Below are positions 1-64,000 of a DNA stretch of 64,000 nt, in pieces. This DNA is from Longimicrobiales bacterium. GTDB taxonomy: Bacteria > Gemmatimonadota > Gemmatimonadetes > Longimicrobiales > Gaopeijiaceae. Position 1 is the first letter of the stretch. Each line of letters begins with the position of its first letter. The notes under the pieces are model-generated. The model was not told the DNA's origin and did not search any database. It saw only the letters and a program-made list of their open reading frames with translations. Made by a program: the position numbers and the translations under genes. The stretch is taken from NCBI GenBank assembly GCA_029245345.1, contig JAQWPM010000012.1, positions 372,001 to 436,000 on the forward strand, read 5' to 3'.

Positions 1-802
1 AGTGGCGATAATACTCTGACGTCAGGCCGCGGAATCGCTCCTTCTCCCGCCTTTCTGCCGACGAGGATTTCACGAGTCGGATCCCCGCGAGGGTCTCTTG
101 AACGTGCCCATTCACCTCACCACCTAGGTGCAGCACGCGACGATCTCGCTTTCTCAGCACGTTCACGAGCGGGCCCCAGATAATCATGGCTCCTGGGATC
201 ACGATGAATGCCGCCGCCGTGAGCTTCCATGAAATGAGAAGCATGGCCAATAGTGCGACACCGAATTCAAAAACTGCGGAGAGCAGCTTCGAGGACTCGG
301 CAGTCACGAGCGTGCGCACCTGCTCGACCTCTGTGGTCAGACGGCTGACGATCTGGCCCATGCGGACCCGACCGAAGAACGAAAGATCGAGCTCGACCAA
401 GTGATCGTAGACTTGGTCGCGAACGTCTCGGTTCACGCCCTGCTCCGCTCTCGCAACCAGATAGGTACGCGTGAAGTGAAAGACGTTCTTCACCGCGAAG
501 ACGATGATGATCAGCACGATGATCCGTCCGATCGCGACAAGGGGGTCCCCGGACAAATCGACGTACCGGTAGACGGTCGCATCCAGGAGCCGCTCCATGC
601 CGGTCCCGGTAGACGTCACCACCCCACCTCCACTCAAGAAGAGCGCCGAGATGAACGGAATCAGCAGGATGTAGACGGACGCGTCGAGCACCGCAAAAGC
701 CGCCGTCGCCACAATGGCTACGGCGAGAACACCCGCGTGAGGCTTGAGAAATGCGAGGATGCGGAGGTAGGTGGATCCGCCCGCGGTCGGGGCCAGGTTC
801 AT
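1..802 (-). CDS. ABC exporter, N-terminal transmembrane domain (partial)
   Basis: This gene runs off the left edge, so only the first ~267 residues are visible. The frame starts at an ATG (800-802) inside the stop of the upstream response-regulator gene (ATGA overlap), which implies translational coupling. The visible part has hydrophobic segments at about residues 18-55, 90-115 and 165-210, followed by the cytoplasmic-loop signature GHVQETLAGIRLVKSSSAE, typical of type I (MsbA/LmrA-like) exporter transmembrane domains. The ATP-binding domain would lie outside the window. Substrate cannot be told; MsbA-like lipid or drug/peptide export are both possible. Family assignment is firm, function is not. 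Confidence 0.85.
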   Translation of the reverse strand, partial: MNLAPTAGGSTYLRILAFLKPHAGVLAVAIVATAAFAVLDASVYILLIPFISALFLSGGGVVTSTGTGMERLLDATVYRYVDLSGDPLVAIGRIIVLIIIVFAVKNVFHFTRTYLVARAEQGVNRDVRDQVYDHLVELDLSFFGRVRMGQIVSRLTTEVEQVRTLVTAESSKLLSAVFEFGVALLAMLLISWKLTAAAFIVIPGAMIIWGPLVNVLRKRDRRVLHLGGEVNGHVQETLAGIRLVKSSSAERREKERFRGLTSEYYRH

Positions 803-2376
803 CGCCTTGGGGTCAGGCTCGCCACGGGGACAATCATTTCTTCCGGACTGATGCCACCGTGAAGAAACGAATTCCGGTAACGCGCCTGATATTCCCTGAG
901 CTTCGTCGGGTAGACGAAGAAAAAGTCCTCGACAGCCAGCAGGTACATCATGCCCAACTTCCCAGCGGGAATCCGTAGGTGTTTCTCGTCAGAGGTCGAG
1001 AAAACCGTTGACGACACCTCTGCCCGCAGGTCCTGTCCGAACTTGTAGCGTAGGTTGCTCGTCGCGTCGCGCCGGGCGAACACCGTGGTCGGGTGCTGGC
1101 ACAGAATGGATCCGTGATCCGTGGTGAGGATCACATGGTGGCCTTGCCGCGAAGCCGCCTTCAATACCTCGAAGGCGGTCGATCGCTCGAACCAGGAGCG
1201 GGTCAGATCCCGGAGAGCAGCTTCATCCCGGGCCACTTCCATTAGGATGGGCGACTCCGAGCGGCCGTGTGTCATGAGGTCCACGAAGTTGAAGACCATC
1301 GCGATCACAGCACCCGGCTTCTTGAGCGCGGACTTCACACGCGCCCTGACCTGCTCGCCCTGCCGGTCCGAAAAAATCTTCTCGTAATGCACATGCACGT
1401 CGCGGCCCGTGATACGCCTCAATTGCTCGAAGAGGAGCTTGTCTTCGAACGCATTCAGTGAGCCTTCGTCGTCCGACTGATCCCACCATTCAGGTCGCTT
1501 CTTGGCGATCTCATCCGCGTATTGGCCAGAGAAAATGGCGTTGCGGGCATAGGGCGTCGCGGTAGGCAAGATCGAGTAGTGGTACGTCTCCTCAATCTCG
1601 AAGTACTCCGTCAAGAGTGGCGCGATCACTCTCCACTGATCCAAGCGCATGCAGTCCAACACGACGAAGTACACCGGATCCGAGCCAAGTCGCGGTACGA
1701 GGAACTCGCGGACCAGGTCGACAGACAAGCGAGGTCGATCTTCAGAGCCCGCCATCCAACGCGCGTAATGATCAATGACCCACACGCCGAAGTCACGTCT
1801 CAGATCGTCCATCATGGACCGAACGGTATCGAGCAGACCGTCTTCCCCAGCCTCTCCGAGCGAAATGTGCCAATCCGTCAGTTCGGTGAAGACGCGCGCG
1901 AAGTCGTCCGCCGTGCGGGCGTCCTCACGCAGTGTCGAGAGCCGCCCGAAGCGGGCGGCGAAGTCCTGCGCCACACGCTGTTGGCGGATTGAAGACCCCT
2001 CCAGAATACGCGTGACCACCGAGAGGACCTGCCGCGGACTGGTTGGTTTCACGAGGTAATCATCCACGCGCCGCCCAATCGCCTCGGTCATCGTGGTGTC
2101 CTCTTCGGACTTGGTGACCATGACGACCCGCTGATGCGGATCGTGTCGTCGCATGATTCCCAAAACCTCAAGACCGGTCCGACCGGGCATCTGTTCGTCT
2201 AAGAGCACCAGATCGTACGCGTTTTTCTTGAGTAGCTCGAGCGCATCGTCCCCGTTCGAAATGGCGTCGACATGATATCCGCGCGCCTGCAAGAACAGGA
2301 GGTGTGGCTTGAGTAGGACGATCTCATCGTCGACCCAGAGTATTCTTTTGCCCCCGCGGGCAGTCTTAATAGCCAT
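799..2376 (-). CDS. porX: PorX-like response regulator with PglZ/alkaline-phosphatase-fold effector domain
   Basis: The 525-residue protein has an N-terminal receiver domain (about 10-125) with the acidic pair D16/D17, phospho-acceptor D60 in LVLLDEQMPG, T88 and K110. A helical linker (about 125-220) follows, then a PglZ-type alkaline-phosphatase-superfamily domain. Its likely metal and catalytic residues are in VVLDCMRLD (D234), LPTATPYARNAIFSG (Thr265/Thr267), LTTDHGS and FLHGGISPEE. This order matches PorX, the Bacteroidota two-component regulator of type IX secretion, reported to be a zinc-dependent phosphodiesterase. No sensor kinase or secretion gene is beside it. It overlaps the ABC exporter by four bases. 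The gene symbol is by architecture; the role in this organism is inferred. Confidence 0.85.
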   Translation of the reverse strand: MAIKTARGGKRILWVDDEIVLLKPHLLFLQARGYHVDAISNGDDALELLKKNAYDLVLLDEQMPGRTGLEVLGIMRRHDPHQRVVMVTKSEEDTTMTEAIGRRVDDYLVKPTSPRQVLSVVTRILEGSSIRQQRVAQDFAARFGRLSTLREDARTADDFARVFTELTDWHISLGEAGEDGLLDTVRSMMDDLRRDFGVWVIDHYARWMAGSEDRPRLSVDLVREFLVPRLGSDPVYFVVLDCMRLDQWRVIAPLLTEYFEIEETYHYSILPTATPYARNAIFSGQYADEIAKKRPEWWDQSDDEGSLNAFEDKLLFEQLRRITGRDVHVHYEKIFSDRQGEQVRARVKSALKKPGAVIAMVFNFVDLMTHGRSESPILMEVARDEAALRDLTRSWFERSTAFEVLKAASRQGHHVILTTDHGSILCQHPTTVFARRDATSNLRYKFGQDLRAEVSSTVFSTSDEKHLRIPAGKLGMMYLLAVEDFFFVYPTKLREYQARYRNSFLHGGISPEEMIVPVASLTPRR

Positions 2377-2435
2377 GCCGAGAAGGTACAGGGTGAGAGA
2401 GGCGGACCCCAGGGGAACAAGACGCGAATGGGGCG

Positions 2436-2903
2436 CTAGCTACCGAACACTACTCCGAGCCTCAGTTGCAGTTCATCTCGAACGGCACGAAAGGCGTCGA
2501 GTTCTTCCTCTCGTGAGCTCCCTGCACCGGCCGGGTCCGGAAGCCCCCAATGGGCTCGCCACGCGTCCTCCAGCCACACCGGACAGACCTCTTCGGCGCA
2601 CAGAGTGACAACTGCATCGACCGGCCGCTCGACTTCATCGATCCCAATGGAAGCATGGCGCGAGATGTCGATCCCGATCTCGGACATGACCAGGACGGCC
2701 TGTGGCCGGACGAAGGACGGCTCTGACCCAGCAGACGAAATCGTCACGCCTTGCGGCGCCATTCGTCGCGCGATGCCTTCAGCGAGTTGGCTCCGAGCGG
2801 AGTTCGCCACGCACAAGAAGAGGATGTGCCGCGCGCCCAGCAATGCGAGTGCTTCAGCCTCAGCTCGCCAGTCAGACTGCTCCGAGGTGAACGTCAAGTT
2901 CAT
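2436..2903 (-). CDS. arsC: Arsenate reductase, thioredoxin-coupled (low-molecular-weight phosphatase fold)
   Basis: This 155-residue cytosolic protein carries the C-x5-R-S phosphate loop of the LMW-phosphatase fold as CVANSARS (C31, R37). Two further cysteines, C102 and C107 in TLCAEEVCPV, match the redox pair of the S. aureus pI258-type ArsC disulfide relay. The expected reaction is reduction of arsenate to arsenite with electrons from thioredoxin. The DP motif typical of the general acid is present in WGLPDPAG. No ars regulator, pump or arsM is adjacent, so it appears to be a stand-alone gene 59 bases upstream of the porX-like start. A phosphotyrosine phosphatase is the alternative, but the paired cysteines favour ArsC. 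Confidence 0.85.
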   Translation of the reverse strand: MNLTFTSEQSDWRAEAEALALLGARHILFLCVANSARSQLAEGIARRMAPQGVTISSAGSEPSFVRPQAVLVMSEIGIDISRHASIGIDEVERPVDAVVTLCAEEVCPVWLEDAWRAHWGLPDPAGAGSSREEELDAFRAVRDELQLRLGVVFGS

Positions 2904-2933
2904 AACGTAAGACGTCGGTCGGCGTAGCGCGTC

Positions 2934-3137
2934 AGGGATAGGGTCTCCTCGATACTCCGGGCCTGGATCGTGACATGCAACCGTTCCGGACTGAGCCGGT
3001 TGCTCGCGTCGCAGCTGTATGGCGTGAGCGCGACTGATCCTCTGACGTATGAATCCTTTTCGGTGGCATTGCTCGTCGTAGCCCTCGTTGCAAGCTGGAT
3101 ACCGGCGGCCCCGCTTCCCACTGAGTCGCGGGCCTAG
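2934..3137 (+). pseudogene. C-terminal remnant of ADOP/MacB-type ABC permease
   Basis: The + frame at 2934-3137 (in-frame stop at 2925-2927, no start) reads a recognisable permease tail: SRLLASQLYGVSATDPLTYE and then a hydrophobic segment ending ALVASWIPAAP. The 'LLYGVSATDPLTF ... ASWIPARRA' pattern is the diagnostic last periplasmic loop and last helix of acidobacterial/gemmatimonadal ADOP permeases (FtsX/MacB family). The rest of the ~800-residue gene is absent, so this is a decayed fragment. It converges with the S15 peptidase, overlapping its stop by four bases. A second ADOP remnant lies on the opposite strand at the far side of that peptidase. Confidence 0.7.
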
Positions 3138-4966
3138 CTGATCGGCCGTGTCGACCGACTGTACGCTTCGACGCCGCCCACGACGGGCAGCGAAATCGAC
3201 GTCCCGTTCAGGTCCACGGTCAGCTCCGTGCCCGGCTCCGGCCAGAGCGTGAAGTCACGGTCGCTCGAGAAGATCATCAGCCCAATGCGCTGACCCGCGG
3301 GGATTACCTGATCATCAGGCTGCAGGTCGAATTCGAGCTCTACGAACTCACCCGGAGTGAGCGGCGTGCTGGTCCTGAGCGAAGTCGCATTCTGAGGATC
3401 AGCCCAACCACGCGTGATGATGTTGTCGTTGATGGATTCGCTGTCCGTCCAGGGAAGCGCGACAAGCCAAACGGACAGGTTTGCGGCCTCAGTATTCGCC
3501 GCCACACGGATCCTCACTGTGGTCAGACCCGACAGGTGCAGGTCCTCACGAAGCTCGGGTGTCGCATAGAGGAGCCGCGAGTCGGATTCAGCTGCCGAGG
3601 CGAGCACGCCGCCTGCGAGCGACACATCATCAAAGACCGACTCTGGCGGGTGGTCGCTCAGACGGTCGGTGGAGAGCGCTCCGACACGGTTGCCATTTCC
3701 GCGAGGGGTGAGTCTCACACCTTCTGCCTGTGGATGGGGATAGTCCGGATAAGCCGTCGGGTTCAGTCGCCCGTCCTGGCCACGGACGATGTACGCCTTA
3801 GGATCGTCCTCCACTCCGTTCTCCACCCCGAACAGGTAGCGCGTGAACCAGCGGTTCATCAGTGCCATCGGGGGCGGGCCGCCGTGCCCACCCTGATGGT
3901 AAAAAATCTGCACCGGCACCCCGCGATCCTTGAGCGCCTGCGAGATCCGGTAGCTGTGCTCGGGCATGACGTTCCAATCGTTGAAGCCGTGCGACATGAG
4001 CGTCGCAGCCTTCACGCCGTCGATGTGGTTCAGGTAGTCACGCTCGGCCCAGAAATCGTTGTAGTCGCCAGTCTGACGGTCGTGGCTCCCCTGCATCAGT
4101 TCGTCACGGACGGTCGCGTTGCAGAAGTCCCGGGTCTCAGGGTAGCCGCTGTTGATGAAGTCGTAGAGCACGTCCACGTCCTCACCCAGATAGCCATCGG
4201 GCGAACGCACGAGTCCGTTGGACCGGTAGTAGTGGTAGTACGATGTGTTCGGTGCGATGGGGATGATGGCCTCTAGACCGTCGACTCCTGTAGTGGCGGC
4301 GGCGAGCGGAAGCGTGCCGTTGTATGACGTCCCGGTCATCCCGACTTTGCCCGTCGCCCAGTCGGCGTGGACTTCGTTACCGCCACGCACGCTTGTGAAG
4401 CCGCGCGCGCGACCGTTCAGCCAGTCGATCACCGCTTTGGGTGCGAGTGATTCGTTGGCGCCGCCAACGGTGGGGCACCCCTGCGACTGACCGGTGCCAG
4501 GCGACTGCGAGTGGATGACCGCGAAGCCTCTGGGCACCCACGTCGCGATTTGTGAACCCGAAATGCGGGGCTGCTCGGCCCGATGTGAGATATCCGGGAT
4601 CGGCGTACGCGTTGGTGGGTCATCACCAACTTCCTGACGGACGTCCCAGAAGTAGTTGAGGTCCACACCGCCCGTGCCCGAGTAGTAGGGGCTGGACTCG
4701 TAGACGACCGGGACCTTGAGGCCCTCCGTCTCGGTGGCCCCCGGCCGAGTCACATCCACGTGTACACGATCCAACTCACCGTCCCCGTCTGAGTCGAACT
4801 CGGTCTCGACCCACAGGTGGTGGCGCACCCAGGTGGCAGTGTCGGCGAAGGCCTCGACGACTTGTGCTTGGCCGTCCTGAAAGACCGGGACGGTTTGTGC
4901 CGAGGCGGGGGTGGCTGCGACTAGGCAGACGCTGGCGACGAGGACGCAACGAGGCGCATCACTCAT
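3134..4966 (-). CDS. Secreted Xaa-Pro dipeptidyl-peptidase, CocE/S15 family
   Basis: The start is the ATG at 4964-4966, giving 610 residues with a clean signal peptide (MSDAPRCVLVASVCLVAATP, cleavage after ASAQ). An upstream in-frame ATG would add 24 residues before the signal peptide and is rejected. The alpha/beta-hydrolase domain carries the S15 nucleophile S214 in MTGTSYNGT, Asp330 in GFNDWNV and His361 in QGGHGG, followed by the C-terminal galactose-binding-like (jelly-roll) domain of the family. The expected role is removal of X-Pro dipeptides, or hydrolysis of acyl esters or amides, outside the cytoplasm. The gene sits alone between two ADOP-permease remnants facing it from both sides. 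Confidence 0.88.
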   Translation of the reverse strand: MSDAPRCVLVASVCLVAATPASAQTVPVFQDGQAQVVEAFADTATWVRHHLWVETEFDSDGDGELDRVHVDVTRPGATETEGLKVPVVYESSPYYSGTGGVDLNYFWDVRQEVGDDPPTRTPIPDISHRAEQPRISGSQIATWVPRGFAVIHSQSPGTGQSQGCPTVGGANESLAPKAVIDWLNGRARGFTSVRGGNEVHADWATGKVGMTGTSYNGTLPLAAATTGVDGLEAIIPIAPNTSYYHYYRSNGLVRSPDGYLGEDVDVLYDFINSGYPETRDFCNATVRDELMQGSHDRQTGDYNDFWAERDYLNHIDGVKAATLMSHGFNDWNVMPEHSYRISQALKDRGVPVQIFYHQGGHGGPPPMALMNRWFTRYLFGVENGVEDDPKAYIVRGQDGRLNPTAYPDYPHPQAEGVRLTPRGNGNRVGALSTDRLSDHPPESVFDDVSLAGGVLASAAESDSRLLYATPELREDLHLSGLTTVRIRVAANTEAANLSVWLVALPWTDSESINDNIITRGWADPQNATSLRTSTPLTPGEFVELEFDLQPDDQVIPAGQRIGLMIFSSDRDFTLWPEPGTELTVDLNGTSISLPVVGGVEAYSRSTRPIS

Positions 4967-5046
4967 GAAAACACTCTCGGGTCGTGTTGATGGATGCCGG
5001 TACTCAGCCAACATGCACCGCTCGCTCGCCGCGCGCACCGGGGCAA

Positions 5047-5283
5047 CGTGACGAAGGAGATCGTGCCACCGATCAGGATGCCGATCGAGAGCTGCATCAC
5101 GGCCCGCCGAGCGATAGTCGTGACGAGGCCGCTTCTCTTGGACCCCAGGACCAAGGCGTTGAAGGAGAAGATCCCGTCGAGCGACTGCAGGTCTCGCACG
5201 ATGGCGTTGGGATCGACCTCCGCGACGACTGCGCGCAAGGGCGATGAGAACGACCCTGGGTCTTCGTGGAGTTTAATATGTCA
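5047..5283 (-). pseudogene. Internally deleted ADOP/MacB-type permease remnant
   Basis: The frame reads DPGSFSSPLRAVVAEVDPNA, a typical periplasmic-domain segment of ADOP permeases. It passes within about 30 residues to IARRAVMQLSIGILIGGTIS, which resembles the cytoplasmic loop and penultimate helix about 60-100 residues further on in intact homologues. The middle therefore seems deleted while the frame is kept. An in-frame TGA lies upstream, and the end is arbitrary sequence running into the S15 start. It faces the 2934-3137 remnant, so the two could be parts of one gene separated by an inversion, or of two different genes. Confidence 0.55.
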
Positions 5284-5307
5284 AGAAGGCTACCCGTCCC
5301 GCATTGG

Positions 5308-5991
5308 TCAGTCGTTTCCAATCTTGATGTCATACTGGAACCACGATGCCACTGCCTTCCCTTCCTGCATGGCAGGCCGGAACATCCACTCGGATGCCTG
5401 ACTCACCAGGCGTCGGTTGAAATCGCCGTTACGGGTCGGAGGGTCGAGGCGGGTGGAGTCAGCGACGACGCGACCCGTCTCGTTAACGAAGACCCGCACT
5501 TGCACCTCGGTACCGCGTAGTCCCCGATCGCCCGGCGGGATGATCATGCTCCGCGGCTTAGGTGGCTGGAGGCTGAAGAAGCCTTCATCCGCATTTCCTC
5601 CATCACCCTCGCCCTCGCCCTCTTCCAGCCCTGGTCCGTCGTCGTCCAGCCCTGGCGCCTCACCGAGGACGGACGCCGAGTCCGTCTCAGTCATGTCTTC
5701 GAATTCAACAGGGTCGATCGCGATGTCGGTGGGAATCGGAATGGGAGGCGGCACAATGGGCGTCACCGTGGGAGGCGTCCGAATGTTCATGGCCATGAGC
5801 GCGCCCTTGGCCGCGCGGTTGTCACCCGCTCTCGGTCCGGCGGCCGCGAACGGAGAAACCGGGATCACATCCCCCTGCCATCCGAAGAAGAGAAGTAGAT
5901 GGACGAGAACGGACATGAGCAGGCCTGTACGCCAGATGCTTCGCTCTTGGCGCCTCCGGTCCTTCGCCTTGATGTCGTGCAATTCGTTCAT
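5308..5991 (-). CDS. TonB-family energy transducer
   Basis: This 227-residue protein has a short cytoplasmic N-terminus and one transmembrane helix at about 23-40 (GLLMSVLVHLLLFFGW). A proline-rich spacer (PPTVTPIVPPPIPIPTD) and an acidic stretch with repeated Glu/Gly at about 110-130 follow, then a C-terminal TonB-like domain (RGTEVQVRVFVNETGRVVAD and SEWMFRPAMQEGKAV). The domain order is that of TonB proteins, which pass proton-motive energy from ExbB/ExbD to outer-membrane receptors. No exbBD lies next to it; a TonB-dependent receptor is present 40 kb away. It could equally be a TonB-like C-terminal-domain protein serving another machine. Confidence 0.8.
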   Translation of the reverse strand: MNELHDIKAKDRRRQERSIWRTGLLMSVLVHLLLFFGWQGDVIPVSPFAAAGPRAGDNRAAKGALMAMNIRTPPTVTPIVPPPIPIPTDIAIDPVEFEDMTETDSASVLGEAPGLDDDGPGLEEGEGEGDGGNADEGFFSLQPPKPRSMIIPPGDRGLRGTEVQVRVFVNETGRVVADSTRLDPPTRNGDFNRRLVSQASEWMFRPAMQEGKAVASWFQYDIKIGND

Positions 5992-6343
5992 GTCCGTCCG
6001 GTCTGACGTGCATCCACCTAATACTATAGAGACGTACGCGGGGGTGTTTCGGACACTACAGTCTCTACTTCGTAACTTCCATCAAAACTGCATTCGGTAT
6101 GTAGTATCTTGGCTCCGGCTGACGAGCGTGTCGTCAACATGGTTCTCCGGAACGGACGCGTACTCGTTGTCATAGCTGACGTCGTCGAGGTCGCGATCTT
6201 GGCCGTTTATATCCCTTGTCCGCACAGCCAGCCGTGTGGACCCCGTCAGGGCGTTGCGGTCAGAATAGCCCTCGGTAGATTTTGCTACCTGATGCGCCGG
6301 CAACTTCCCAACGGGGGTCGCCGGCTCTTCTTTCTAGGGATTC
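5992..6343 (+). other. Intergenic region between divergent tonB-like gene and heme O synthase gene
   Basis: These 352 bases separate divergent genes and must hold promoters for both. No convincing -35/-10 pair, terminator or operator palindrome could be picked out. A 73-codon open frame on the minus strand (6082-6303) has normal composition but no recognisable domain and no clear ribosome-binding site, so it is not called. Confidence 0.4.
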
Positions 6344-7234
6344 ATGACCGAACCGACGACCGAGTCCGACACCGCGAATGACTCGCGCCTGCGCGCTTAT
6401 TATGAGCTGACCAAGCCCGGAATCGCTGGGTACGTGATGATCACGGCGGGAGTCAGCGCCTTCGTGGGGTCACGCGGCACGATCGACATGCTCTTCGCGA
6501 TTCACACGATGCTCGGTACGGGCATCGCGACCGGCGGAGCACTCACGCTCAACCAGTATATGGAGCGTGACATCGATGCGGTGATGCATCGGACACGGAC
6601 CCGGCCCTTGCCCTCCGGCCGGCTGAATCCGATCGAGGCGCTGGTGTTCGGTGCACTGCTTCTGGTGGGCGGCCTGTTCTACCTAGGAACGCTCGTCGGA
6701 ATCGTACCGGCAGCGCTCGCGGGATTGAGCGCAGCGATATACCACCTGGTATACACGCCCCTCAAATCGCGCTCGTACGTGGCGACACTCGCCGGCTCGT
6801 TTCCCGGCGCCCTGCCAATGCTGATTGGTTGGACCGCAGGAACAGGGGATTTCAACTCAGCCGGTGGATGGATGTTCGCCATCGGCTACCTATGGCAACT
6901 CCCTCACGTCCTCGGCCTGGCCTGGATGCTCCAGAAGGACTACGCGAAGGTCGGTTTTAAGCTGATCCCGCAGGGCGGCGCCAGGGTGATCGGTCGACAC
7001 ATGATGGTGGCGACCGGGCTCCTGCTTCCGGTGAGCCTGGCTCCGACCATCCTCGGATACACCGGCATGATCTACGCGGGCGGAGCCGTGGTTCTGGGCC
7101 TGGCCTTTGTAGCGTGCGCGGTCGGAGCTGCGAAAGACTTGACTGAAGAAACGGCCCGGCGCGTGTTCTTCGGCTCCCTGTTATACCACCCCCTGTTGTT
7201 GGTGCTCATGCTGTTCGACACCATTCGTATGTAG
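6344..7234 (+). CDS. ctaB: Protoheme IX farnesyltransferase (heme O synthase), UbiA superfamily
   Basis: This 296-residue integral membrane prenyltransferase has about eight to nine hydrophobic helices. The first prenyl-diphosphate/Mg2+ motif is NQYMERDIDAVMHRTRTRP (N70, E74, D76, D78), the hallmark of heme O synthases. The second conserved loop is YTPLKSRS near residue 135. It transfers farnesyl from farnesyl-PP to heme b, giving heme O for heme-copper terminal oxidases. Oxidase subunits (cox/cyo) and ctaA are not in the window, so the gene is detached from its usual operon. The ATG at 6344 is used because the UbiA domain begins about 18 residues later. Confidence 0.93.
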   Translation: MTEPTTESDTANDSRLRAYYELTKPGIAGYVMITAGVSAFVGSRGTIDMLFAIHTMLGTGIATGGALTLNQYMERDIDAVMHRTRTRPLPSGRLNPIEALVFGALLLVGGLFYLGTLVGIVPAALAGLSAAIYHLVYTPLKSRSYVATLAGSFPGALPMLIGWTAGTGDFNSAGGWMFAIGYLWQLPHVLGLAWMLQKDYAKVGFKLIPQGGARVIGRHMMVATGLLLPVSLAPTILGYTGMIYAGGAVVLGLAFVACAVGAAKDLTEETARRVFFGSLLYHPLLLVLMLFDTIRM

Positions 7235-7280
7235 GAACAAGAGCGAGCGACCCCTGTTCGCTGGCCGCAGTCGCAAACCC

Positions 7281-7286
7281 GGAGGA
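7281..7286 (+). promoter_or_regulatory. Strong Shine-Dalgarno site fixing the GTG start of the P1 peptidase
   Basis: GGAGGA at 7281-7286 lies six bases before the GTG at 7293. It fixes this GTG as the start, placing it directly before the signal peptide. Confidence 0.8.
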
Positions 7287-7292
7287 CACACC

Positions 7293-8468
7293 GTGCGCCG
7301 CTTCACCTTCGCGCTGGTTTTCGCAGTGTCATCGCTCACCCTGCTGGCCAATACAGTCGTCGGTCAGAGCAATGATCGCCCTCGCGCCCGCGACATCGGC
7401 CTCTCGGTAGGCGTCCTCACTCCCGGTACTCACAACGCGATCACCGATGTCGCCGGAGTCCGAGTCGGGCACACGACGGTTTCAGATGGCGTGCGCGTCC
7501 AGACCGGGGTTACGGCGATCCTCCCTCACGGGGGCAATCCATATCTCAGCCGAGTGCCCGCTGCGATCCATGTCGGGAACGGCTACGGGAAGCTCCTCGG
7601 GGTCACGCAGATCCGCGAACTCGGCGAAATCGAGACGCCCATCCTGCTCACGTGCACGCTCTGTGTCTGGAAAGCGGCCGACGCGATGGTCGAGTGGATG
7701 CTCGGGCTGGACGGCATGGAAGAAGTCCGGTCCCTGAACGCTGTTGTGGGTGAGACCAACGACGGGGGCCTCAACGACATTCGGAACCGTCCGATCGAAC
7801 CCGCTCACGTCATCCGTGCACTCGAATCCGCCACGGACGGCCCGGTCGAGGAAGGCGTCGTGGGGGCAGGAGCAGGAACGTCTGCCTTCGGTTGGAAAGG
7901 CGGAATCGGCACCAGCAGCCGAGTGCTTCCCCAAGGGATGGGCGGCTATACGGTCGGGGTTCTCGTTCAATCGAACTTCGGTGGCATCCTCCAGATGGGA
8001 GGAGCTCCGGTGGGTGTTGAGCTCGGCCAATACGCCTTCGCCAATCAGGTGGGGCACGATGAAGACTACGACCCGCAAGCCGACGTCCAGGAGTGGGGCT
8101 CAATCATGATGGTGGTCGCCACGGACGCCCCTCTCTCAGCCCGAAACCTCGAGCGACTCGCAGCCCGCGCAATCATGGGACTAGCTCGGACCGGTTCGTA
8201 TGCCAGCAACGGATCCGGGGACTACGTCATCGCATTCTCGACCGCCAACGGTGTCCGTCGCTCGACGACTCCCGGCGAGCATACATTCGACGACCTGGCG
8301 AACGGCAGCATGAGCGGGCTCTTCGAGGCTGCAGTGGAATCCACCGAAGAGGCCGTGTACAACTCGCTCCTCAAGGCCACGACCGTGACGAGCAACGGGC
8401 GAACGGTTGAAGCGCTCCCCCTCGACGAGACCATCGAAATCCTGCAGCGTTATCGAGCGATCCGATGA
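7293..8468 (+). CDS. Secreted P1-family peptidase (DmpA/BapA-like N-terminal nucleophile aminopeptidase)
   Basis: The 391-residue protein starts at a GTG with a strong ribosome-binding site and has a signal peptide (about 1-25, ending VVGQS). It matches the DmpA/beta-peptidyl-aminopeptidase fold: AITDVAGVRVGHTTV near 50-63, GAGTSAFGWKGGIGTSSRV near 193-211, and the self-cleavage segment EWGSIMMVVATDAPLS. There Ser270 would become the N-terminal nucleophile of the beta chain after Gly269-Ser270 autoproteolysis. Such enzymes release N-terminal residues, including D- or beta-amino acids. Its stop overlaps the start of the next gene (ATGA), so the two are probably co-translated. Confidence 0.88.
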   Translation: MRRFTFALVFAVSSLTLLANTVVGQSNDRPRARDIGLSVGVLTPGTHNAITDVAGVRVGHTTVSDGVRVQTGVTAILPHGGNPYLSRVPAAIHVGNGYGKLLGVTQIRELGEIETPILLTCTLCVWKAADAMVEWMLGLDGMEEVRSLNAVVGETNDGGLNDIRNRPIEPAHVIRALESATDGPVEEGVVGAGAGTSAFGWKGGIGTSSRVLPQGMGGYTVGVLVQSNFGGILQMGGAPVGVELGQYAFANQVGHDEDYDPQADVQEWGSIMMVVATDAPLSARNLERLAARAIMGLARTGSYASNGSGDYVIAFSTANGVRRSTTPGEHTFDDLANGSMSGLFEAAVESTEEAVYNSLLKATTVTSNGRTVEALPLDETIEILQRYRAIR

Positions 8469-9145
8469 CCCCGCCTACGGACGTCGATTGGCTCGTGCGG
8501 ACAGCGGTGTACCAGAGCTTTGCCGCGACGGGGAAGGCTCCCAGCCTAAGGGATTTGGCCGAGACCTTCGAGAGCACCCCTGAACGGATGGCCGAGTCCC
8601 TCGAACGACTACATCAAGCGCATCAGATCGCGCCACATCCGGACGGATCGGGCGTTTGGTGGGCGAATCCCTACTCGGACGTGGAGTCGGCGTACCCAGT
8701 AGAGACTCCCGTCATGACCACCTACGCCCCATGCGCTTGGGATGCGTTCGGAGTGCCTGCTATCGCCGGCACCGACGGGTGGATTCGCACGCGGTGCGCG
8801 GAGAGCGGTACGTCACTGGAGTTCGGGATTCGAGACGGCGAACTCGCGGGAGACGACGGCGTCATCCACATGGTCGTCCCCATCCGGGACGCGTGGGCCA
8901 ACATCGGCTTCACGTGAAGCAACATGCTTGCCTTCCGGTCGGAAGGGGACGTGACGGCATGGCTCGAACGCACCGGACATGGGTTCGGAGCGATGATCGA
9001 CTTCGCGACGATGTGGGCGATCGCCCAGCCGTGGTATTCAGGGCGCCTAGAAGCGGGGTGGCGAGGCCTCTCCGCCGAGGCAGGACAGGCGATCTTCGAT
9101 GAACTCGGGCTCACCGGAGCGTGGTGGCGCCTGATCGAGCCCTAG
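8465..9145 (+). CDS. Alkylmercury-lyase (MerB) family protein, probable selenoprotein with in-frame TGA (Sec151)
   Basis: One frame spans 8465-9145 and is interrupted only by TGA at 8915-8917; read as selenocysteine it gives 226 residues. Residues 1-70 are a winged-helix-like N-terminal domain. The lyase domain has TYAPCAWDAFG, in which C90 and D93 match catalytic Cys96 and Asp99 of plasmid MerB. C111 matches the structural Cys117, and position 151, in NIGFT-U-SNMLAFRSE, matches catalytic Cys159; the spacing is 61 versus 63 residues. The 75 residues after the TGA are typical MerB-family sequence (TAWLERTG, WAIAQPWY, GLTGAWWRL). A SECIS-like hairpin follows the TGA. MerB cleaves carbon-mercury bonds; the substrate here is unknown. 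The gene overlaps the P1 peptidase by ATGA. The alternative is a nonsense mutation truncating the protein at residue 150. Confidence 0.8.
8926..8950 (+). promoter_or_regulatory. Candidate bacterial SECIS hairpin downstream of TGA
   Basis: CCTTCC (8931-8936) pairs perfectly with GGAAGG (8941-8946) around the tetraloop GGTC (8937-8940). The stem may continue below a G-G mismatch by a U-G and a U-A pair. Counting the T of TGA as 1, the loop is at 23-26; in E. coli fdhF the SelB-binding GGUC loop is at about 22-25. Position, loop sequence and stem length fit a bacterial SECIS element. The bulged U seen in fdhF is absent. Confidence 0.72.
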
Positions 9146-10347
9146 CGGACGATCTCGGCTCCGATCAGTCGATCCACTTCCATACCCGTGAAGCCAGCCT
9201 CGGCCAGCACCTGGCGAGTATGCTCCCCTAGAAGGGGAGCGCCCCGGAGCGGTTCCGCGTCCTCCTTAGGGCCAGATCCCGACATCTTCACGGGGAAACC
9301 CAGCGAACGTACCAAACCGAGCGACGAGTGCTCGACGTCGATCACCATGCCCCGAGCCTTCGTCTGGGGATTTTCGATCATCTCCCCGACGGAAGCGATC
9401 GGGCCGGCTGGAACGCCCGCGTCCTGAAGCCGTTCCAGCCAACTCTCCGTGGAGCGCTTCAGAAAATGCGGCGCGAGCACACGGACCAATTCGTCCAAGT
9501 GTGCCATTCGGTCCGGATTAGTGCTGAAGCGCGGGTCTTCGTGGAGCTCGGCCGCATTCAGCGCCTGGGTGAGGCGAGTCCAAGTCGCCTCGTTGGAGGC
9601 ACCCACATTGATCCACCCGTCGGTCGTCGGGAAGGTCTGATACGGGGCGGCGAGGGGGTGAGCTGACCCCATGGGGCCGGGTGACACTCCACTTGCGAGC
9701 GCGATCGCGCTCTGCCAGAACGTCTGCGTGATTCCAGCTTCAAAAAGGGACGTGTCGACGTGCTGCCCTTTCCCTGTCCGCTCTCTCTCAAAAAGCGCGG
9801 ACACCACACCCAATGCCGCCAGAATACCCGCAGTAATGTCGGTCACCGGAGCACCCACTTTCACGGGTGCCCGTCCCGGCCCTTCCCCGGTCACGCTCAT
9901 GAGCCCCGAATAACCCTGAGCGATCAGGTCGAAGCCGCCTCGGTTCGACATCGGTCCCGTCGAGCCGAATCCCGTGATCTGGCAGTAGACCAGTTTTTCG
10001 TTGATGGCTGATAGGTCATCGTAGCCGAGCCCCATCTTCTCCATCGTTCCGGCACGGAAGTTCTCGATGATCACGTCGGCATCCTTTACCAACCGGCGTA
10101 CCACCGACCGCCCCTCTTCGGAACGCAGGTCCACAGCAACCCCACGCTTCCCGCGATTCAGCATCATAAACGCTGCAGATTCGCCCTTTACGTCTGGCGG
10201 AACGAATCCACGCGTGCCGTCCCCATTAGGGAGACGTTCCACCTTGATGACGTCGGCGCCCAGATCGCCGAGAAGGAGCCCACAGACAGGGCCTGCCATA
10301 ATGTGGCTGAGTTCGACGACTCGGACTCCGGACAGTGCCGACAGCAT
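9142..10347 (-). CDS. CaiB/BaiF family (class III) CoA-transferase
   Basis: Start ATG at 10345-10347 gives 401 residues. It is preceded by GGAGAG and lies just beyond the stop of the hydratase gene; a longer open frame upstream overlaps that gene and is rejected. The class III features are VVELSHIMAGPVCGLLLGDL at the N-terminus, the ADVIKVERLPNGD and RGKRGVAVDLRS segments, and the catalytic aspartate in GGFDLIAQGYSG, which forms the acyl-aspartyl anhydride. The enzyme moves CoA between carboxylic acids. It is the last gene of the aminotransferase-TRAP-hydratase operon, suggesting activation of an imported acid. Its substrate cannot be read from sequence. It converges with the MerB-like gene, overlapping by four bases. 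Confidence 0.88.
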   Translation of the reverse strand: MLSALSGVRVVELSHIMAGPVCGLLLGDLGADVIKVERLPNGDGTRGFVPPDVKGESAAFMMLNRGKRGVAVDLRSEEGRSVVRRLVKDADVIIENFRAGTMEKMGLGYDDLSAINEKLVYCQITGFGSTGPMSNRGGFDLIAQGYSGLMSVTGEGPGRAPVKVGAPVTDITAGILAALGVVSALFERERTGKGQHVDTSLFEAGITQTFWQSAIALASGVSPGPMGSAHPLAAPYQTFPTTDGWINVGASNEATWTRLTQALNAAELHEDPRFSTNPDRMAHLDELVRVLAPHFLKRSTESWLERLQDAGVPAGPIASVGEMIENPQTKARGMVIDVEHSSLGLVRSLGFPVKMSGSGPKEDAEPLRGAPLLGEHTRQVLAEAGFTGMEVDRLIGAEIVR

Positions 10348-10351
10348 GGAC

Positions 10352-11131
10352 CTACTCTCCGGTGAACGTCGGCTTACGCTTCTCCACGAACGCTTCGCGG
10401 CCTTCACGGTAGTCGTCCGTCTGGAAGGCGTCGTGTGCCTCGGCGCGCTCGGCATCGCTAAGCGGCGTCGGGTCCTCGAGCCGGCGGATGAACTTCTTGT
10501 GCCAACGATTCACAAGAGGAGCACCCGCGGCAATCTGCTCCGCCAACTCGCGACCGCGCGTCCGGACCTCACCATCCGGCACCACGCGATTTACAAGCCC
10601 GATACGCCGTGCTCCGGCCGCAGGCACGAGCTCCCCCGTGAGGAGAAGATCGAGCGCCGCCCCAGCTCCGATCAGCCGCACCAGCGGATCGAGTTCCGTG
10701 TGCGACATGGTCAAGCCGAGCCGATTGATGGGGGCCCCGAATCGGCTCGATGCCTCGCAGACTCGAACGTCACAGCAGCTGATGATCTCTAGGCCCCCGC
10801 CCACGCAGAGTCCCTGAACGATGGCGATCGTTGGGTGTGGACAGTTCCAAACGGCATGGAGCGCCGTGCCGATCGCGTCCGAGTATCCCTTCACGTCGTC
10901 CGGTGCAGTTCGTTGAGCTTCGAAGGCCGAGATATCGGATCCGGCGGAGAAGGCGCGCCCACCCACACCTCGGATCGTGACGCACCGAACATCCGCATTC
11001 TTCGTCAACGTCTCGAACTCTTCTGCTAGGGTCCGCCAACCAGCGATACCAAGCACGTTGTGCTTGTCTGGGCCGTCGAGACGGATCTCGGCAATGCCTG
11101 CGTCGATCTTTACGTGGACTCTTGTGCTCAT
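10352..11131 (-). CDS. Enoyl-CoA hydratase/isomerase (crotonase) family protein
   Basis: The 259-residue crotonase starts at the ATG 11129-11131 overlapping the DctM stop (ATGA). The oxyanion-hole segments are present: GGRAFSAGSDISAFEA near 65-80 and GLCVGGGLEIISCCDV near 105-122, the latter with the first catalytic-type Glu. The second usual catalytic Glu is replaced: the expected F-x-x-P-E motif reads FGAPINRLGL. Simple hydration by the classical two-glutamate mechanism is therefore doubtful, and a lyase, isomerase or thioesterase-like reaction is possible. It lies in the TRAP/CoA-transferase operon, so it probably acts on the CoA ester made by the next gene. Confidence 0.85.
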   Translation of the reverse strand: MSTRVHVKIDAGIAEIRLDGPDKHNVLGIAGWRTLAEEFETLTKNADVRCVTIRGVGGRAFSAGSDISAFEAQRTAPDDVKGYSDAIGTALHAVWNCPHPTIAIVQGLCVGGGLEIISCCDVRVCEASSRFGAPINRLGLTMSHTELDPLVRLIGAGAALDLLLTGELVPAAGARRIGLVNRVVPDGEVRTRGRELAEQIAAGAPLVNRWHKKFIRRLEDPTPLSDAERAEAHDAFQTDDYREGREAFVEKRKPTFTGE

Positions 11132-12414
11132 CGGTAGAACATCTCCACGAGGAACATCGGAATCGCCGGAACGTAGGTCACGAGCAGAAGCACAGCGAGC
11201 AGCACCGCCACGAAGTACACGTTGACCTTGCTCACCTGCCAGATGTCCGCCTTGGCGACGGAACACGCGGTCACGAGGACCGAGGCAACAGGCGGCGTCT
11301 GTTGCCCGATGCCAAGATTGAGGGTCACGACGAGTCCGAAGTGTACAGGATCGATGCCTGCAGCCGTTACCAAAGGCATCACGATGGGCACGACCAGAAT
11401 GATGGCTGCCGCAGAGTGAAGGAAGAGCCCAATGACCAGGAAGAAGCCGTTCAGCAGAAGTAGGATGGCCCAACGGTCCTGGGTCATACCCATGATGCCC
11501 TCCGCCACTCGCTGCGGTACCCGGACCTCCGTCAGGTAATCCCCGAGCAGCGCGGACGCAGCCACCAACAGCATCACGACGGCGGTCTGCGTGCCCCCCT
11601 CTAGAATCGCCTTCTTGAGATGCGGCAGGTCCAACTCTCGGTAGATCACACCGCCAATGAACATCGCCGCCACGACGGCCAGCCCTGCGCCTTCCGTGGC
11701 GGTAACCCATCCGCTGAAGATCCCGCCCAGGATGATGACCGGAAGTGTAAGGGCCCACGCCGCTTCCCTAGCCGTTTCCCAAACGCGCTCGAGCTTGAAC
11801 ATCTGCTCTTTAGGAAAATTACGTTTCCGGGCCAACATGTATGCGACCAACATCATCATGAGGCCGCCTAGGACCCCTGGGATGATGCCAGCAACAAAGA
11901 GTTCGACAATCGACGATCCAGACATCACCCCATAGAGGATCATCGGGATCGACGGAGGGATAATCACCGCGAGGGTCGCAGACGAGGATGTCACTGCAGC
12001 CGCGAACGACTTCGAATATCCCTTCCGTTTCATGGCTGGGATCAGGATCGATCCGAGCGCCGCCACGTCCGCGACCGCCGATCCGCTGATCTCTGCAAAG
12101 AAGAGCGAGGCGCTGATAGTGACCATCGCCAGACCGCCCCGGATGAAACCGACCAACGCAGAGGCAAAGTTGATCAATCGCGTACTGATACCCGACGCGT
12201 TCATGATCGCGCCGGCCAAGATGAAGAGCGGAATCGCGATGAGCGGGAAGGACGTGGACCCGCTGTACATCACGAGACCCACGTTGGGTAGCGAACCTAT
12301 CCCACCGGGCCCCGTGATCATGGCCAGCACCGCCACGGCTCCGAGAGAGATCGCGATCGGGATCCCGAGAACCACCAACAACAGCAACACGAGGCCAATT
12401 CCGAGCAGACTCAT
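11128..12414 (-). CDS. dctM: TRAP transporter large permease, DctM
   Basis: The 428-residue protein has about 12 hydrophobic helices with TRAP-M signatures: PLFILAGAIMNASGISTRL, FAEISGSAVADVAALGSILIP, SSATLAVIIPPSIPMILYG and NLGIGQQTPPVASVL near the C-terminus. It is the sodium-coupled membrane subunit that works with DctQ and the periplasmic DctP. Its start overlaps the end of dctQ (ATGA) and its stop overlaps the start of the crotonase gene (ATGA), so stoichiometric translation is likely. Confidence 0.95.
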   Translation of the reverse strand: MSLLGIGLVLLLLVVLGIPIAISLGAVAVLAMITGPGGIGSLPNVGLVMYSGSTSFPLIAIPLFILAGAIMNASGISTRLINFASALVGFIRGGLAMVTISASLFFAEISGSAVADVAALGSILIPAMKRKGYSKSFAAAVTSSSATLAVIIPPSIPMILYGVMSGSSIVELFVAGIIPGVLGGLMMMLVAYMLARKRNFPKEQMFKLERVWETAREAAWALTLPVIILGGIFSGWVTATEGAGLAVVAAMFIGGVIYRELDLPHLKKAILEGGTQTAVVMLLVAASALLGDYLTEVRVPQRVAEGIMGMTQDRWAILLLLNGFFLVIGLFLHSAAAIILVVPIVMPLVTAAGIDPVHFGLVVTLNLGIGQQTPPVASVLVTACSVAKADIWQVSKVNVYFVAVLLAVLLLVTYVPAIPMFLVEMFYR

Positions 12415-12959
12415 GCGTCGGCTCCAGAGCTCGCCGGCCCATCAGCTTCGGCCGTCGCCACATACGCGAACTCCTCGTCAGGCTCAGCGACTGGCTCCCT
12501 CAGCGCATCTGGCAGCGACAACAATTGCGAGACGATGAAGAGCACCGCACCAATGGGAATCACCGACTGAGCGACCGCGGTCGGCACCCAGGGAAGAGAC
12601 ACGAGCGTAGTCCCTCCCAGAACGGAGAAGACACGTACGCCCGCCCAGGCTAGCACGGAGAAGAAGGCGATCACGACGACTTCGCCGAACAGCACGACGC
12701 CCTTCCTGAGATTGCCGTGCATCTTGTCGACGAGCGTCGGCATGCCGATGTGCGATCGACTCAGGGCAGCGAGAGCGGCTCCGTAATAGGTAAGCCAGGC
12801 GAGCATGATGGAGGCAACCTCGTCGTACCAGACGAGTGACGCCCCCGCCTTCCTGAACCCGACGCCCACCACAACGATGACGGCAAGAGCCACCATCAGG
12901 ACCAGAACGATCGTCTCCAGGAAGACCCGGAGTCGACTTCGGAAGACGGCTGGTTTCAC
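12411..12959 (-). CDS. dctQ: TRAP transporter small permease, DctQ
   Basis: The 182-residue protein has four predicted helices (about 12-35, 45-66, 85-110 and 125-148) and the DctQ-like segment WYDEVASIMLAWLTYYGAA. A polar, alanine/glutamate-rich tail of about 30 residues follows. It starts at GTG 12957-12959, 22 bases after the dctP stop, without a clear Shine-Dalgarno, and overlaps dctM by four bases. Confidence 0.9.
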   Translation of the reverse strand: MKPAVFRSRLRVFLETIVLVLMVALAVIVVVGVGFRKAGASLVWYDEVASIMLAWLTYYGAALAALSRSHIGMPTLVDKMHGNLRKGVVLFGEVVVIAFFSVLAWAGVRVFSVLGGTTLVSLPWVPTAVAQSVIPIGAVLFIVSQLLSLPDALREPVAEPDEEFAYVATAEADGPASSGADA

Positions 12960-12981
12960 GAGTGGCTGGAGCGAGTGAGGG

Positions 12982-13980
12982 TCAATTCGATCCTGAGTCG
13001 AGGGCTCGCCGGACTAAGTCTCCGCCACCCTCCACGGTCGCGTCAAACTCCTCGTAGAGCCCCGTACTCGCCTGCACGAAGGCCGCACGCTCCGGCGAAT
13101 TGACCTCCACGCCGGCATCACGGACGGACGTCAGCAACTCCGTATCCAACCGGGCCGCCGTCTCATGCACGAACGCCTGCGTGGACCGGACCTCTTCTTC
13201 CAAGATTTGGCGAACATCGTCGGACAACCGATCCCATTGACTCGGAGACACCACCACGTAGGCAGGAGTGTACACATGGCCCGTCATGGACAAGTAGTCC
13301 TGCACTTCGTACAGCTTGGAGCCCCATATCTGGGCGAGCGGGTTCTCTTGTCCGTCGATCACACCAGTCTGCAACCCAATGAAGACCTCGGACAAAGCCA
13401 TCGGCGTCGGGTTGGCTCCATAAGCTTGGAAGAGCTTGACCCGCCACACTCCGCGGGGAGTGCGAAGCTTGATGCCCGCCAAGTCGGCCGGAGCAGTGAT
13501 GGGCCGCTCATTGTTCGTCACATGGCGAAATCCGTTCTCCCAGACACCGAGCATTCGATACCCCGCGGCCTCCGCAAGCGGTGCGAGATCAGGCCATACG
13601 ACCGCCTCCTCGATGGCCCTCATGTGCTCCCGATCCACGACGAGATAGGGCATCTCGAACAGGCCAAACGCATCGATCTGGGACGACATCACCGTGGACG
13701 GGAGGGCGAAGTCGACGGTGCCCAGTTTGATCTTCTGTAGCAGAAGTTCGTCACCACCCAGCTGACTGGAACCGAAAACAACGACCTCATAGCCGTCGAG
13801 ACGTTCGTTCGCTCGGCGCGCGAACTCTTCCGCCGAGAGAGCGAAGAGCGATCCCGGCTCCCCGACATGTCCGAACTTGAGCTCGATCGGGCCACCGTCC
13901 CCTTCAGCGACGCATCCTATGGAACCGAGCGAAATCGCCACAAACGCAGCGGTCGTCGCCACAGTGCGGAACCGAGACAT
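12982..13980 (-). CDS. dctP: TRAP transporter periplasmic substrate-binding lipoprotein, DctP
   Basis: The ATG at 13978-13980 is preferred over the adjacent GTG at 13983, because GGAGG lies about seven bases upstream; this gives 332 residues. The lipobox is SLGSIGC (a lipid-anchored binding protein). DctP features include LKFGHVGEPGSLFALSAEEF, FGSSQLGGDELLLQKIKLGT and the carboxylate-binding arginine region LAGIKLRTPRG, followed by FIGLQTGVIDGQENP. The conserved Arg suggests an organic-acid ligand. The start overlaps the aminotransferase stop (TGATG), tying transport to amino-group chemistry. Confidence 0.92.
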   Translation of the reverse strand: MSRFRTVATTAAFVAISLGSIGCVAEGDGGPIELKFGHVGEPGSLFALSAEEFARRANERLDGYEVVVFGSSQLGGDELLLQKIKLGTVDFALPSTVMSSQIDAFGLFEMPYLVVDREHMRAIEEAVVWPDLAPLAEAAGYRMLGVWENGFRHVTNNERPITAPADLAGIKLRTPRGVWRVKLFQAYGANPTPMALSEVFIGLQTGVIDGQENPLAQIWGSKLYEVQDYLSMTGHVYTPAYVVVSPSQWDRLSDDVRQILEEEVRSTQAFVHETAARLDTELLTSVRDAGVEVNSPERAAFVQASTGLYEEFDATVEGGGDLVRRALDSGSN

Positions 13981-15158
13981 CACGTCCCTCCACCTTCAGT
14001 AGTCAGGAAATCCATGGCAGCGCGCACACCCCCCGGCTGATGCGGGATCCCGGCCAGAGCCAGTCCCATCTCTATGCCAGCAAGTGCACCCATAAGCGTC
14101 AGTGTGTTGAAGTCACCCAGGTGCCCGATGCGAAAGAGCTTGCCTTTGTAGGGCCCGAGCCCCGTCCCCAGCGACATGTCATATCGGTTGAGAATCAGCG
14201 TTCTCAGTTCGTCGGCGTCGAAGCCGTCCGGGATCACTGTTGCCGTCACAGCATTACTCGCCTCAAGCGGGTTCCACGCGAAGGTGTCGAGGCCCCACGC
14301 AGCGACCGCCGTACGCGCCACCCGTGCGTGACGTGCGTGTCGCTGAAACACGTTGGCGAGTCCTTCCTCACGCAGCATAACGAGCGCCTCTTCAAGTCCG
14401 TAAAGGAGGTTCGTCGCGGGCGTGTACGGGAAAGTCCCCTGCTCATTCGCAGCGAGCTGGTCGTCCCAATCCCAGTACGAACGAGGGAGCGTCGCGGCCT
14501 TTCGTGCCTCGAGCGCCCGCGGCCCGATCGCGAGAAATGCCAGTCCCGGAGGAAGCATGAGCCCCTTCTGCGATCCGGATACCGTCACATCAATGCTCCA
14601 AGCGTCGTGTTGGAGGTCCGTGGCAGCCAGAGACGAAACCGCATCGACAAAAAGCATGGCGGGATGTCCCGACTCCTGCATCGCCGTACCAATCACTTCG
14701 ACATCGCTGGTCACACCCGTCGACGTCTCGTTGTGAACGACAAACACCGCTTTGATGGCGTTGATGTGATCGGCGCGCAGAGCGTCGATCACTGCGTCGG
14801 CCGCGAGGCCACGACGCGGTTCCCAGGGCTCACGTTGGACGATGAGCCCGAAGCGGTCGGCCACGGCCGCCCATTTCTCCGCGAAGAAGCCCTGATCGAA
14901 GACAACGACCCGGTCTCCAGGCGAAAGCGTGTTCGTGATCGCCGCTTCCCAGGCTCCGCTCGCGGACGACGGGTGCACGAGAACGTGGTGTTTGGTCCGA
15001 AAGAGCCACTTCAACTCCGCTAAGAGCCGACCTGTGAGTTCCTTGAATTCCGGGCCTCGGTGGTCGATGGTCGGGCGGGACATCGCACGCAACACCCGGT
15101 CCGGCACGTTGGTCGGGCCGGGGAGCTGCAGAAAGTGTCGTCCGCTGCGGTAGGTCAC
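13980..15158 (-). CDS. Class V aminotransferase (serine-glyoxylate / alanine-glyoxylate type)
   Basis: Start GTG at 15156-15158 gives 392 residues beginning just before LQLPGPTNVPDRVLRAM, the usual N-terminus of the family. A longer open frame upstream crosses the divergent dehydrogenase start and is rejected. D172 contacts the PLP pyridine nitrogen, and K198 in SGSQKGLMLPPG is the Schiff-base lysine. The C-terminal FRIGHLGDFNTLTLMG segment is typical of serine-glyoxylate and alanine-glyoxylate aminotransferases. It heads the TRAP/CoA-transferase operon and diverges from a GlcD/GlcF-type dehydrogenase. One plausible division of labour is oxidation of a 2-hydroxyacid to a 2-oxoacid, then its transamination; the true substrates are unknown. 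Confidence 0.88.
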   Translation of the reverse strand: MTYRSGRHFLQLPGPTNVPDRVLRAMSRPTIDHRGPEFKELTGRLLAELKWLFRTKHHVLVHPSSASGAWEAAITNTLSPGDRVVVFDQGFFAEKWAAVADRFGLIVQREPWEPRRGLAADAVIDALRADHINAIKAVFVVHNETSTGVTSDVEVIGTAMQESGHPAMLFVDAVSSLAATDLQHDAWSIDVTVSGSQKGLMLPPGLAFLAIGPRALEARKAATLPRSYWDWDDQLAANEQGTFPYTPATNLLYGLEEALVMLREEGLANVFQRHARHARVARTAVAAWGLDTFAWNPLEASNAVTATVIPDGFDADELRTLILNRYDMSLGTGLGPYKGKLFRIGHLGDFNTLTLMGALAGIEMGLALAGIPHQPGGVRAAMDFLTTEGGGT

Positions 15159-15251
15159 GGTACTTGGCTCAGGTGCGACTGGGGGTAGGGTGGCATACGT
15201 TGCCGCCCAAGAGAAAAACCAACTTACACGGTACCCCACGCCCCGACACCC

Positions 15252-18173
15252 ATGAGCCGCCTGAGCACCGATCGCGCACCCGGCGACGCAGACCTTGAAC
15301 GAAAACTCCGCGGTGCGATCCGGGGCGAGGTTCGTTTCGACGCATTTACTCGCGGGTTGTATTCGACTGATGCGTCTCACTATCAGATCGAACCATTGGG
15401 TGTGGTCTTTCCGAGATCCGCTGAGGATGTAGAAGCGATCATGACGGTCGCCCGCGAGGAGGGCGCCCCTGTTCTTCCGCGCGGCGGCGGCACGTCTCAG
15501 TGCGGACAGACCGTGGGCCGGGCCATCATCGTGGACGTGAGTCGCCACCTCACGGCATTCGAAGTCGTGGGAGAGGACCACGTCGACGCCGATCCAGGGC
15601 TGGTCTTGGATCATCTCAACTCGGCCCTGAAGCCAGACGGCAGCTGGTTCCCGGTCGATCCGTCGACCAGCAACCGTGCGACCCTGGGAGGCATGGCGGG
15701 CAATAACAGCGCCGGGTCTCGGTCCCTGAAGTACGGGATGATGATCGACAACGTTGCGGCGGTTGAAGCCGTGCTACCGGACGGGCGCCGCCTCTGGCTG
15801 GGTGAAGGCGGCTCTGAGGGGTCGCTCATCCCTGACGAACTCACGGCACTTCGCGCCCTGTACGCGCGGGATGCTGACGAGATCGCCCGGACCACTCCCA
15901 AGGCCATGCGTAACGTCGCCGGCTACGCCGTCGATCGCCTCGCTCCGGGGCACGAAAACCTGGCGCAGCTCCTTGTGGGCTCGGAAGGGACGCTCGCCTT
16001 CTTCACCAAACTCAGACTACGCCTCGCCCCTGTACCGCGGACCCGCGTCTTAGGCGTGTGCCACTTCCCCACTCTGCTGGGAGCTCTGGATGCGGTACAG
16101 CACATCGTCGAGCTCGCGCCCAGTGCCGTGGAACTGGTAGACGAGAACGTCCTAACGCTCGCGGCCGAGCGACCGGAGTTCCGGTCCGCGTTGTCGACGT
16201 TCGTCGTAGGAGCCCCGAAGGCGCTCCTGCTCGTGGAGTTCGCAGAAGAGACGGCCGGTGCCGACCTCTCCGGGAAGTTGAAGCAGCTCGCGGACCTCCT
16301 AGGCGAACTCGGCTATCCCGGCGGAGTGGTCCGGGCGGAGACGGCCTCCATGCAGGCCGCTGTGTGGAGCGTGAGGAAGGCCGGCCTCAACATCGTCATG
16401 TCCATGGCGGGGCCGAAGAAGCCGATCTCGTTCATCGAGGACTGCGCCGTCCCTCTCGAGCATCTGTCCGGGTACGCAACGAGCGTCGAAGAAATCTTCG
16501 CGCGCCACGGCTCCACGGGCACCTGGTATGCACACGCCTCGGTTGGGTGTCTGCACGTACGTCCTGCCCTAAACCTCAGGGACCCGGACGACATCCGCAG
16601 CATGCGTGCCATCGCTGAGGAGACCCACGAGGTCGTGCGCAGATACGGAGGCACACATTCTGGTGAGCACGGCGACGGGCTCCTGCGATCAGAGTTCCTC
16701 GCAACGATGCTGGGGGACCGCATGGCCACGCTCTACGGTGATGTTAAGCGCACTTTCGATCCGTCCGGGCTCATGAACCCTGGAAAGATCGTCGACCCAC
16801 CGCGCATGGATGACCGGAGCCTTTTCCGGTACAACGAAACGTACGCGGAGTCCGCTCCGGGGCGGGCCGAAAAGGCTCTCCCCGTCGTGTTGGATTGGTC
16901 CGAGGACAACGGGATCCTCTCCGCAGTGGAGAAGTGCAACAACAACGGCGCATGCCGAAAGTCGGATCCGGGCGTGATGTGTCCGTCGTTCCGTGCCACG
17001 CAAGACGAGCGACATTCGACCCGAGGGCGGGCGAACGCCCTCCGGCTCGCGCTTACCGGACAGCTGGGAGAGGACGGACTCGATTCGCCCGAAATGGCCG
17101 AGGCCATGTCGCTGTGTATCTCTTGTAAGGGATGCAAACGCGAGTGTCCCACCGGCGTCGACATGGCGTCGCTGAAGCTCGAATGGCTCCACCACCAAAA
17201 TCGGAAGCACGGAATCTCGGCGCGCGAGCGCCTTCTCGCAGATCTCCCTAGACGAGCCTCCATGCTCAGTCGCCTGGCGCCGCTCGTGAATATTGGCGGC
17301 GCCAACTCGCTGCTTAGAGGCTTGGCCGAGTCGCGGCTCGGAATTTCCTCGCGACGCCCACTTCCGAAGTGGTCCTCGCACCCCTGGCGAAAGAGTGAGG
17401 CCAACGGCACCCTCGGCCCGGGAGATGCCTTCCCCGCCGTGGCACTCTTCGTCGACACTTTCACGCGTTGGTTCGAGCCCGAGGTCGCGCGGGCTGCCCT
17501 CGACGTGCTTTCCCAGACCCGACAAACGTCCGGCGGCGTCCGGGCCAAAGGTCGCCCTCTGTGCTGCGGCCGCACGTACCTCAGCGCCGGACTACTCGAC
17601 GAAGCACGGGAGGAAGGTCACCGAGTCATCGACGCGATGCTGCCATACGCTGCCAATGGGATACCGGTGGTAGGCCTCGAGCCCAGCTGTGTTTACACCA
17701 TCAAGGAAGACCTTCCTCGCCTCATCCCCACGGAGGACGCCCGTCGAGTAGCGGACAACATGATCCTCTTCGAGGAGGCAATCGATGCCGACCTGGAGTC
17801 AGGCATCACGTTGCCCTTCGTCCAACAGAGTGGGTCCGCCAAGGTCCACGGACATTGCCATCAAAAAGCGGCGGGGTCCGCAGACGTCACCGCACGGCTA
17901 CTCAACCGGATTCCTGGCTTCGACGCCGAGTTGATCGAGTCGGGATGCTGCGGGATGGCTGGAGCGTTCGGATATCACGAAGAACACTACGAGGTCTCAA
18001 TGGCGATCGGAGATCTCGATGTCCTCCCCGCCGTTAGGGAGGCCGGCCCCGACGTAGCGATCGTCGCTGCCGGTACGAGCTGCCGTGCTCAGATCACAGA
18101 CGGCACCGGGAGAGAGGCGAAACACCCCGCCGAAATAATCAGAGACGCACTTCAGAAGCAGATCGAACCCTAG
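15252..18173 (+). CDS. Fused FAD/iron-sulfur 2-hydroxyacid dehydrogenase (GlcD-GlcF / YdiJ type)
   Basis: This 973-residue fusion starts with a PCMH-type FAD-binding domain (VLPRGGGTSQCGQTVG near 74-89; NNSAGSRSLKYGMMIDN). Then come the FAD-linked oxidase C-terminal domain (about 270-540, with GGTHSGEHGDGLLRSEF), two 4Fe-4S clusters near C562 (CNNNGACRKSDPGVMCPSF) and C622 (CISCKGCKRECPTG), and a heterodisulfide-reductase-like CCG domain (PLCCGRTYLSAG, HGHCHQKA, ESGCCGMAGAFGY). The layout matches D-lactate, glycolate or D-2-hydroxyglutarate dehydrogenases feeding the quinone pool. It diverges from the TRAP operon across 93 bases, so the two may be co-regulated. Confidence 0.9.
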   Translation: MSRLSTDRAPGDADLERKLRGAIRGEVRFDAFTRGLYSTDASHYQIEPLGVVFPRSAEDVEAIMTVAREEGAPVLPRGGGTSQCGQTVGRAIIVDVSRHLTAFEVVGEDHVDADPGLVLDHLNSALKPDGSWFPVDPSTSNRATLGGMAGNNSAGSRSLKYGMMIDNVAAVEAVLPDGRRLWLGEGGSEGSLIPDELTALRALYARDADEIARTTPKAMRNVAGYAVDRLAPGHENLAQLLVGSEGTLAFFTKLRLRLAPVPRTRVLGVCHFPTLLGALDAVQHIVELAPSAVELVDENVLTLAAERPEFRSALSTFVVGAPKALLLVEFAEETAGADLSGKLKQLADLLGELGYPGGVVRAETASMQAAVWSVRKAGLNIVMSMAGPKKPISFIEDCAVPLEHLSGYATSVEEIFARHGSTGTWYAHASVGCLHVRPALNLRDPDDIRSMRAIAEETHEVVRRYGGTHSGEHGDGLLRSEFLATMLGDRMATLYGDVKRTFDPSGLMNPGKIVDPPRMDDRSLFRYNETYAESAPGRAEKALPVVLDWSEDNGILSAVEKCNNNGACRKSDPGVMCPSFRATQDERHSTRGRANALRLALTGQLGEDGLDSPEMAEAMSLCISCKGCKRECPTGVDMASLKLEWLHHQNRKHGISARERLLADLPRRASMLSRLAPLVNIGGANSLLRGLAESRLGISSRRPLPKWSSHPWRKSEANGTLGPGDAFPAVALFVDTFTRWFEPEVARAALDVLSQTRQTSGGVRAKGRPLCCGRTYLSAGLLDEAREEGHRVIDAMLPYAANGIPVVGLEPSCVYTIKEDLPRLIPTEDARRVADNMILFEEAIDADLESGITLPFVQQSGSAKVHGHCHQKAAGSADVTARLLNRIPGFDAELIESGCCGMAGAFGYHEEHYEVSMAIGDLDVLPAVREAGPDVAIVAAGTSCRAQITDGTGREAKHPAEIIRDALQKQIEP

Positions 18174-18228
18174 AGCTCTCGCCCTTTCGGCTAGTCGGCT
18201 TATTCGCCGCGCGACGCGGCAGAGCGAT

Positions 18229-18474
18229 TTAGATCCCGAACGACCCGAAGAGCAGGTTTCCTGGAGCATCAGGGTCGATTCCTCGATCGAACTCACCGGC
18301 GACACTCATCCGTTCCGCTCTGCTGATCATTCCACCGTGATCGGGCTCTCCGCGCAGGATTCGAACATTCTCCACGACCCGCTCGAAGTCTCCGGCGTCG
18401 ATCTGGCCGTCGTCATCTACGTCGTACACCTGGGAGTGGCGGGTCAATTTCTTGATCTAGAGATCGCTCAGCAT
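18229..18474 (-). pseudogene. Small EF-hand protein with in-frame TAG at codon 6
   Basis: From ATG 18472-18474 the frame reads MLSDL, TAG (18457-18459), then IKKLTRHSQVYDVDDDGQID and on to a stop at 18229. DVDDDGQIDAGDF is a canonical EF-hand loop (D-x-D-x-D-G-x-I-x-x-x-D), so the product should bind calcium. If the TAG is a mutated Gln codon (CAG), the gene is freshly broken. Otherwise translation would have to start at the TTG 18445-18447, giving 72 residues. No partner genes; it fills the gap between the dehydrogenase and serA. Confidence 0.5.
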
Positions 18475-18543
18475 CGATTCACTCGGGTTGGGCTGCTGCG
18501 GGCCAGGACCATCCGGACCGCCTATAGAATCACTAGATATGTC

Positions 18544-20142
18544 CTAACCCAGCCGCGCCACTACTGCTGAGGACACCTCTTCAAGTTCGAGCAGGGCTTC
18601 GCGTACATCGAGTGCAACGTCCGCATCGACCGCGATGGCCGCCAGCGCGTCGCCTCCACGGGAGAGCCGTGACTGATGGTACTCTCCGATGTTGATCTCG
18701 TGGTTCCCAAGGAGGGTGCCGACCCGGCCAATGACTCCAGGCACATCGTGGTTCTTGAGCACGATGAGCGCTCCGCTTGGCACAATGTCCACGTGGTACT
18801 TCTCGATTCTCACGATGCGGGGGTGTCCCTCCCCGAGGAGGGCGCCCGCGACGCTGAAGTCTTGGCTCTCACCCTTGATGATGACTTCCACGAACTCGGT
18901 GTACGATTTGTGTCTCGCGAGCTGTGCCCTCGAAATCCCGATGCCCCGCTGACGGGCTAGGTGAGCAGCGCTCACGAAGTTCACCACATCCTGCCCGAGA
19001 ACCCTCTCGAGCAATCCGACCAGGACATACGACGTGAGGGGCTGCACAGCCTCATCCGACTCCCCTCCGTAACGCACTTCGACTCCTGTAATCCCACCTG
19101 GCGCCAGAGCGCATGCAAGCCGACCCAGCTTGTGACCGAGCTCGAAGAGCGGCATAAGCGCCTTCAGCGCATCACCGCTGATGGCGGGTGCGTTGAGCGC
19201 CCGGGAGAGATCCCCTTCCGCCAACGCGGCCCTCACCGCTTGAGAGATTTCCACGGCCACGAGTTCCTGCGCTTCCGGTGTCGACGCGCCCAGGTGTGGG
19301 GTAAGCACAATGTTGGGCGCCTCCCGAAGGGGACTGCCCTCTTCAAGAGGCTCGTTCTCGTACACGTCCAAGGCCGCACCCGCGATCTGGCCGTCGTGAA
19401 GCGCCTGAGCGAGCGCCGCCTCGTCGACGACACCGCCGCGCGCCACGTTCACGATGAACACACCGTCTTTCATGCGTCCAAGCGTTTCCGTGGAGATCAG
19501 GCCACGGGTGTCGTCGGTGAGCGGGACGTGAAGGGAGATCACATCAGCCTTCTCGATGACATCGTCGAGCGATGCACGGCTTACGCCCAGACCGGAAGCA
19601 CGCTCCGCGGTCAGGTACGGATCATGCGCCATGACCTTCATGCCAAAGGCTGCACATCGGCGGGCCACCTCACCGCCGATCCTTCCGGCGCCGATGAGGC
19701 CCAGTGTCCGCCCTCGGAGCTCGACCCCCTTGAAGCTCGACCGCTCCCACGCGCCGGTGCGCATCGACGCGTCAGCCGCGGAGACCTTTCGCACCATCGA
19801 CAGGATCAAAGCCATCGTGAGTTCCGCCGCGGAGACGGTGTTGCCCGCCGGAGCGTTCACAACGGCTACGCCCCGCTCCGTGGCCGCCCCCAAGTCGATG
19901 TTGTCGACACCTACGCCGGCACGGCCAATGACTCGGAGGTGTTCCGCTTGTGCGAGCATTTCCCCGCCGACTTTGGTCGCACTCCGCACGACTAGGCCGT
20001 GCGCATCCTTCAGAGCTTCGGCGAAGGCCGGGTCAGACGAATCGTCGATCTTGATCACTTCGAAACGAGCGTCTGCCCGAAGCGGCTCGAGGCCAGTGTC
20101 AGACACCTTGTCTGTCACGACCACCTTGAAGGTCGGCGTCAT
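18544..20142 (-). CDS. serA: D-3-phosphoglycerate dehydrogenase, long form with ACT domain
   Basis: Start ATG 20140-20142 overlaps the upstream aminotransferase stop (ATGA), giving 532 residues, the normal length of the long form. The NAD-binding motif is LGLIGAGRIGGEVARR. Catalytic Arg, Glu and His are in NVARGGVVDE, DVYENEPLEE and LTPHLGASTPEAQ. The ASB domain follows (about 325-455), and then a C-terminal ACT domain (ALIVLKNHDVPGVIGRVGTL) for serine feedback. It oxidises 3-phosphoglycerate to phosphohydroxypyruvate in serine biosynthesis. The coupled aminotransferase probably performs the next step. Confidence 0.95.
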   Translation of the reverse strand: MTPTFKVVVTDKVSDTGLEPLRADARFEVIKIDDSSDPAFAEALKDAHGLVVRSATKVGGEMLAQAEHLRVIGRAGVGVDNIDLGAATERGVAVVNAPAGNTVSAAELTMALILSMVRKVSAADASMRTGAWERSSFKGVELRGRTLGLIGAGRIGGEVARRCAAFGMKVMAHDPYLTAERASGLGVSRASLDDVIEKADVISLHVPLTDDTRGLISTETLGRMKDGVFIVNVARGGVVDEAALAQALHDGQIAGAALDVYENEPLEEGSPLREAPNIVLTPHLGASTPEAQELVAVEISQAVRAALAEGDLSRALNAPAISGDALKALMPLFELGHKLGRLACALAPGGITGVEVRYGGESDEAVQPLTSYVLVGLLERVLGQDVVNFVSAAHLARQRGIGISRAQLARHKSYTEFVEVIIKGESQDFSVAGALLGEGHPRIVRIEKYHVDIVPSGALIVLKNHDVPGVIGRVGTLLGNHEINIGEYHQSRLSRGGDALAAIAVDADVALDVREALLELEEVSSAVVARLG

Positions 20143-21278
20143 AGGATCACCTCGGTCAATACTTCGAGAAGTTCGTTCAGTTCGTCGAGCGAATGGTCGC
20201 CCATGTGTCCGATTCGGATGGACGTCTCTTTCAGTTTCCCGTAGCCCCCACCAACCACCCAGCCCCGCTCTCGCATCCCCTTCACGATCGGGGGTCCGCT
20301 CAATCCCTCGCCCAGCTGAACCGCAGTGACCGTGGGAGAGCGACACCCTTCCGGGGCCATGACTGAGAGGGGCAGACCATTGGCCGCCATCTCAGCAACC
20401 CAAGCGTGTGTGCGCTCGGCCATGGAGGTGTGGCGGGCCCAGCGGCCCTCCATGGTTTCTTCCGCGAAGTGATCGAGCTGGACCTGAAGCGCATACATCG
20501 TGCTCAAGCCAGGCGTCGTAGGCGTTTGGAGCTTTTCGATGTTTTTCTGGAACTCGACCAAGTCGAAGTAGAAGCCTTTCCCAGTTACAGAAGCCGAACG
20601 CTCCATCATCGCCTCAGACGCGACACCGAACGACAGGCCGGGTGGAAGCGCGAGCGCCTTCTGTGACCCCGTCAGAACGAAGTCGAGCCCCCATGCGTCA
20701 GTGCGAAGCTCGGCCCCACCGCACCCTGTGACTGAATCGACCAGCAAAAGCGTGTCTGCATGCTGCTTCACAACGGTAGAGATGGCTGGAAGGTCGTTGA
20801 GCGCGCCGGTTGAGGTCTCCGAATGCACCACTGTGACCGCGTCGTAGTCACCACCTTCGAGGGCAGTCGCGACAGCGGAGGGATCGTGGGCTTCGCCCCA
20901 CGGAACGGAGACCTCGTCTACTTCGAGTCCACACGCCACCGCGATCGAAGCGAAGCGCTGACTGAAGGCCCCATTCACGAGCGACAACACGCGGCTGGAA
21001 GCTCCATTCCGAACCGCAGCTTCCATAAGGCCAGACGCTGAAGAGCTAGAGATGAAGACGGGCCGGGCCGTAAAGAACGCCTGCTTGAGGCCTTCTTGGA
21101 GTGGCCCCATCACTTCCTGGATACCAGGCCCTCGGTGTCCGATCATCGCCTTAGTCTGGGCCGCGAGGACATCGGAGCGGACCTCCGTCGGACCAGGGAG
21201 GAAGAAGCGACCGAAGGGAGTCTCGCTACCGTCAGAAGCGGTCTGGCTCAAAGAATATGCTCCGCGCGTGGGGGGCAT
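20139..21278 (-). CDS. Class V aminotransferase, probable phosphoserine aminotransferase equivalent
   Basis: The ATG at 21276-21278 is used; a TTG nine bases upstream is also open. The product has 379 residues with FFLPGPTEVRSDVLAAQTKA near the N-terminus and Schiff-base lysine K207 in LTGSQKALALPPG. It is of the alanine-glyoxylate/serine-pyruvate type, not the classical SerC type. It is translationally coupled to serA, and such neighbours in other phyla (archaea, Thermotoga-type arrangements) are proposed to be phosphoserine aminotransferases. The role in serine synthesis is therefore inferred from context. A glyoxylate aminotransferase is the alternative. Confidence 0.82.
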   Translation of the reverse strand: MPPTRGAYSLSQTASDGSETPFGRFFLPGPTEVRSDVLAAQTKAMIGHRGPGIQEVMGPLQEGLKQAFFTARPVFISSSSASGLMEAAVRNGASSRVLSLVNGAFSQRFASIAVACGLEVDEVSVPWGEAHDPSAVATALEGGDYDAVTVVHSETSTGALNDLPAISTVVKQHADTLLLVDSVTGCGGAELRTDAWGLDFVLTGSQKALALPPGLSFGVASEAMMERSASVTGKGFYFDLVEFQKNIEKLQTPTTPGLSTMYALQVQLDHFAEETMEGRWARHTSMAERTHAWVAEMAANGLPLSVMAPEGCRSPTVTAVQLGEGLSGPPIVKGMRERGWVVGGGYGKLKETSIRIGHMGDHSLDELNELLEVLTEVIL

Positions 21279-21341
21279 TCGTGTCAAGAATCGGCATAAG
21301 GAAGGTCCGAGGAAGCTAACGAGGAGGCCGATGTTTACCAG

Positions 21342-21832
21342 TTGTCAGCGCGCTCCTTTGTAGGATCGCTCGTGGCACCCGCATGTTCTCCGCAACCCAC
21401 CCGAACTCCGCATGTCCGCCGTGCCCAATCCCCGAAATTGCCCCACGAAATCCACCGCAGATCTCTGTGGCAGGCCCTGGGGATTTACCTCGCGGCATCA
21501 TGGGGTGCGCCCCAGGTCGTGGGTACCGTGGTCGAGACAGCTAACCTCCCGGAATGGCTCCCTGGAATGGCACTCGTCCTCTTGATCATCGGGTTGCCGG
21601 TGGCCCTCGGGACGGCGTTCGTCCAAGTCGGAACAGAGCCTGCTAGCACAACATTGGAGTCATCGGAGGAAAGCCCGGAGCCGGGCGACGGCGGAACGCC
21701 TTCGTGCGGTGGGGCATCGTGGCAACGCTGCTTCTGCTCCGAACCGGCGGCCTAGCGCCTGAAGCTGGAAGCCAAGAAGGCCTTCCGTCGATCGCTGTGA
21801 TCCCGTGCAACAACCGGGCGAAAACGCCCTAA
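21342..21832 (+). pseudogene. Broken N-terminus of membrane-anchored TPR/adenylate-cyclase-like protein
   Basis: One frame carries RRSLWQALGIYLAASWGAPQ and a second helix (ALVLLIIGLPVALGTAFVQ), matching the two-helix leader of the 'winged' TPR/cyclase-like proteins common in this phylum. Near 21690 the similarity moves to another frame (RNAFVRWGIVATLLLL, then GLPSIAVIPCNN). That segment corresponds to the family's SIAVLPFxN entry to the cytosolic domain, and it stops at 21830-21832. The remaining several hundred residues are missing. Both a frameshift and a truncation are therefore present. It converges on the dCMP-deaminase gene, overlapping its last four bases. Confidence 0.6.
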
Positions 21833-22347
21833 CGCCAGGAGTCCTTCCAGCGGGTGTAACACACCGCCGTAACCCCTGCTTTGTCCAATACGTCGAGTCC
21901 TTCTGGATTCCGATAGGTCTCGCGGTAGAAGACGTAGGCCACATTGGCTTGGACCATCAGCTTCGCGCACATGATACAGGGACTCGCGGTGAGGAAGGCG
22001 ACCTTGTCCCGTAACTCACCCGGCGCCTTAACCAGGGCGTTCATCTCAGAATGAATACAGCCGCACTTGCCGGCCTCGTCCGAATCGCACCGGTTGGGGA
22101 AACCCCGGACATTGCCGTTGTAGCCGATCGAGACGACGTGTTCCAGGTTCGCATCGGTCAGCACGGTACCCACCTGTAGCCGAGCACACGTAGACCGCTT
22201 CGCCAATTCCTCGGCCATGCGCATGTACACTTCAAAAAGCGGTGGTCTCTCAACGCGGTCGACACTAGCAACGGCATCGTCACCCACCTCCACAACGTTG
22301 AGTGGATGTTTGTTGCCTGGAACTCCATCCTTGTAAATCAGCGACAT
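21829..22347 (-). CDS. dCMP deaminase family (cytidine/deoxycytidylate deaminase, ComEB-like)
   Basis: The 172-residue protein has the zinc-deaminase motifs CIHSEMNAL (H99, E101) and SPCIMCAKL (C124, C127). A second cysteine/histidine set near 87-97 (RCDSDEAGKCGC) is like the extra zinc site of dCMP deaminases. The reaction would be dCMP to dUMP for dTTP supply. It lies four bases after the cupin stop in a three-gene minus-strand unit. ComEB-type annotation would be an equally good family name. Confidence 0.85.
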   Translation of the reverse strand: MSLIYKDGVPGNKHPLNVVEVGDDAVASVDRVERPPLFEVYMRMAEELAKRSTCARLQVGTVLTDANLEHVVSIGYNGNVRGFPNRCDSDEAGKCGCIHSEMNALVKAPGELRDKVAFLTASPCIMCAKLMVQANVAYVFYRETYRNPEGLDVLDKAGVTAVCYTRWKDSWR

Positions 22348-22351
22348 CGCC

Positions 22352-22720
22352 TCAGTCCTCTCTCAGTTGTTCTTCGATAGACTTCGTTCGCTCGGTCACC
22401 ACGTCTCCCGTGTGTGTCGTCTCTACGGGCTCGATCAGCACGAGGCAGCACTCTTCTTGAGCGACAGGATTGTGCCGCATGCCCTTCGGTACGACAAACG
22501 CGTCACCGGCTCCGAGTTCGATAGGACCCTCGTCCATCTCGATGCGCAGTCGCCCCTTGAGGATGAGGAACATCTCATCTTCATGCTCATGGGCATGCCA
22601 GACGAATTCCCCTTGCACCTTCGCGACCTTCACGAAGGAGTCGTTTACACGCCCGACGACCTTGGGAGACCAGAGCGTCGTGAGGGCTTCGGCTTCGGCC
22701 AAGAGGTTGAACGACTTCAT
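22352..22720 (-). CDS. Cupin-domain protein
   Basis: A small single-cupin protein (122 residues from ATG 22720; MGMKSF from 22726 is also possible and better spaced from GGAGGG). The ATG at 22720 overlaps the upstream stop (ATGA). Metal ligands are in FVWHAHEHEDEMFLILKGRL, and the second cupin motif in GDAFVVPKGMRHNPVA. The family is small, often called mannose-6-phosphate-isomerase-like or 'cupin_2', and has no fixed function. Position between a spermidine-synthase-like gene and dCMP deaminase does not define a pathway. Confidence 0.8.
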   Translation of the reverse strand: MKSFNLLAEAEALTTLWSPKVVGRVNDSFVKVAKVQGEFVWHAHEHEDEMFLILKGRLRIEMDEGPIELGAGDAFVVPKGMRHNPVAQEECCLVLIEPVETTHTGDVVTERTKSIEEQLRED

Positions 22721-24273
22721 TCCCATCCCAATCCCTCCAAGAAGATCTTTGCCTGAAGGTACTCGACTGGGGCCCAAGCATCAGTCAGCGGTGGTCCAAC
22801 AGAAGCGACCGGCGCCTCAACCCACTCGCCTCCGGGTAATGTCGAGCGCTGACTCGCCGCCACTATGATGAGGTTCTGCGTCACATGCAGACCGTATCCC
22901 GGGTTCGCGCGGTAAATGCGGACCTCCGGAAAGACCGACTCGAGCGTATAGGTGAATCGTTCAAGGAAGGCGGTTCCGGCCCCGCTGAGCGGCGACAACA
23001 CATTCGCCATGAAGAGGCCCTCAGCTCCGAGCCGTTCGGACATCGCACGCAGAGCTTCCTCGGTCACCATCGTCCACGGAACCGTGAGCAGATGGTCGAA
23101 CACATCGAGGTAGGCAAGATCATACCTGGTGTCACTTGACCGCATGAACACTCGTGCGTCGTCGTGAATGACTCGGATGGTCGGGTAGTCGACCTGGCGG
23201 AACGCAAAATACTCCTCCGCCAACTCTGTCACCGCCGGGTCGATCTCGACCACGTCGATTCGCATACCCGGATGTGCGCGCTCGAGCGCGACGGGAAGCG
23301 ACAGCGCAGCCCCGCCCAAGACCAGCGCCGACTCCACTCGATTCATCACCGGCTGGAGAATCTGAAGGCTGGCCAGAGCATAGGAGTGCGCCGGAGCCCC
23401 GGACTCGACGTACTCAGCAGACGAGGACCCGCCATTTTGCCACAACTCGCGTACGGCACCGCCCCCATCACCCCAGTTCCGCTCTGTAACCGCGACCGAC
23501 GAATACAGGGTCTGCTTCTTCAGTAACGTGTCCACAGGAAGTTGGGAAACAGCGGCGGCCAACGTCCCCACGCCGAGCGCCGTCAACACCAAAAATTGGG
23601 TTGGAACACGCTTTCCGAGCACGGCCCCAGCAAGGCCAGCCAGAAAGAGAATCAGCACAGCAGTCAGGCCCATGAGGACCGGTAGCGGGAACATGGGCAG
23701 GAGAACAAAGCCGGTCATGAAGGATCCCAGGATCGACCCTGCTGTGGCCGCCGCACTCACGTCGCCAGCCCGTCGTCCTACCTTGCCCAGGTCATGCGTG
23801 TCGGCCTGCACCAGATAGGGCACTACGGCCCCGAGGCACAAAACCGACGGTGCAAAGAGGAACAAGGCGCTCACCACCGCGCCGGGAATGAAACCGAGGA
23901 CACCTCGAGCCATCCAGGGAAAGCTCGCTCCGACGATGGGGAGCGCGGCAGTGACCGCGGCGACCATGAGCACCGCCGCCAATGGCACCTTCCCGGCATC
24001 CGCCAACCGCCCACCTAGATGACTTCCGAAGGCGAGGGCGGTGAGGATCACTCCAATTACCGCAGTCCAAGGTACCGCCGACAAACCAAACACCGGGGCG
24101 ATCAGTCGAGCGCCAGCAATTTCGATGGTGAGGACAGCGAAGCCAGACGCGAATGCGAGCACGAAGATCCCCGCGCGATTGACGGGTACACGTGTCGCGT
24201 CGGACTTGAGCTCGTGCGAGTCGTCCGGCGTGTTTTCAGTTTCGGTCGGGTGGGTATCGATCGAGTCAGACAT
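22717..24273 (-). CDS. Membrane-bound spermidine-synthase-like protein (MFS-like N-terminus fused to methyltransferase-fold domain)
   Basis: Start ATG 24271-24273 gives 518 residues. A polar N-terminus of about 30 residues is followed by about seven hydrophobic helices (about 32-240), containing LTIEIAGARLIAPVFG and AFGSHLGGRLAD typical of this fusion. A C-terminal spermidine-synthase-like Rossmann domain (about 270-480) has ALVLGGAALSLPVALER, IDVVEIDPAVTELAEEYF and YDLAYLDVFDH. The aspartates needed for aminopropyl transfer are not clearly all present, so polyamine synthesis is uncertain. It is co-transcribed with a cupin and a dCMP deaminase. Related fused proteins are widespread but poorly characterised. 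Confidence 0.82.
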   Translation of the reverse strand: MSDSIDTHPTETENTPDDSHELKSDATRVPVNRAGIFVLAFASGFAVLTIEIAGARLIAPVFGLSAVPWTAVIGVILTALAFGSHLGGRLADAGKVPLAAVLMVAAVTAALPIVGASFPWMARGVLGFIPGAVVSALFLFAPSVLCLGAVVPYLVQADTHDLGKVGRRAGDVSAAATAGSILGSFMTGFVLLPMFPLPVLMGLTAVLILFLAGLAGAVLGKRVPTQFLVLTALGVGTLAAAVSQLPVDTLLKKQTLYSSVAVTERNWGDGGGAVRELWQNGGSSSAEYVESGAPAHSYALASLQILQPVMNRVESALVLGGAALSLPVALERAHPGMRIDVVEIDPAVTELAEEYFAFRQVDYPTIRVIHDDARVFMRSSDTRYDLAYLDVFDHLLTVPWTMVTEEALRAMSERLGAEGLFMANVLSPLSGAGTAFLERFTYTLESVFPEVRIYRANPGYGLHVTQNLIIVAASQRSTLPGGEWVEAPVASVGPPLTDAWAPVEYLQAKIFLEGLGWE

Positions 24274-24356
24274 ACATCGTAGAAGAACGCGAAAAGCCCG
24301 GACCGAACGATCCGGACCCCGCAAAGTCTGCCGTGTGTTGCCGCAGAGCAATCGTG

Positions 24357-24854
24357 CTACGCAACTCGATTCAAGAGACCGAGCAATTCCTGAAGTGTGC
24401 TCCGTCCACGATCCTTCACGTACCAACGCCGAACGTGCTTATAACGCTCCGGCGTTGGCATGGAGAGTCCTTCATCCATGAGCCACGCCTGGATCTCCCC
24501 CGGCCGGGGGCCCCACCACCCGATCTCGTTGAAGTCGTCGTCGTAGATGATCACGACTGGAATCGAGCGAGCACGTCCGTTCGTCAGGTGTGAGTCCATC
24601 AGGTCATCGTTGTCGTCTCGCGACATGACTCTCAAGTCCCATCCCGATTCATCGGCGAGACGCGCGATCACAGGAAGTGTGTTCACCGCGTCACCGCACC
24701 AGTCCTCCGACAGCGCGACCAGATACCAATCTCCGGGAATGGTCCGGGCTTCCGCGACCAAGTCGTCCGGTAGTCGGACACGATCGTACACGCCGCGCCA
24801 GAGATCCTTGTTCTTCTCGACGACCTCGAGATAACGCTCGAAGGTCGGAGCCAT
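24357..24854 (-). CDS. Thioredoxin-family protein with single active-site cysteine
   Basis: Start ATG 24852-24854 (AGAG upstream) gives 165 residues without a signal peptide. The central thioredoxin-fold segment is VALSEDWCGDAVNTLP, so the usual C-x-x-C is reduced to C-G-D-A. This makes a dithiol oxidoreductase role unlikely. The family is the bacterial 'thioredoxin family protein' with a WCGDA motif, found in Bacillota and others, and of unknown function. An in-frame extension upstream to 24989 lacks support. Confidence 0.8.
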   Translation of the reverse strand: MAPTFERYLEVVEKNKDLWRGVYDRVRLPDDLVAEARTIPGDWYLVALSEDWCGDAVNTLPVIARLADESGWDLRVMSRDDNDDLMDSHLTNGRARSIPVVIIYDDDFNEIGWWGPRPGEIQAWLMDEGLSMPTPERYKHVRRWYVKDRGRSTLQELLGLLNRVA

Positions 24855-25117
24855 CTGAAATCTCTGATCGTCCACTGCGACTCCATCAATGAAAGCGCCC
24901 GGCCAGCGATCCCGCGGAGCGAAGCAGAAATATGACCTTCTCCGTACCAAATCCGAACGGGTGCTGGAAGTCATTGCCAAGGGCGGCATACCAGCGATCC
25001 CGCGGCGTTGATGTGGGTGTGCTTCGGGCGCGAGCCCGGCTTGCTAGGGTCCCCAGCCAGCACCGAGCCACGCGACCCAACCGCACCGCGGTGCACGGGC
25101 GGCTCGCGCCGAACCAG

Positions 25118-26779
25118 CTACCGGATCACTCGCGTCCCCAGAGCCACCGGTGCCATCACCTTATAGATCGGCACAAAGGGAGGCCTGGCAGCCTGCGCCT
25201 GCCCGCCGCCGCGTCCACCCCTGCCCCGACCAGCGGGAGTCGCTTCCCTCGGAATCCATCCGTCCATCGTATTCCAGTACACGACGTTGTCCTCGGTCTC
25301 GACCTCGAGCATGTGCGCAACCAAGCGGCCCAGGTACTGCGCGGTGGGAACGACATACGTGCCGGCGGGGAACGTCTCTTGGATCGTCAGGACCTCACCC
25401 ACTTCGACCTTGGTAGCCGCCGCATGATTGTAGGCCCGTTCGTGGGTGACCCCGGCGACGGTGTACGCCTGGACCTCCAGGGACGTCGTCTGGCTCAGTT
25501 GCTCGACCGTGATTCCGTGTCGTCGCAACATCGCGACCGCATCTTTCGCTTCACGAGGGAGTAGGTAGGCCCATGGACGCTCGCGGGTCGCCAGCACGAC
25601 GGGCTTCTTCATGATCTGGGCGCCGGTGACCTGCTGAATCTCTACCGGATCACCCGGAGGGATACCGCGCCCGCCATTAGGCACGAGCTCGTAGTCGACC
25701 GTGTAATCTTCCGGCCCGTACTCCATCGCTACGGTGATATCACCGCGTGGCTCAGCGCCCATCGCGATCGTCTCGGCCCGCGCGGCATCAATGACAGAGG
25801 TGAGGCGATCCCCATGTTCAGCCGCATACTCGACAACGGCCAAATAACCGAGATACCCGGCGCGGGCCCCGACCTCGAGGAGCTGACTCGGCGCCTCGAA
25901 CAAGATCCCGACCGAATTCACGAAGCCGCCGTAGTTGCGTCCGATGCGCGCCTGTGATCCACCAACACGCCACTGGTACTCATCACCGCCGGTGTAGTAG
26001 AAGGACTTGTAGCCCTCCGCCTCCAACTTGGCATCGATCGCTGGGAAGATCTCCTGGTCGCAGAGGAGAGAGATTTCCGGTGCTGGATCCGCATGACTGG
26101 GACACTGGTAGTTCAAGTTGTACGGCCGCGAACCACCGTTGTGGCCATCAACGAACATGTGCGGACGCCATGCGCCGATCACATTCGCGATGTAGTTGGC
26201 GATCGAGGGCTGTTCGAGCTTCACGTAGTCGCGGTTCATGTCGATGCCCCACGAATTGCCACGAGAACCGAACTCAGACGCCTCGAATCCATCCGGATTG
26301 ATCTGCGGCGCAATCACGATCGTCACCTCGTCGAGGAGGTCGTTGGCTGCGGTGCCCGGCGTGGCCAAGTCGCGCATCAGAACCAGCAAGCCCTCTCTGA
26401 AGGTCCGCTCGCCGCCGTGGACGTTCGCCGCCAGGACGACGATCGGCCGGCCGAGCGCCCATGCTTCCCAGGGCTCACTCACCAGCGGACGACTGTAGAC
26501 GGCGTAGGCTAACTCTCTACCCTGCCGAGTCTCGCCATACGTCCCCAGGCGCATTTCGGTAGACGCCGCTCGAAGCGACTCTAAGTAGTCCCACATCTCT
26601 AGATGCCGAGTGTGCGCCGTGAACCCATTCAACTCCGCGGCAGTGCGTGGATACCCCTCCTCAGCCGGGGACCACGCCACCTGAGCTTGGGCGGCGGGAG
26701 CCAGCACTGCTGCGACGACCGCGGCAGCTAGGAACGAGCGAGCAGATCGATGGAGGCCACGGGCCGTGTTCACGTTCAT
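25118..26779 (-). CDS. Secreted M14-family zinc carboxypeptidase
   Basis: The 553-residue protein has a signal peptide (about 1-32, ending AAQAQ). The M14 zinc site is H121 and E124 in ANVHGGERTF plus H213 in MFVDGHNGGSRP. R183 in GIDMNRDYVK and catalytic E295 in GILFEAPSQ complete the active centre. The region after about 370 is a second, probably beta-rich domain. A Gly/Arg-rich linker (GRGRGGRGGGQAQ) lies near residue 515. It would trim peptides outside the cytoplasm. It is a single gene, downstream of which lies a 260-base gap before the thioredoxin-like gene. Confidence 0.9.
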   Translation of the reverse strand: MNVNTARGLHRSARSFLAAAVVAAVLAPAAQAQVAWSPAEEGYPRTAAELNGFTAHTRHLEMWDYLESLRAASTEMRLGTYGETRQGRELAYAVYSRPLVSEPWEAWALGRPIVVLAANVHGGERTFREGLLVLMRDLATPGTAANDLLDEVTIVIAPQINPDGFEASEFGSRGNSWGIDMNRDYVKLEQPSIANYIANVIGAWRPHMFVDGHNGGSRPYNLNYQCPSHADPAPEISLLCDQEIFPAIDAKLEAEGYKSFYYTGGDEYQWRVGGSQARIGRNYGGFVNSVGILFEAPSQLLEVGARAGYLGYLAVVEYAAEHGDRLTSVIDAARAETIAMGAEPRGDITVAMEYGPEDYTVDYELVPNGGRGIPPGDPVEIQQVTGAQIMKKPVVLATRERPWAYLLPREAKDAVAMLRRHGITVEQLSQTTSLEVQAYTVAGVTHERAYNHAAATKVEVGEVLTIQETFPAGTYVVPTAQYLGRLVAHMLEVETEDNVVYWNTMDGWIPREATPAGRGRGGRGGGQAQAARPPFVPIYKVMAPVALGTRVIR

Positions 26780-26920
26780 TGGACACCCTCAGAATGAGTC
26801 AGTGCCGCGATCGTAGGGCCCCGGTCCGGGTGTTGCAACCGACCTGGAACCAGGCTGAGCAGCCAATGGTTTGCGCTTCACGGAGCGGGTCACGGTTCAC
26901 ATTCGAAATGGGTGCACAGA

Positions 26921-27240
26921 ATGAGGTCGATCGGGCGGAGAGTGGCAGTAGCAGTCTTGGTCGCAGCCTACGGATGCGGGGGTGACACCGGACCAGTCGC
27001 CCCAATCGACGAGGCCGTGGATGAGTGATCACGGCTCAGACGCACCGGTCCATGCGCGTCGTTCGGGTCACGAACGGGACGGCGACCGATGTCGCGACAT
27101 TCACGGCCCCCGACGGAACATTCTTCGGCCAGCAGACCAAAGTCGGAATCGATGCACAGGGAGGCGTTCACCTCGTTTGGTGGCAGAGCGGCGAGTCCTC
27201 CGGCACCGTGTGCCACGGGGTGTCCGGCTCACTCATTACG
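26921..27240 (+). pseudogene. Collapsed lipoprotein gene: signal peptide plus propeller-like C-terminal piece in another frame
   Basis: An ATG at 26921 begins a perfect lipoprotein leader (MRSIGRRVAVAVLVAAYGCG) that stops at 27026-27028 after 35 residues. In an overlapping frame from 27025 a repeat-like extracellular segment follows: TFTAPDGTFFGQQTKVGIDA, then GGVHLVWWQSGESSG. It ends near the tail of typA. The two ends of one secreted protein appear joined after loss of the middle. The 26780-26920 stretch before it shows nothing else. Confidence 0.5.
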
Positions 27241-29083
27241 CCAGCTGGCTCACCTTCTTGGCCGCCTTCTTACGCATGTTCGGATCGAGCACGCGCTTCC
27301 GAAGACGGATGCTGTCCGGCGTAACCTCGATGAGCTCGTCGTCCTCGATGAACTCGAGCGCTAACTCCAGCGTAAGCTGACGTGGCGGCTCGAGCTTGAT
27401 GTTCTCATCGGATGACGTGGTGCGCATGTTCGTGAGCTTCTTCTCTTTGCTCACGTTGACGTCCATGTCGTCCGAACGTGCGTTCTCACCGACAATCATA
27501 CCGCCGTAGCAGTCGACACCCGGCGGGACGAACATCGTTGCGCGATCCTGAAGGTTGAACAGCGCGAAGCCGACCGACTTACCCAAACGGTCCGCGACGA
27601 GCACGCCTCGTGAGCGACCCTTTAGCGGGCCAGCCCAACCGCCCCACGCGTGGAACTGGTGGTGCAGAATGCCTTCGCCGCGGGTGTCCGTCATGAACTC
27701 AGAGCGATACCCGAAGAGTCCGCGAGCCGGGATCCGGAAACGGAGGCGCGTCGTGCCGGAATCACCCATGGGGCGCATCTCGGTCATCTCACCCTTCCGA
27801 CCACCAAGCTTTTCGATCACGGTGCCGACCAAATCTGCCGGCACTTCGACCACGGCCTCCTCATACGGCTCCTGCAGTTCACCACTCTCGTGCTTTCTCG
27901 TGATGACGCGCGGACGCGACACCTGGAACTCGAAGCCCTCGCGGCGCATCGTCTCCATGAGAATCGTAAGGTGGAGTTCACCACGGCCGCTGACCGTAAA
28001 TGTGTCCGGCTGATCGGTATTCTCGACCCGAAGCGAGACGTTGCGCTCCAGCTCCTTAACGAGACGCTCACGGACCTGCCGCGTCGTCACGAACTTTCCG
28101 GACTGTCCAGCAAACGGAGAGTTGTTCACGGTAAAATCGACCGACAGCGTCGGCTCCTCCACCGCGATGCCCATCATGCGGTCCCGGTGCTCCGGATCGG
28201 TGACGGTTTTGCCGATCTCGACCCCGTCGAGTCCCGCCAGGGCAACGATGTCCCCCGCCTTCGCCTCCTCGACCTCGATCCTATCCAGACCACTGAAGGT
28301 GTAGAGCTTCGAAACACGGGCTTCTTCTGCCTGGGAGCCGTCCACGACCATGCCGTGTTCCCCGAGCGCGAGAAGCGCCACGCGCTCTCCCACCTGCACA
28401 GTGCCTCGCTCGATGCGCCCAATGGCGATCCGGCCGACATAAGACGAGTAGTCGAGCGTCGACACGAGCATCTGGAACGGCCCGTTCTGGTCCACCTGGG
28501 GAGCCGGGAAGTACTCGACGATCTTGTCGAAAAGTGGCTTGAGGTCTCCCCCGGTCGCCTCCGGGCTTTCAGATGCCCAGCCGTCACGGCCTACCGCATA
28601 CAGGAACGGAGCGTCGAGCTGCTCGTCGGTCGCCTCGAGATCCATGAAGAGCTCGAGTACCTCGTCGTGCACTTCGTGCGGCCGCGAATCGTGACGATCG
28701 ACCTTGTTGATCACCACCATGGGCAGGATGCCGAGATCCAGAGCCTTACGCGTCACGAAGCGGGTTTGCGGCATCGGACCCTCCGCAGCATCCACGAGAA
28801 GAACGACGCCGTCCACCATGCGGAGGATGCGTTCGACCTCACCACCGAAGTCGGCGTGTCCCGGTGTGTCGACGATGTTGATCTTCACGTCGTTCCACTG
28901 CACAGCTGTATTCTTGGCGAGGATGGTGATCCCGCGCTCACGCTCGAGCGGGTTGGAGTCCATCACGCGCTCTTGGACGGCCTGGTTCTCACGGAAGACC
29001 CCTGCCTGACCGAACATCTGGTCAACGAGAGTGGTCTTTCCGTGATCGACGTGTGCGATGATCGCGATATTGCGGATTGGCAT
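27236..29083 (-). CDS. typA: Ribosome-associated GTPase TypA/BipA
   Basis: The 615-residue translational GTPase has G1 AHVDHGKTT (10-18), G3 [12 protein letters not shown] (71-82) and G4 NKVD (126-129). Domain II is followed by the EF-G-like domains and the TypA-specific C-terminal domain ([15 protein letters not shown]-like segment, here [19 protein letters not shown], and [14 protein letters not shown] at the end). It acts on the ribosome in stress and low-temperature growth. Length and all motifs are normal. The upstream gap is shared with a divergent outer-membrane protein gene. Confidence 0.97.
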
Positions 29084-29151
29084 AGTTATGACCTACAGGC
29101 ACCACTATGTGGACGGCGCGTATCGTTCGGGTGTATAGCCTTTAAAGCTAA

Positions 29152-29163
29152 TGGGAATTCCCA
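29152..29163. promoter_or_regulatory. 12-bp perfect palindrome between typA and barrel-protein gene
   Basis: TGGGAATTCCCA is a perfect palindrome about 70 bases upstream of typA and 116 bases upstream of the divergent barrel-protein gene. It could be an operator, but a single copy is weak evidence. Confidence 0.2.
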
Positions 29164-29278
29164 CTGTGTGAGATTCTTGGAGCGTCCGACGCCTCCCCAC
29201 CGGAGCACGACAAAACGAACGCGCAACATCCAGGGCCCAGATCGTTTATACGTTGAACACCTCACCTTAACCCAGATC

Positions 29279-31030
29279 ATGATCCAACTTCTCCTCCGGA
29301 CCTCCGGCCTTACACTGCTCGTCCTTCTCGCGGCAGCGATGCCCGCTTGGAGTCAGGACGCCCATCCTCCGGTGTGCTCGGAAGGCATCATCCAGCGTAT
29401 ATCGATCGACAACCAGTCGATCTATCCCACGACCCAAGACCAACCTCGCCTGCTCCGGTGGGTCTTCAGAACTGCCAATCTACTCCACATCGAGACGACG
29501 AAATCGTTCATCCGACGAGAGCTGGTGTTCGAGGAAGGCGACTGTTTCGACCCCTTCCTCTTGTCGGAGTCACAACGCCTCCTGGACCAATACCCCTTCC
29601 TCGGGGAAGCTCGCGTTACCGCAACCGACTCAATCGGGGTCGGCAAAATCGTCCACGTCGTCACGCGAGATGAATGGTCGACTCAAATCGACCTCGGCTT
29701 CTCCTATGACGACGGGCTGAACATCGAACGATTTCAGGCCACCGAGGAGAACTTTCTCGGGAACGGCATAAGCGCCGAGGTGACACACCGAGAGCGGCGG
29801 GAGGTTCGTGATCAGAACGTCCGGCTCTTCACCCCCCGTTTCTTCGGGCGGACAGACGCCGAGGCACGAGTGGGTCGCAGCCGAGGAGGGTCATCCTTCT
29901 TCCAACAGATCAACGCGGGCTTCGTTGGGGAGACCAATCGATTTTCCGGCTCGGAAACCATCGATCGGGACACTCGCTTTTTCAGCTTCACGACGGGTGG
30001 GGCCGAAGCCGTTTCTCATGTTCTGGTCCCGATGAGGCGGAACAACTTCGAACTCGCCGCTGCGACTCGACTAGGAGATCCGGGCAAATCTTGGATCCTG
30101 GGGCTAAGCCTGGATCGAACGATCATTGAGCAGATTGGAGCGCCCGAACTGGTCTTGAATGAAGATTTCGGTGGGGCGACGACTGGCGAGGCCAGCCTTT
30201 CGGACGATGTCATGCGCCAAGTCGGTGGGCGCGGAGCAACGCGCCTCGCGCTCCATGTGGGCACCCGTCGCTATCGCTACCAGGAATACGTGGGGCTCGA
30301 CGCCGTACGGGAGCGAGAAGTGGTTCCCCTCGGGTTCCTTGGCGGACTCACTATTGGTCGCTCCCTAGGAATCTTCGTTCCCGACGGAGTCCCTGATGCA
30401 GACGACACATATGCCAGGTGGCACTCCACGCTGACCGTACCTGTCCGCCAATCCATCATCAGGTTCTCGACTACCTGGGAGGCTGGATACTCGAAGGGCG
30501 ACTGGCGAGACCTTCTCGGCGAGATCGACCTCGCACTGTGGGCGAGAGCTGATTGGCTGCGCAATCAGACGATCTTTTTTAAGGCGTCCATGGGAGGGGG
30601 CTGGCGAACTACCATGCCGTTTCAGCTGTCACTCGGTGGCCGGGAGGGAGTTCGATCTCTACGGGACGACGAGCACCCTGGAGGTACCCGCCTTCTCTTG
30701 GTGCTGGAGGATCGCATCCAATTCGGCTGGCCTTCCTGGAGGACGCTCGGCTTGGGAGCGACGTTGTTCGCTGACGCGGGCCAGGTCTGGAAAGGAGATG
30801 CTCCGTACGGTGCGGACACCGACTGGGTCGGAAGCGTCGGCTTTGGGCTGAGGATCGCACTCCCCGCCGAGTCCCGGACCATTTGGCGGCCGGAGATCGT
30901 CTTTCCGGTCGGACATGATGGCTCGCCGATCTTCCGAGTGACGTTCGAGGTGAATCGAATCCGATTCTTGGGCGGAACCTCCCGAATGGCCGATGCCCGG
31001 CGTTTCCGGAGAGGGATCGAGGCGTACTAG
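29279..31030 (+). CDS. Outer-membrane beta-barrel protein, BamA/TamA-like with POTRA-like N-terminus
   Basis: The ATG at 29279 starts a signal peptide (ends AAAMPAWSQD), giving 583 residues; the open frame extending upstream is only antisense to typA. Residues about 35-140 resemble one or two POTRA-like units (IDNQSIYPTTQDQP, FIRRELVFEEGDCFD, LLDQYPFLGEARVTAT). After residue 145 alternating polar/hydrophobic strands continue to the end, with GGREGVRSLRDDEHPGGTRL resembling the L6/VRGY-type region of Omp85 proteins. C-terminal strands such as FGLRIALPAE and IFRVTFEVNRI fit a barrel. Probably surface assembly or export; no operon partner is evident. Confidence 0.7.
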   Translation: MIQLLLRTSGLTLLVLLAAAMPAWSQDAHPPVCSEGIIQRISIDNQSIYPTTQDQPRLLRWVFRTANLLHIETTKSFIRRELVFEEGDCFDPFLLSESQRLLDQYPFLGEARVTATDSIGVGKIVHVVTRDEWSTQIDLGFSYDDGLNIERFQATEENFLGNGISAEVTHRERREVRDQNVRLFTPRFFGRTDAEARVGRSRGGSSFFQQINAGFVGETNRFSGSETIDRDTRFFSFTTGGAEAVSHVLVPMRRNNFELAAATRLGDPGKSWILGLSLDRTIIEQIGAPELVLNEDFGGATTGEASLSDDVMRQVGGRGATRLALHVGTRRYRYQEYVGLDAVREREVVPLGFLGGLTIGRSLGIFVPDGVPDADDTYARWHSTLTVPVRQSIIRFSTTWEAGYSKGDWRDLLGEIDLALWARADWLRNQTIFFKASMGGGWRTTMPFQLSLGGREGVRSLRDDEHPGGTRLLLVLEDRIQFGWPSWRTLGLGATLFADAGQVWKGDAPYGADTDWVGSVGFGLRIALPAESRTIWRPEIVFPVGHDGSPIFRVTFEVNRIRFLGGTSRMADARRFRRGIEAY

Positions 31031-31109
31031 AACTACACCCAGTGGCCTTGCCGGACAGAGTCCGGGCACAAAACTTTCGAGTTCACCTCGACCAACGGAG
31101 TTTTTTCTC

Positions 31110-32408
31110 GTGCTCAGCACTATCCGATCACTCGCAGTCTGCTCAGTCTGCGTAGCGTCCGCCACAGCCCTCTCCGCCCAGACCGCGTCCCAGCAATACA
31201 CGGACGAGGCCCGCCAGCTCGCCGCCGCACCCGTGATCGGGGCAGCCATGGGACTGGTCGAGGCGCTTGACGCCTGGTCGATAGAACGACTCATCGAGCT
31301 GACCGAAATCCCGGCACCGCCGTTCATGGAGGAAGTTCGTGGTCGACGTTATGCCGAGTTGCTGAGTGAGTTCGGAGCCGACTCAGTGTGGACCGACGAG
31401 GTCGGCAATGTGATCGGTCTCCGGAAGGGACGAACGGGCACGCGCACTATCGGATTCGGCGGACACCTCGACACAGTCTTTCCGGAGGGCACCGACGTCA
31501 CGGTCCGGCAACGGGGCGACACTCTCTATGCTCCCGGCATCGGAGACGATACACGCGGGCTCGTGGTGGTCCTCACGGTATTGCGGGCGATGGAAGACGC
31601 AGGAATCGAGACGAACGAGGACGTCATCTTCGTCGGGGTCGTAGGAGAAGAAGGCCTCGGCGACCTCCGAGGCATGAAACACATCTTTCGGGACGGCGCG
31701 GACGCCCCAGACGTGTGGATTGATGTAGACGGGGGTGGCCTGGCCCGGCTCGTAACGATGGGTCTCGGCTCAGTCCGATATCGCGCCACGTTCTTGGGCC
31801 CAGGGGGGCATTCTTGGGGCGCGTTCGGGCTCGCCAATCCAGCCCACGCGATGAGTCGCGCGGTACGCCATTTTCAGAACGCCGCCGACACACTCACGCG
31901 GAGCGGGCCCCGCACTAGCTACAACGTCGGACGGATGGGCGGCGGCACCTCCGTAAATTCGATCCCATTCGAGACGTGGATGGAAGTCGACATGCGCTCC
32001 GTCAGCCCGGAGAGTCTCGCCGTTATCGAACGCGCGTTTCTCACGGCAATGGAGCGTGGCCTGGCCGAAGAAAACGAACTTCGGCGTGACGGACCGGCTC
32101 TGACCTTGGACCCCGCCAAGATCGGGGATCGCCCGAGTGGAGAAGGAGACCCGTCGGCTGCGTTGGTCCAACGAGCGCTGGCCACAACGGCGCTCTTTGG
32201 AGTGCAGGGTGAGCTGTCCCGTTCATCGACAGACTCGAACATCCCCATCTCCTTGGGCATCCCGGCGATCACGATCGGCAGGGGTGGCATCGGCGGCGCA
32301 GGTCACGCACCGGAAGAGTACTGGATCAATCGCGACGGACACCTCGCGATCCAACGTGCCCTCATGCTGGTCGTGGCAGAAGCGGGCCTGGCAGGCCCCA
32401 TCTCCTAG
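31110..32408 (+). CDS. Secreted M20-family metallopeptidase
   Basis: GTG at 31110, nine bases after GGAG, gives 432 residues with a signal peptide ending ATALSAQ. The two-zinc M20 centre is visible: FGGHLDTVFPEGT (His/Asp), GIGDDTRGLVV (bridging Asp), VGEEGLGDLRG (Glu pair), DVDGGG and the late His in GAGHAPEEYW. A dimerisation insert lies about 200-310 (GPGGHSWGAFG). The pattern resembles tripeptidase/carboxypeptidase T-like enzymes. It is extracytoplasmic, like most peptidases in this window. Confidence 0.9.
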   Translation: MLSTIRSLAVCSVCVASATALSAQTASQQYTDEARQLAAAPVIGAAMGLVEALDAWSIERLIELTEIPAPPFMEEVRGRRYAELLSEFGADSVWTDEVGNVIGLRKGRTGTRTIGFGGHLDTVFPEGTDVTVRQRGDTLYAPGIGDDTRGLVVVLTVLRAMEDAGIETNEDVIFVGVVGEEGLGDLRGMKHIFRDGADAPDVWIDVDGGGLARLVTMGLGSVRYRATFLGPGGHSWGAFGLANPAHAMSRAVRHFQNAADTLTRSGPRTSYNVGRMGGGTSVNSIPFETWMEVDMRSVSPESLAVIERAFLTAMERGLAEENELRRDGPALTLDPAKIGDRPSGEGDPSAALVQRALATTALFGVQGELSRSSTDSNIPISLGIPAITIGRGGIGGAGHAPEEYWINRDGHLAIQRALMLVVAEAGLAGPIS

Positions 32409-32414
32409 GACCAA

Positions 32415-32771
32415 GTGGACGCGGTCTCGAGTTGGACGCTAGCGAAGGCCGTCGCGAAGAAGGGGCAACTCGGCGTGGTGTCCAGCACGTCCCTCGACGC
32501 GACCCTGGTTCGGCACCCGTGTGCCGGCGACCAGGGGGGCACCTCCGCCGAGGGGCGGCGCGGCGCAATGATCGTCTACGAGAAAGGACGGCGCCGCTAT
32601 TTCTCACTACGTCGTCCCCCGAGAAGGTGCCCGGGCGCGGGCGCCATCCCTGTCCGAGGCCCTCAGGGGACCGAGTTGCCCGTCGTGACCTGGGGCCGCG
32701 ATGGCGTCGAACAGGCCTTGGTCGGGGCGCTCAGAGCGGACCAACTTCTGCTCCTTGCTGAAGCAGGCTAG
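32415..32771 (+). pseudogene. Remnant of nitronate monooxygenase (2-nitropropane dioxygenase) N-terminus
   Basis: The frame opens at GTG 32415 with AVSSWTLAKAVAKKGQLGVV and SSTSLDATLVR, matching the conserved first strand/helix of nitronate monooxygenases. GDQGGTSAEGRR then resembles the following GDPGGHMRR turn. After about residue 50 similarity ends and the sequence is low in structure, apart from a tail (VVTWGRDGVEQALVGALRAD) that may come from the end of another gene. At 118 residues it lacks the flavin barrel. Fills the gap between the M20 and deoxyhypusine-synthase-like genes. Confidence 0.4.
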
Positions 32772-33742
32772 TCGCCCAACACGTACCCGAAGATCAACGG
32801 CGCAACGATGGAGGCATCTGAGTTGATGTCGAACTTGGGCGTGGACGGATCGAGTTTTCCCCAGGTGATCTTCTCATTCGCCGGGGCGCCGGAGTACCCA
32901 CCGTACGATGGCTGTGCGTCCGTGATCTGACAGAAATACCCCCAGAACGGGACTTCGCGCTGCAGGTCCTGAATGATGCAAGGCACAACGCAGATCGCGA
33001 AGTCACCGGCGATGCCTCCTCCAATTTGGAAGAAGCCGACCGACGGGTGCGCCCCGCCTCCATGATGCTGCTCATACCATTCGATCAAGGCCTGAAACTG
33101 CTCCGTGCCCGACTTCACACACGTATGGTTCGCCACATTCCCCGCCATCACGTTCGCCGTGAAGATGTTACCCGTCGTGGAGTCCTCCCAGCCGGGGGCG
33201 AACACAGGAATGTCCATCTCCTTGGCAGCCAACATCCAAGAGTGTGCAGGATCCCCCTGGTAGTGCTCTGACAACGTCGGGTCATCCAGGACTTCGAAAA
33301 GAAATTCGGCAGGTGTCTTTCGATCGCCGGCGGAGGCGGCGCGCTGCCAACAATCGACGAGCCGTCCTTCGATGTTGCGCATGACCGTCTCGGGAATGCA
33401 CGTGTCGGTGACTCGGTTCATGCCCCGATCGTACAAAGCCTGTTCGTCCCCCTCTGAGAGACTTCTCCACGACGGGACGATCTCGTACTCCTGTGCGGCT
33501 ACGAGATTGAAGACGTCCTCTTCGAGATTCGCGCCGGTGCAGGAAATCGCGTGCACTTTTCCAGCTCGAATCATGCGACTGAGGATGATGCCGAGCTCCG
33601 CCGTCGACATGGCACCCGCAAGGGTCACCATCATCTTCCCGCCGGCATCGACGTGCTCCTCATAGGCCTTCGCGGCCTCCACCAATTCGCGCGCATTGAA
33701 GTGGCGGTAGTGCTTTTCAAGAAAGCGTCTTATGTCGCTCAA
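32768..33742 (-). CDS. Deoxyhypusine-synthase-like protein (bacterial)
   Basis: The 324-residue cytosolic protein starts at TTG 33740-33742, preceded by GAGGA eight bases upstream. Family signatures are TLAGAMSTAELGIILSRMIR, ISCTGANLEEDVF, NIFTANVMAGN and the active-lysine segment EKITWGKLDPS (K296, equivalent to Lys329 of human DHS). In eukaryotes the enzyme moves aminobutyl from spermidine to eIF5A. Bacteria lack hypusine, and relatives may make homospermidine or modify other amines. The lysine is kept, so an aminobutyl-transfer role is plausible. A spermidine-synthase-like fusion is present in the window but 9 kb away. Confidence 0.85.
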   Translation of the reverse strand: MSDIRRFLEKHYRHFNARELVEAAKAYEEHVDAGGKMMVTLAGAMSTAELGIILSRMIRAGKVHAISCTGANLEEDVFNLVAAQEYEIVPSWRSLSEGDEQALYDRGMNRVTDTCIPETVMRNIEGRLVDCWQRAASAGDRKTPAEFLFEVLDDPTLSEHYQGDPAHSWMLAAKEMDIPVFAPGWEDSTTGNIFTANVMAGNVANHTCVKSGTEQFQALIEWYEQHHGGGAHPSVGFFQIGGGIAGDFAICVVPCIIQDLQREVPFWGYFCQITDAQPSYGGYSGAPANEKITWGKLDPSTPKFDINSDASIVAPLIFGYVLGD

Positions 33743-33862
33743 CTGGTGATTCCTCGCTCGGGGATGACTGTCGCAATCCTAGCAACGCATTTTTCCTGGC
33801 GATAGCGTGCGCAGCGCGCGTATCCTTTACTAGTCCTTCTTCTCAGGCCCTTCTCACACGTC

Positions 33863-34396
33863 ATGCTTTCAACCACCCTGGCGACTCTTCTCGTCGCTAC
33901 TTGGGCCGCCATTCTGGTGTCCTGGCTAAAGCGATTCCCGACGGCGCAGTTCTGCCCGAAATGCACCAACCGCACCGAAGGGATTGTGGCACCGTTGTGG
34001 CTCCGTCCGATGACTCGTTGGCTGACACTTCGCTGGTGCGCCGACTGCGAATGGCAGGGCGTGGGTCGCACCGGTCCCGAATACGTCCCGGGGCGCCAGA
34101 TCGCACATGACTCGGGGTTCCACTGGGGTGCCGATGAGACTGGGGAGAACATGGGCTTCGATTGGAAACAAACCGAAGAGCTCCCGCCCCTCCCGACACC
34201 ACCATCACACCCATCTGGATTCCGGTTCTCCGACGACGAACCAGGCGCGGACAGCCCAAAGCGCGGCCGGTCGGGCTTCGCTGGGCGGGGGGGTCCCAGG
34301 ACGCCCAGCAAGCCTGCCCCACAAAGCTCTCAGTGGGGTGACTCGGACGTGCAAGACGACAAGAACAAGCCCTCGGGGTTCCGCTGGGGCAACTAG
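33863..34396 (+). CDS. Hypothetical membrane-anchored zinc-ribbon protein
   Basis: Not recognised. The 177-residue product has an N-terminal hydrophobic helix (about 5-22) followed by a zinc ribbon: CPKC (residues 31-34) and CADC (59-62). A low-complexity, Pro/Ser/Gly-rich tail follows (about 100-177), with repeated 'SGFRW/F' elements: GFHWGADE, GFDWKQTEE, SGFRFSDDEP and a terminal SGFRWGN. The recurring GF-x-W/F-x motif could be a short linear binding motif. It lies between minus-strand genes, so is probably its own transcript. Confidence 0.6.
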   Translation: MLSTTLATLLVATWAAILVSWLKRFPTAQFCPKCTNRTEGIVAPLWLRPMTRWLTLRWCADCEWQGVGRTGPEYVPGRQIAHDSGFHWGADETGENMGFDWKQTEELPPLPTPPSHPSGFRFSDDEPGADSPKRGRSGFAGRGGPRTPSKPAPQSSQWGDSDVQDDKNKPSGFRWGN

Positions 34397-34406
34397 CCGA
34401 AGGTCT

Positions 34407-35993
34407 CTAGGAGATTCCTCGACTCCTCTTCTGCAGGACTCGACCCGGTCGGGCTCCGGTAAACGTGCCGTCCTTGATCGCGGCCTCACCGTTCACCAGC
34501 ACATGGACCATGCCTTCAGAGTAGTGGTGCGGGTCCGTGAACTCCGCCACATCACGGACCTTGTCTAGATCGAACACGGCAACGTCGGCGATCATCCCGG
34601 GGCGAATCATGCCTCGGTCCTGCATTCCGAATACTTGAGCAGGCATGGATGTCATGCTTCGCACGGCCTGGGACAGCGTGACTGTGCCTTTCTCCTTCAC
34701 GTACAGTCGGATCTTCCGAGCGAACGCCCCGTACGTACGCGGGTGTGGGACGCCCTCACCCATTGGCACCAAGTCCCCATCGGATGAGGTCATGGTCCAC
34801 GGCTGCGCCATGAGCGTTTCGACATCAGCGTCGCTCATGTTGTAGGACACGATGCTGACGCTCCCAGCTCGGATGAGATCAATCGCGGTATCGATCGGGT
34901 CCTGGCCTCGTTCCTCCGCAAGGTCACTCAGCAGTCGACCTTCGATCGACTCGTCGACCCGGTAGCGCCGGAACTGGATACGATCTGCTCCGCCGCGGCG
35001 CGCGAGTCCTTCGACCATGCCCTCTCGGATCCGGGCCATCGTCTCGGGGTCCGCCATCCGTACCAGGAGTGAGTCGCGTCCACCCGACTGAGACCAGCGG
35101 GGCAACAGAGCCGGCTCAAGCCCGGTAGCCGACGCCGTGTACGGATACTGGTCGGCGAAGACCTGCACACCCTCTGCCCGGGCGCGCTCCACACGCTGAA
35201 CGATCGCTTCGCCGTAACCCCACACAAACGGTCCGAGGGCCTTCACGTGGGTGAGCACTGCGGGGATGCCCGCTACCCTCCCAACGTTGATGACTTCGTC
35301 CACCGCGGCAATAAGGCCCACGCTGTATGTCGACTCATCCCTATAGTGGCTCGTGTATGATCCACCGAAGGGAGCAACTTCCTTCGCCAACTCCTCGATT
35401 TCTTCCGGAGGAGCGTAATTCCCGGGAACGTAGAACGTCCCAGAGGACAGGCCCCATGCGCCCTCCTCCATTCCATCGCGGACGATGGCCTTCATGCGCT
35501 CGAGTTCCATTGGCGTTGCATGCCGGTCAGCAGACCCCATGACCTCCCCCCGGACCGAGCCATGGCCCACCAGCTGAGCGACATTCACCCCGAGGCCGTC
35601 CTCAAGAAGCTCCGATCTCTGGCCGGCAAGGTCCGACGAGCCACCCCCGTCCGGATTGGCGAAGATCGTAGTGAGGCCCATGGCCAAGAGGGGCTCTCCA
35701 TGACTCAGGCCAGGAGACGCGAGCCCCGGGCCAGCATGGGAGTGCGTGTCGATAAATCCCGGCGTCACATAAAGACCGGCGGCGTCGATGACCTCATCAG
35801 CCTGCACATCTCCAAGCTTCCCCACGGCCTCAATGCGGTCCCCGCGAATCAGTACATCTGCATAAACCCACGGATTTCCACTGCCGTCTAGGACACGGCC
35901 ATTTCGAATGAGAATCGTCCGATCCTGCGCAGCGACGTTGGTCGCGACCAGAAGAATCAGAGATACGAGTAGGGTCAATGCGCGTGTAGTCAT
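34407..35993 (-). CDS. Secreted N-acyl-D-amino-acid deacylase (D-aminoacylase, amidohydrolase superfamily)
   Basis: The 528-residue enzyme has a signal peptide (1-22, ending NVAAQD). The composite amidohydrolase begins with ILIRNGRVLDGSG, and metal ligands are at GFIDTHSHAGPG. The D-aminoacylase hallmark region follows (GAWGLSSGTFYVPGNYAPPE, YTSHYRDE, HVKALGP), with the late Asp-type region before SQAVRSMTSMPAQVFGM and the family C-terminus. These enzymes remove N-acyl groups from D-amino acids or act on related dipeptides. Periplasmic placement and the neighbouring peptidases suggest recycling of modified or D-residue peptides. Confidence 0.88.
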   Translation of the reverse strand: MTTRALTLLVSLILLVATNVAAQDRTILIRNGRVLDGSGNPWVYADVLIRGDRIEAVGKLGDVQADEVIDAAGLYVTPGFIDTHSHAGPGLASPGLSHGEPLLAMGLTTIFANPDGGGSSDLAGQRSELLEDGLGVNVAQLVGHGSVRGEVMGSADRHATPMELERMKAIVRDGMEEGAWGLSSGTFYVPGNYAPPEEIEELAKEVAPFGGSYTSHYRDESTYSVGLIAAVDEVINVGRVAGIPAVLTHVKALGPFVWGYGEAIVQRVERARAEGVQVFADQYPYTASATGLEPALLPRWSQSGGRDSLLVRMADPETMARIREGMVEGLARRGGADRIQFRRYRVDESIEGRLLSDLAEERGQDPIDTAIDLIRAGSVSIVSYNMSDADVETLMAQPWTMTSSDGDLVPMGEGVPHPRTYGAFARKIRLYVKEKGTVTLSQAVRSMTSMPAQVFGMQDRGMIRPGMIADVAVFDLDKVRDVAEFTDPHHYSEGMVHVLVNGEAAIKDGTFTGARPGRVLQKRSRGIS

Positions 35994-36031
35994 GTCGATT
36001 CTTATTTCAGGATTAGCTGTTCATCGTCAGT

Positions 36032-36475
36032 CTACGAAGGATCCGGCGGGCTGACGAACAGGCGAGCGTCGACGGCCAGCGCTCCCTCGGCGTATACGAA
36101 GAGAGGATTTACTTCGACCTCCACGACACTCGGGTGTGCGATGAGGCAATTACTCACTGCTGCTGCTGCCACCACAGCCGCAAAATCCCCTTTCGGCCGC
36201 CCTCGGGCTCCGTCCAACAAGGGGAAGATCCGGAGATCAGTCAGCATCTCAGAGATATCTCCCTCGGTGATCGGGAGAACCCGATGCGTGACGTCCTTCA
36301 CGATCTTCTCGGCGTCAGCGGTCCGAATCTCAGCCTCGATGCGGCGGTACATCGGCAGACTCACGGCATTGAGGCGTTCGGGGCGGTTCAACGTGAGTAC
36401 AAGAACCGAGCCTTCTCTACTCGAGAGAAGAGGCTCTTCTGCGACACCAGCGGTGTCGGGTCGATCTTCGGACAT
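36032..36475 (-). pseudogene. Deletion chimera: enoyl-CoA hydratase N-terminus fused to ADP-forming acyl-CoA synthetase C-terminus
   Basis: Residues about 13-50 (REGSVLVLTLNRPERLNAVS, PMYRRIEAEI) are the first strand/helix of a crotonase. From about residue 58 the sequence becomes the ATP-grasp C-terminus of an acetate/acyl-CoA ligase (ADP-forming): KDVTHRVLPITEGDISEML, LLDGARGRPKGD and VVEVEVNPLFVYAEGALAVD. The two are joined in frame in a 147-residue ORF that can fold as neither enzyme. The simplest explanation is a deletion linking two neighbouring genes. Confidence 0.7.
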
Positions 36476-36663
36476 TGTTCACGAAAAAGAGAGACAGGAC
36501 AAGGCCTTCGGTGCGTCGCGAAGCCTCCCTGGTGAATGGTGTCGCACACGTATACTGAGAAAAGCCATCCGACGATAGATGTGCATCCGACTGAACAGAG
36601 TGCGCCCTCTGCGGGTAGACTAAAAACTGCCCCACTCAGGGCAGAGGACCCCGCCTGAGGAGC

Positions 36664-39441
36664 ATGACCAGAATGACTTTCCGACTTCCCCGTCCTTTGC
36701 AGGGTGCGCTGGTCGCGACAGCCGTCGCCGCGGTCCCCACCCCGATCGTTGCTCAGCAGAGCGCGGCAAGTCTCGAACCCGTCACCTCTGTTGAAGGCAT
36801 CACCGAATACCGGCTCGACAACGGCCTGCGTGTGCTGCTTTTCCCTGACGCCAGCAAGCCGCAGGTCACGGTCAACGTCACGTACTTCGTTGGCTCACGA
36901 CACGAGGGGTACGGTGAGACGGGGATGGCGCACCTCCTTGAGCATTTGCTCTTCAAGGGCACGCCGAACCACCCGGACATCCCTCAGGAGTTCAATGAAC
37001 GAGGGGCGCAGCCGAACGGGACCACGATCTTTGACCGAACGAACTACTACGAGATATTCCCCGCTTCCGATGACAATCTGGAATGGGCGATTGACCTCGA
37101 GTCAGAGCGGATGGTCAGCTCACGCGTCGAGCGCGAGGACCTCGATTCCGAGATGACGGTGGTGCGCAACGAGATGGAGTCTGGCGAGAACAACCCTCTT
37201 GGCATCCTCGTTGAAAGGACGCTCTCAACCGCGTATCTCTGGCACAACTACGGGAAGTCGACGATCGGAGCTCGCTCCGATATCGAAGGTGTGCCAATCG
37301 AACGGCTTCAGGCGTTTTACCGGAAATTCTACCAGCCCGACAACGCGATGCTGGTCGTGGCGGGCAACTTCGACGCCGAACTGGCACTCAGCCTCGTGGT
37401 TGAAAAGTTCGGAGCAATCCCGACTCCAGATCGGACGGGAAGCAATACGCTATACCCCACCTACACTGCGGAACCCATTCAGGACGGGGAGCGTCGGGTC
37501 ACGCTTCGACGCTCGGGTGAAATCCAGTTCGCGACCAGCTCGTACCACGTCCCGCCGGGGTCACACCCGGACTTCGCAGCGGTCGAGGTGCTCTCGTTCA
37601 TCTTGGGCGACACCCCGTCGGGGCGCCTCTACAAAGCCATGGTCGAGACCCAGATCGCCACTGCTTCTGGGGCTTCGGCATTCCAGCTTCGCGAGGCAGG
37701 TCCGCTTCTCACGTTCGCAGTAGTTCCAACGGAAAACGACCTCGGCGACGCTCTCGGTAAAATGAACGCGACCGTAGAGGGCGTGCTCCAGAGCCCGATC
37801 ACCGGCGAAGAAGTCGACCGAGCCAAGACGGCACTCATGAACGGAATGCGTCAAGCTTTCAATTCGTCCTCGGGGATCGCGCTCCAACTGTCCGAATGGT
37901 CGTCGATGGGTGACTGGCGCCTCTTCTTCCTCCACCGCGACCGCGTCGAGCAAATCACGGCAGACGACGTGAACCGCGTGGCACAGGCATACATCAAGCC
38001 TGACAACCGCACCGTCGGTCTGTTCTACCCGACTGAGAATCCGGACCAAGCAGACATTCCCGACATGCCCGACATCGCTGCGATGCTCGACGGGTATACA
38101 GGCGGCGAAGCGGTCGCCCAGGGCGAGGGGTTCGACCCCTCACCGGATAACATCGAAGCCCGCACCACTCGCTTCGAGCTCTCAAACGGCATGGAGGTCG
38201 CACTTCTGCCGAAAGAGACACGCGGCGACGTGGCGTACGTCCGGATCCGTCTGCACTTCGGGGACGAAGAGTCGCTCATGGGGCGAGGCACAGCAGGTGG
38301 CTTCGCCGGATCCATGTTGATGCGAGGAACAGTGAGCCGCACCCGGCAACAGATCCAAGACGACCTGGATCGCCTCCAGACTTCGGGCTCCGTGGGCGGG
38401 GGGCCGACCCAAGCGGTGGGTCAGTTCCAGACCGTCCGTGACAACGTGAGCGAGGTCATCGCGATGATGGGTGAACTCGTGCGCGAGCCGGTGTTCCCAC
38501 AGTCCGAGTTCGACATCATGAAGGACCAGCAGCTCTCCGGGCTGGACCAACAACGGACTGAGCCGCAGCCCCTGGCTTCGATCGAGCTGACGCGGCATAT
38601 GGAGCAATGGCCCGTCGGACACCCGAACTACACCGAGACAATCGATGAAGCGATCGCCGCGGTTGCGGCGACCACGCTCGACGACGCCAAAGCGTTCTAC
38701 GAAGACTTCTGGGGGCCCCAGAGTGGCAACGTCGTCGTGGTGGGAGACTTCGATGAAGCAGAAGTTCGCGCCGCGCTCGAAGAGGCGTTTGGAGACTGGA
38801 AGAGTCCGCGTCCGTACCAGCGCATCGCGTCTTCTTTCTACGACGCACCAGCCAACAACATCACGATCGAGACACCGGACAAGGCAAACGCATTCTTCAT
38901 CGCACAACAGAACTTCGAGCTGCGTGACACAGATCCAGACTATCCAGCTTTGATCATGGCGGGGTATATGATTGGTGGTGGCATCTTGAACTCGCGCCTC
39001 GCTACCAGGGTCCGTGTCGAAGACGGGCTCAGCTATGGAGTGGGCGGAGGCATCTCTGGTCACCCAATCGACCCCGTAGGGCAATTCTCCGCAGTTGCCA
39101 TCTACGCCCCAGAAAACGCTGCGGCGCTCGAAGTCGCGTTCGTCGAGGAACTTGAAAAGGTGCTGAGTGAAGGATTCACCGCGGAGGAATTGGCCACGGC
39201 TCAGCAGGGCTGGCTCGAAGGGGCTCAGTTATCTCGAGCTCAGGACTCCGGACTGTCCGCGTCGCTCTCATCGGGTCTGTACTTCGACCGCACGACCATG
39301 TTCGACGCTGAAATGGAAGAGCGTGTGCGCTCGGTGACACTGGAGGAGGTCAACCAAGCGATACGTGACCGGCTGGACATAGCGAAGATCACCATGGTGA
39401 AGGCGGGTGACTTCGCGAAGACGAGGACCCCGATCGGGTGA
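36664..39441 (+). CDS. Secreted M16-family zinc protease, two-domain (925 residues)
   Basis: The ATG at 36664 follows TGAGGAG. A signal peptide ends near IVAQQS (residue 32). The inverted zinc motif H-x-x-E-H is MAHLLEHLLFKGT (H90, E93, H94), with the distal Glu in the EMTVVRNEMESGENNP region. The second half (about 500-925) is the inactive M16 repeat carrying the substrate-clamping R/Y-type segment (GGGILNSRLATRVRVEDGLSYGVGGG). It therefore resembles pitrilysin/PqqL-type single-chain enzymes. A glycosidase-like gene starts on its stop codon (GTGA). Confidence 0.93.
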   Translation: MTRMTFRLPRPLQGALVATAVAAVPTPIVAQQSAASLEPVTSVEGITEYRLDNGLRVLLFPDASKPQVTVNVTYFVGSRHEGYGETGMAHLLEHLLFKGTPNHPDIPQEFNERGAQPNGTTIFDRTNYYEIFPASDDNLEWAIDLESERMVSSRVEREDLDSEMTVVRNEMESGENNPLGILVERTLSTAYLWHNYGKSTIGARSDIEGVPIERLQAFYRKFYQPDNAMLVVAGNFDAELALSLVVEKFGAIPTPDRTGSNTLYPTYTAEPIQDGERRVTLRRSGEIQFATSSYHVPPGSHPDFAAVEVLSFILGDTPSGRLYKAMVETQIATASGASAFQLREAGPLLTFAVVPTENDLGDALGKMNATVEGVLQSPITGEEVDRAKTALMNGMRQAFNSSSGIALQLSEWSSMGDWRLFFLHRDRVEQITADDVNRVAQAYIKPDNRTVGLFYPTENPDQADIPDMPDIAAMLDGYTGGEAVAQGEGFDPSPDNIEARTTRFELSNGMEVALLPKETRGDVAYVRIRLHFGDEESLMGRGTAGGFAGSMLMRGTVSRTRQQIQDDLDRLQTSGSVGGGPTQAVGQFQTVRDNVSEVIAMMGELVREPVFPQSEFDIMKDQQLSGLDQQRTEPQPLASIELTRHMEQWPVGHPNYTETIDEAIAAVAATTLDDAKAFYEDFWGPQSGNVVVVGDFDEAEVRAALEEAFGDWKSPRPYQRIASSFYDAPANNITIETPDKANAFFIAQQNFELRDTDPDYPALIMAGYMIGGGILNSRLATRVRVEDGLSYGVGGGISGHPIDPVGQFSAVAIYAPENAAALEVAFVEELEKVLSEGFTAEELATAQQGWLEGAQLSRAQDSGLSASLSSGLYFDRTTMFDAEMEERVRSVTLEEVNQAIRDRLDIAKITMVKAGDFAKTRTPIG

Positions 39442-41234
39442 CCCACCGAACGAACCCGAAGCTCGAACTCCCTGAGCTTCCGAATTCGATTCCGAATTTT
39501 GGGGCGGTGGTACCGACACTGGCGGCGTCTGGCACCACCGCCGCGTCCCCCTTCCTTATCGAGGGAGAGTTCGGCTTCGCCGATGGGAACCTCCGGGGCG
39601 GATTCGACCGTGTCGCGTTGTGCGGAAGAATCGTCGCCGAAGGCGTCACCCTAGAAGCTGCTTCTGCGGTGAATTTTGTAGCCACCCCCGGGTTGATACA
39701 TCGAGAGGTCACGGGGCCGAACGGGATGTGTATCGAGTCCGCGATTGTGGCACCGACTCTCCCCCTGGTAGCCGTCCAATGGTCCGGCGGCGCCGGTACT
39801 GGCTTGAAGCTGCACCTGCCCTCGGGTGGCGGCGGCGAATACAATTCGGATAGCAACGTGGTCGTCGCACGCAATGCTGAGGATCCTGATTTCTGTGTCG
39901 CGGTCGGTGTCCACGGTGCGAACGGGGCCTGGGCTGTACGCCCGTCTGATGAAGGGCGAGGCCTGCAGTTGGCACACGACCTGGTACCGAATGGAGTCAT
40001 TACACTCGTGATCGCCGCTGGCCGGCCCGAACAAGTGCGCTCCGCTTTCAATGCGGTCGCGCACGTCAACGCACACTCCGTTCGAGCCACCTCACCCGCA
40101 GACGATGTGCTCTACACGGTTACAGGCCTTCCAGAGATCGACGACGGGGTGGCCTGGGCAGCGACCCGCCTCCGCAATGCACTAGCCGAATGCAGACTGT
40201 CCGGACCCGTCGCGGAAGCGGGGCACACGAACGCCCCACATGCGTTCTGGGCGGGCACGGGAGCACTCGCGAGTGGCGACAAGGATTCTGCCCTAAGGGC
40301 ACTCGCACTTCTCATGGACGCCGAGAACGGTGGAGAGCAGGAGGCGTGGCCAGCTCCGGTACTCGCCGACCTCTTGGCGGCTCGAATCGGGCTTGGTACC
40401 GGGGACGCACGGTACGTGCGCAAGCGTGCGGAAGGGCTCCTTCTCCAACCTGGACGGCTGAGCGCCGGTCACCATGACCTCGGGACGCTCACGATTGACA
40501 GCATTGCCGATGCACTTCGGTACTCGGAGAGCGCGGAGCAGATCGAATCCGTCCGTGGGCTTTCTTCGCAGATCGCTCCCGTCGGGGGACGACGACGCCT
40601 ACCCATGGCAGGGGTGACTTCCAGCACAGAGGTCGCCTTTCTCGCTGGAGCCCTGAGGCACGGCGCGTCACCCCCGCCTACTGGAAGCCTCGAATTGGAT
40701 CGTATGGTGTCGGCTTGGGCTGAATTCCCCAGCTATCCGGACACCGCTTGGACCGCCTGGCGTGGAGCGCTCACTGAAGGGCTCAAGAGTGGCCCCGGAG
40801 GCCCCGGAAGCTGGGACGGGGCGGAATCAGCCACGGGCATCGGGGCGCCCGTAGCGGGGGCCCTACTCAGCGCTCTCGTATATGGGCTGCTCGGCTACCT
40901 ACCTGACGCGCCCTCGGGACGGACCCGCCTCGCACCATCCTTCCCGGCGCACCTGACGTCGTTCGGCGTCTCGGGACTCCGACTCGGTGACGCCCAAATC
41001 AGCATGCATTACGAGCGCGAAGGAGCCATCCACCGATTCAAACTCGAACCCAAGGTGGCTCGAGTGCCTCCGGTGGTGCTGCTGGAGCCGTTGCTCCCCG
41101 GGGGACGCCTAACCTCCGCCCGGGTGGACGGTGACCTCGCAGAACTGGACTCGACACCCGCGCGCGACGGCATCCGTGCGCGGATTCAGGTCCCGCTCGA
41201 CGGCGATCGGGAAATCGAGTTCTTCACCGAATAA
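39438..41234 (+). CDS. Uncharacterised protein with glycosidase-like (six-hairpin) architecture
   Basis: The GTG at 39438 overlaps the M16 stop, giving 598 residues with no signal peptide. Residues about 30-200 look beta-sandwich-like. About 230-470 are helical with W/A-rich segments (GVAWAATRLRNALAEC, HAFWAGTGALASGDKDSALR). The C-terminal part has a pattern seen in six-hairpin glycosidases: LVYGLLGYLPDAPSGRTRLA, FGVSGLRLGDAQISMHYERE. The likely fold is alpha/alpha-toroid glycoside-hydrolase-like. No catalytic acid can be assigned confidently, so enzymatic function is open. It ends at a strong hairpin terminator. Confidence 0.5.
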   Translation: MTHRTNPKLELPELPNSIPNFGAVVPTLAASGTTAASPFLIEGEFGFADGNLRGGFDRVALCGRIVAEGVTLEAASAVNFVATPGLIHREVTGPNGMCIESAIVAPTLPLVAVQWSGGAGTGLKLHLPSGGGGEYNSDSNVVVARNAEDPDFCVAVGVHGANGAWAVRPSDEGRGLQLAHDLVPNGVITLVIAAGRPEQVRSAFNAVAHVNAHSVRATSPADDVLYTVTGLPEIDDGVAWAATRLRNALAECRLSGPVAEAGHTNAPHAFWAGTGALASGDKDSALRALALLMDAENGGEQEAWPAPVLADLLAARIGLGTGDARYVRKRAEGLLLQPGRLSAGHHDLGTLTIDSIADALRYSESAEQIESVRGLSSQIAPVGGRRRLPMAGVTSSTEVAFLAGALRHGASPPPTGSLELDRMVSAWAEFPSYPDTAWTAWRGALTEGLKSGPGGPGSWDGAESATGIGAPVAGALLSALVYGLLGYLPDAPSGRTRLAPSFPAHLTSFGVSGLRLGDAQISMHYEREGAIHRFKLEPKVARVPPVVLLEPLLPGGRLTSARVDGDLAELDSTPARDGIRARIQVPLDGDREIEFFTE

Positions 41235-41237
41235 AAA

Positions 41238-41268
41238 AGGCCGGAAAGCGAATCGCCCTCCGGCCTTC
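41238..41268. terminator. Bidirectional rho-independent terminator
   Basis: AAGGCCGGA (41238-41246) pairs with TCCGGCCTT (41260-41268), a nine-base perfect stem between convergent genes. On the minus strand it is followed by TTTTTT then ATT, a proper U-tract for the 63-residue ORF; on the plus strand the T-run (TTCTC) is weak. Confidence 0.85.
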
Positions 41269-41291
41269 TCTACATAGGCGCTACTTGCCGA

Positions 41292-41483
41292 TCAGGGCGC
41301 CTCGACGTAGCCGTGCTCTATGAGCAGCTCCTTGAGGAGCGGCTCACGATCGGCCAGCGGGGTCTTTGCAATAGCACGGGCAAATTCTACCCGGTGCTCA
41401 TCGGTAACATTGTCTAGTACAGCAATCGGCGCTCCATAACGCAAAAGGATGCGTTTGGCGTCGACAGCAACAGAATCGTTCAC
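41292..41483 (-). CDS. Small hypothetical protein (63 residues)
   Basis: Not recognised. It starts at GTG 41481-41483 with a GGTGGGA-like purine run close upstream, and ends just before the hairpin terminator, which supports expression. The product is acidic/helical (RILLRYGAPIAVLDNVTDEH, REPLLKELLIEHGYVEAP), without membrane segments or cysteines. It may be a conserved small regulator; no domain can be named. Confidence 0.55.
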   Translation of the reverse strand: MNDSVAVDAKRILLRYGAPIAVLDNVTDEHRVEFARAIAKTPLADREPLLKELLIEHGYVEAP

Positions 41484-41606
41484 ATTCCCACCATTGGACT
41501 TTCCGAGGGTAAGATGGGTGCAAGCCGCAAACGATAACCAAACTGCGCACCGGCATACACCGTCTGTTTACGCTACCGACGGTGTGTCGAGTCGCGGTAA
41601 CCGCCT

Positions 41607-42677
41607 GTGAAGCACCCAATTCTGCGGTTTCTGGCTGTAGTAGTACTTCCATCGGCGATCGTGATGTGGGGAAGCGAGCGCGCTGCCACTGCGGCTCAGG
41701 GTGAGATCCGGCACGAATCTGCTCTCCGAACCGCGCGCCTCGCGATCGGCACGCTGAATCAGTACCCTGAGGCTGACACCGAAGCATCCTCACCGTCCCG
41801 GGCAGCGGCAGAAGCCGCGTTGGAGGCAGTCGCTTTGGTCGGCCGCATGACGGGGGCCCGGATCGCGATCTTCGCCGACGGCTCCCTGTTAGGTGCCACG
41901 GACTCGGCGCCTGCTCTGGCATCGCTCACTCCGGGGCAGCTTGGGGACGCCGCGGATAGTCCCGTGGGCCACGCGATTGGCGCCGGGGCGCTGTTGGTCA
42001 TGGGGTCGACCACGCGGGAATCGGCCATACTCTCCGCTTATGCCGAACCCATCCCTTCCGCGCCGCTAGTCCCCCCTGGGCTGAGGATCGTCATGGCGCT
42101 CCTCTTGGTTCTTCCGTCCCTAACGTGCTGGTTGTTGATGCTCCGCGCGCGCGGGGGGATGTCGAGGAGGAAACGAGACCGCGCAGCGGTTCTTTTACTC
42201 GCAGCAGTTCCAGTCGTCGCGTCCATAGTCCTGGCGATTCAGGTCGGGAGAGACTTCGAGCGAGCCGCGAGCACCCTCCTAGCTCGAGACCTGACCCGGA
42301 GCCTCGCAGTGGTTGAGGCGCTCGACGTTTCGGGCTCACCAGAGTCGGTGCACGCCATGAGCGGCTTCCCGACTGTGCTCGTAACGGACGGAGCGGTAGA
42401 GGCCTCAACTTTAGACTCACCCGCCCCCGCGGTCGCCGCTCTACCCGACCCTCCTCCATCGTTCACGACATCCGGACTGGTGGAAACGCGGGCTGGGCTC
42501 TCCCAATACGTCAGCCGTAGGCTGACCCCAAACAGCTTTGTCACGATCCTCGCTCCGCCACCGAGCGACACTCTGGGACGACTCCGGTCGAGGACGAACT
42601 GGCTCATGATTGGCTTGGCGCTGTGGCTCGCCCTGGCTGCCGGCACGTTTCTGCCGAGAAAGTCCGAATCCAGCTAG
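41607..42677 (+). CDS. Uncharacterised membrane protein with two extracytoplasmic sensor-like segments
   Basis: Not recognised. The GTG start gives 356 residues with an N-terminal helix (about 5-28), an extracytoplasmic segment (about 30-150), two helices (about 153-178 and 190-213), a second extracytoplasmic segment (about 215-325) and a final helix (about 330-350). The two periplasmic parts look related (RTARLAIGTLNQ versus LLARDLTRSLAVVEALD, each with a variable loop and a 'TILAPPPS' or 'AYAEPIP' ending). This suggests a duplicated dCache-like sensor without an output domain. It could be a decapitated chemoreceptor or kinase. Its stop overlaps apaG convergently by four bases. Confidence 0.5.
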   Translation: MKHPILRFLAVVVLPSAIVMWGSERAATAAQGEIRHESALRTARLAIGTLNQYPEADTEASSPSRAAAEAALEAVALVGRMTGARIAIFADGSLLGATDSAPALASLTPGQLGDAADSPVGHAIGAGALLVMGSTTRESAILSAYAEPIPSAPLVPPGLRIVMALLLVLPSLTCWLLMLRARGGMSRRKRDRAAVLLLAAVPVVASIVLAIQVGRDFERAASTLLARDLTRSLAVVEALDVSGSPESVHAMSGFPTVLVTDGAVEASTLDSPAPAVAALPDPPPSFTTSGLVETRAGLSQYVSRRLTPNSFVTILAPPPSDTLGRLRSRTNWLMIGLALWLALAAGTFLPRKSESS

Positions 42678-43102
42678 TTCATCACCGGCGATTCGTCGTC
42701 GTCTTCATCTTGGGGCACCTGAAGCACGAAGGGCCCACTGAGCGCGAAGCGCGGGACCTCCACCCGGAACTGGCTGCCGTCCGGCCGTCCGAAGGTGTAG
42801 TACCCCTCCATGTAGCCGACGGGCGACCGTAACACACAGTAGCTCCGGTATTCGTGTGAATCCCCGGGATTCAGGTGCGGCTGCTCGCCAACAACGCCCT
42901 CGCCATCCACCTCGGTGTCGTCTCCGGCGGCGTCGTGAATCAACCAGTGGCGGAACAAGAGCTGCGCTGCATCGTCGCCCTCGTTCTCCATTTCGATCTC
43001 GTACGAGAACACAAACGTCCCGTCTGCCGGATCTGAGTCGGCGAGGGAGAAGCGCGGCTGAACGCACACGCGGATGCCGTCGGTCGATTGCTCGTATCGC
43101 AT
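42674..43102 (-). CDS. apaG: ApaG-family protein
   Basis: Start ATG 43100-43102 gives 142 residues; the longer frame (to 43144) lacks support. The FN3-like ApaG fold is recognised from GIRVCVQPRFSLADSDP, FVFSYEIEMENEGDD, LLFRHWLIHDA, GVVGEQPHLNPGDSHEYRS and GYMEGYYTFGRPDG. ApaG is associated with Co2+/Mg2+ tolerance and nucleotide (Ap4A) metabolism in enterobacteria; the biochemical role is unresolved. Single gene here. Confidence 0.9.
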   Translation of the reverse strand: MRYEQSTDGIRVCVQPRFSLADSDPADGTFVFSYEIEMENEGDDAAQLLFRHWLIHDAAGDDTEVDGEGVVGEQPHLNPGDSHEYRSYCVLRSPVGYMEGYYTFGRPDGSQFRVEVPRFALSGPFVLQVPQDEDDDESPVMN

Positions 43103-43163
43103 ACGTGATTCTATCAGAAGGCGCTCGTGCGCGCAGCAGGCCAAAGGCCACGAGTCCCGAGCG

Positions 43164-43627
43164 CTAAATCCGATCGATCACGATCGTGTGGGTGTTACCG
43201 ACTGAGAAGACGATCGAACTACCCAGAAACTCTGCAATCGCGTTGCCAAGATCATCTTCCTCGGCAGTAACCGATTACACCAATCAACACGGTCGTGCTC
43301 GGATCACCCGGCACCCCCTGAGGGAGAGTCCGGTTCTCGTCGTCGAGTTGATACCCGTTCCTGTCTAAGGAACATTTCCGGGAGGCATCCGACAAGTCCG
43401 GCCGGAACGACCCCCGAAGCGACTTCGGCCGGCCATGTATTCATGGTGGCGCTGTGCTGTAATGCGGCTACTCGAACGACATCCATGTCCGCTGCGACTT
43501 CAGTCGCTCGGGCACGGAAGATCATGCTACGCAGATTCGGTATAGCGAGACCTGAGAGAATGCCGACGATCGACGCGGTGACCATGAACTCGATGAGTGT
43601 AAACTTCAACTTCCGTGGCATCACCAT
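43164..43627 (-). pseudogene. Frameshifted type IV pseudopilin (prepilin-like) gene
   Basis: The first frame gives the pilin N-terminus KFTLIEFMVTASIVGILSGL and AIPNLRSMIFRARATEVAAD. Lys instead of Gly stands before the Phe, so even the prepilin peptidase site is lost. After about residue 80 the expected sequence moves to other frames: YQLDDENRTLPQGVPGDPST and then NAIAEFLGSSIVFSVGNTHT, ending at a TAG at 43164-43166. These pieces match the conserved C-terminal half of a pseudopilin. At least two frameshifts show the gene is dead. Confidence 0.65.
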
Positions 43628-43947
43628 CTCTCCGTAACTCTTGCCTTGGCTCCATCACCACCCCCCAGGAGTTTGCCGGTGGCCCCCGCGCTGACCCATT
43701 CGTTCAGCGGCTGGGCGGAATCGTTGGTGATGACCTCATCACCGACGAGACACTGAGCCTGCAGATAAACGGCCAGGCACATGTCTTCGGCCTGCTCTTC
43801 AAGGGGCAGCGACTCTAGCGGGATGACGATGACCCAGGCCGGAGGCGCAATCAGTAGGCACACCGCGGACACACCCAGATTGATGCCAAGAGGCAGCATC
43901 CACTTAGGCTGTTTCTTAGGCTTAGGCCCTCTCGCCTTGCGCCTCAT
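43621..43947 (-). CDS. Hypothetical small membrane protein upstream of pseudopilin
   Basis: Not recognised. From ATG 43945-43947 it encodes 108 residues: a basic N-terminus (MRRKARGPKPKKQPKWM), one transmembrane helix (GINLGVSAVCLLIAPPAWVI), then a short periplasmic domain with two cysteines (MCLAVYLQAQCLVGDEVI). A GTG/ATG further upstream would extend it to 43980. It overlaps the start of the pseudopilin by seven bases, so the two were probably one operon, perhaps a minor pilin-accessory gene. Confidence 0.45.
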   Translation of the reverse strand: MRRKARGPKPKKQPKWMLPLGINLGVSAVCLLIAPPAWVIVIPLESLPLEEQAEDMCLAVYLQAQCLVGDEVITNDSAQPLNEWVSAGATGKLLGGGDGAKARVTERW

Positions 43948-44101
43948 CACGGGCCGCGGCCTGTGTGAGCACAGCAGCAACAGCGTCAGCCGCTTCCTGG
44001 CCTGACGCTTTCTTCAAGTTTCGAAGCACCGTACAAAAGTCCTTGGGCAAGCTCGTACGCTCTCGACGAAGGCATCGGCTCTGAATTAGTTTCGTCAGCA
44101 T
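43922..44101 (-). CDS. Possible small helical protein (58 residues) divergently overlapping the DtxR gene
   Basis: The ATG at 44099-44101 opens a 58-codon frame with a GGGGGA run two bases before it. It includes LPKDFCTVLRNLKKASGQEA and ADAVAVLTQAAARDEAQGE, an amphipathic helical composition. It overlaps the start of the next downstream ORF by 26 bases and shares three bases with the DtxR-gene start on the other strand. No family is recognised, and the ribosome-binding site would lie inside the regulator gene, so confidence is low. Confidence 0.3.
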   Translation of the reverse strand: MLTKLIQSRCLRRERTSLPKDFCTVLRNLKKASGQEAADAVAAVLTQAAARDEAQGERA

Positions 44102-44783
44102 GATCCCCCGCGCCCTCTCCCGCTCCGTCGAAGACTACCTAAAGGCGATCTACAGCCTCTCCGAGGCTGGCGAAGCTGCGTCGACGAGCGCAATCGCGGA
44201 AGCTCTGCTCATTCAGCCGGCTTCCGTCACCGGAATGGTGAAGCGGCTCGCCGAGGAAGGACTCTTGGAGCACGTGCCATACAGAGGCGTCCGCCTCACA
44301 CGAGGGGGCGAACGAGAAGCCCTCCGGGTCCTCCGCCGCCACCGGATCCTGGAGACGTACCTCTGTGAGCGACTCGCTTTCGCATGGGACGACGTGCATG
44401 CCGAAGCCGAACGACTGGAGCACGCGGCCTCCGACGATCTCATCGATCGGATGGCTGCGGCCCTCGGCTCGCCCAGCCACGATCCTCACGGCGCTCCGAT
44501 CCCAACGCGGGCTGGGGAGATCGAGGCGACCGACCTGGCGACGCTCGCCGACGCGCTGCCCGGTTCACGACTGCGAATTCGAGCGGTGCAGGACGAGGAG
44601 GCGGCCGAGTTGCGGTCGATGGCCGATGACGGCCTGGTTCCCGGCGTATCGGTAATTGTGAACGCCGCCCCCTCCAACGCGGGTGAAGTCGGGCTCACTG
44701 TCGGAGAAGACGGAGACGCCGTGACTGTCCCGAAGGACCTCGCCCGCAAGATCTTCGTCGTCCCAGACGGGTCGGCCCCGTGA
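44100..44783 (+). CDS. Metal-dependent transcriptional regulator, DtxR/MntR family
   Basis: The 227-residue protein has an N-terminal winged helix (SRSVEDYLKAIYSLSEAGE, TSAIAEALLIQPASVTGMVK), the metal-binding and dimerisation domain (LETYLCERLAFAWDDVHAEA, E/H residues in ERLEHAASDD and the SHDPHGAPIP segment), and a C-terminal SH3-like FeoA-type domain (about 150-227). Such proteins repress metal uptake genes when Mn2+ or Fe2+ is bound. No metal transporter is adjacent. The start of the collapsed uridine kinase overlaps its stop (GTGA). Confidence 0.92.
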   Translation: MIPRALSRSVEDYLKAIYSLSEAGEAASTSAIAEALLIQPASVTGMVKRLAEEGLLEHVPYRGVRLTRGGEREALRVLRRHRILETYLCERLAFAWDDVHAEAERLEHAASDDLIDRMAAALGSPSHDPHGAPIPTRAGEIEATDLATLADALPGSRLRIRAVQDEEAAELRSMADDGLVPGVSVIVNAAPSNAGEVGLTVGEDGDAVTVPKDLARKIFVVPDGSAP

Positions 44784-44887
44784 CGCGCCGGCCCGTGATC
44801 TTGGGGGTCGCAGGAGGGGGCTACAATTCGGTGGCAGTAGACCTTCTGGTCACAAAGGTGCGCGGTCTCGTAAGCGAACGAACCTAG
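44780..44887 (+). pseudogene. Collapsed uridine kinase: N- and C-terminal ends joined in frame (35 residues)
   Basis: The GTG at 44780 overlaps the regulator stop and reads TRRPVILGVAGG, the start of uridine kinase immediately before its P-loop (G-x-S-G-S-G-K-T). It then passes directly to GYNSVAVDLLVTKVRGLV, which matches the last helix of uridine kinases (PEGGxNxVAxDLLVTKI). About 170 residues including the whole active site are missing, yet the frame and stop are intact. The join lies at a Gly-Gly that occurs at both ends in intact enzymes, suggesting deletion at short homology. Confidence 0.65.
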
Positions 44888-44902
44888 GAGACCACTTCGG
44901 AA

Positions 44903-45868
44903 TCAGGGGTTCACGAGGCAAGCCGGGACGGAATAGAGTCCGCCGTGGGAGTCCGGATCGACCACAACCTCGAAGGTACGCGTGACGGCGGCCGCAAAGA
45001 CGCCTGTGCCGTCGCCGACCATACTGGGAACGCGCACTTGGCCCGACGGGTTGAAGTTCCCCCCGCGGACCCAATTCACGTAGTTGCGGTCCGCTGCGGA
45101 AATGGTGACCCGGGCTCGCGTACCGGCCGGAAGTCCCTCCTGCAACAAGTTGGCCAGCGCCTGATCCAGCTCAAACCGGTTGAAGATGCCGAACTCACCA
45201 GGGAAGATGATCGTGGTGTCGGAAGCGGACACACTGAGGCCCAACAACACCAGAGGATCCGCATCCACTTCGATTCCGAGCGGAACCAGTGCGGCTTGGA
45301 TGCCTGAAATCGCAGTCTCGTTTATGTACGCCCAGGCCCCCTGCGACGTAGACCACATGACCTCCATCGTCGTCTCTGGTGGCAACACGCATTGAGCCCC
45401 CTCCGCAATACCGATGACACCGAAATCCCCAGGCACTACGGTCGCACTCCGGAGCACCCCGCCTCCCGGAAGAGCGATGGTCAGTTCCAGAGGATCGCCC
45501 GGATTGATCTGCGCGGACAACGCCGGCGCGAGCCAATAGCACGACCCAGTCCCCTCCACCGGCAACGTCGCCGCACAGGTTTGGATCGACGCCTCCGCGA
45601 ACTCGAAGGTCGATCCATCGGCACGGATAAGCGCGATTCGGGCCCCCGGCACCTCGCTGAAGCCAGGCGCCAGGCCACCTACCGTTCTGTGAAGGAACGC
45701 GATCACCCGGTTCTGTCCGAAAAGTCCTTGTCCTAACTCGACATACACTTCGGCCACAACCACGTCTTCGACGTCTACTATTGTGCTCTCCTGCAGCTCA
45801 CAACCGGCAGACAAAACAAGGGCGAGGCAGAGCCCCAAGCATCCGATCCATCCTTTGGGCCGCCTCAT
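44903..45868 (-). CDS. Lipoprotein partner of TonB-dependent receptor (DUF4249-like)
   Basis: The 321-residue lipoprotein (lipobox VLSAGC) has a mostly beta-sandwich composition with no enzyme motif. Its start is joined to the TonB-receptor stop (TGATG). In Bacteroidota such pairs of a receptor and a DUF4249 lipoprotein are common, and the N-terminal sequence here (VDVEDVVVAEVYVELGQG) fits that type. Probably outer-membrane attached and acting with the receptor in uptake of an unknown ligand. Confidence 0.65.
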   Translation of the reverse strand: MRRPKGWIGCLGLCLALVLSAGCELQESTIVDVEDVVVAEVYVELGQGLFGQNRVIAFLHRTVGGLAPGFSEVPGARIALIRADGSTFEFAEASIQTCAATLPVEGTGSCYWLAPALSAQINPGDPLELTIALPGGGVLRSATVVPGDFGVIGIAEGAQCVLPPETTMEVMWSTSQGAWAYINETAISGIQAALVPLGIEVDADPLVLLGLSVSASDTTIIFPGEFGIFNRFELDQALANLLQEGLPAGTRARVTISAADRNYVNWVRGGNFNPSGQVRVPSMVGDGTGVFAAAVTRTFEVVVDPDSHGGLYSVPACLVNP

Positions 45869-48243
45869 CAGAAGTGCACCTCAAAGCCGAACGTGGGAAA
45901 GATTGGAAACATCGAAATTCCAGATCTTGTGGGGGGGACTCGGTCGTACTCGAAAAAGTAAAAGAGGACGTTCCGTTGGTTGTAGATGTTCACGAGGTTG
46001 AGGTAAGGAGTGAGCGTGCCCCACGACTTCGGGAAGTCTCGGCGGAAGCTCACGTCGAGGCGGTGATAGGTGGGATAACGAGAGGAGTTGCGATCCTCGA
46101 GCACGACTGCGTACCCGCCGAACCCGTCCGTCGCGTCACTCGCGCCGGCCCAGTCGAGCCGGCCATCTCTTTGTACGAATTGCGGCGAGTAGTACGCATA
46201 CGAGCCAACCGCCCGCGTGTACGGCGTACCCGTGCCAACGTTCCAGCGCAGCCCCCCGGTCCACCCCCTAGGAAGCGGATATCGCAGAACGACATCCAAG
46301 TCCATGCGACGATCGAAGATGGGGGAGTACGTGATATCCGGCGGCGACGGGAACGGCGACAGGATATCCGCAAATGTTCTTTCGGCCCTGAGTAACGAGA
46401 GTGCGACCCAGCCGGTTACGTCCCCAGTCCCCTTACGGACCATGAAGTCCGTGCCGTAGGACAGCCCCTCTCCAGCGAGAATATCGTCCAATTCGTCGTT
46501 CGGGTCGTCCGCCGGATTGAATACGACAACCCCGTTGAAAGAGCGCACGTAAGCCTCGACGGACCAGTACCACTCTTCATCGATATATCCTTCGAGGCCA
46601 AGCTGGACCTGGTCCGACACGACGTGCGGCGCTCGTTGTCCGGAGGTCACCCAAATGTCCAACCCAAGAGGCAGCTCTTCGTCGCGAAGCGAATGCACGA
46701 ACTGTGTGTAGCGCCCAGTCGCCAACTTCAGGGCGATGTCCCCGTTGGAGAAGAAACGCTTGATCGCCACACGCGGCGCCAACTCTCGAATGGTCTCGCC
46801 CGGGTCCGGCAGGTACGTGTCGAGGCGGAGTCCTGCCTCGACAAGCCACTCCCTCGGACGACTCCAGTTCACCTGTCCGTATGTACCCAGAAGCACGCCA
46901 GAACCCTCGCCGCTCCCAAAGACCGTGCCCCCGGTTTCAAAGAGGTTCCGGTACGACGTCTTCTCGAGCGCGGCACCGACTTTGAGGCCGAGCTTCGCGC
47001 TGGGGCGAGTGTCGAGATCAACGCGAGCCTGAGCCTGTTGGATGTGACTGGAGAACTGCGTGTCCCCAAAGTCAGGAAAATTCAGACCTGTACCGTATCG
47101 ACTGAAATTCGCTCGAACGTCCAACGAACCTCCACCGCGCCTGGCCCGGGTCCAGCGTACGCCCGCCGCATCGTTGCCCCAGTCCCAATCGATGCGGAGT
47201 GGGAAGTCCTCTGGGTCGAATCGCGTGAGATCCAAAACGTCGGCCCCGGTATACCCGGTCAGCATCACTCGGTCGCCAGCGTGGGTCCATCCTTCCATCA
47301 CGGTCTGAGCATCAGTGAGGTGATACGGAAATTCGAAGGCCGGCTTCAAGAGCACGTCGAAGTACGATCGGCGCCCTGAGGCACGCCATTTCAGGTTGGC
47401 CATTCCGAGCGCATTCGCGACACCATCGGGGAGGCGTCCTCCCACCGCGATCCGCGTGGCGAGGAGAGAAATTCCCGCGTCGATCTTTGTCTCCCCATCT
47501 CCCGCGTCACTCTCAATCTGGAGCACCGAAGAGACCCGACCACCGTGCTCCGCTGCGAAACCACCGGACTGGAGTTCGGCCCGATCCAGCATGTCCGCGT
47601 TAAAGACAGAAAAGAAGCCACCCAGGTGAAACGGACTGAAGATCGGCACGCCATCGAGCAGAATCAGGTTCTGATCAGCCGATCCTCCCCGAACGTGGTA
47701 GGACGCCGAAAAGTCCGACGTGGAGACCACGCCCGGGAGCACCTCTACCGCCCGAATAGGGTCCGCCTCGATCACGCCCGGCAACGACCGGAGGTCCGCG
47801 AGATCGATTTCCCGCACCGTCGCCCCGCCGACCTCTTCAAAGCGGACACGCTCCCGGCTCCGCTCGGCCTCTACGGAAATACCCTCCATCGCGATGGCCT
47901 GCCGATTCACGCGCAGATCAAGCTCGATCGTCTCGCCCGCGGCGAGTGTCACGGTCTCGTCGAGTTCCGCATAGCCGAGTCCCTGCACTAGGAGCCGGTA
48001 GATCCCCGACCGGTCGAATTCGAACCTGAACTGGCCCAGACGGTCCGTGTCTGCAGCAACCAGTGTCGTTCCACCGGACATGATGCGAATCGTGACCCCA
48101 TAAACCGCAGAGCCCTCCTCGTCTCGCACCCTACCCTGCACGGTGCCGACCTGGGCTTCGAGCACCTGTGCGCTCGTCGCCGCGAGTGCCGCCGCAACAA
48201 GAATCGCGGAGATCCACCTATCTATCTGCACTGCGATCCTCAC
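45868..48243 (-). CDS. TonB-dependent outer-membrane receptor with carboxypeptidase-regulatory-like domain
   Basis: The GTG start gives 791 residues. A signal peptide (about 1-30, ending VLEAQ) is followed by a carboxypeptidase-regulatory-like domain (VQGRVRDEEGSAVYGVTIRI, ~35-115). The plug domain comes next (DLADLRSLPGVIEADPIRAV, GGSADQNLILLDGVPIFSPF), then a 22-strand barrel to the C-terminal FPTFGFEVHF, whose terminal aromatic residue is typical. The substrate cannot be told. Co-translated with a lipoprotein, as in nutrient-uptake pairs. The window's TonB-like gene may energise it. Confidence 0.92.
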   Translation of the reverse strand: MRIAVQIDRWISAILVAAALAATSAQVLEAQVGTVQGRVRDEEGSAVYGVTIRIMSGGTTLVAADTDRLGQFRFEFDRSGIYRLLVQGLGYAELDETVTLAAGETIELDLRVNRQAIAMEGISVEAERSRERVRFEEVGGATVREIDLADLRSLPGVIEADPIRAVEVLPGVVSTSDFSASYHVRGGSADQNLILLDGVPIFSPFHLGGFFSVFNADMLDRAELQSGGFAAEHGGRVSSVLQIESDAGDGETKIDAGISLLATRIAVGGRLPDGVANALGMANLKWRASGRRSYFDVLLKPAFEFPYHLTDAQTVMEGWTHAGDRVMLTGYTGADVLDLTRFDPEDFPLRIDWDWGNDAAGVRWTRARRGGGSLDVRANFSRYGTGLNFPDFGDTQFSSHIQQAQARVDLDTRPSAKLGLKVGAALEKTSYRNLFETGGTVFGSGEGSGVLLGTYGQVNWSRPREWLVEAGLRLDTYLPDPGETIRELAPRVAIKRFFSNGDIALKLATGRYTQFVHSLRDEELPLGLDIWVTSGQRAPHVVSDQVQLGLEGYIDEEWYWSVEAYVRSFNGVVVFNPADDPNDELDDILAGEGLSYGTDFMVRKGTGDVTGWVALSLLRAERTFADILSPFPSPPDITYSPIFDRRMDLDVVLRYPLPRGWTGGLRWNVGTGTPYTRAVGSYAYYSPQFVQRDGRLDWAGASDATDGFGGYAVVLEDRNSSRYPTYHRLDVSFRRDFPKSWGTLTPYLNLVNIYNQRNVLFYFFEYDRVPPTRSGISMFPIFPTFGFEVHF

Positions 48244-48343
48244 TGATCGAAGATGCTGCCATGGAAGGAACGACGGGCCTCTTCTTCCAACCCGCCGCCA
48301 TCTGTCCTAACGTGCGCCCTCTATACCGTCCGAGGGCCTGTCA

Positions 48344-49270
48344 GTGCCCTCATTAGCTCTGAGCTCTGTGCAAGCCTACTACTGCGACCATTTCGTTCTC
48401 CCGCTGCCGGCAGGGCATCGGTTTCCCATGGAAAAATATCGCATGCTGCGTGAGCGCATGTCGGATGTCGAACGGATCGATCTCCGAGTGCCAGACCCCG
48501 CCAGCCGCGCGGACCTCGAGAGAGTGCACACGCCGCGCTACGTCAGCGACGTGTTTTCCGGTGCGTTGTCGAGAGAGGAAGTGAGGCGCATCGGATTTCC
48601 GTGGTCTCCTGAACTGGTGGAACGTTCTTGCAGGTCAGTTGGGGGCACGATGGCGGCGAGCCGCGCAGCACTCACAGACGGCGTGGGAGCGAATATGGCG
48701 GGCGGAACGCACCACGCGTTCGCGGCTCACGGGGAAGGCTTCTGCGTCTTCAACGATGTGGCCGTCGCGGTTCGAGTACGACAGACGGAGGGCACGGCGA
48801 AACGCTTCGCTGTGCTGGATCTGGACGTTCACCAAGGCAACGGGACGGCTGCTATTTTTTCGGGCGACGACTCGACCTTCACACTCTCCGTCCATGGAGC
48901 CAACAACTTCCCCTTCCGGAAGGAGGCGAGTGATCTCGACCTTGAACTCCCGGACGGCTGCGAGGATGACGAATATCTCGAGGCGACCTCCATGGGAATC
49001 CGGCGAGCGCTCGAACATGGCCCCGACCTCGCCTTCTACATCGCAGGAGCAGACCCTTATGCAGAAGACAAGCTCGGTCGCCTGCGTGTTTCCAAAGAGG
49101 GATTGGCGGAGCGAGACCGTCTCGTGCTCGAGGGCTGCGCGGCCGCCGGAGTTCCCGTAGCGGTGGTCATGTCCGGAGGCTACGCGGCCACCGTGGCGGA
49201 CACCGTCGACATTCACGAACACACCGTCCGGGCCGCATCCCGGGTTTCATTGAGACGAACCACACCATGA
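48344..49270 (+). CDS. Histone-deacetylase-family (acetoin utilisation/acetylpolyamine amidohydrolase-like) protein
   Basis: The 308-residue protein starts at GTG 48344. The active site is complete: GGTHHAFAAHGEGFCVFND (H123, H124), LDLDVHQGNGT (zinc ligands D161 and H163) and YIAGADPYAEDKLG (third ligand Asp). Bacterial relatives deacetylate lysines, acetoin-pathway enzymes or polyamines. It overlaps a PLP enzyme (ATGA), a pairing with no obvious pathway logic. Confidence 0.9.
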   Translation: MPSLALSSVQAYYCDHFVLPLPAGHRFPMEKYRMLRERMSDVERIDLRVPDPASRADLERVHTPRYVSDVFSGALSREEVRRIGFPWSPELVERSCRSVGGTMAASRAALTDGVGANMAGGTHHAFAAHGEGFCVFNDVAVAVRVRQTEGTAKRFAVLDLDVHQGNGTAAIFSGDDSTFTLSVHGANNFPFRKEASDLDLELPDGCEDDEYLEATSMGIRRALEHGPDLAFYIAGADPYAEDKLGRLRVSKEGLAERDRLVLEGCAAAGVPVAVVMSGGYAATVADTVDIHEHTVRAASRVSLRRTTP

Positions 49271-50280
49271 CCGACCCGGCCGCTCTGGACCGCCTGAACC
49301 GTTGGGAACGACTCCCGCTAGCGAATCTTCCGACGCCCCTGGTGCCCGCACCTAGGCTCGCACGGGAACTGGGTGACCCCAACCTGGATCTGTGGATCAA
49401 GATGGATGCGGAAACCGGTTTCGCGCTGGGTGGAAACAAGGTGCGCAAATTAGAATTCGAACTCGCGGCTTCGCGACTCGATGGGGTAACCCACCTGCTG
49501 ACGGCGGGCGGACCTCAATCGAACCACTGTCGGGTGACTGCGGCTGCCGCGGCACGCCTGGGGTTGAAGTGCACACTTGTCCTGAGCGGTCCGGAACCCG
49601 CACACCCGAGCGGAAACGCCCTGCTCCATCGACTCTTCGGCGCCGAAGTGATCACGGTGGAGGACCGCGCAGATCGCACACCACACATGGAGGCGTACGC
49701 GGAGGAGCTTCGCAGTGCTGGCGAGCATCCACTGGTCGTACCCATCGGGGCTTCCACCGGTTTGGGTTCTCTGGGCTACGTCAATGCCATGGTCGAGCTC
49801 GCCAAACAGCTCGACGGCCTCGGCGCACGCCCTAACCGAACAGTGATCTTCGTGCCAAGCTCTTCATGCGGCACACTCGCGGGGGCCCTCCTGGGGATCT
49901 CTATCCTGGACCGGGCCGACATTGTGTTGATCGGAGTCAGCGCCGACGCGACTGAAACAGAGCTTCGAAACACTACGCTTCGCATCGCAGCGGATAGCGC
50001 CCGGGAACTGGAGTGGAACGGACCACTTTTCGTCGACCAACTCGAGTGCTGTGACTCGGAGGTCGGGGAGGGATACGGGATCCCCACCCCCGCAGCGGTC
50101 GAGGCGACCCATATGTTCGGCAAAGGCGAAGGCGTGGTGCTTGATCCGACCTACACTTCCAAGGCTGGATCGGGTTTGTGTGCCTGGGTTCGCAACAACG
50201 AGGCACGCCCAGGTGACCGAGTGATCTTCCTCCACACCGGCGGGCATCCCGGGCTGTTAGCCCGAAACATCAACTACTGA
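49267..50280 (+). CDS. PLP-dependent D-cysteine desulfhydrase / ACC deaminase family
   Basis: The 337-residue PLP enzyme has LPTPLVPAPRLARELG at the N-terminus, Schiff-base lysine K58 in FALGGNKVRKLEFE, and the phosphate-binding and substrate regions TAGGPQSNHCRVTAAAA and PSSSCGTLAGALLGI. Family members split D-cysteine into pyruvate, H2S and ammonia, or deaminate 1-aminocyclopropane-1-carboxylate. The tested residues cannot separate these here. Its start overlaps the deacetylase stop. Confidence 0.88.
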   Translation: MTDPAALDRLNRWERLPLANLPTPLVPAPRLARELGDPNLDLWIKMDAETGFALGGNKVRKLEFELAASRLDGVTHLLTAGGPQSNHCRVTAAAAARLGLKCTLVLSGPEPAHPSGNALLHRLFGAEVITVEDRADRTPHMEAYAEELRSAGEHPLVVPIGASTGLGSLGYVNAMVELAKQLDGLGARPNRTVIFVPSSSCGTLAGALLGISILDRADIVLIGVSADATETELRNTTLRIAADSARELEWNGPLFVDQLECCDSEVGEGYGIPTPAAVEATHMFGKGEGVVLDPTYTSKAGSGLCAWVRNNEARPGDRVIFLHTGGHPGLLARNINY

Positions 50281-50320
50281 CTAGGCTTCCACCCTAGGAT
50301 GGCCGTGCTAAATTTTCCTG

Positions 50321-51256
50321 ATGCCCTCCAATGCGGAACTCCTTGGTGCGGCCCCCCTCTTTCAAGGTCTGGCGTTTGACGACCTAGAACGTCTGGGCGG
50401 TGCTGCACGTCTTCAGCACTTCGACGCTGGCGAAGCGATCGTCGAAATCGGTGAGCCAGGACGGTCCCTTTTTGTGGTCGTCTCCGGGCACGTCCAGGTG
50501 CTGTATCCCGCTCGGATTTTGGAGGTCGAATTGGCCCGACTCGGACCTGGAGATTTCTTCGGCGAGATGGCCCTGCTGAATGACAAACCCCGGAGTGCCA
50601 CCGTTCGCTCGGTGGGCCCCGTGGAAGCACTCGTGTTGGACAAGTCCGAATTCAAACAGCTGGTCTTCGACCGCCCTCAAGTCGCGTTGAACTTGTTGGA
50701 GGTGCTCTCTGTCCGGATCTACCAAGCGGACCAACAGATCGGCGGGCTCAGCGATCAAGCGATCCGCGACACACTGACCGGCCTTCTGAACCGGCGCGCG
50801 TTCAATGAAAGGATGGTGATTGAATGTGACAGGGCACGCCGTTACCAGGAGACCTTCTCCTTGATCCTGCTCGACTTGGACCACTTCAAGTCGATCAACG
50901 ACACCCTGGGACACGACGTGGGCGATGAAGTCTTGTCATGGATCGGTCGTATTCTGACCCTGCACACCCGCGCCGCGGACATGCCGTTTCGGATCGGCGG
51001 AGAAGAGTTCGCGATCGTCTGCCCGGCGACTCACCCCGATCTGGCTAGAGCGGTTAGCCAACGGTTGGTCGACGTGGTGAGGGAAGCCTCACCTCCTATC
51101 AGACACAAGCTCAACCTGACCATGTCTGCCTCCTACGCGACATGCCCGGACGACGGCACGGACATGGAAGTGCTCTACAACACCGCGGACCAGGCCCTGC
51201 TCCAGGCAAAACGGGACGGCCGCAATCGGGTAAACGACCCGATCGTCATCCCCTAG
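50321..51256 (+). CDS. Diguanylate cyclase with N-terminal cyclic-nucleotide-binding domain
   Basis: The 311-residue protein has a cNMP-binding (Crp-like) fold at about 5-120 (EAIVEIGEPGRSLFVVVSGH, GPGDFFGEMALLNDKPRSAT) and a GGDEF domain at about 150-311. The signature loop is RIGGEEFAIVC (GGEEF, an active variant), and metal aspartates are in LILLDLDHFKSIND. It would make c-di-GMP in response to bound cNMP or another small ligand. Cytosolic, no membrane helix. Start ATG 50321. It ends four bases into a convergent remnant ORF. Confidence 0.92.
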   Translation: MPSNAELLGAAPLFQGLAFDDLERLGGAARLQHFDAGEAIVEIGEPGRSLFVVVSGHVQVLYPARILEVELARLGPGDFFGEMALLNDKPRSATVRSVGPVEALVLDKSEFKQLVFDRPQVALNLLEVLSVRIYQADQQIGGLSDQAIRDTLTGLLNRRAFNERMVIECDRARRYQETFSLILLDLDHFKSINDTLGHDVGDEVLSWIGRILTLHTRAADMPFRIGGEEFAIVCPATHPDLARAVSQRLVDVVREASPPIRHKLNLTMSASYATCPDDGTDMEVLYNTADQALLQAKRDGRNRVNDPIVIP

Positions 51257-51513
51257 TCGAACCACGTAGTGAGGCGCTGCCAGGCGCTCAAGAGATCCGG
51301 CTCTGACTCGAGGACACCGAACAGTGGGTCCGAGAGCGACCATTTGCCCGTGAGTTTGTGGCCCCGAAGCTCGAAGAGGAGCTTGCCCTTCTCCAATCCT
51401 TCGGCCGTGGGTTCGAGCGGTAAGAAGTGCAGTCGCCAACTCCGGCATACTAGAGGCGATCGCGAACAGGACCGACCCACTGGAGACCCTACAGGCAGAA
51501 TAGGACCCGCCAC
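51253..51513 (-). pseudogene. Possible remnant of LigD-type 3'-phosphoesterase
   Basis: Within this 86-codon frame LEPTAEGLEKGKLLFELRGH then KLTGKWSL resembles the GxLxFxLxGxKLxGxW strand pair of LigD/PE-type 3'-phosphoesterase domains. The upstream part (GSPVGRSCSRSPL) and the tail (PDLLSAWQRLTTWFD) do not match, so if real it is a fragment. No ligase or polymerase gene is near. Tentative. Confidence 0.3.
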
Positions 51514-51520
51514 CTACGTC

Positions 51521-53158
51521 CTAGCGGTTGGGCGGCCCCACCTGCCACGGCACGAGCGGTGACCTGAAGAAATTGAGGCCTAACGCAGTCCATCTCGCGG
51601 ACTGTGCGCCGAGTCTCAGACGGTACTCGTCCCACTCGATCGCAGATTCAGCCGACCAACCCAACTCCGCTACCCCCGCGAGGCGGGGGAACGCCATGTA
51701 CTCGAAATCCCTGAGGTTCGTGACCGTCTCGGACCAGAGCGGGGCCTCGATCCCTAAAACCCCGTCAGATGGGAGCGAGGGAAAGAGCTCGGTGACACGC
51801 CAGTCATAGGCGTCGCGCACGTTCGGGATACCGGCCCACGTAAGTCCGAGCGCAGTCGACGAATCGTACTTGAGATCAAGGTAGACGCGATTCGACGGTG
51901 ACAGAATGACGCCCGCGCCAGCCTCCACTGCGGCAAGAATCCCGGCCTCGAAAGCCGCAGATCGCCCTTCCGCAGCGGAGTCCCGTTCTACTCCCGGATA
52001 GGGCCAACTCGGCCTCCATAGTTGCACAGCGGAGCCTGCGACCAGGTCCGCGAGGGCGACTTCGTCCCAGCCGACCATCTTCTTCCCGTACGAGCCGACG
52101 ATACCCTGCACTCGGTTGATGAACGCAGCGTACTCGTCCTCGGTCAGTCGCTGGACTTCATCTCCGCCCACGTGGAAGTACTCTCCGGGCGTACGTGCGC
52201 TGATCTCGCGGATCACATCGTCGAGGAAGTCATACGTGGACTCGCGGTCCACGCAGACGGTGCTGAAGCCGACCGCGGTGCCGATGAACAACTCCGGAGC
52301 GACACCATCACAGTTCAGTTCAGCATACGACGCCAGCGCAGCGTTCGTGTGGCCGGGCATATCGATCTCGGGAACGACCATGACGAAGCGGTCCACGGCA
52401 TAGCGAACGATCTCTTCGTACTGCTCAATGGTGTAAAAGCCACCGGCCCCTCCCCCGACCTCGGTCTGGCCACCATACTCGGTGAGCCTCGGCCAGCCGG
52501 GAATCTCGACGCGCCATCCCTGGTCGTCAGACAGGTGGAGGTGGAGTCGATTCACCTTGTAGAGTGCAGCCAAGTCGATGAAACGCTTTACGTCGTCCGC
52601 ATCAAGGAAGTGTCTCGCGACGTCGAGCATAAGCCCGCGCCACACGAACCGTGGAGCGTCGGAGATCTCAACACCGGGAACCCACAGAGGCTGTGGGAAC
52701 GCGCCCGCATATTCCACGAGAGGGGGCAGCAGGTGTCGTAGCGTCTGCACGCCGTAGAAGAGCCCGGCGGCCTCCGGTGCCCGGACCGTCACGTTCCCAG
52801 CGGTTACCGACAACTCGTAGCCCTCGGCGCCCAATTCCTGGTCAGCATCGGTACGGGTCAGGCGGATCGACCCGGAGGCTCCGACCGCAGAAGACGTGTC
52901 CGCGACCACCGCCGGACGTGTGTCGGGATTGTTTCCGATGAGGTCGGCTAGGAAGTGTCCAATCGCCTGACCGTCTTGATCGCCCGCATCGAAAACCACC
53001 AACGTCGACTCTGACACCAGGAACGTGTCGGCGGGCGTCCATGCCAAAGCGGTCGGCAGCGGAATGATCGAATGCGGCGCCTCAGCCGGGGCTTCGTCAC
53101 AACCCGTAGTAAGGACCGTGGCCAGGCCAAGAACCAAGAACGAAAGGAGAAGTCGCAT
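51521..53158 (-). CDS. Beta-N-acetylhexosaminidase, GH20 (lipoprotein)
   Basis: Start ATG 53156-53158 (MHS at 53167 also possible) gives 545 residues. The lipobox is VLTTGC, so it is lipid-anchored. A GH20b domain (about 30-150) precedes the catalytic barrel. Visible signatures are RGLMLDVARHFLDADDVKRF, NRLHLHLSDDQGWRVEIPGW, PEIDMPGHTNAAL and the catalytic Asp-Glu pair in HVGGDEVQRL. It removes terminal GlcNAc/GalNAc from chitin, peptidoglycan or glycans by substrate-assisted catalysis. It is divergent from a sulfatase gene, consistent with breakdown of sulfated or amino-sugar polymers. Confidence 0.93.
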   Translation of the reverse strand: MRLLLSFLVLGLATVLTTGCDEAPAEAPHSIIPLPTALAWTPADTFLVSESTLVVFDAGDQDGQAIGHFLADLIGNNPDTRPAVVADTSSAVGASGSIRLTRTDADQELGAEGYELSVTAGNVTVRAPEAAGLFYGVQTLRHLLPPLVEYAGAFPQPLWVPGVEISDAPRFVWRGLMLDVARHFLDADDVKRFIDLAALYKVNRLHLHLSDDQGWRVEIPGWPRLTEYGGQTEVGGGAGGFYTIEQYEEIVRYAVDRFVMVVPEIDMPGHTNAALASYAELNCDGVAPELFIGTAVGFSTVCVDRESTYDFLDDVIREISARTPGEYFHVGGDEVQRLTEDEYAAFINRVQGIVGSYGKKMVGWDEVALADLVAGSAVQLWRPSWPYPGVERDSAAEGRSAAFEAGILAAVEAGAGVILSPSNRVYLDLKYDSSTALGLTWAGIPNVRDAYDWRVTELFPSLPSDGVLGIEAPLWSETVTNLRDFEYMAFPRLAGVAELGWSAESAIEWDEYRLRLGAQSARWTALGLNFFRSPLVPWQVGPPNR

Positions 53159-53367
53159 GGAGTGCATCAAGAAGATGGGCCTGGGTGGTTTGATGTGACG
53201 AATCCGAACTGCGTCACAGGGCGGCCCGCACCATGACCCCCACGCCCGACCTTGGCAAGCCGACTCACAGCCCCAGAAGGAGCCCCGTAGATGTCGAGCG
53301 ACCGCACGGCCGCATATGATGTCTCGCGGCCACTCCAAACCGCCCAGCCTGCATCGAAGGGAAGGAA

Positions 53368-54810
53368 ATGAGTCCAGCAGCGACAATCGCAACGACCTGT
53401 CTGATAGCGCTCGGCACCTGCTCGTGCACACCCGCGGATCCCCCGCCCCTCAACGTCGTCCTTATCGTCATCGACGATCTGGGCTGGATGGACAGTGGCA
53501 CCTACGGAAGCACGTTCTACGAAACCCCCAACATCGACCGGCTCGCATCAGAAGGCGTGCGCTTCACGGACTTCTACACGGCCAGTTCAGTGTGCTCGCC
53601 CACGCGTGCCAGCCTAATGACGGGCAAACACCCCGCCCGACTGGACCTGACAAATTGGATCGGCGGCGAACAGAGCGGCCTCCTCGACCAAGCCGAGTAC
53701 ATCCGGGAACTGCCGCTCTCTGAGGTCACCGTAGGCGAGGCATTCCAAGCCGCCGGATACCAGACCGGCTACGTCGGGAAGTGGCATCTAGGAGGCGCTG
53801 AGTTCCTCCCAGATGCGCAGGGCTTCGATTACATGTTCGCGGTCAACGAAGCCGGCCAGCCTGGCGCGTACTTTCCGCCCTACGAGAATCCGAATTACGC
53901 CGTCACGAACGTGCCGGACCTCGACGGCGACCCCGAGGGCACGTACCTGACGGATCGCCTCACCGACGTGACGATCGACTTCCTCACCGAGCACCAGGAA
54001 GAACCGTTCTTCTTCGTTCTTTCGCACTACGCGGTGCACACCCCGCTTCAGGCGAAGCCTGAGGTGACCGCACGATACGCGGACAAGGCCGAAGACCTGG
54101 GACCCGTCACCGAGGCCGATTACGAGGCGGAACGGGAAGCGGAGACGAAACTCCGCCAAGACCACCCCACCTATGCCGCCATGATCGAGAGCACCGACCA
54201 GAGCGTGGGCCGCATCCTGGATGCGCTCGATGACCTCGAATTGTGGGAACGCACGATCGTGATGTTCGTGTCCGACAACGGCGGACTCTCGACGCTCATG
54301 CGAAGGAGTCCCACCCAGGCGACTTCAAATTTGCCCCTGCGCGCCGGAAAAGGCTGGCTCTACGAAGGTGGTATTCGAGCGCCTCTCATCGTCCGAACTC
54401 CAGGGGTGCCCGCTGGAGGCCTCGTGTCCGACCATCCGGCGTCGAGCACCGACTTGTACCCAACGTTGCTGGCGTTGGCCGGCCTGCCGGCCCGACCGGA
54501 ACAACATGTCGACGGGGTCAGCCTTGCCGCCGCCCTGACCGCTGGGGAAGCAGCCCGCGACACCCTCTACTGGCACTTCCCGCACTACCACGGCTCCGGA
54601 AATCGTCCAGGCGGCGCGATACGTGCGGGTAATTTCAAACTCGTGGAGTGGTTCGAGGACGGCAGCGTAGAACTCTACGACCTAGCGACAGATCTCAGCG
54701 AAGACCACGACTTGGCCACTGAACGCCCAGAAGACACGCAGCGACTGCAGGACCGGCTCCACGCCTGGCGCGCCAAAGTCGGCGCGAACATGCCTACCGC
54801 GCGGAACTAG
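53368..54810 (+). CDS. Type I sulfatase (formylglycine-dependent), lipoprotein
   Basis: The ATG at 53368 follows AAGGAA; 480 residues with a lipobox-like GTCSC. Metal aspartates D36/D37 are in LIVIDDLGWMDSG. The sulfatase signature SVCSPTRASLMTGKHP has C76 as the residue to be oxidised to formylglycine, followed by GYVGKWHLGG. The late metal site is MFVSDNGG. The substrate is unknown; closely related S1 enzymes act on sulfated polysaccharides. Beside the divergent GH20 enzyme it forms a small glycan-degradation pair. No anaerobic or aerobic maturase is seen in the window. Confidence 0.93.
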   Translation: MSPAATIATTCLIALGTCSCTPADPPPLNVVLIVIDDLGWMDSGTYGSTFYETPNIDRLASEGVRFTDFYTASSVCSPTRASLMTGKHPARLDLTNWIGGEQSGLLDQAEYIRELPLSEVTVGEAFQAAGYQTGYVGKWHLGGAEFLPDAQGFDYMFAVNEAGQPGAYFPPYENPNYAVTNVPDLDGDPEGTYLTDRLTDVTIDFLTEHQEEPFFFVLSHYAVHTPLQAKPEVTARYADKAEDLGPVTEADYEAEREAETKLRQDHPTYAAMIESTDQSVGRILDALDDLELWERTIVMFVSDNGGLSTLMRRSPTQATSNLPLRAGKGWLYEGGIRAPLIVRTPGVPAGGLVSDHPASSTDLYPTLLALAGLPARPEQHVDGVSLAAALTAGEAARDTLYWHFPHYHGSGNRPGGAIRAGNFKLVEWFEDGSVELYDLATDLSEDHDLATERPEDTQRLQDRLHAWRAKVGANMPTARN

Positions 54811-55331
54811 CCTTCCGCCGACTCCGATGACTCGGCCCGCACGGCCATGATGCGCTCAGCGGGACCGGGATAACCCATCGCCTTTCTTTGTGCGCCGATC
54901 ATGCCCATGTGGTAGCCCTCGTGCCAGGCAAAGAAAACAACCTGATCCCGCTTGGTCTGCTCCGCGTGCCAGCCCTCCTCGAGAACGGTGTCGAGCACCT
55001 CTTCGCTCAGCTCTGAGAGAGCACCAATGAACTCGGCATCGATTGCGTCCCACTGCTCTCGAAGTTCGCCGAGCGGGGGATAGTCGGCCCCGTCCGTGGC
55101 CGCACCCTTCCCAAATGCCTCCTCATACGGGTTGTCGCGCTCAATCCCCAAGAGATTCAGCACCCAAATCCGCGAGTGCATCAGATGACCGATTGCCCAA
55201 GCGATGGACGGTCCGGAGTCCCCACGAGATCGCTTGCGTGCGTCGTCGTCCGTGAGGTCACCCAAGACGAACGGAATCATGAAGTTGCTCGTGGCGAATA
55301 AGCCGCTAAGGCTCTTGATACTTCCAGACAT
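54807..55331 (-). CDS. DinB/YfiT-like four-helix metalloprotein
   Basis: Start ATG 55329-55331 (MSGSIKSL) gives 174 residues. The DinB-type histidine triad is in IAWAIGHLMHSR and FFAWHEGYHMGMIGAQRK. The four-helix bundle binds a divalent metal. Relatives include thiol-transferases (bacillithiol, mycothiol) and damage-inducible proteins. Converges with the sulfatase gene (four-base overlap). Confidence 0.8.
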   Translation of the reverse strand: MSGSIKSLSGLFATSNFMIPFVLGDLTDDDARKRSRGDSGPSIAWAIGHLMHSRIWVLNLLGIERDNPYEEAFGKGAATDGADYPPLGELREQWDAIDAEFIGALSELSEEVLDTVLEEGWHAEQTKRDQVVFFAWHEGYHMGMIGAQRKAMGYPGPAERIMAVRAESSESAEG

Positions 55332-55360
55332 GTTCGCTCCTAAGTCCATGGCGTGTGACG

Positions 55361-55400
55361 GAAATAGAAACGGGCCCCAGGGCGACTACCCCGGGGCCCG
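55361..55400 (-). terminator. Rho-independent terminator after POT transporter gene
   Basis: CGGGCCCC (55371-55378) pairs with GGGGCCCG (55393-55400) around a 14-base loop. On the minus strand the stem is followed by TTTCTATTTC (55370-55361). It lies 20 bases after the transporter stop. Confidence 0.85.
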
Positions 55401-55421
55401 CTCCATCTATTCAGTTCTGCG

Positions 55422-56960
55422 CTACCGCAGGTTCCCCATCAGCTTCCTGACCTGAGGTGCCGCAATGAGCGCGACGATCCCAGCAGAGCCGATGATCATG
55501 GCCACAGTCCGGAAGAGCGCAGCCGCTTCGAGATCGACCAGCGAACCACCGATCAGCCCAGCGAAGAGGTTGCCTAGAGCCGCGCCGACGAACCAGATAC
55601 CCATCATCTGACCGACCCGGTTCACCGGAGACAGCTTCGTAATCGCCGACAGTCCGATTGGCGAGATGCATAGCTCACCCACCGTGTGCAGGAAGTACGT
55701 CACGACGAGCCAAGCCGGGCTCACGAGGTTGTCTGGCGATGCGTTCGCAGCACCCCAGGCCAACACGAAGAAGCCCATGGCCAGGCCCAGAAGTCCCATT
55801 CCAGCCTTCAATGGAATGGACGGGTTCTTCTGTATCTTCTCGAGCGCGATCCAAAGACTGCCGAACAGGGGCGCGAGAATGATGATGAACATCGCGTTCA
55901 CGGACTGTAGGAACGAAGCCGGCATGAGCCAGCCCATGATGTTCCGATCCGTGAGATCTCGGGCGAAGATGTTGAGCGAGGTTCCGGCTTGTTCGAAGCC
56001 CGACCAGAAGATCGCGATGAGAATAAAGAGCCAGAAAATGACCCCCATCTTCTTGTTCTCTTCGACCGTGTGCCCCCCAGCCGTCCACACGTAGACGAAG
56101 TAGCCTGCCACCAAGATCAGCACGCTGTATCCCAGATATTGTGCGATCTGGGTCAGAGAGAGCGGAATCGTCCCGTTCGACACCAAGAAGGCGAACCCGG
56201 CAATTCCAGCGACGACGCTGAAGAAGGTCATGAAGAATTTCTTCTCACGAGCCTTGATCACCTCAGGTGCATCAGTCGATTTAAGCAGACCCGCATCCCC
56301 GAGATATCCCGCGCCCATCCGATACTGAATCAGCCCGAGCACCATACCGACTCCGGCGGCTCCGAAGCCCCAGTGCCAGTGGTAGCCCTCACCGAGGAAT
56401 CCAGTCACGAGCGGTCCGAAGAAGGCGCCGAGGTTGATGCCCATATAGAAGACGGAGAAGCCGGCGTCACGCCTCGCCCCTCCCTCCGGATACAACTCAC
56501 CGACCACCGTGCTGACGTTCGGCTTGAGTAGGCCCGTCCCGATGATGATGAAGACTAGGCCCAGGAAGAACATCCTCGTGTTCGGTACGGCCATCGTGAA
56601 GTGACCGAGGGCGATGATCCAACCACCGACCCAGACCGCCTTTCTTTGGCCCCAGAGGTTGTCAGCGACCCACCCGCCGGGCAGCGCCAAGATGTACACG
56701 AGCGCGGTATACATGCCGTAGATGGCACCCGCCGTCGCGACGTCTAGGCCCAATCCACCATTCTCGATGATCGAGCCGTCACCCTTCGTGATGACGTTGG
56801 TGGTCGCGGCCGTCATGAAGAGCGTCAGGAGCGCGCGCATACCGTAGTACGAGAAGCGCTCCCACATCTCCGTGAAGAAGAGCGTCGCCAGGCCCCGAGG
56901 GTGCCCGAAGAAGGTCCCCTCAGAAGGCTGTGATCCCATTGTCGCCGATTCGGTGCTCAA
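55422..56960 (-). CDS. POT/PTR-family proton-coupled peptide transporter
   Basis: The 512-residue MFS-type protein starts at TTG 56958-56960, with GGAG six bases upstream; ATG 56939 is the alternative. The family signature is MWERFSYYGMRALLTLFM (ExxERFxYY). About 14 helices follow, including FYMGINLGAFFGPLVTGFLG and the late ELCISPIGLSAITKLSP motif. It imports di- and tripeptides with protons. This agrees with the many secreted peptidases in the region. Monocistronic with its own terminator. Confidence 0.93.
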   Translation of the reverse strand: MSTESATMGSQPSEGTFFGHPRGLATLFFTEMWERFSYYGMRALLTLFMTAATTNVITKGDGSIIENGGLGLDVATAGAIYGMYTALVYILALPGGWVADNLWGQRKAVWVGGWIIALGHFTMAVPNTRMFFLGLVFIIIGTGLLKPNVSTVVGELYPEGGARRDAGFSVFYMGINLGAFFGPLVTGFLGEGYHWHWGFGAAGVGMVLGLIQYRMGAGYLGDAGLLKSTDAPEVIKAREKKFFMTFFSVVAGIAGFAFLVSNGTIPLSLTQIAQYLGYSVLILVAGYFVYVWTAGGHTVEENKKMGVIFWLFILIAIFWSGFEQAGTSLNIFARDLTDRNIMGWLMPASFLQSVNAMFIIILAPLFGSLWIALEKIQKNPSIPLKAGMGLLGLAMGFFVLAWGAANASPDNLVSPAWLVVTYFLHTVGELCISPIGLSAITKLSPVNRVGQMMGIWFVGAALGNLFAGLIGGSLVDLEAAALFRTVAMIIGSAGIVALIAAPQVRKLMGNLR

Positions 56961-57184
56961 ATTCGTCTCCGATTTGGATGACTCTCGAGTGACGTCACGG
57001 GTCTACGCCACTTCGAGGGGCCTGATTTCATTGAATATTGGCGCGTAACCTAAGCCGGGGGCACACACCCACGCCATTCGCGAACCAGCCGACCTCACTA
57101 CGTAGAATCTCGTAATAGTTCTGATTGTGCATGGGCCCACCCTAATATGCGACTGTCACTCCCGCCCACTACCGCACAGAAACC

Positions 57185-57457
57185 ATGAATCGCAGACACG
57201 TCCTCGGACTTACGACACTGCTGGTGTTCGCTGCCGCTTGTCAGGACATCGACCAAGCGGTCGGCCCCACCGATGTCGCCCCGGGTCCATCCCTGAGCGT
57301 ACAGCAGCAGAACGATCGGGTCGCGCCTGGTCGAATCCTCGTACGTCTCGCGGACGGCGCCGACGTGACTCTGACCGTGGGCGACGGAACTGGCTCGCAC
57401 AGCGTCACCGACACCGTCAGTTGCAGGGTCCGTGGCAAGAGGGCCAGGTGTAAATAG
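57185..57457 (+). pseudogene. Collapsed S8 protease-like lipoprotein (90 residues)
   Basis: The ATG at 57185 starts a lipoprotein leader (TTLLVFAAAC) followed by VAPGRILVRLADGADV, the usual beginning of the propeptide of gemmatimonadal S8 serine proteases. It then passes straight to VTLTVGDGTGSHSVTDTVSC and RVRGKRARCK, a PKD-like strand ending typical of the extreme C-terminus of such secreted proteins. The protease domain is absent. The frame, stop and downstream terminator are intact, so a short lipoprotein may still be made. Confidence 0.5.
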
Positions 57458-57497
57458 GACACTCTCGGCACAAAGAGGCCCCGGCCTCCGTAGGGAT

Positions 57498-57538
57498 CGA
57501 GGACCCGACTGGACTGTCAGTCGGGTCCTCGTTTCATT
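57498..57538 (+). terminator. Strong rho-independent terminator
   Basis: CGAGGACCCGACTG (57498-57511) pairs perfectly with its complement at 57518-57531 (14 base pairs, 6-base loop), followed by TTTCATT. It ends transcription of the 90-residue lipoprotein ORF, 40 bases after the stop. Confidence 0.9.
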
Positions 57539-57575
57539 AGGCGAGTATCCGAAGTCACCGCAAAGAGAGGCCACT

Positions 57576-57752
57576 ATGACGGCCGTAATCGAGTACTTGC
57601 TCGCCAACCCACTCTTCCTCATCCCGATCCTGCTACTGGTAGCGATGATGGTGTGGGCCATCCTCAAGAAGCTGCTCAAGATGGCCGCGGTTGTCGTGAT
57701 CGCGGGTGTTCTCTACGTGCTGCTCGTCGAGTACTTCGGAACAGGGCTCTAA
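57576..57752 (+). CDS. Small two-helix membrane protein (58 residues)
   Basis: Not recognised. ATG 57576, preceded by AGAGAGG, encodes 58 residues with two hydrophobic helices (LFLIPILLLVAMMVWAILK and MAAVVVIAGVLYVLLVEYF) linked by a short basic KKLLK turn. It is a hairpin-type small membrane protein. The good ribosome-binding site and the terminator just upstream support an independent gene. Confidence 0.6.
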   Translation: MTAVIEYLLANPLFLIPILLLVAMMVWAILKKLLKMAAVVVIAGVLYVLLVEYFGTGL

Positions 57753-57762
57753 GCGAACACCA

Positions 57763-58623
57763 CTAGAACGCGAGCACGCGGGTGACGTTGAAGCCTACAC
57801 GCCACTCGTCCGGCGTAAAGTCGAACGGAGTGCCGCCCAGGAACTGAGTCGGGTTCATGCGCGGCTGGTTCGTGAGCAGAAGCTTGAAGAAGTGCCCCCC
57901 TGTTTCCAACTCGATGCCGAACGTGCCGGAGTCGAACTCCAGGTCCGCGCGCCGAGCACTCTTGATCCACTCCGCGAAGAGACTGGTGTGCTGGGACAGA
58001 TAGATCTGGCCATGGCCCCCAATGAGGAGAAGCGACTCAGACGTCGCGTCGTCGATCACCGGGTTGTGCAGGAGCGTCGGCACGAGGCCGATGGCCACAT
58101 TGCTCCCAAAGGCCACGTTCAGCATGAGCTGCCCATATGCCTGCGACTCGTTGTCGTCCGCGGGCACTGAGGTCTGAGTGTTCCAGGCCACGCCACCCAT
58201 CGCCCCGACCATGAACGACGTGGTGCCGGAGCGGCGGTCCCACAGACGCACCTTGGCGTTGAGCTCGAGGTTGTCGTCCAGGTTGGAGCGCAGAAGGCCG
58301 AACATCACCCGATCTGTCGCCGCCACGGCCAGTCCGAAGCGGTTGTACACCGGTCCATCGAAACCCCACAGCGCATCGGCTCCATCGGACACAGCGGGCA
58401 AGAACCGATGCGAGATCTCGAAGAGTACCTCGCCCTTGGCCAAGGTCTCCGCCGTCGGCAGGTTCGCAGCCTGCGTGGAGTGAAATACCGTCACCGGAAT
58501 CTCGGTGGCTTGCTCGCGTCGTTCAAAACGCTCCGGTCGCTCCTGCGCTGCCCCAATCGCGGGTAGGAACACAACCGAGAGAACTCCGACCCACGCCGCA
58601 CGACTCAAAGGCATTCTCACCAC
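57763..58623 (-). CDS. DUF5777 family beta-barrel protein
   Basis: The 286-residue exported protein (signal ending GAAQE) has alternating beta-strand composition. It carries family-typical segments EVLFEISHRFLPAV, LWGFDGPVYNRFGLAVAATD, ELNAKVRLWDR and a C-terminal VGFNVTRVLAF ending in Phe, all suggesting an outer-membrane barrel. Function unknown. It is the third gene of a minus-strand unit with YceI and a c-type cytochrome, a constellation seen in Bacteroidota and relatives. Confidence 0.75.
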   Translation of the reverse strand: MVRMPLSRAAWVGVLSVVFLPAIGAAQERPERFERREQATEIPVTVFHSTQAANLPTAETLAKGEVLFEISHRFLPAVSDGADALWGFDGPVYNRFGLAVAATDRVMFGLLRSNLDDNLELNAKVRLWDRRSGTTSFMVGAMGGVAWNTQTSVPADDNESQAYGQLMLNVAFGSNVAIGLVPTLLHNPVIDDATSESLLLIGGHGQIYLSQHTSLFAEWIKSARRADLEFDSGTFGIELETGGHFFKLLLTNQPRMNPTQFLGGTPFDFTPDEWRVGFNVTRVLAF

Positions 58624-59237
58624 TAACCCTCCACGGGCTCGATATAGAAGTCGAGCGTGAGTTGGACTTCGTTGTTCAGCTTAAGGAACATCACACTCGG
58701 AATCTCGATGTCGTGATCTGAGAGCAGCACCTCGAACTCACATTGGACCCGGTATCCTGCTCCGTCGGGTGACACGTCACACGTCATGGCCTGGTCCCGT
58801 TCGACACCGTGCACCCCAAACGTGCCCTGCGACGTGATTCGGAACGCGCCGTCGTTCAACGGTGCGGCCCGGGCGATTCGCCCCCCGAACGCCGCGTACG
58901 GAAACTCCTCAACCTCGAGGTAGTTGTCGCGCATGTGACGATTCCGGAGACCAATCCCAGTGTCTATGCTGGCCAGATCTACTTCGAAGTAGAACTCGGT
59001 GTCGTCGCCGCCCGATTCCGACGAAAGCATATCAGTGTTGAGCGCGACAAAGCCGTCGATCCGATCAGTCACACCGTCGAATTCCTCTATCGAGGCGCTC
59101 GAAGTAAACCGCACCAGCCGGTCTGCCTCCAGCTTGATCCGATATTCCTGCTGTGCCGAGACGGGACCCGCCCCGAGCAACGCCCCGAGAAGGAGCGCCC
59201 CCGCTGCGTAGGTCGATCCTGATGGTCTCGGGATCAA
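58623..59237 (-). CDS. YceI-family periplasmic lipid-binding protein
   Basis: The 204-residue exported protein (signal ending GPVSAQQ; probable TTG start) has the YceI lipocalin-like features. These are VRFTSSASIEEFDGVTDRID, the MRDNYLEVEEFPYAAF motif (MR-xx-YLxxxxFP) and TSQGTFGVHGVERDQAMTCD. YceI proteins bind isoprenoids such as polyprenyl quinones. It overlaps the downstream DUF5777 gene by one base. With the cytochrome gene upstream, a redox role is plausible. Confidence 0.85.
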   Translation of the reverse strand: MIPRPSGSTYAAGALLLGALLGAGPVSAQQEYRIKLEADRLVRFTSSASIEEFDGVTDRIDGFVALNTDMLSSESGGDDTEFYFEVDLASIDTGIGLRNRHMRDNYLEVEEFPYAAFGGRIARAAPLNDGAFRITSQGTFGVHGVERDQAMTCDVSPDGAGYRVQCEFEVLLSDHDIEIPSVMFLKLNNEVQLTLDFYIEPVEG

Positions 59238-59246
59238 ACCGCCGGC

Positions 59247-59708
59247 CTAGTTATTGGCAGCACCGCTGTTGATCCAGTTCTTGATGTTCGTGAGATCGAT
59301 GTTGTCGAGCTTACTGCCACCGATCGGCATACGCGCCCCACTCCCAGTCCCCTCAAGTTTCTTCACCAAGTAGCTGTTCACAGCATCGTTCGCTATGACG
59401 TACACGTCACCTACCGACGACTGAACGCCGACAAGCGCGGCGTGGTTTGTCGAGGCGTTACTGCCCAGCGTGAGTCCTCCCGCGCTACCCCCGTGGCAGC
59501 CGGACGCGGTACATCCGATCCGAGTGAATATCTCTTGGATATCCGCGGCGAACGACGGACTATCCTTGATGGTCCGAGTCACAGAGCCGTTTTCATTGTT
59601 GTTGCCGTCCCCATCACCAATCGGGTCGGTGGGGCTCTCGCTTCCGCCGCACGCGCCGAGGAAGGCGGTGACTACGACTAAAAAGAAGACCTGACGAAGA
59701 CGGCCCAC
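59247..59708 (-). CDS. Small c-type cytochrome lipoprotein with CX4CH heme motif
   Basis: GTG 59706-59708, with GGAG seven bases upstream, is preferred over the TTG 59720. The 153-residue product has lipobox AFLGAC, an acidic Asn/Gly-rich linker, and a cytochrome-like domain. There the heme site is IGCTASGCHGG: four residues, not two, between the cysteines. A distal methionine is in GARMPIGGS. This resembles planctomycete-type cytochrome c domains. First gene of the cytochrome-YceI-DUF5777 operon, suggesting membrane-attached electron transfer to or from a quinone-like ligand. Confidence 0.75.
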   Translation of the reverse strand: MGRLRQVFFLVVVTAFLGACGGSESPTDPIGDGDGNNNENGSVTRTIKDSPSFAADIQEIFTRIGCTASGCHGGSAGGLTLGSNASTNHAALVGVQSSVGDVYVIANDAVNSYLVKKLEGTGSGARMPIGGSKLDNIDLTNIKNWINSGAANN

Positions 59709-59824
59709 AGCACGCTCCAATGGATGAGTGATTGTCGAGACGACGAATAAAGATTCGGCACATAACCCCAGCTTTGCCGATCGATTACGAAGAGCTTCAT
59801 CGTATAAGACGAGTCCGCTTCTGA

Positions 59825-61303
59825 CTATGCCACAAACAGGATATAGACGAGCGCGATCGCGATCTGAGCCAGCGCGAACGGGAGTGCCTTCCCGACAAAT
59901 CCACCAAACGAGAGCTTCAGCCCGTGTTTATGGATGATCGTCACGGCGACGAGCGTAGAAGCCGAACCAATGGGGGTGATGTTCCCACCGAGGTTCGCGC
60001 CGAAAATGACCGCCCACCACAGCGGATCCGTCGGCCCGCGCACCATGCCGTCCACCGGCATGCCTGAGATGATCTTCGCGAGCATCGCCGCGAGCGGGAT
60101 GTTGTCCGTCACGGAGCTGAACACCGCGGTCGCGACCATCACCGCGCCAGTGCCGAGCGTGGGGCCGAGATCAACGATGTGAGCTACGCCCTGCCCAATG
60201 AGTCCTAAGACCTGGGCATGCTCCATGACGTTGATCACTACGAACAGCGCCGCGAAGAAGGCCAGTAGGTCCCAGTCCACTGTACGATAGAACTGATCGA
60301 CCTCGGACTTGAAGCGGACCAGCATCACCACGGCAAACGCCATCGCGACGAAGCCCATCCCGAGATTAGACACGTAGGGCATGACCGACGTGGTCGCGAT
60401 CGCGATGATGAAGAGGATCAACATGCCAGCAGCGAACCAGAAAAAACCACGACTCTCGATGCCGTCGTTCTCGTCGAATCCCGAGACGAGCGAACGTGCC
60501 TCCTCCTTCGCGGCCTCATCCGCGAGGGGACTTATCTTGAAGAGCTTTGCTCCCATGAAGAGCGTCACGACGGTCGCGACCAAAACGAACGGACTCGCCT
60601 TGATGAAGAAGGCGACGAAGCTGATGCTGGCGGCTGTTCCCACGATGATGTTCGGCACCGAACTGATAAGCGTCAGGAGTCCACCGATATTCGTGAGGAG
60701 CCCTTCAACGAGCAGGAAACCAAGCAGTTTGTCGCGCCGGTCCAGCTTCTCCAGAGACACTGCCGTCAGCGAACCGACAATGATCATGGCCGTGACATTG
60801 TTGAGCACCGCGCTGAACACAACGGTCATCAAGCCGTACAGCCACAGAAGCCTGACCGGATCTCCACCAGAGGCTTTCGTGAGCCGAATCGCGATCCAGG
60901 TGAAGAGGCCTGAACGCGACGTCACATCCACGAAGAGGCTGGCGCCGAGGATGATGGTGATCACACCCCAGTCAATGGCTGGGATGTAGACCGGTATAGC
61001 CAGCGGATGCCCACCAATCAGATAAGGGCCATACGGAAGCGGCAGCAGAATCGCCCCCAGCAACAGGGATATCACTGCAAACAACCCGACGATCAGCGAC
61101 TTCTTGGCGTGGAGCTTCTCCTCGAGCGCGAGGCTTACAATCATCGCGACGAGAATGCCCGCGAAGAGCATCGTGATGCCCATAGGGACTTCGGGGGTCA
61201 CATGCTCGGCCGCGGGGGCTCCCCCACCCTGCGCAGCCAAAAACGCCGGGCGCACGAACAAAGCGCAGCACGCCGTTCCGAACGTCGCAATCAAGCGCAT
61301 CAT
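59825..61303 (-). CDS. SLC13/NhaD-ArsB superfamily ion transporter
   Basis: The 492-residue protein has a signal-like N-terminal segment and about 12 helices. Conserved ion-transporter-superfamily motifs are VFSAVLNNVTAMIIVGSL, LLTNIGGLLTLISSVPNIIV and FSSVTDNIPLAAMLAKII, as well as ANLGGNITPIGSASTLVAV near the C-terminus. The paired NVT/DN hairpin motifs are those of NhaD-type sodium/proton antiporters, ArsB and CitM relatives. Sodium/proton exchange is the best guess. Its start overlaps the universal-stress-protein stop (ATGA). Confidence 0.85.
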   Translation of the reverse strand: MMRLIATFGTACCALFVRPAFLAAQGGGAPAAEHVTPEVPMGITMLFAGILVAMIVSLALEEKLHAKKSLIVGLFAVISLLLGAILLPLPYGPYLIGGHPLAIPVYIPAIDWGVITIILGASLFVDVTSRSGLFTWIAIRLTKASGGDPVRLLWLYGLMTVVFSAVLNNVTAMIIVGSLTAVSLEKLDRRDKLLGFLLVEGLLTNIGGLLTLISSVPNIIVGTAASISFVAFFIKASPFVLVATVVTLFMGAKLFKISPLADEAAKEEARSLVSGFDENDGIESRGFFWFAAGMLILFIIAIATTSVMPYVSNLGMGFVAMAFAVVMLVRFKSEVDQFYRTVDWDLLAFFAALFVVINVMEHAQVLGLIGQGVAHIVDLGPTLGTGAVMVATAVFSSVTDNIPLAAMLAKIISGMPVDGMVRGPTDPLWWAVIFGANLGGNITPIGSASTLVAVTIIHKHGLKLSFGGFVGKALPFALAQIAIALVYILFVA

Positions 61304-62190
61304 AAAAGCAACAATGGTATCGACCTCACCTCGATCGCGAGCGGATATGCGAGACCGTGCATCGCCAATTGGTCCTCGTCCTTCGTGTTCATGACGAGCA
61401 AGTCTGCTTCATGCGCCGTGACCAACCGTCGGTACTCCTTCAGGTGATGCCCCCAAGTGACGATGGCTTCAACCGTGACAGGCACGCCCGCCCCACCCAG
61501 GGCATCGCTACAGCTCGTCATGTAGTCCGAAGCGTCTCGCTCCAGGCGATCGCGGATACTGTCACGGGCCTCGTCAGTGTCGATGGTCGGGATCTTCCCG
61601 ATGGTCTCGATCAGCCGATCGAGGGTTAGGTCGTCTTCGACGTGCGCCAGGACCAGCTTCCCTTCCCCATTCGTGAAGCGCGCAGCCCAGTTCACTAGGC
61701 GATGATCTCCCACCAGATGGTCCGTCATCGCTATGACCACGTCCGTGTTGGCCACGGACCGTTCCATCTCTTGCTCTGGATGGGGCATGACGAGGACGGG
61801 CGTGGTGGTCACCTGCGTGAGCACATCGACGAACTCACCCAACGTGTAGGGCCACTGCCAAGAGTCACTGTGAAGGTGCCGATACGTGCATATCAGTCCC
61901 GGCCGCTCTTCCTCCACCAAGCCGAGCAGCTCCGGAACGGACGCAAACTGGGCGCCGTGCACGACGCGCCAGCGCACGTTCTCGCCTCTCTCCAGCACAC
62001 TGAGATAGGACTTGACCCGGTCCCCGAACGCCGTGGCCGCAGCTTCGTCGCCATCACTAATGATCAACACCGATCCGACTTCGACTTCGTCGTATTCGAA
62101 CTGGATCTTGGATGCGGCTCGAAATACGGATTCGAATTGGTCGACCTTGGTCGACGCGACCCCTTGGTGTTCGTATCTGGAAGGTGTCAC
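61300..62190 (-). CDS. Tandem universal stress protein (two UspA-like domains)
   Basis: The 296-residue protein (GTG start) contains two Usp-like halves, about 20-145 and 150-296. The second ends WGHHLKEYRRLVTAHEADLL and VMNTKDEDQLAMHG. The usual ATP-loop G-x2-G-x9-G-S/T is degenerate in the second half. Usp domains bound to transporters often sense ATP/AMP. Tight coupling to the SLC13-like transporter gene suggests it regulates that transporter. Confidence 0.75.
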   Translation of the reverse strand: MTPSRYEHQGVASTKVDQFESVFRAASKIQFEYDEVEVGSVLIISDGDEAAATAFGDRVKSYLSVLERGENVRWRVVHGAQFASVPELLGLVEEERPGLICTYRHLHSDSWQWPYTLGEFVDVLTQVTTTPVLVMPHPEQEMERSVANTDVVIAMTDHLVGDHRLVNWAARFTNGEGKLVLAHVEDDLTLDRLIETIGKIPTIDTDEARDSIRDRLERDASDYMTSCSDALGGAGVPVTVEAIVTWGHHLKEYRRLVTAHEADLLVMNTKDEDQLAMHGLAYPLAIEVRSIPLLLL

Positions 62191-62196
62191 GCGCGC

Positions 62197-64000
62197 CTAA
62201 TCGTTGTCGCTGATGACACGCTGGTTCGCCTTATAACGCTCAAACCACTCGAGCACGTTGGCGACCTTAGCAATCAGGTTCGACGGTGCACTGCTCGCTA
62301 TACCGTGATACGAATTCTGCACTCGCACGAGCTGCGTCGGGACCTTCATAATTTGGAGCGCTTGGTAGTACTCCTCGGACTGACCCATGGGGGTACGAAG
62401 GTCGTCTTCACCTGTGATGAGCATGGTGGGCGTCGTCACGTTGCCGACGAGTGATAGCGGCGACCGCTCCCAGTAGTGCTCCAGCATACCTTCTTCCCAG
62501 ACCGGGCCAGGGAGCCAGTACTGGTAGTAGGACGAGTATCCGTCCGACGTAAGTGAGAAACTGATCCAGTCGATCACAGGCTTCTGCACAACAGCAGCCT
62601 GGAATCGATCCGTCTTCCCGACGATCCACGCAGTGAGCACACCGCCACCACTACCGCCGGTCACCATCATGTTCTCCTCGTCGATGTACCCGCGGTCGAT
62701 GACCGCGTCGACACCGGACATCATGTCGTCATAGTCGTACCCGGGGTACGCATGATGAATGAGGTTTCCGAACTCCTCGCCGTAACTCGTCGAGCCACGT
62801 GGATTGGTGTAGAGAACCACGTATCCCGCTGCTGCATAGAACTGAATCTCCGGTGCGAAACGCGGCCCGTAGTTAGAGAAAGGACCACCGTGGATTTCCA
62901 ACATGAGCGGGTACTTCTTGGACGGATCAAAGTCGGGCGGAGTCGCGATCCAACCATGCACCGGACGTCCGTCGTGCGAGGAATCCCACCAGATCTCTTC
63001 GACAGCCCCCAACTTTTTGTGACCCAGCAGATCTTCGTTGAGCTGCGTGATCTGATGCACCTCTGTGCCCCGCTGGCCGATGGCCACGTCGGCCGGACGC
63101 TGCGTCGAGTTCACCGTGAAGGCGAACCGTCCGTTGTTTGCCACGGTATAGGAACCGCCCCCGTACGGCCGGCCTAGCCCCACACCACCGACTTCGTCCG
63201 CCAGATCAGTCACCGTACCGTCCAGCGACACGTGGGCGACCTTTGTCATGCCCTGGTCGTCGTACTGGAAGAAGAGGCCACGACCGTCCTGAGCCCAATT
63301 CAGTCCACCGAAACTCCGATCGAGATCGGAGACCATGCGGCTTCCGCTGCCGTCCCGATTCATCACGTACAAGTGCCCGACCTGATAACCCTGATAGCGG
63401 TCGTCAAAACCCGTGTACGCGATCTGGGACCCGTCCGGCGAAACAATCGGACTCCCGTCCGGCCCGAACCGGTCCGTGAGTTGCGTCAGTTCACCCGTCT
63501 CCACGGAGACTTCGAAGACCTCGCTGTTGCGAACGTCGAAATCGGGATCGTCTCGGTTCGCGCTGAACACGATGGCCCGCGAGTCAGGCGACCAGGAGAG
63601 CGAGCCGCCGTGGTTGTACGAGCCACTCGTGACCTGCCGCGGCGTTCCGCCATCGGCCGGGAGAACGAAAATGTGTGTGTACCCGTCTTCCAGATAACCA
63701 CGACCGTCCGAGCGATACCGCATCTTATTGATGACAACGGGGGGCACATTCCACTCGGCGCCATCAGGGCGCGGCGGCATTCTTGCGAAGGTCGGAGTGG
63801 CTTCCGGCACGAACATGGTCATCGCAATCCAGTTGCCATCCGGCGACCACGTGATGCTCCCAGCGGACTCAGTCACATTGGTGAGCTCGGCGATCTGGCC
63901 GGTATCCATCCATCGAACGAAGAGCTGGCTCGATCCACCCTCGGACGAGATGTACGCGAGACGATTTCCATCGGGCGCCCATCGCGGCGAGTCGACAGCT
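62197..64000 (-). CDS. S9-family peptidase (prolyl oligopeptidase/acylaminoacyl-peptidase like), N-terminus outside window
   Basis: The frame is open through the right edge, so the N-terminus is missing; about 600 residues are seen. The first part is a WD40/TolB-like propeller with repeats such as ITWSPDGNWIAMTMF, LSWSPDSRAIVFSANRDD and PIVSPDGSQIAYTGF. The catalytic alpha/beta-hydrolase domain has GWIATPPDFDPSKKYPLMLE, nucleophile Ser in VTGGSGGGVLTAW, Asp in ITGEDDLRTP and His in VQNSYHGIASS. The last residue before the stop follows KANQRVISDND. Secreted or periplasmic location is likely but the signal is not seen. Confidence 0.92.
   Translation of the reverse strand, partial: AVDSPRWAPDGNRLAYISSEGGSSQLFVRWMDTGQIAELTNVTESAGSITWSPDGNWIAMTMFVPEATPTFARMPPRPDGAEWNVPPVVINKMRYRSDGRGYLEDGYTHIFVLPADGGTPRQVTSGSYNHGGSLSWSPDSRAIVFSANRDDPDFDVRNSEVFEVSVETGELTQLTDRFGPDGSPIVSPDGSQIAYTGFDDRYQGYQVGHLYVMNRDGSGSRMVSDLDRSFGGLNWAQDGRGLFFQYDDQGMTKVAHVSLDGTVTDLADEVGGVGLGRPYGGGSYTVANNGRFAFTVNSTQRPADVAIGQRGTEVHQITQLNEDLLGHKKLGAVEEIWWDSSHDGRPVHGWIATPPDFDPSKKYPLMLEIHGGPFSNYGPRFAPEIQFYAAAGYVVLYTNPRGSTSYGEEFGNLIHHAYPGYDYDDMMSGVDAVIDRGYIDEENMMVTGGSGGGVLTAWIVGKTDRFQAAVVQKPVIDWISFSLTSDGYSSYYQYWLPGPVWEEGMLEHYWERSPLSLVGNVTTPTMLITGEDDLRTPMGQSEEYYQALQIMKVPTQLVRVQNSYHGIASSAPSNLIAKVANVLEWFERYKANQRVISDND

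Follow-up and report, generated by a model that had tools for sequence, protein, structure and literature searches.

An inventory of May 2026, covering 119 prokaryotic selenoprotein families, contains a single MerB-like entry, SaoL (NF040728, with a CU motif), a predicted selenoprotein considered to be the MerB-like organometallic lyase of the SAO system and encoded in an operon with multiple selenoproteins (PMC13188914). By the rule of that inventory, a different position or motif of selenocysteine (Sec) defines a distinct subfamily (PMC13188914). Earlier work, including the 2008 GOS and 2016 ISME J papers, is given by two reviews as the source of a "MerB-like" selenoprotein, but neither of these two papers names it in its main text. 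A further relevant precedent is the genetic code of the Geodermatophilaceae, in which the use of UAG for Sec is established and the UAG selenoproteins named are FDH, a UGSC-motif protein and AhpC (PMC5330540).

The gene described here, a member of a family that we denote Sec-MerB, lies in a 64-kb window (the whole stretch of DNA analyzed) on contig C12 (Table 1); the Gemmatimonadota genome to which this contig belongs spans 3.79 Mb and is 98% complete. The original prediction, made from the nucleotide sequence, was that of a MerB-family lyase with TGA in place of a catalytic cysteine, and on re-reading of 8465-9145 its details proved exact: the frame 8465-9142, closed by TAG at 9143-9145, has TGA 8915-8917 (codon 151 of 226) as its sole internal stop, Cys90 of the Cys90-Ala-Trp-Asp93 motif lies 61 codons upstream of it, and 75 residues follow it. 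Sequence of the MerB family does indeed continue on both sides, the Pfam MerB domain (PF03243) matching residues 71-191, across the TGA, with an E-value of 1.1e-20 (74.3 bits against a gathering cut-off of 27). In comparison with six relatives, and with the SECIS codons excluded, differences at third codon positions exceed those at first and second positions on both sides of the TGA, and this coding-type pattern beyond the TGA implies that translation continues past it. A search of PHROGs with the protein returned no match.

Table 1. Features of the Sec-MerB locus, in window coordinates
Feature	Coordinates	Strand	Basis and remarks
Peptidase_S58 (P1/DmpA-type) gene	7293..8468	+	Pfam, 1.4e-112; 4-base overlap (ATGA) with the Sec-MerB start
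Sec-MerB coding sequence (predicted)	8465..9145	+	ATG start, single in-frame UGA read as Sec, TAG stop; 226-residue product
Cys90-Ala-Trp-Asp93	8732..8743	+	Counterpart of MerB Cys96-x-x-Asp99; alignment to MerB structures
UGA, predicted Sec codon, residue 151	8915..8917	+	MerB Cys159 position; comparative codon data
Candidate bacterial SECIS stem-loop, 6 bp, apical loop GGUC at 8937-8940	8931..8946	+	Fold, conservation, codon bias

The fold and the active site both correspond to those of MerB, as judged by alignment and by an AlphaFold2 model in which Cys stands for Sec (mean pLDDT 96.5). The closest solved structure is MerB2 (PDB 5c17; Z 19.2, rmsd 3.1 over 190 residues), followed by MerB structures at Z of about 15. 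In profile alignment to the solved structures, Cys90 and Asp93 fall on Cys96 and Asp99 of MerB, and Sec151 falls, where the TGA had been predicted to lie, in the Cys159 column: it coincides with Cys159 in 3f2g, the structure of MerB C160S, and with the corresponding Cys in MerB2. Against wild-type MerB, which has Cys159-Cys160, the automatic alignment is off by one, and the distance to the next conserved Phe (+6) fits Cys159.

Homologues of this protein are both numerous and widespread. Among 59 related genomes, 10 others, all of the same order as the source, encode a full-length homologue (32-68% identity) with exactly one in-frame TGA, in the same place, and one further homologue (29% identity) encodes Cys there. 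Such recurrence of the TGA goes far beyond chance. A contig scan recovered 80 loci, mostly from metagenome-assembled genomes (MAGs), in records of Gemmatimonadota, Chloroflexota, Thermomicrobiota, Acidobacteriota, Actinomycetota, Fidelibacterota (Marinimicrobia), Vulcanimicrobiota (Eremiobacterota), Myxococcota and Pseudomonadota; on these records, the family is represented in at least eight bacterial phyla. Among the 84 distinct homologous sequences with a readable codon in the profile alignment, the Sec position is TGA in 83 and TGC in one, the search being biased, if anything, against TGA, given that the scan pattern was back-translated as Cys at this position. In a quick-search tree, the Cys clade, itself supported by 99% SH-aLRT, is nested among the TGA forms, which suggests that Sec is older than Cys within the sampled family, with the qualification that the outgroup branch is long.

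The Sec and Cys forms differ at a second active-site position. Cys90 and Asp93 are both present in all 83 TGA forms, and likewise in forms with TAG at the Sec position (see below), and every Cys form with a readable motif, from Gemmatimonadota and from Sphingomonas and Paraburkholderia plasmids, has Cys at position 93; the members of the Gemmatimonadota Cys clade have TGC in the Sec column. The Cys-form loci with Cys for Asp93, and thus with CxxC plus a third Cys, are L134, L165-L172, L187 and L188. Classical MerB-type sequences outside the family (L022, L023) keep both Cys and Asp, so that the coupling of Sec to Asp93 is a rule internal to the Sec-MerB family. Within these bounds, the aligned sequences indicate that Sec travels with the proton-donor Asp of MerB and that the Cys forms carry CxxC plus Cys; we infer that lyase chemistry persists in the Sec forms and that the Cys forms may have turned toward metal binding. 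Through the split between Sec with Asp and Cys with Cys, the contribution of selenium to this chemistry becomes directly testable by mutation.

The scenario that we propose is that SelB and tRNA-Sec decode UGA 8915-8917 under the direction of the stem-loop at 8931-8946, yielding a MerB-fold enzyme, mostly stand-alone, in which Cys90, Asp93 and Sec151 would play the parts of MerB Cys96, Asp99 and Cys159. The Sec selenolate and the Cys90 thiolate would grip the metal of an organometal (an organomercurial, another soft organometal or a metalloid compound), the carbon leaving group would take up a proton from Asp93, and exchange to small thiols would release the metal. We put the probability of this joint reading, Sec decoding plus an organometal(loid) lyase that employs Sec151, Cys90 and Asp93, at roughly 0.6; the lyase assignment by itself, whose chemistry and substrate we infer, is one toward which we lean without great confidence. 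Mercury is a plausible substrate of the predicted enzyme. However, Hg-Se bonds are strong, Sec-bound Hg(II) would be hard to release, and the best MerA match in the source genome scores 334 bits, under the cut-off of 454, which together leave room for substrates other than mercury. The most far-reaching version of the proposal, namely, a widespread, unlisted family of selenoenzymes that, in environmental bacteria, would cleave an organometal or organometalloid other than one of mercury, with Sec151 and Asp93 coupled and with both UGA and its tRNA rewritten for UAG in one lineage, is tentative and, on balance, rather doubtful.

The main alternative accepts the selenoprotein but rejects the lyase: on this view, the MerB fold would serve as a metal(loid)-binding chaperone, a sequestration protein or a redox protein, with Sec as a ligand or redox residue. 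This would fit the lack of a mer operon and of any conserved partner as well as the sub-threshold MerA, and it would agree with a weak structural match of the model to the copper chaperone NosL (Z 4.4) and with the Cys forms, which, having exchanged Asp93 for Cys, may only bind metal. Against it stands the retention of the full MerB set, Cys90, Asp93 and Sec151, in 83 of 83 Sec forms; plain metal binding would not require Asp93, and a redox motif of the CxxU or UxxC type is absent at Sec. We regard the non-lyase function as a serious contender that nevertheless falls well short of even odds.

The genomic context of the predicted lyase is largely local. In about ten close Gemmatimonadota loci, Peptidase_S58 and UbiA genes precede Sec-MerB, and a CoA transferase gene lies downstream on the other strand (here and below, the neighbors in the locus comparison were named from reading the sequences). 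The original prediction singled out the pairing with a P1 peptidase as potentially new; the S58 gene is adjacent in the window and in these close loci but absent elsewhere, and being confined to close Gemmatimonadota, the adjacency probably reflects local synteny rather than a functional partnership. On the minus strand of the window, next to Sec-MerB, positions 9142-13983 hold a family III CoA-transferase gene, an enoyl-CoA hydratase-like frame and the genes for a complete TRAP transporter (DctM, DctQ, DctP), an order partly retained in close relatives. In a Chloroflexota subset (e.g., L063, L070, L077 and L079), Sec-MerB is located between tsf (EF-Ts) and pyrH, within the rpsB-tsf-pyrH cluster. 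No neighbor is conserved across phyla among the loci compared, and none of the neighbors is a mer gene; the Sec-MerB gene is, then, mostly a stand-alone one. In a Mycobacterium gallinarum plasmid (L189, 1566-2567), a MerB-like domain, extended at its N-terminus by a thioredoxin-like segment, adjoins a MerR regulator and arsM, a possible link of MerB-like proteins to arsenic.

The mention, in the original prediction, of Sec-containing MerB-like proteins in other lineages finds its counterpart in SaoL (NF040728; PMC13188914), albeit as a different family. The two are alike in being MerB-related and in containing Sec, and the SaoL model does give weak matches to Sec-MerB (18.1 bits for the window protein and 28-49 bits for its relatives), so Sec-MerB might be taken for the orthologue of the SaoL of the SAO system. 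However, the curated cut-off is 140 bits, the matches end before the Sec position, the motif at Sec is Thr-Sec (TU) as opposed to the published CU, and the neighbors differ, with the SAO operon there and UbiA, S58 peptidase, CoA transferase and TRAP genes here. Orthology is therefore very unlikely: Sec-MerB is set apart by model score and by description, and the different motif makes it a family distinct from SaoL under the published rule. Across 400 genomes from the same phylum as a Chloroflexota locus, no SaoL above the cut-off was detected. No model in NCBIfam 20.0 covers the Sec-MerB family, no cut-off there being reached. By the table of the 2026 inventory and by NCBIfam 20.0, the family is apparently unlisted, with some residual doubt.

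The decoding of UGA 8915-8917 as Sec we consider practically assured, and each computational check put forward with the original prediction turned out in its favor. The predicted perfect 6-bp hairpin with a GGTC loop at +23 to +26 (the T of TGA being +1) was borne out exactly, CCUUCC (+17 to +22) pairing with GGAAGG (+27 to +32), and folding of 46 nt gave a minimum free energy of -16.7 kcal/mol (z -2.2 against shuffles). The single-sequence z-scores are modest, the hairpin in the window giving -2.2 and two other members values near -0.9, with no excess stability in L061, which has a GTGA loop (the stretches folded, from L059, L054 and L061, do not all start exactly at the TGA), and the case for the SECIS accordingly rests on conservation, not on energy. 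The four inner stem pairs are retained in 84-87 of 87 sequences, and the apical loop is GGTC in 78 of the 87 and GTGA in six. In covariation counts over six close relatives, the stem barely varies, and codon bias over the 87 sequences was used instead: the codon for Arg158 is CGG in 80 of 87, compared with 29% for Arg elsewhere in the same genes, and Ser159 is TCG in all 78 serines, compared with 36% elsewhere, figures given without a p-value as the sequences are kin. Strong synonymous constraint, in these alignments, sits exactly at the SECIS. Its conservation is weakest in six Chloroflexota members (L061, L063, L070, L073, L089 and L098), which have an atypical SECIS with the GTGA loop and FREE replacing FRSE. 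At the hairpin position, the Gemmatimonadota Cys forms have TTCGAGACGCCC, TTCGACTCTCCC and similar sequences, without the stem. A Rfam gathering scan of the 64-kb window found no match, which is no evidence against the SECIS, bacterial SECIS elements lacking the length and uniformity on which such a scan depends.

An ATG at 8924, three codons past the TGA, raises the prospect of two proteins, with termination at the TGA and re-initiation downstream. In the homologues, however, ATG occupies that codon in only 23 of 83, and 48 of 83 have no start codon within six codons; furthermore, the MerB domain spans the TGA, and the Cys homologues are single proteins. Restart at ATG 8924 was rejected as a general explanation on these counts of ATG, and at this locus, too, we deem it highly improbable.

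The genome possesses the complete machinery for Sec insertion that the original prediction called for: tRNA-Sec (selC) on contig C2 (65 bits, anticodon TCA, i.e., UCA), SelB on C19 (335 bits, with its neighbors in frame), SelA on C21 (549 bits) and SelD on C24 (G000:C24:30597-31520, locus L033; 376 bits). The selD gene has an in-frame TGA of its own and, given that Sec-type SelD carries one, SelD is probably a second selenoprotein of this genome. SelA is present in 290 of 395 Gemmatimonadota genomes; among these 395, selA accompanies 49 of 51 TGA forms and three of nine Cys forms (Fisher p 4e-5, for two genome lists matched by hand, with relatedness ignored and with the nine Cys-form genomes constituting one clade, hence not nine independent cases).

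A further observation comes from Geodermatophilus saharensis, G. pulveris, Modestobacter excelsi and Blastococcus capsensis, in which the Sec position is TAG. These four loci (L099, L103, L110 and L113, about 10436-10447) are absent from the 84-sequence codon table on account of that codon, and in the tree, they are placed among actinobacterial TGA forms. The tRNA-Sec of the TAG-form genomes has the anticodon CTA (CUA) and scores 64-67 bits in the Rfam model (ARAGORN mislabels it tRNA-Pyl in all four), whereas all tested TGA-form genomes with a tRNA-Sec above the cut-off have TCA; in two TGA-form MAGs (G407, G411), no tRNA-Sec reaches the cut-off. We know of no explanation for a parallel switch of codon and anticodon except Sec at that codon, and the pairing of UGA with UCA and of UAG with CUA is an unusually clean sequence-level proof of recoding. 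Beyond the stop codon that interrupts the frame, nothing speaks for a nonsense mutation, sequencing error or pseudogene, a reading whose likelihood is vanishingly small and which is refuted by the comparative codon data: over at least eight phyla, the same codon recurs in all but one of 84 distinct sequences, TAG replaces it together with the tRNA anticodon, coding constraint extends past it, selABCD are present, and the close homologues carry Sec codons with a conserved hairpin or are Cys variants without one.

Annotated selenoproteins are for the most part regarded as redox enzymes. Sec-MerB, in contrast, would place Sec at the metal-binding cysteine of a fold that cleaves carbon-metal bonds. 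Gene callers that read TGA as a stop yield a 150-residue fragment, so surveys of mercury and organometal degradation would miss this family.

Compared with the known systems, Sec-MerB shares with MerB (PF03243; PDB 3f0o, 3f2f, 3f2g) the fold, the equivalents of Cys96, Asp99 and Cys159, and the N-terminal helical domain, but has Sec for Cys159, about 20% identity, an extra C-terminal W..FW segment and no mer operon, and scores far under the NCBIfam MerB equivalog cut-offs (NF033555, 21.9 bits against 200; NF009710, 24.3 bits against 193). MerB2 (5c17) differs in having Ser at the Asp93 position and a second catalytic Cys where Sec aligns. The Cys homologues annotated as alkylmercury or organomercurial lyases (e.g., WP_069207870.1, from a Sphingomonas panacis plasmid) belong to the same full-length family, C-terminal segment included, but have Cys for Sec and Cys for Asp93, and a SECIS was not seen in the Gemmatimonadota Cys forms. 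Finally, the TAG forms of Sec-MerB conform to the UAG-Sec code of the Geodermatophilaceae, with TAG as the Sec codon in the same genomes with the CUA tRNA-Sec, but the family is absent from the UAG selenoproteins named in that work (PMC5330540); on codon and anticodon, Sec-MerB is an additional predicted UAG selenoprotein beyond FDH, UGSC and AhpC.
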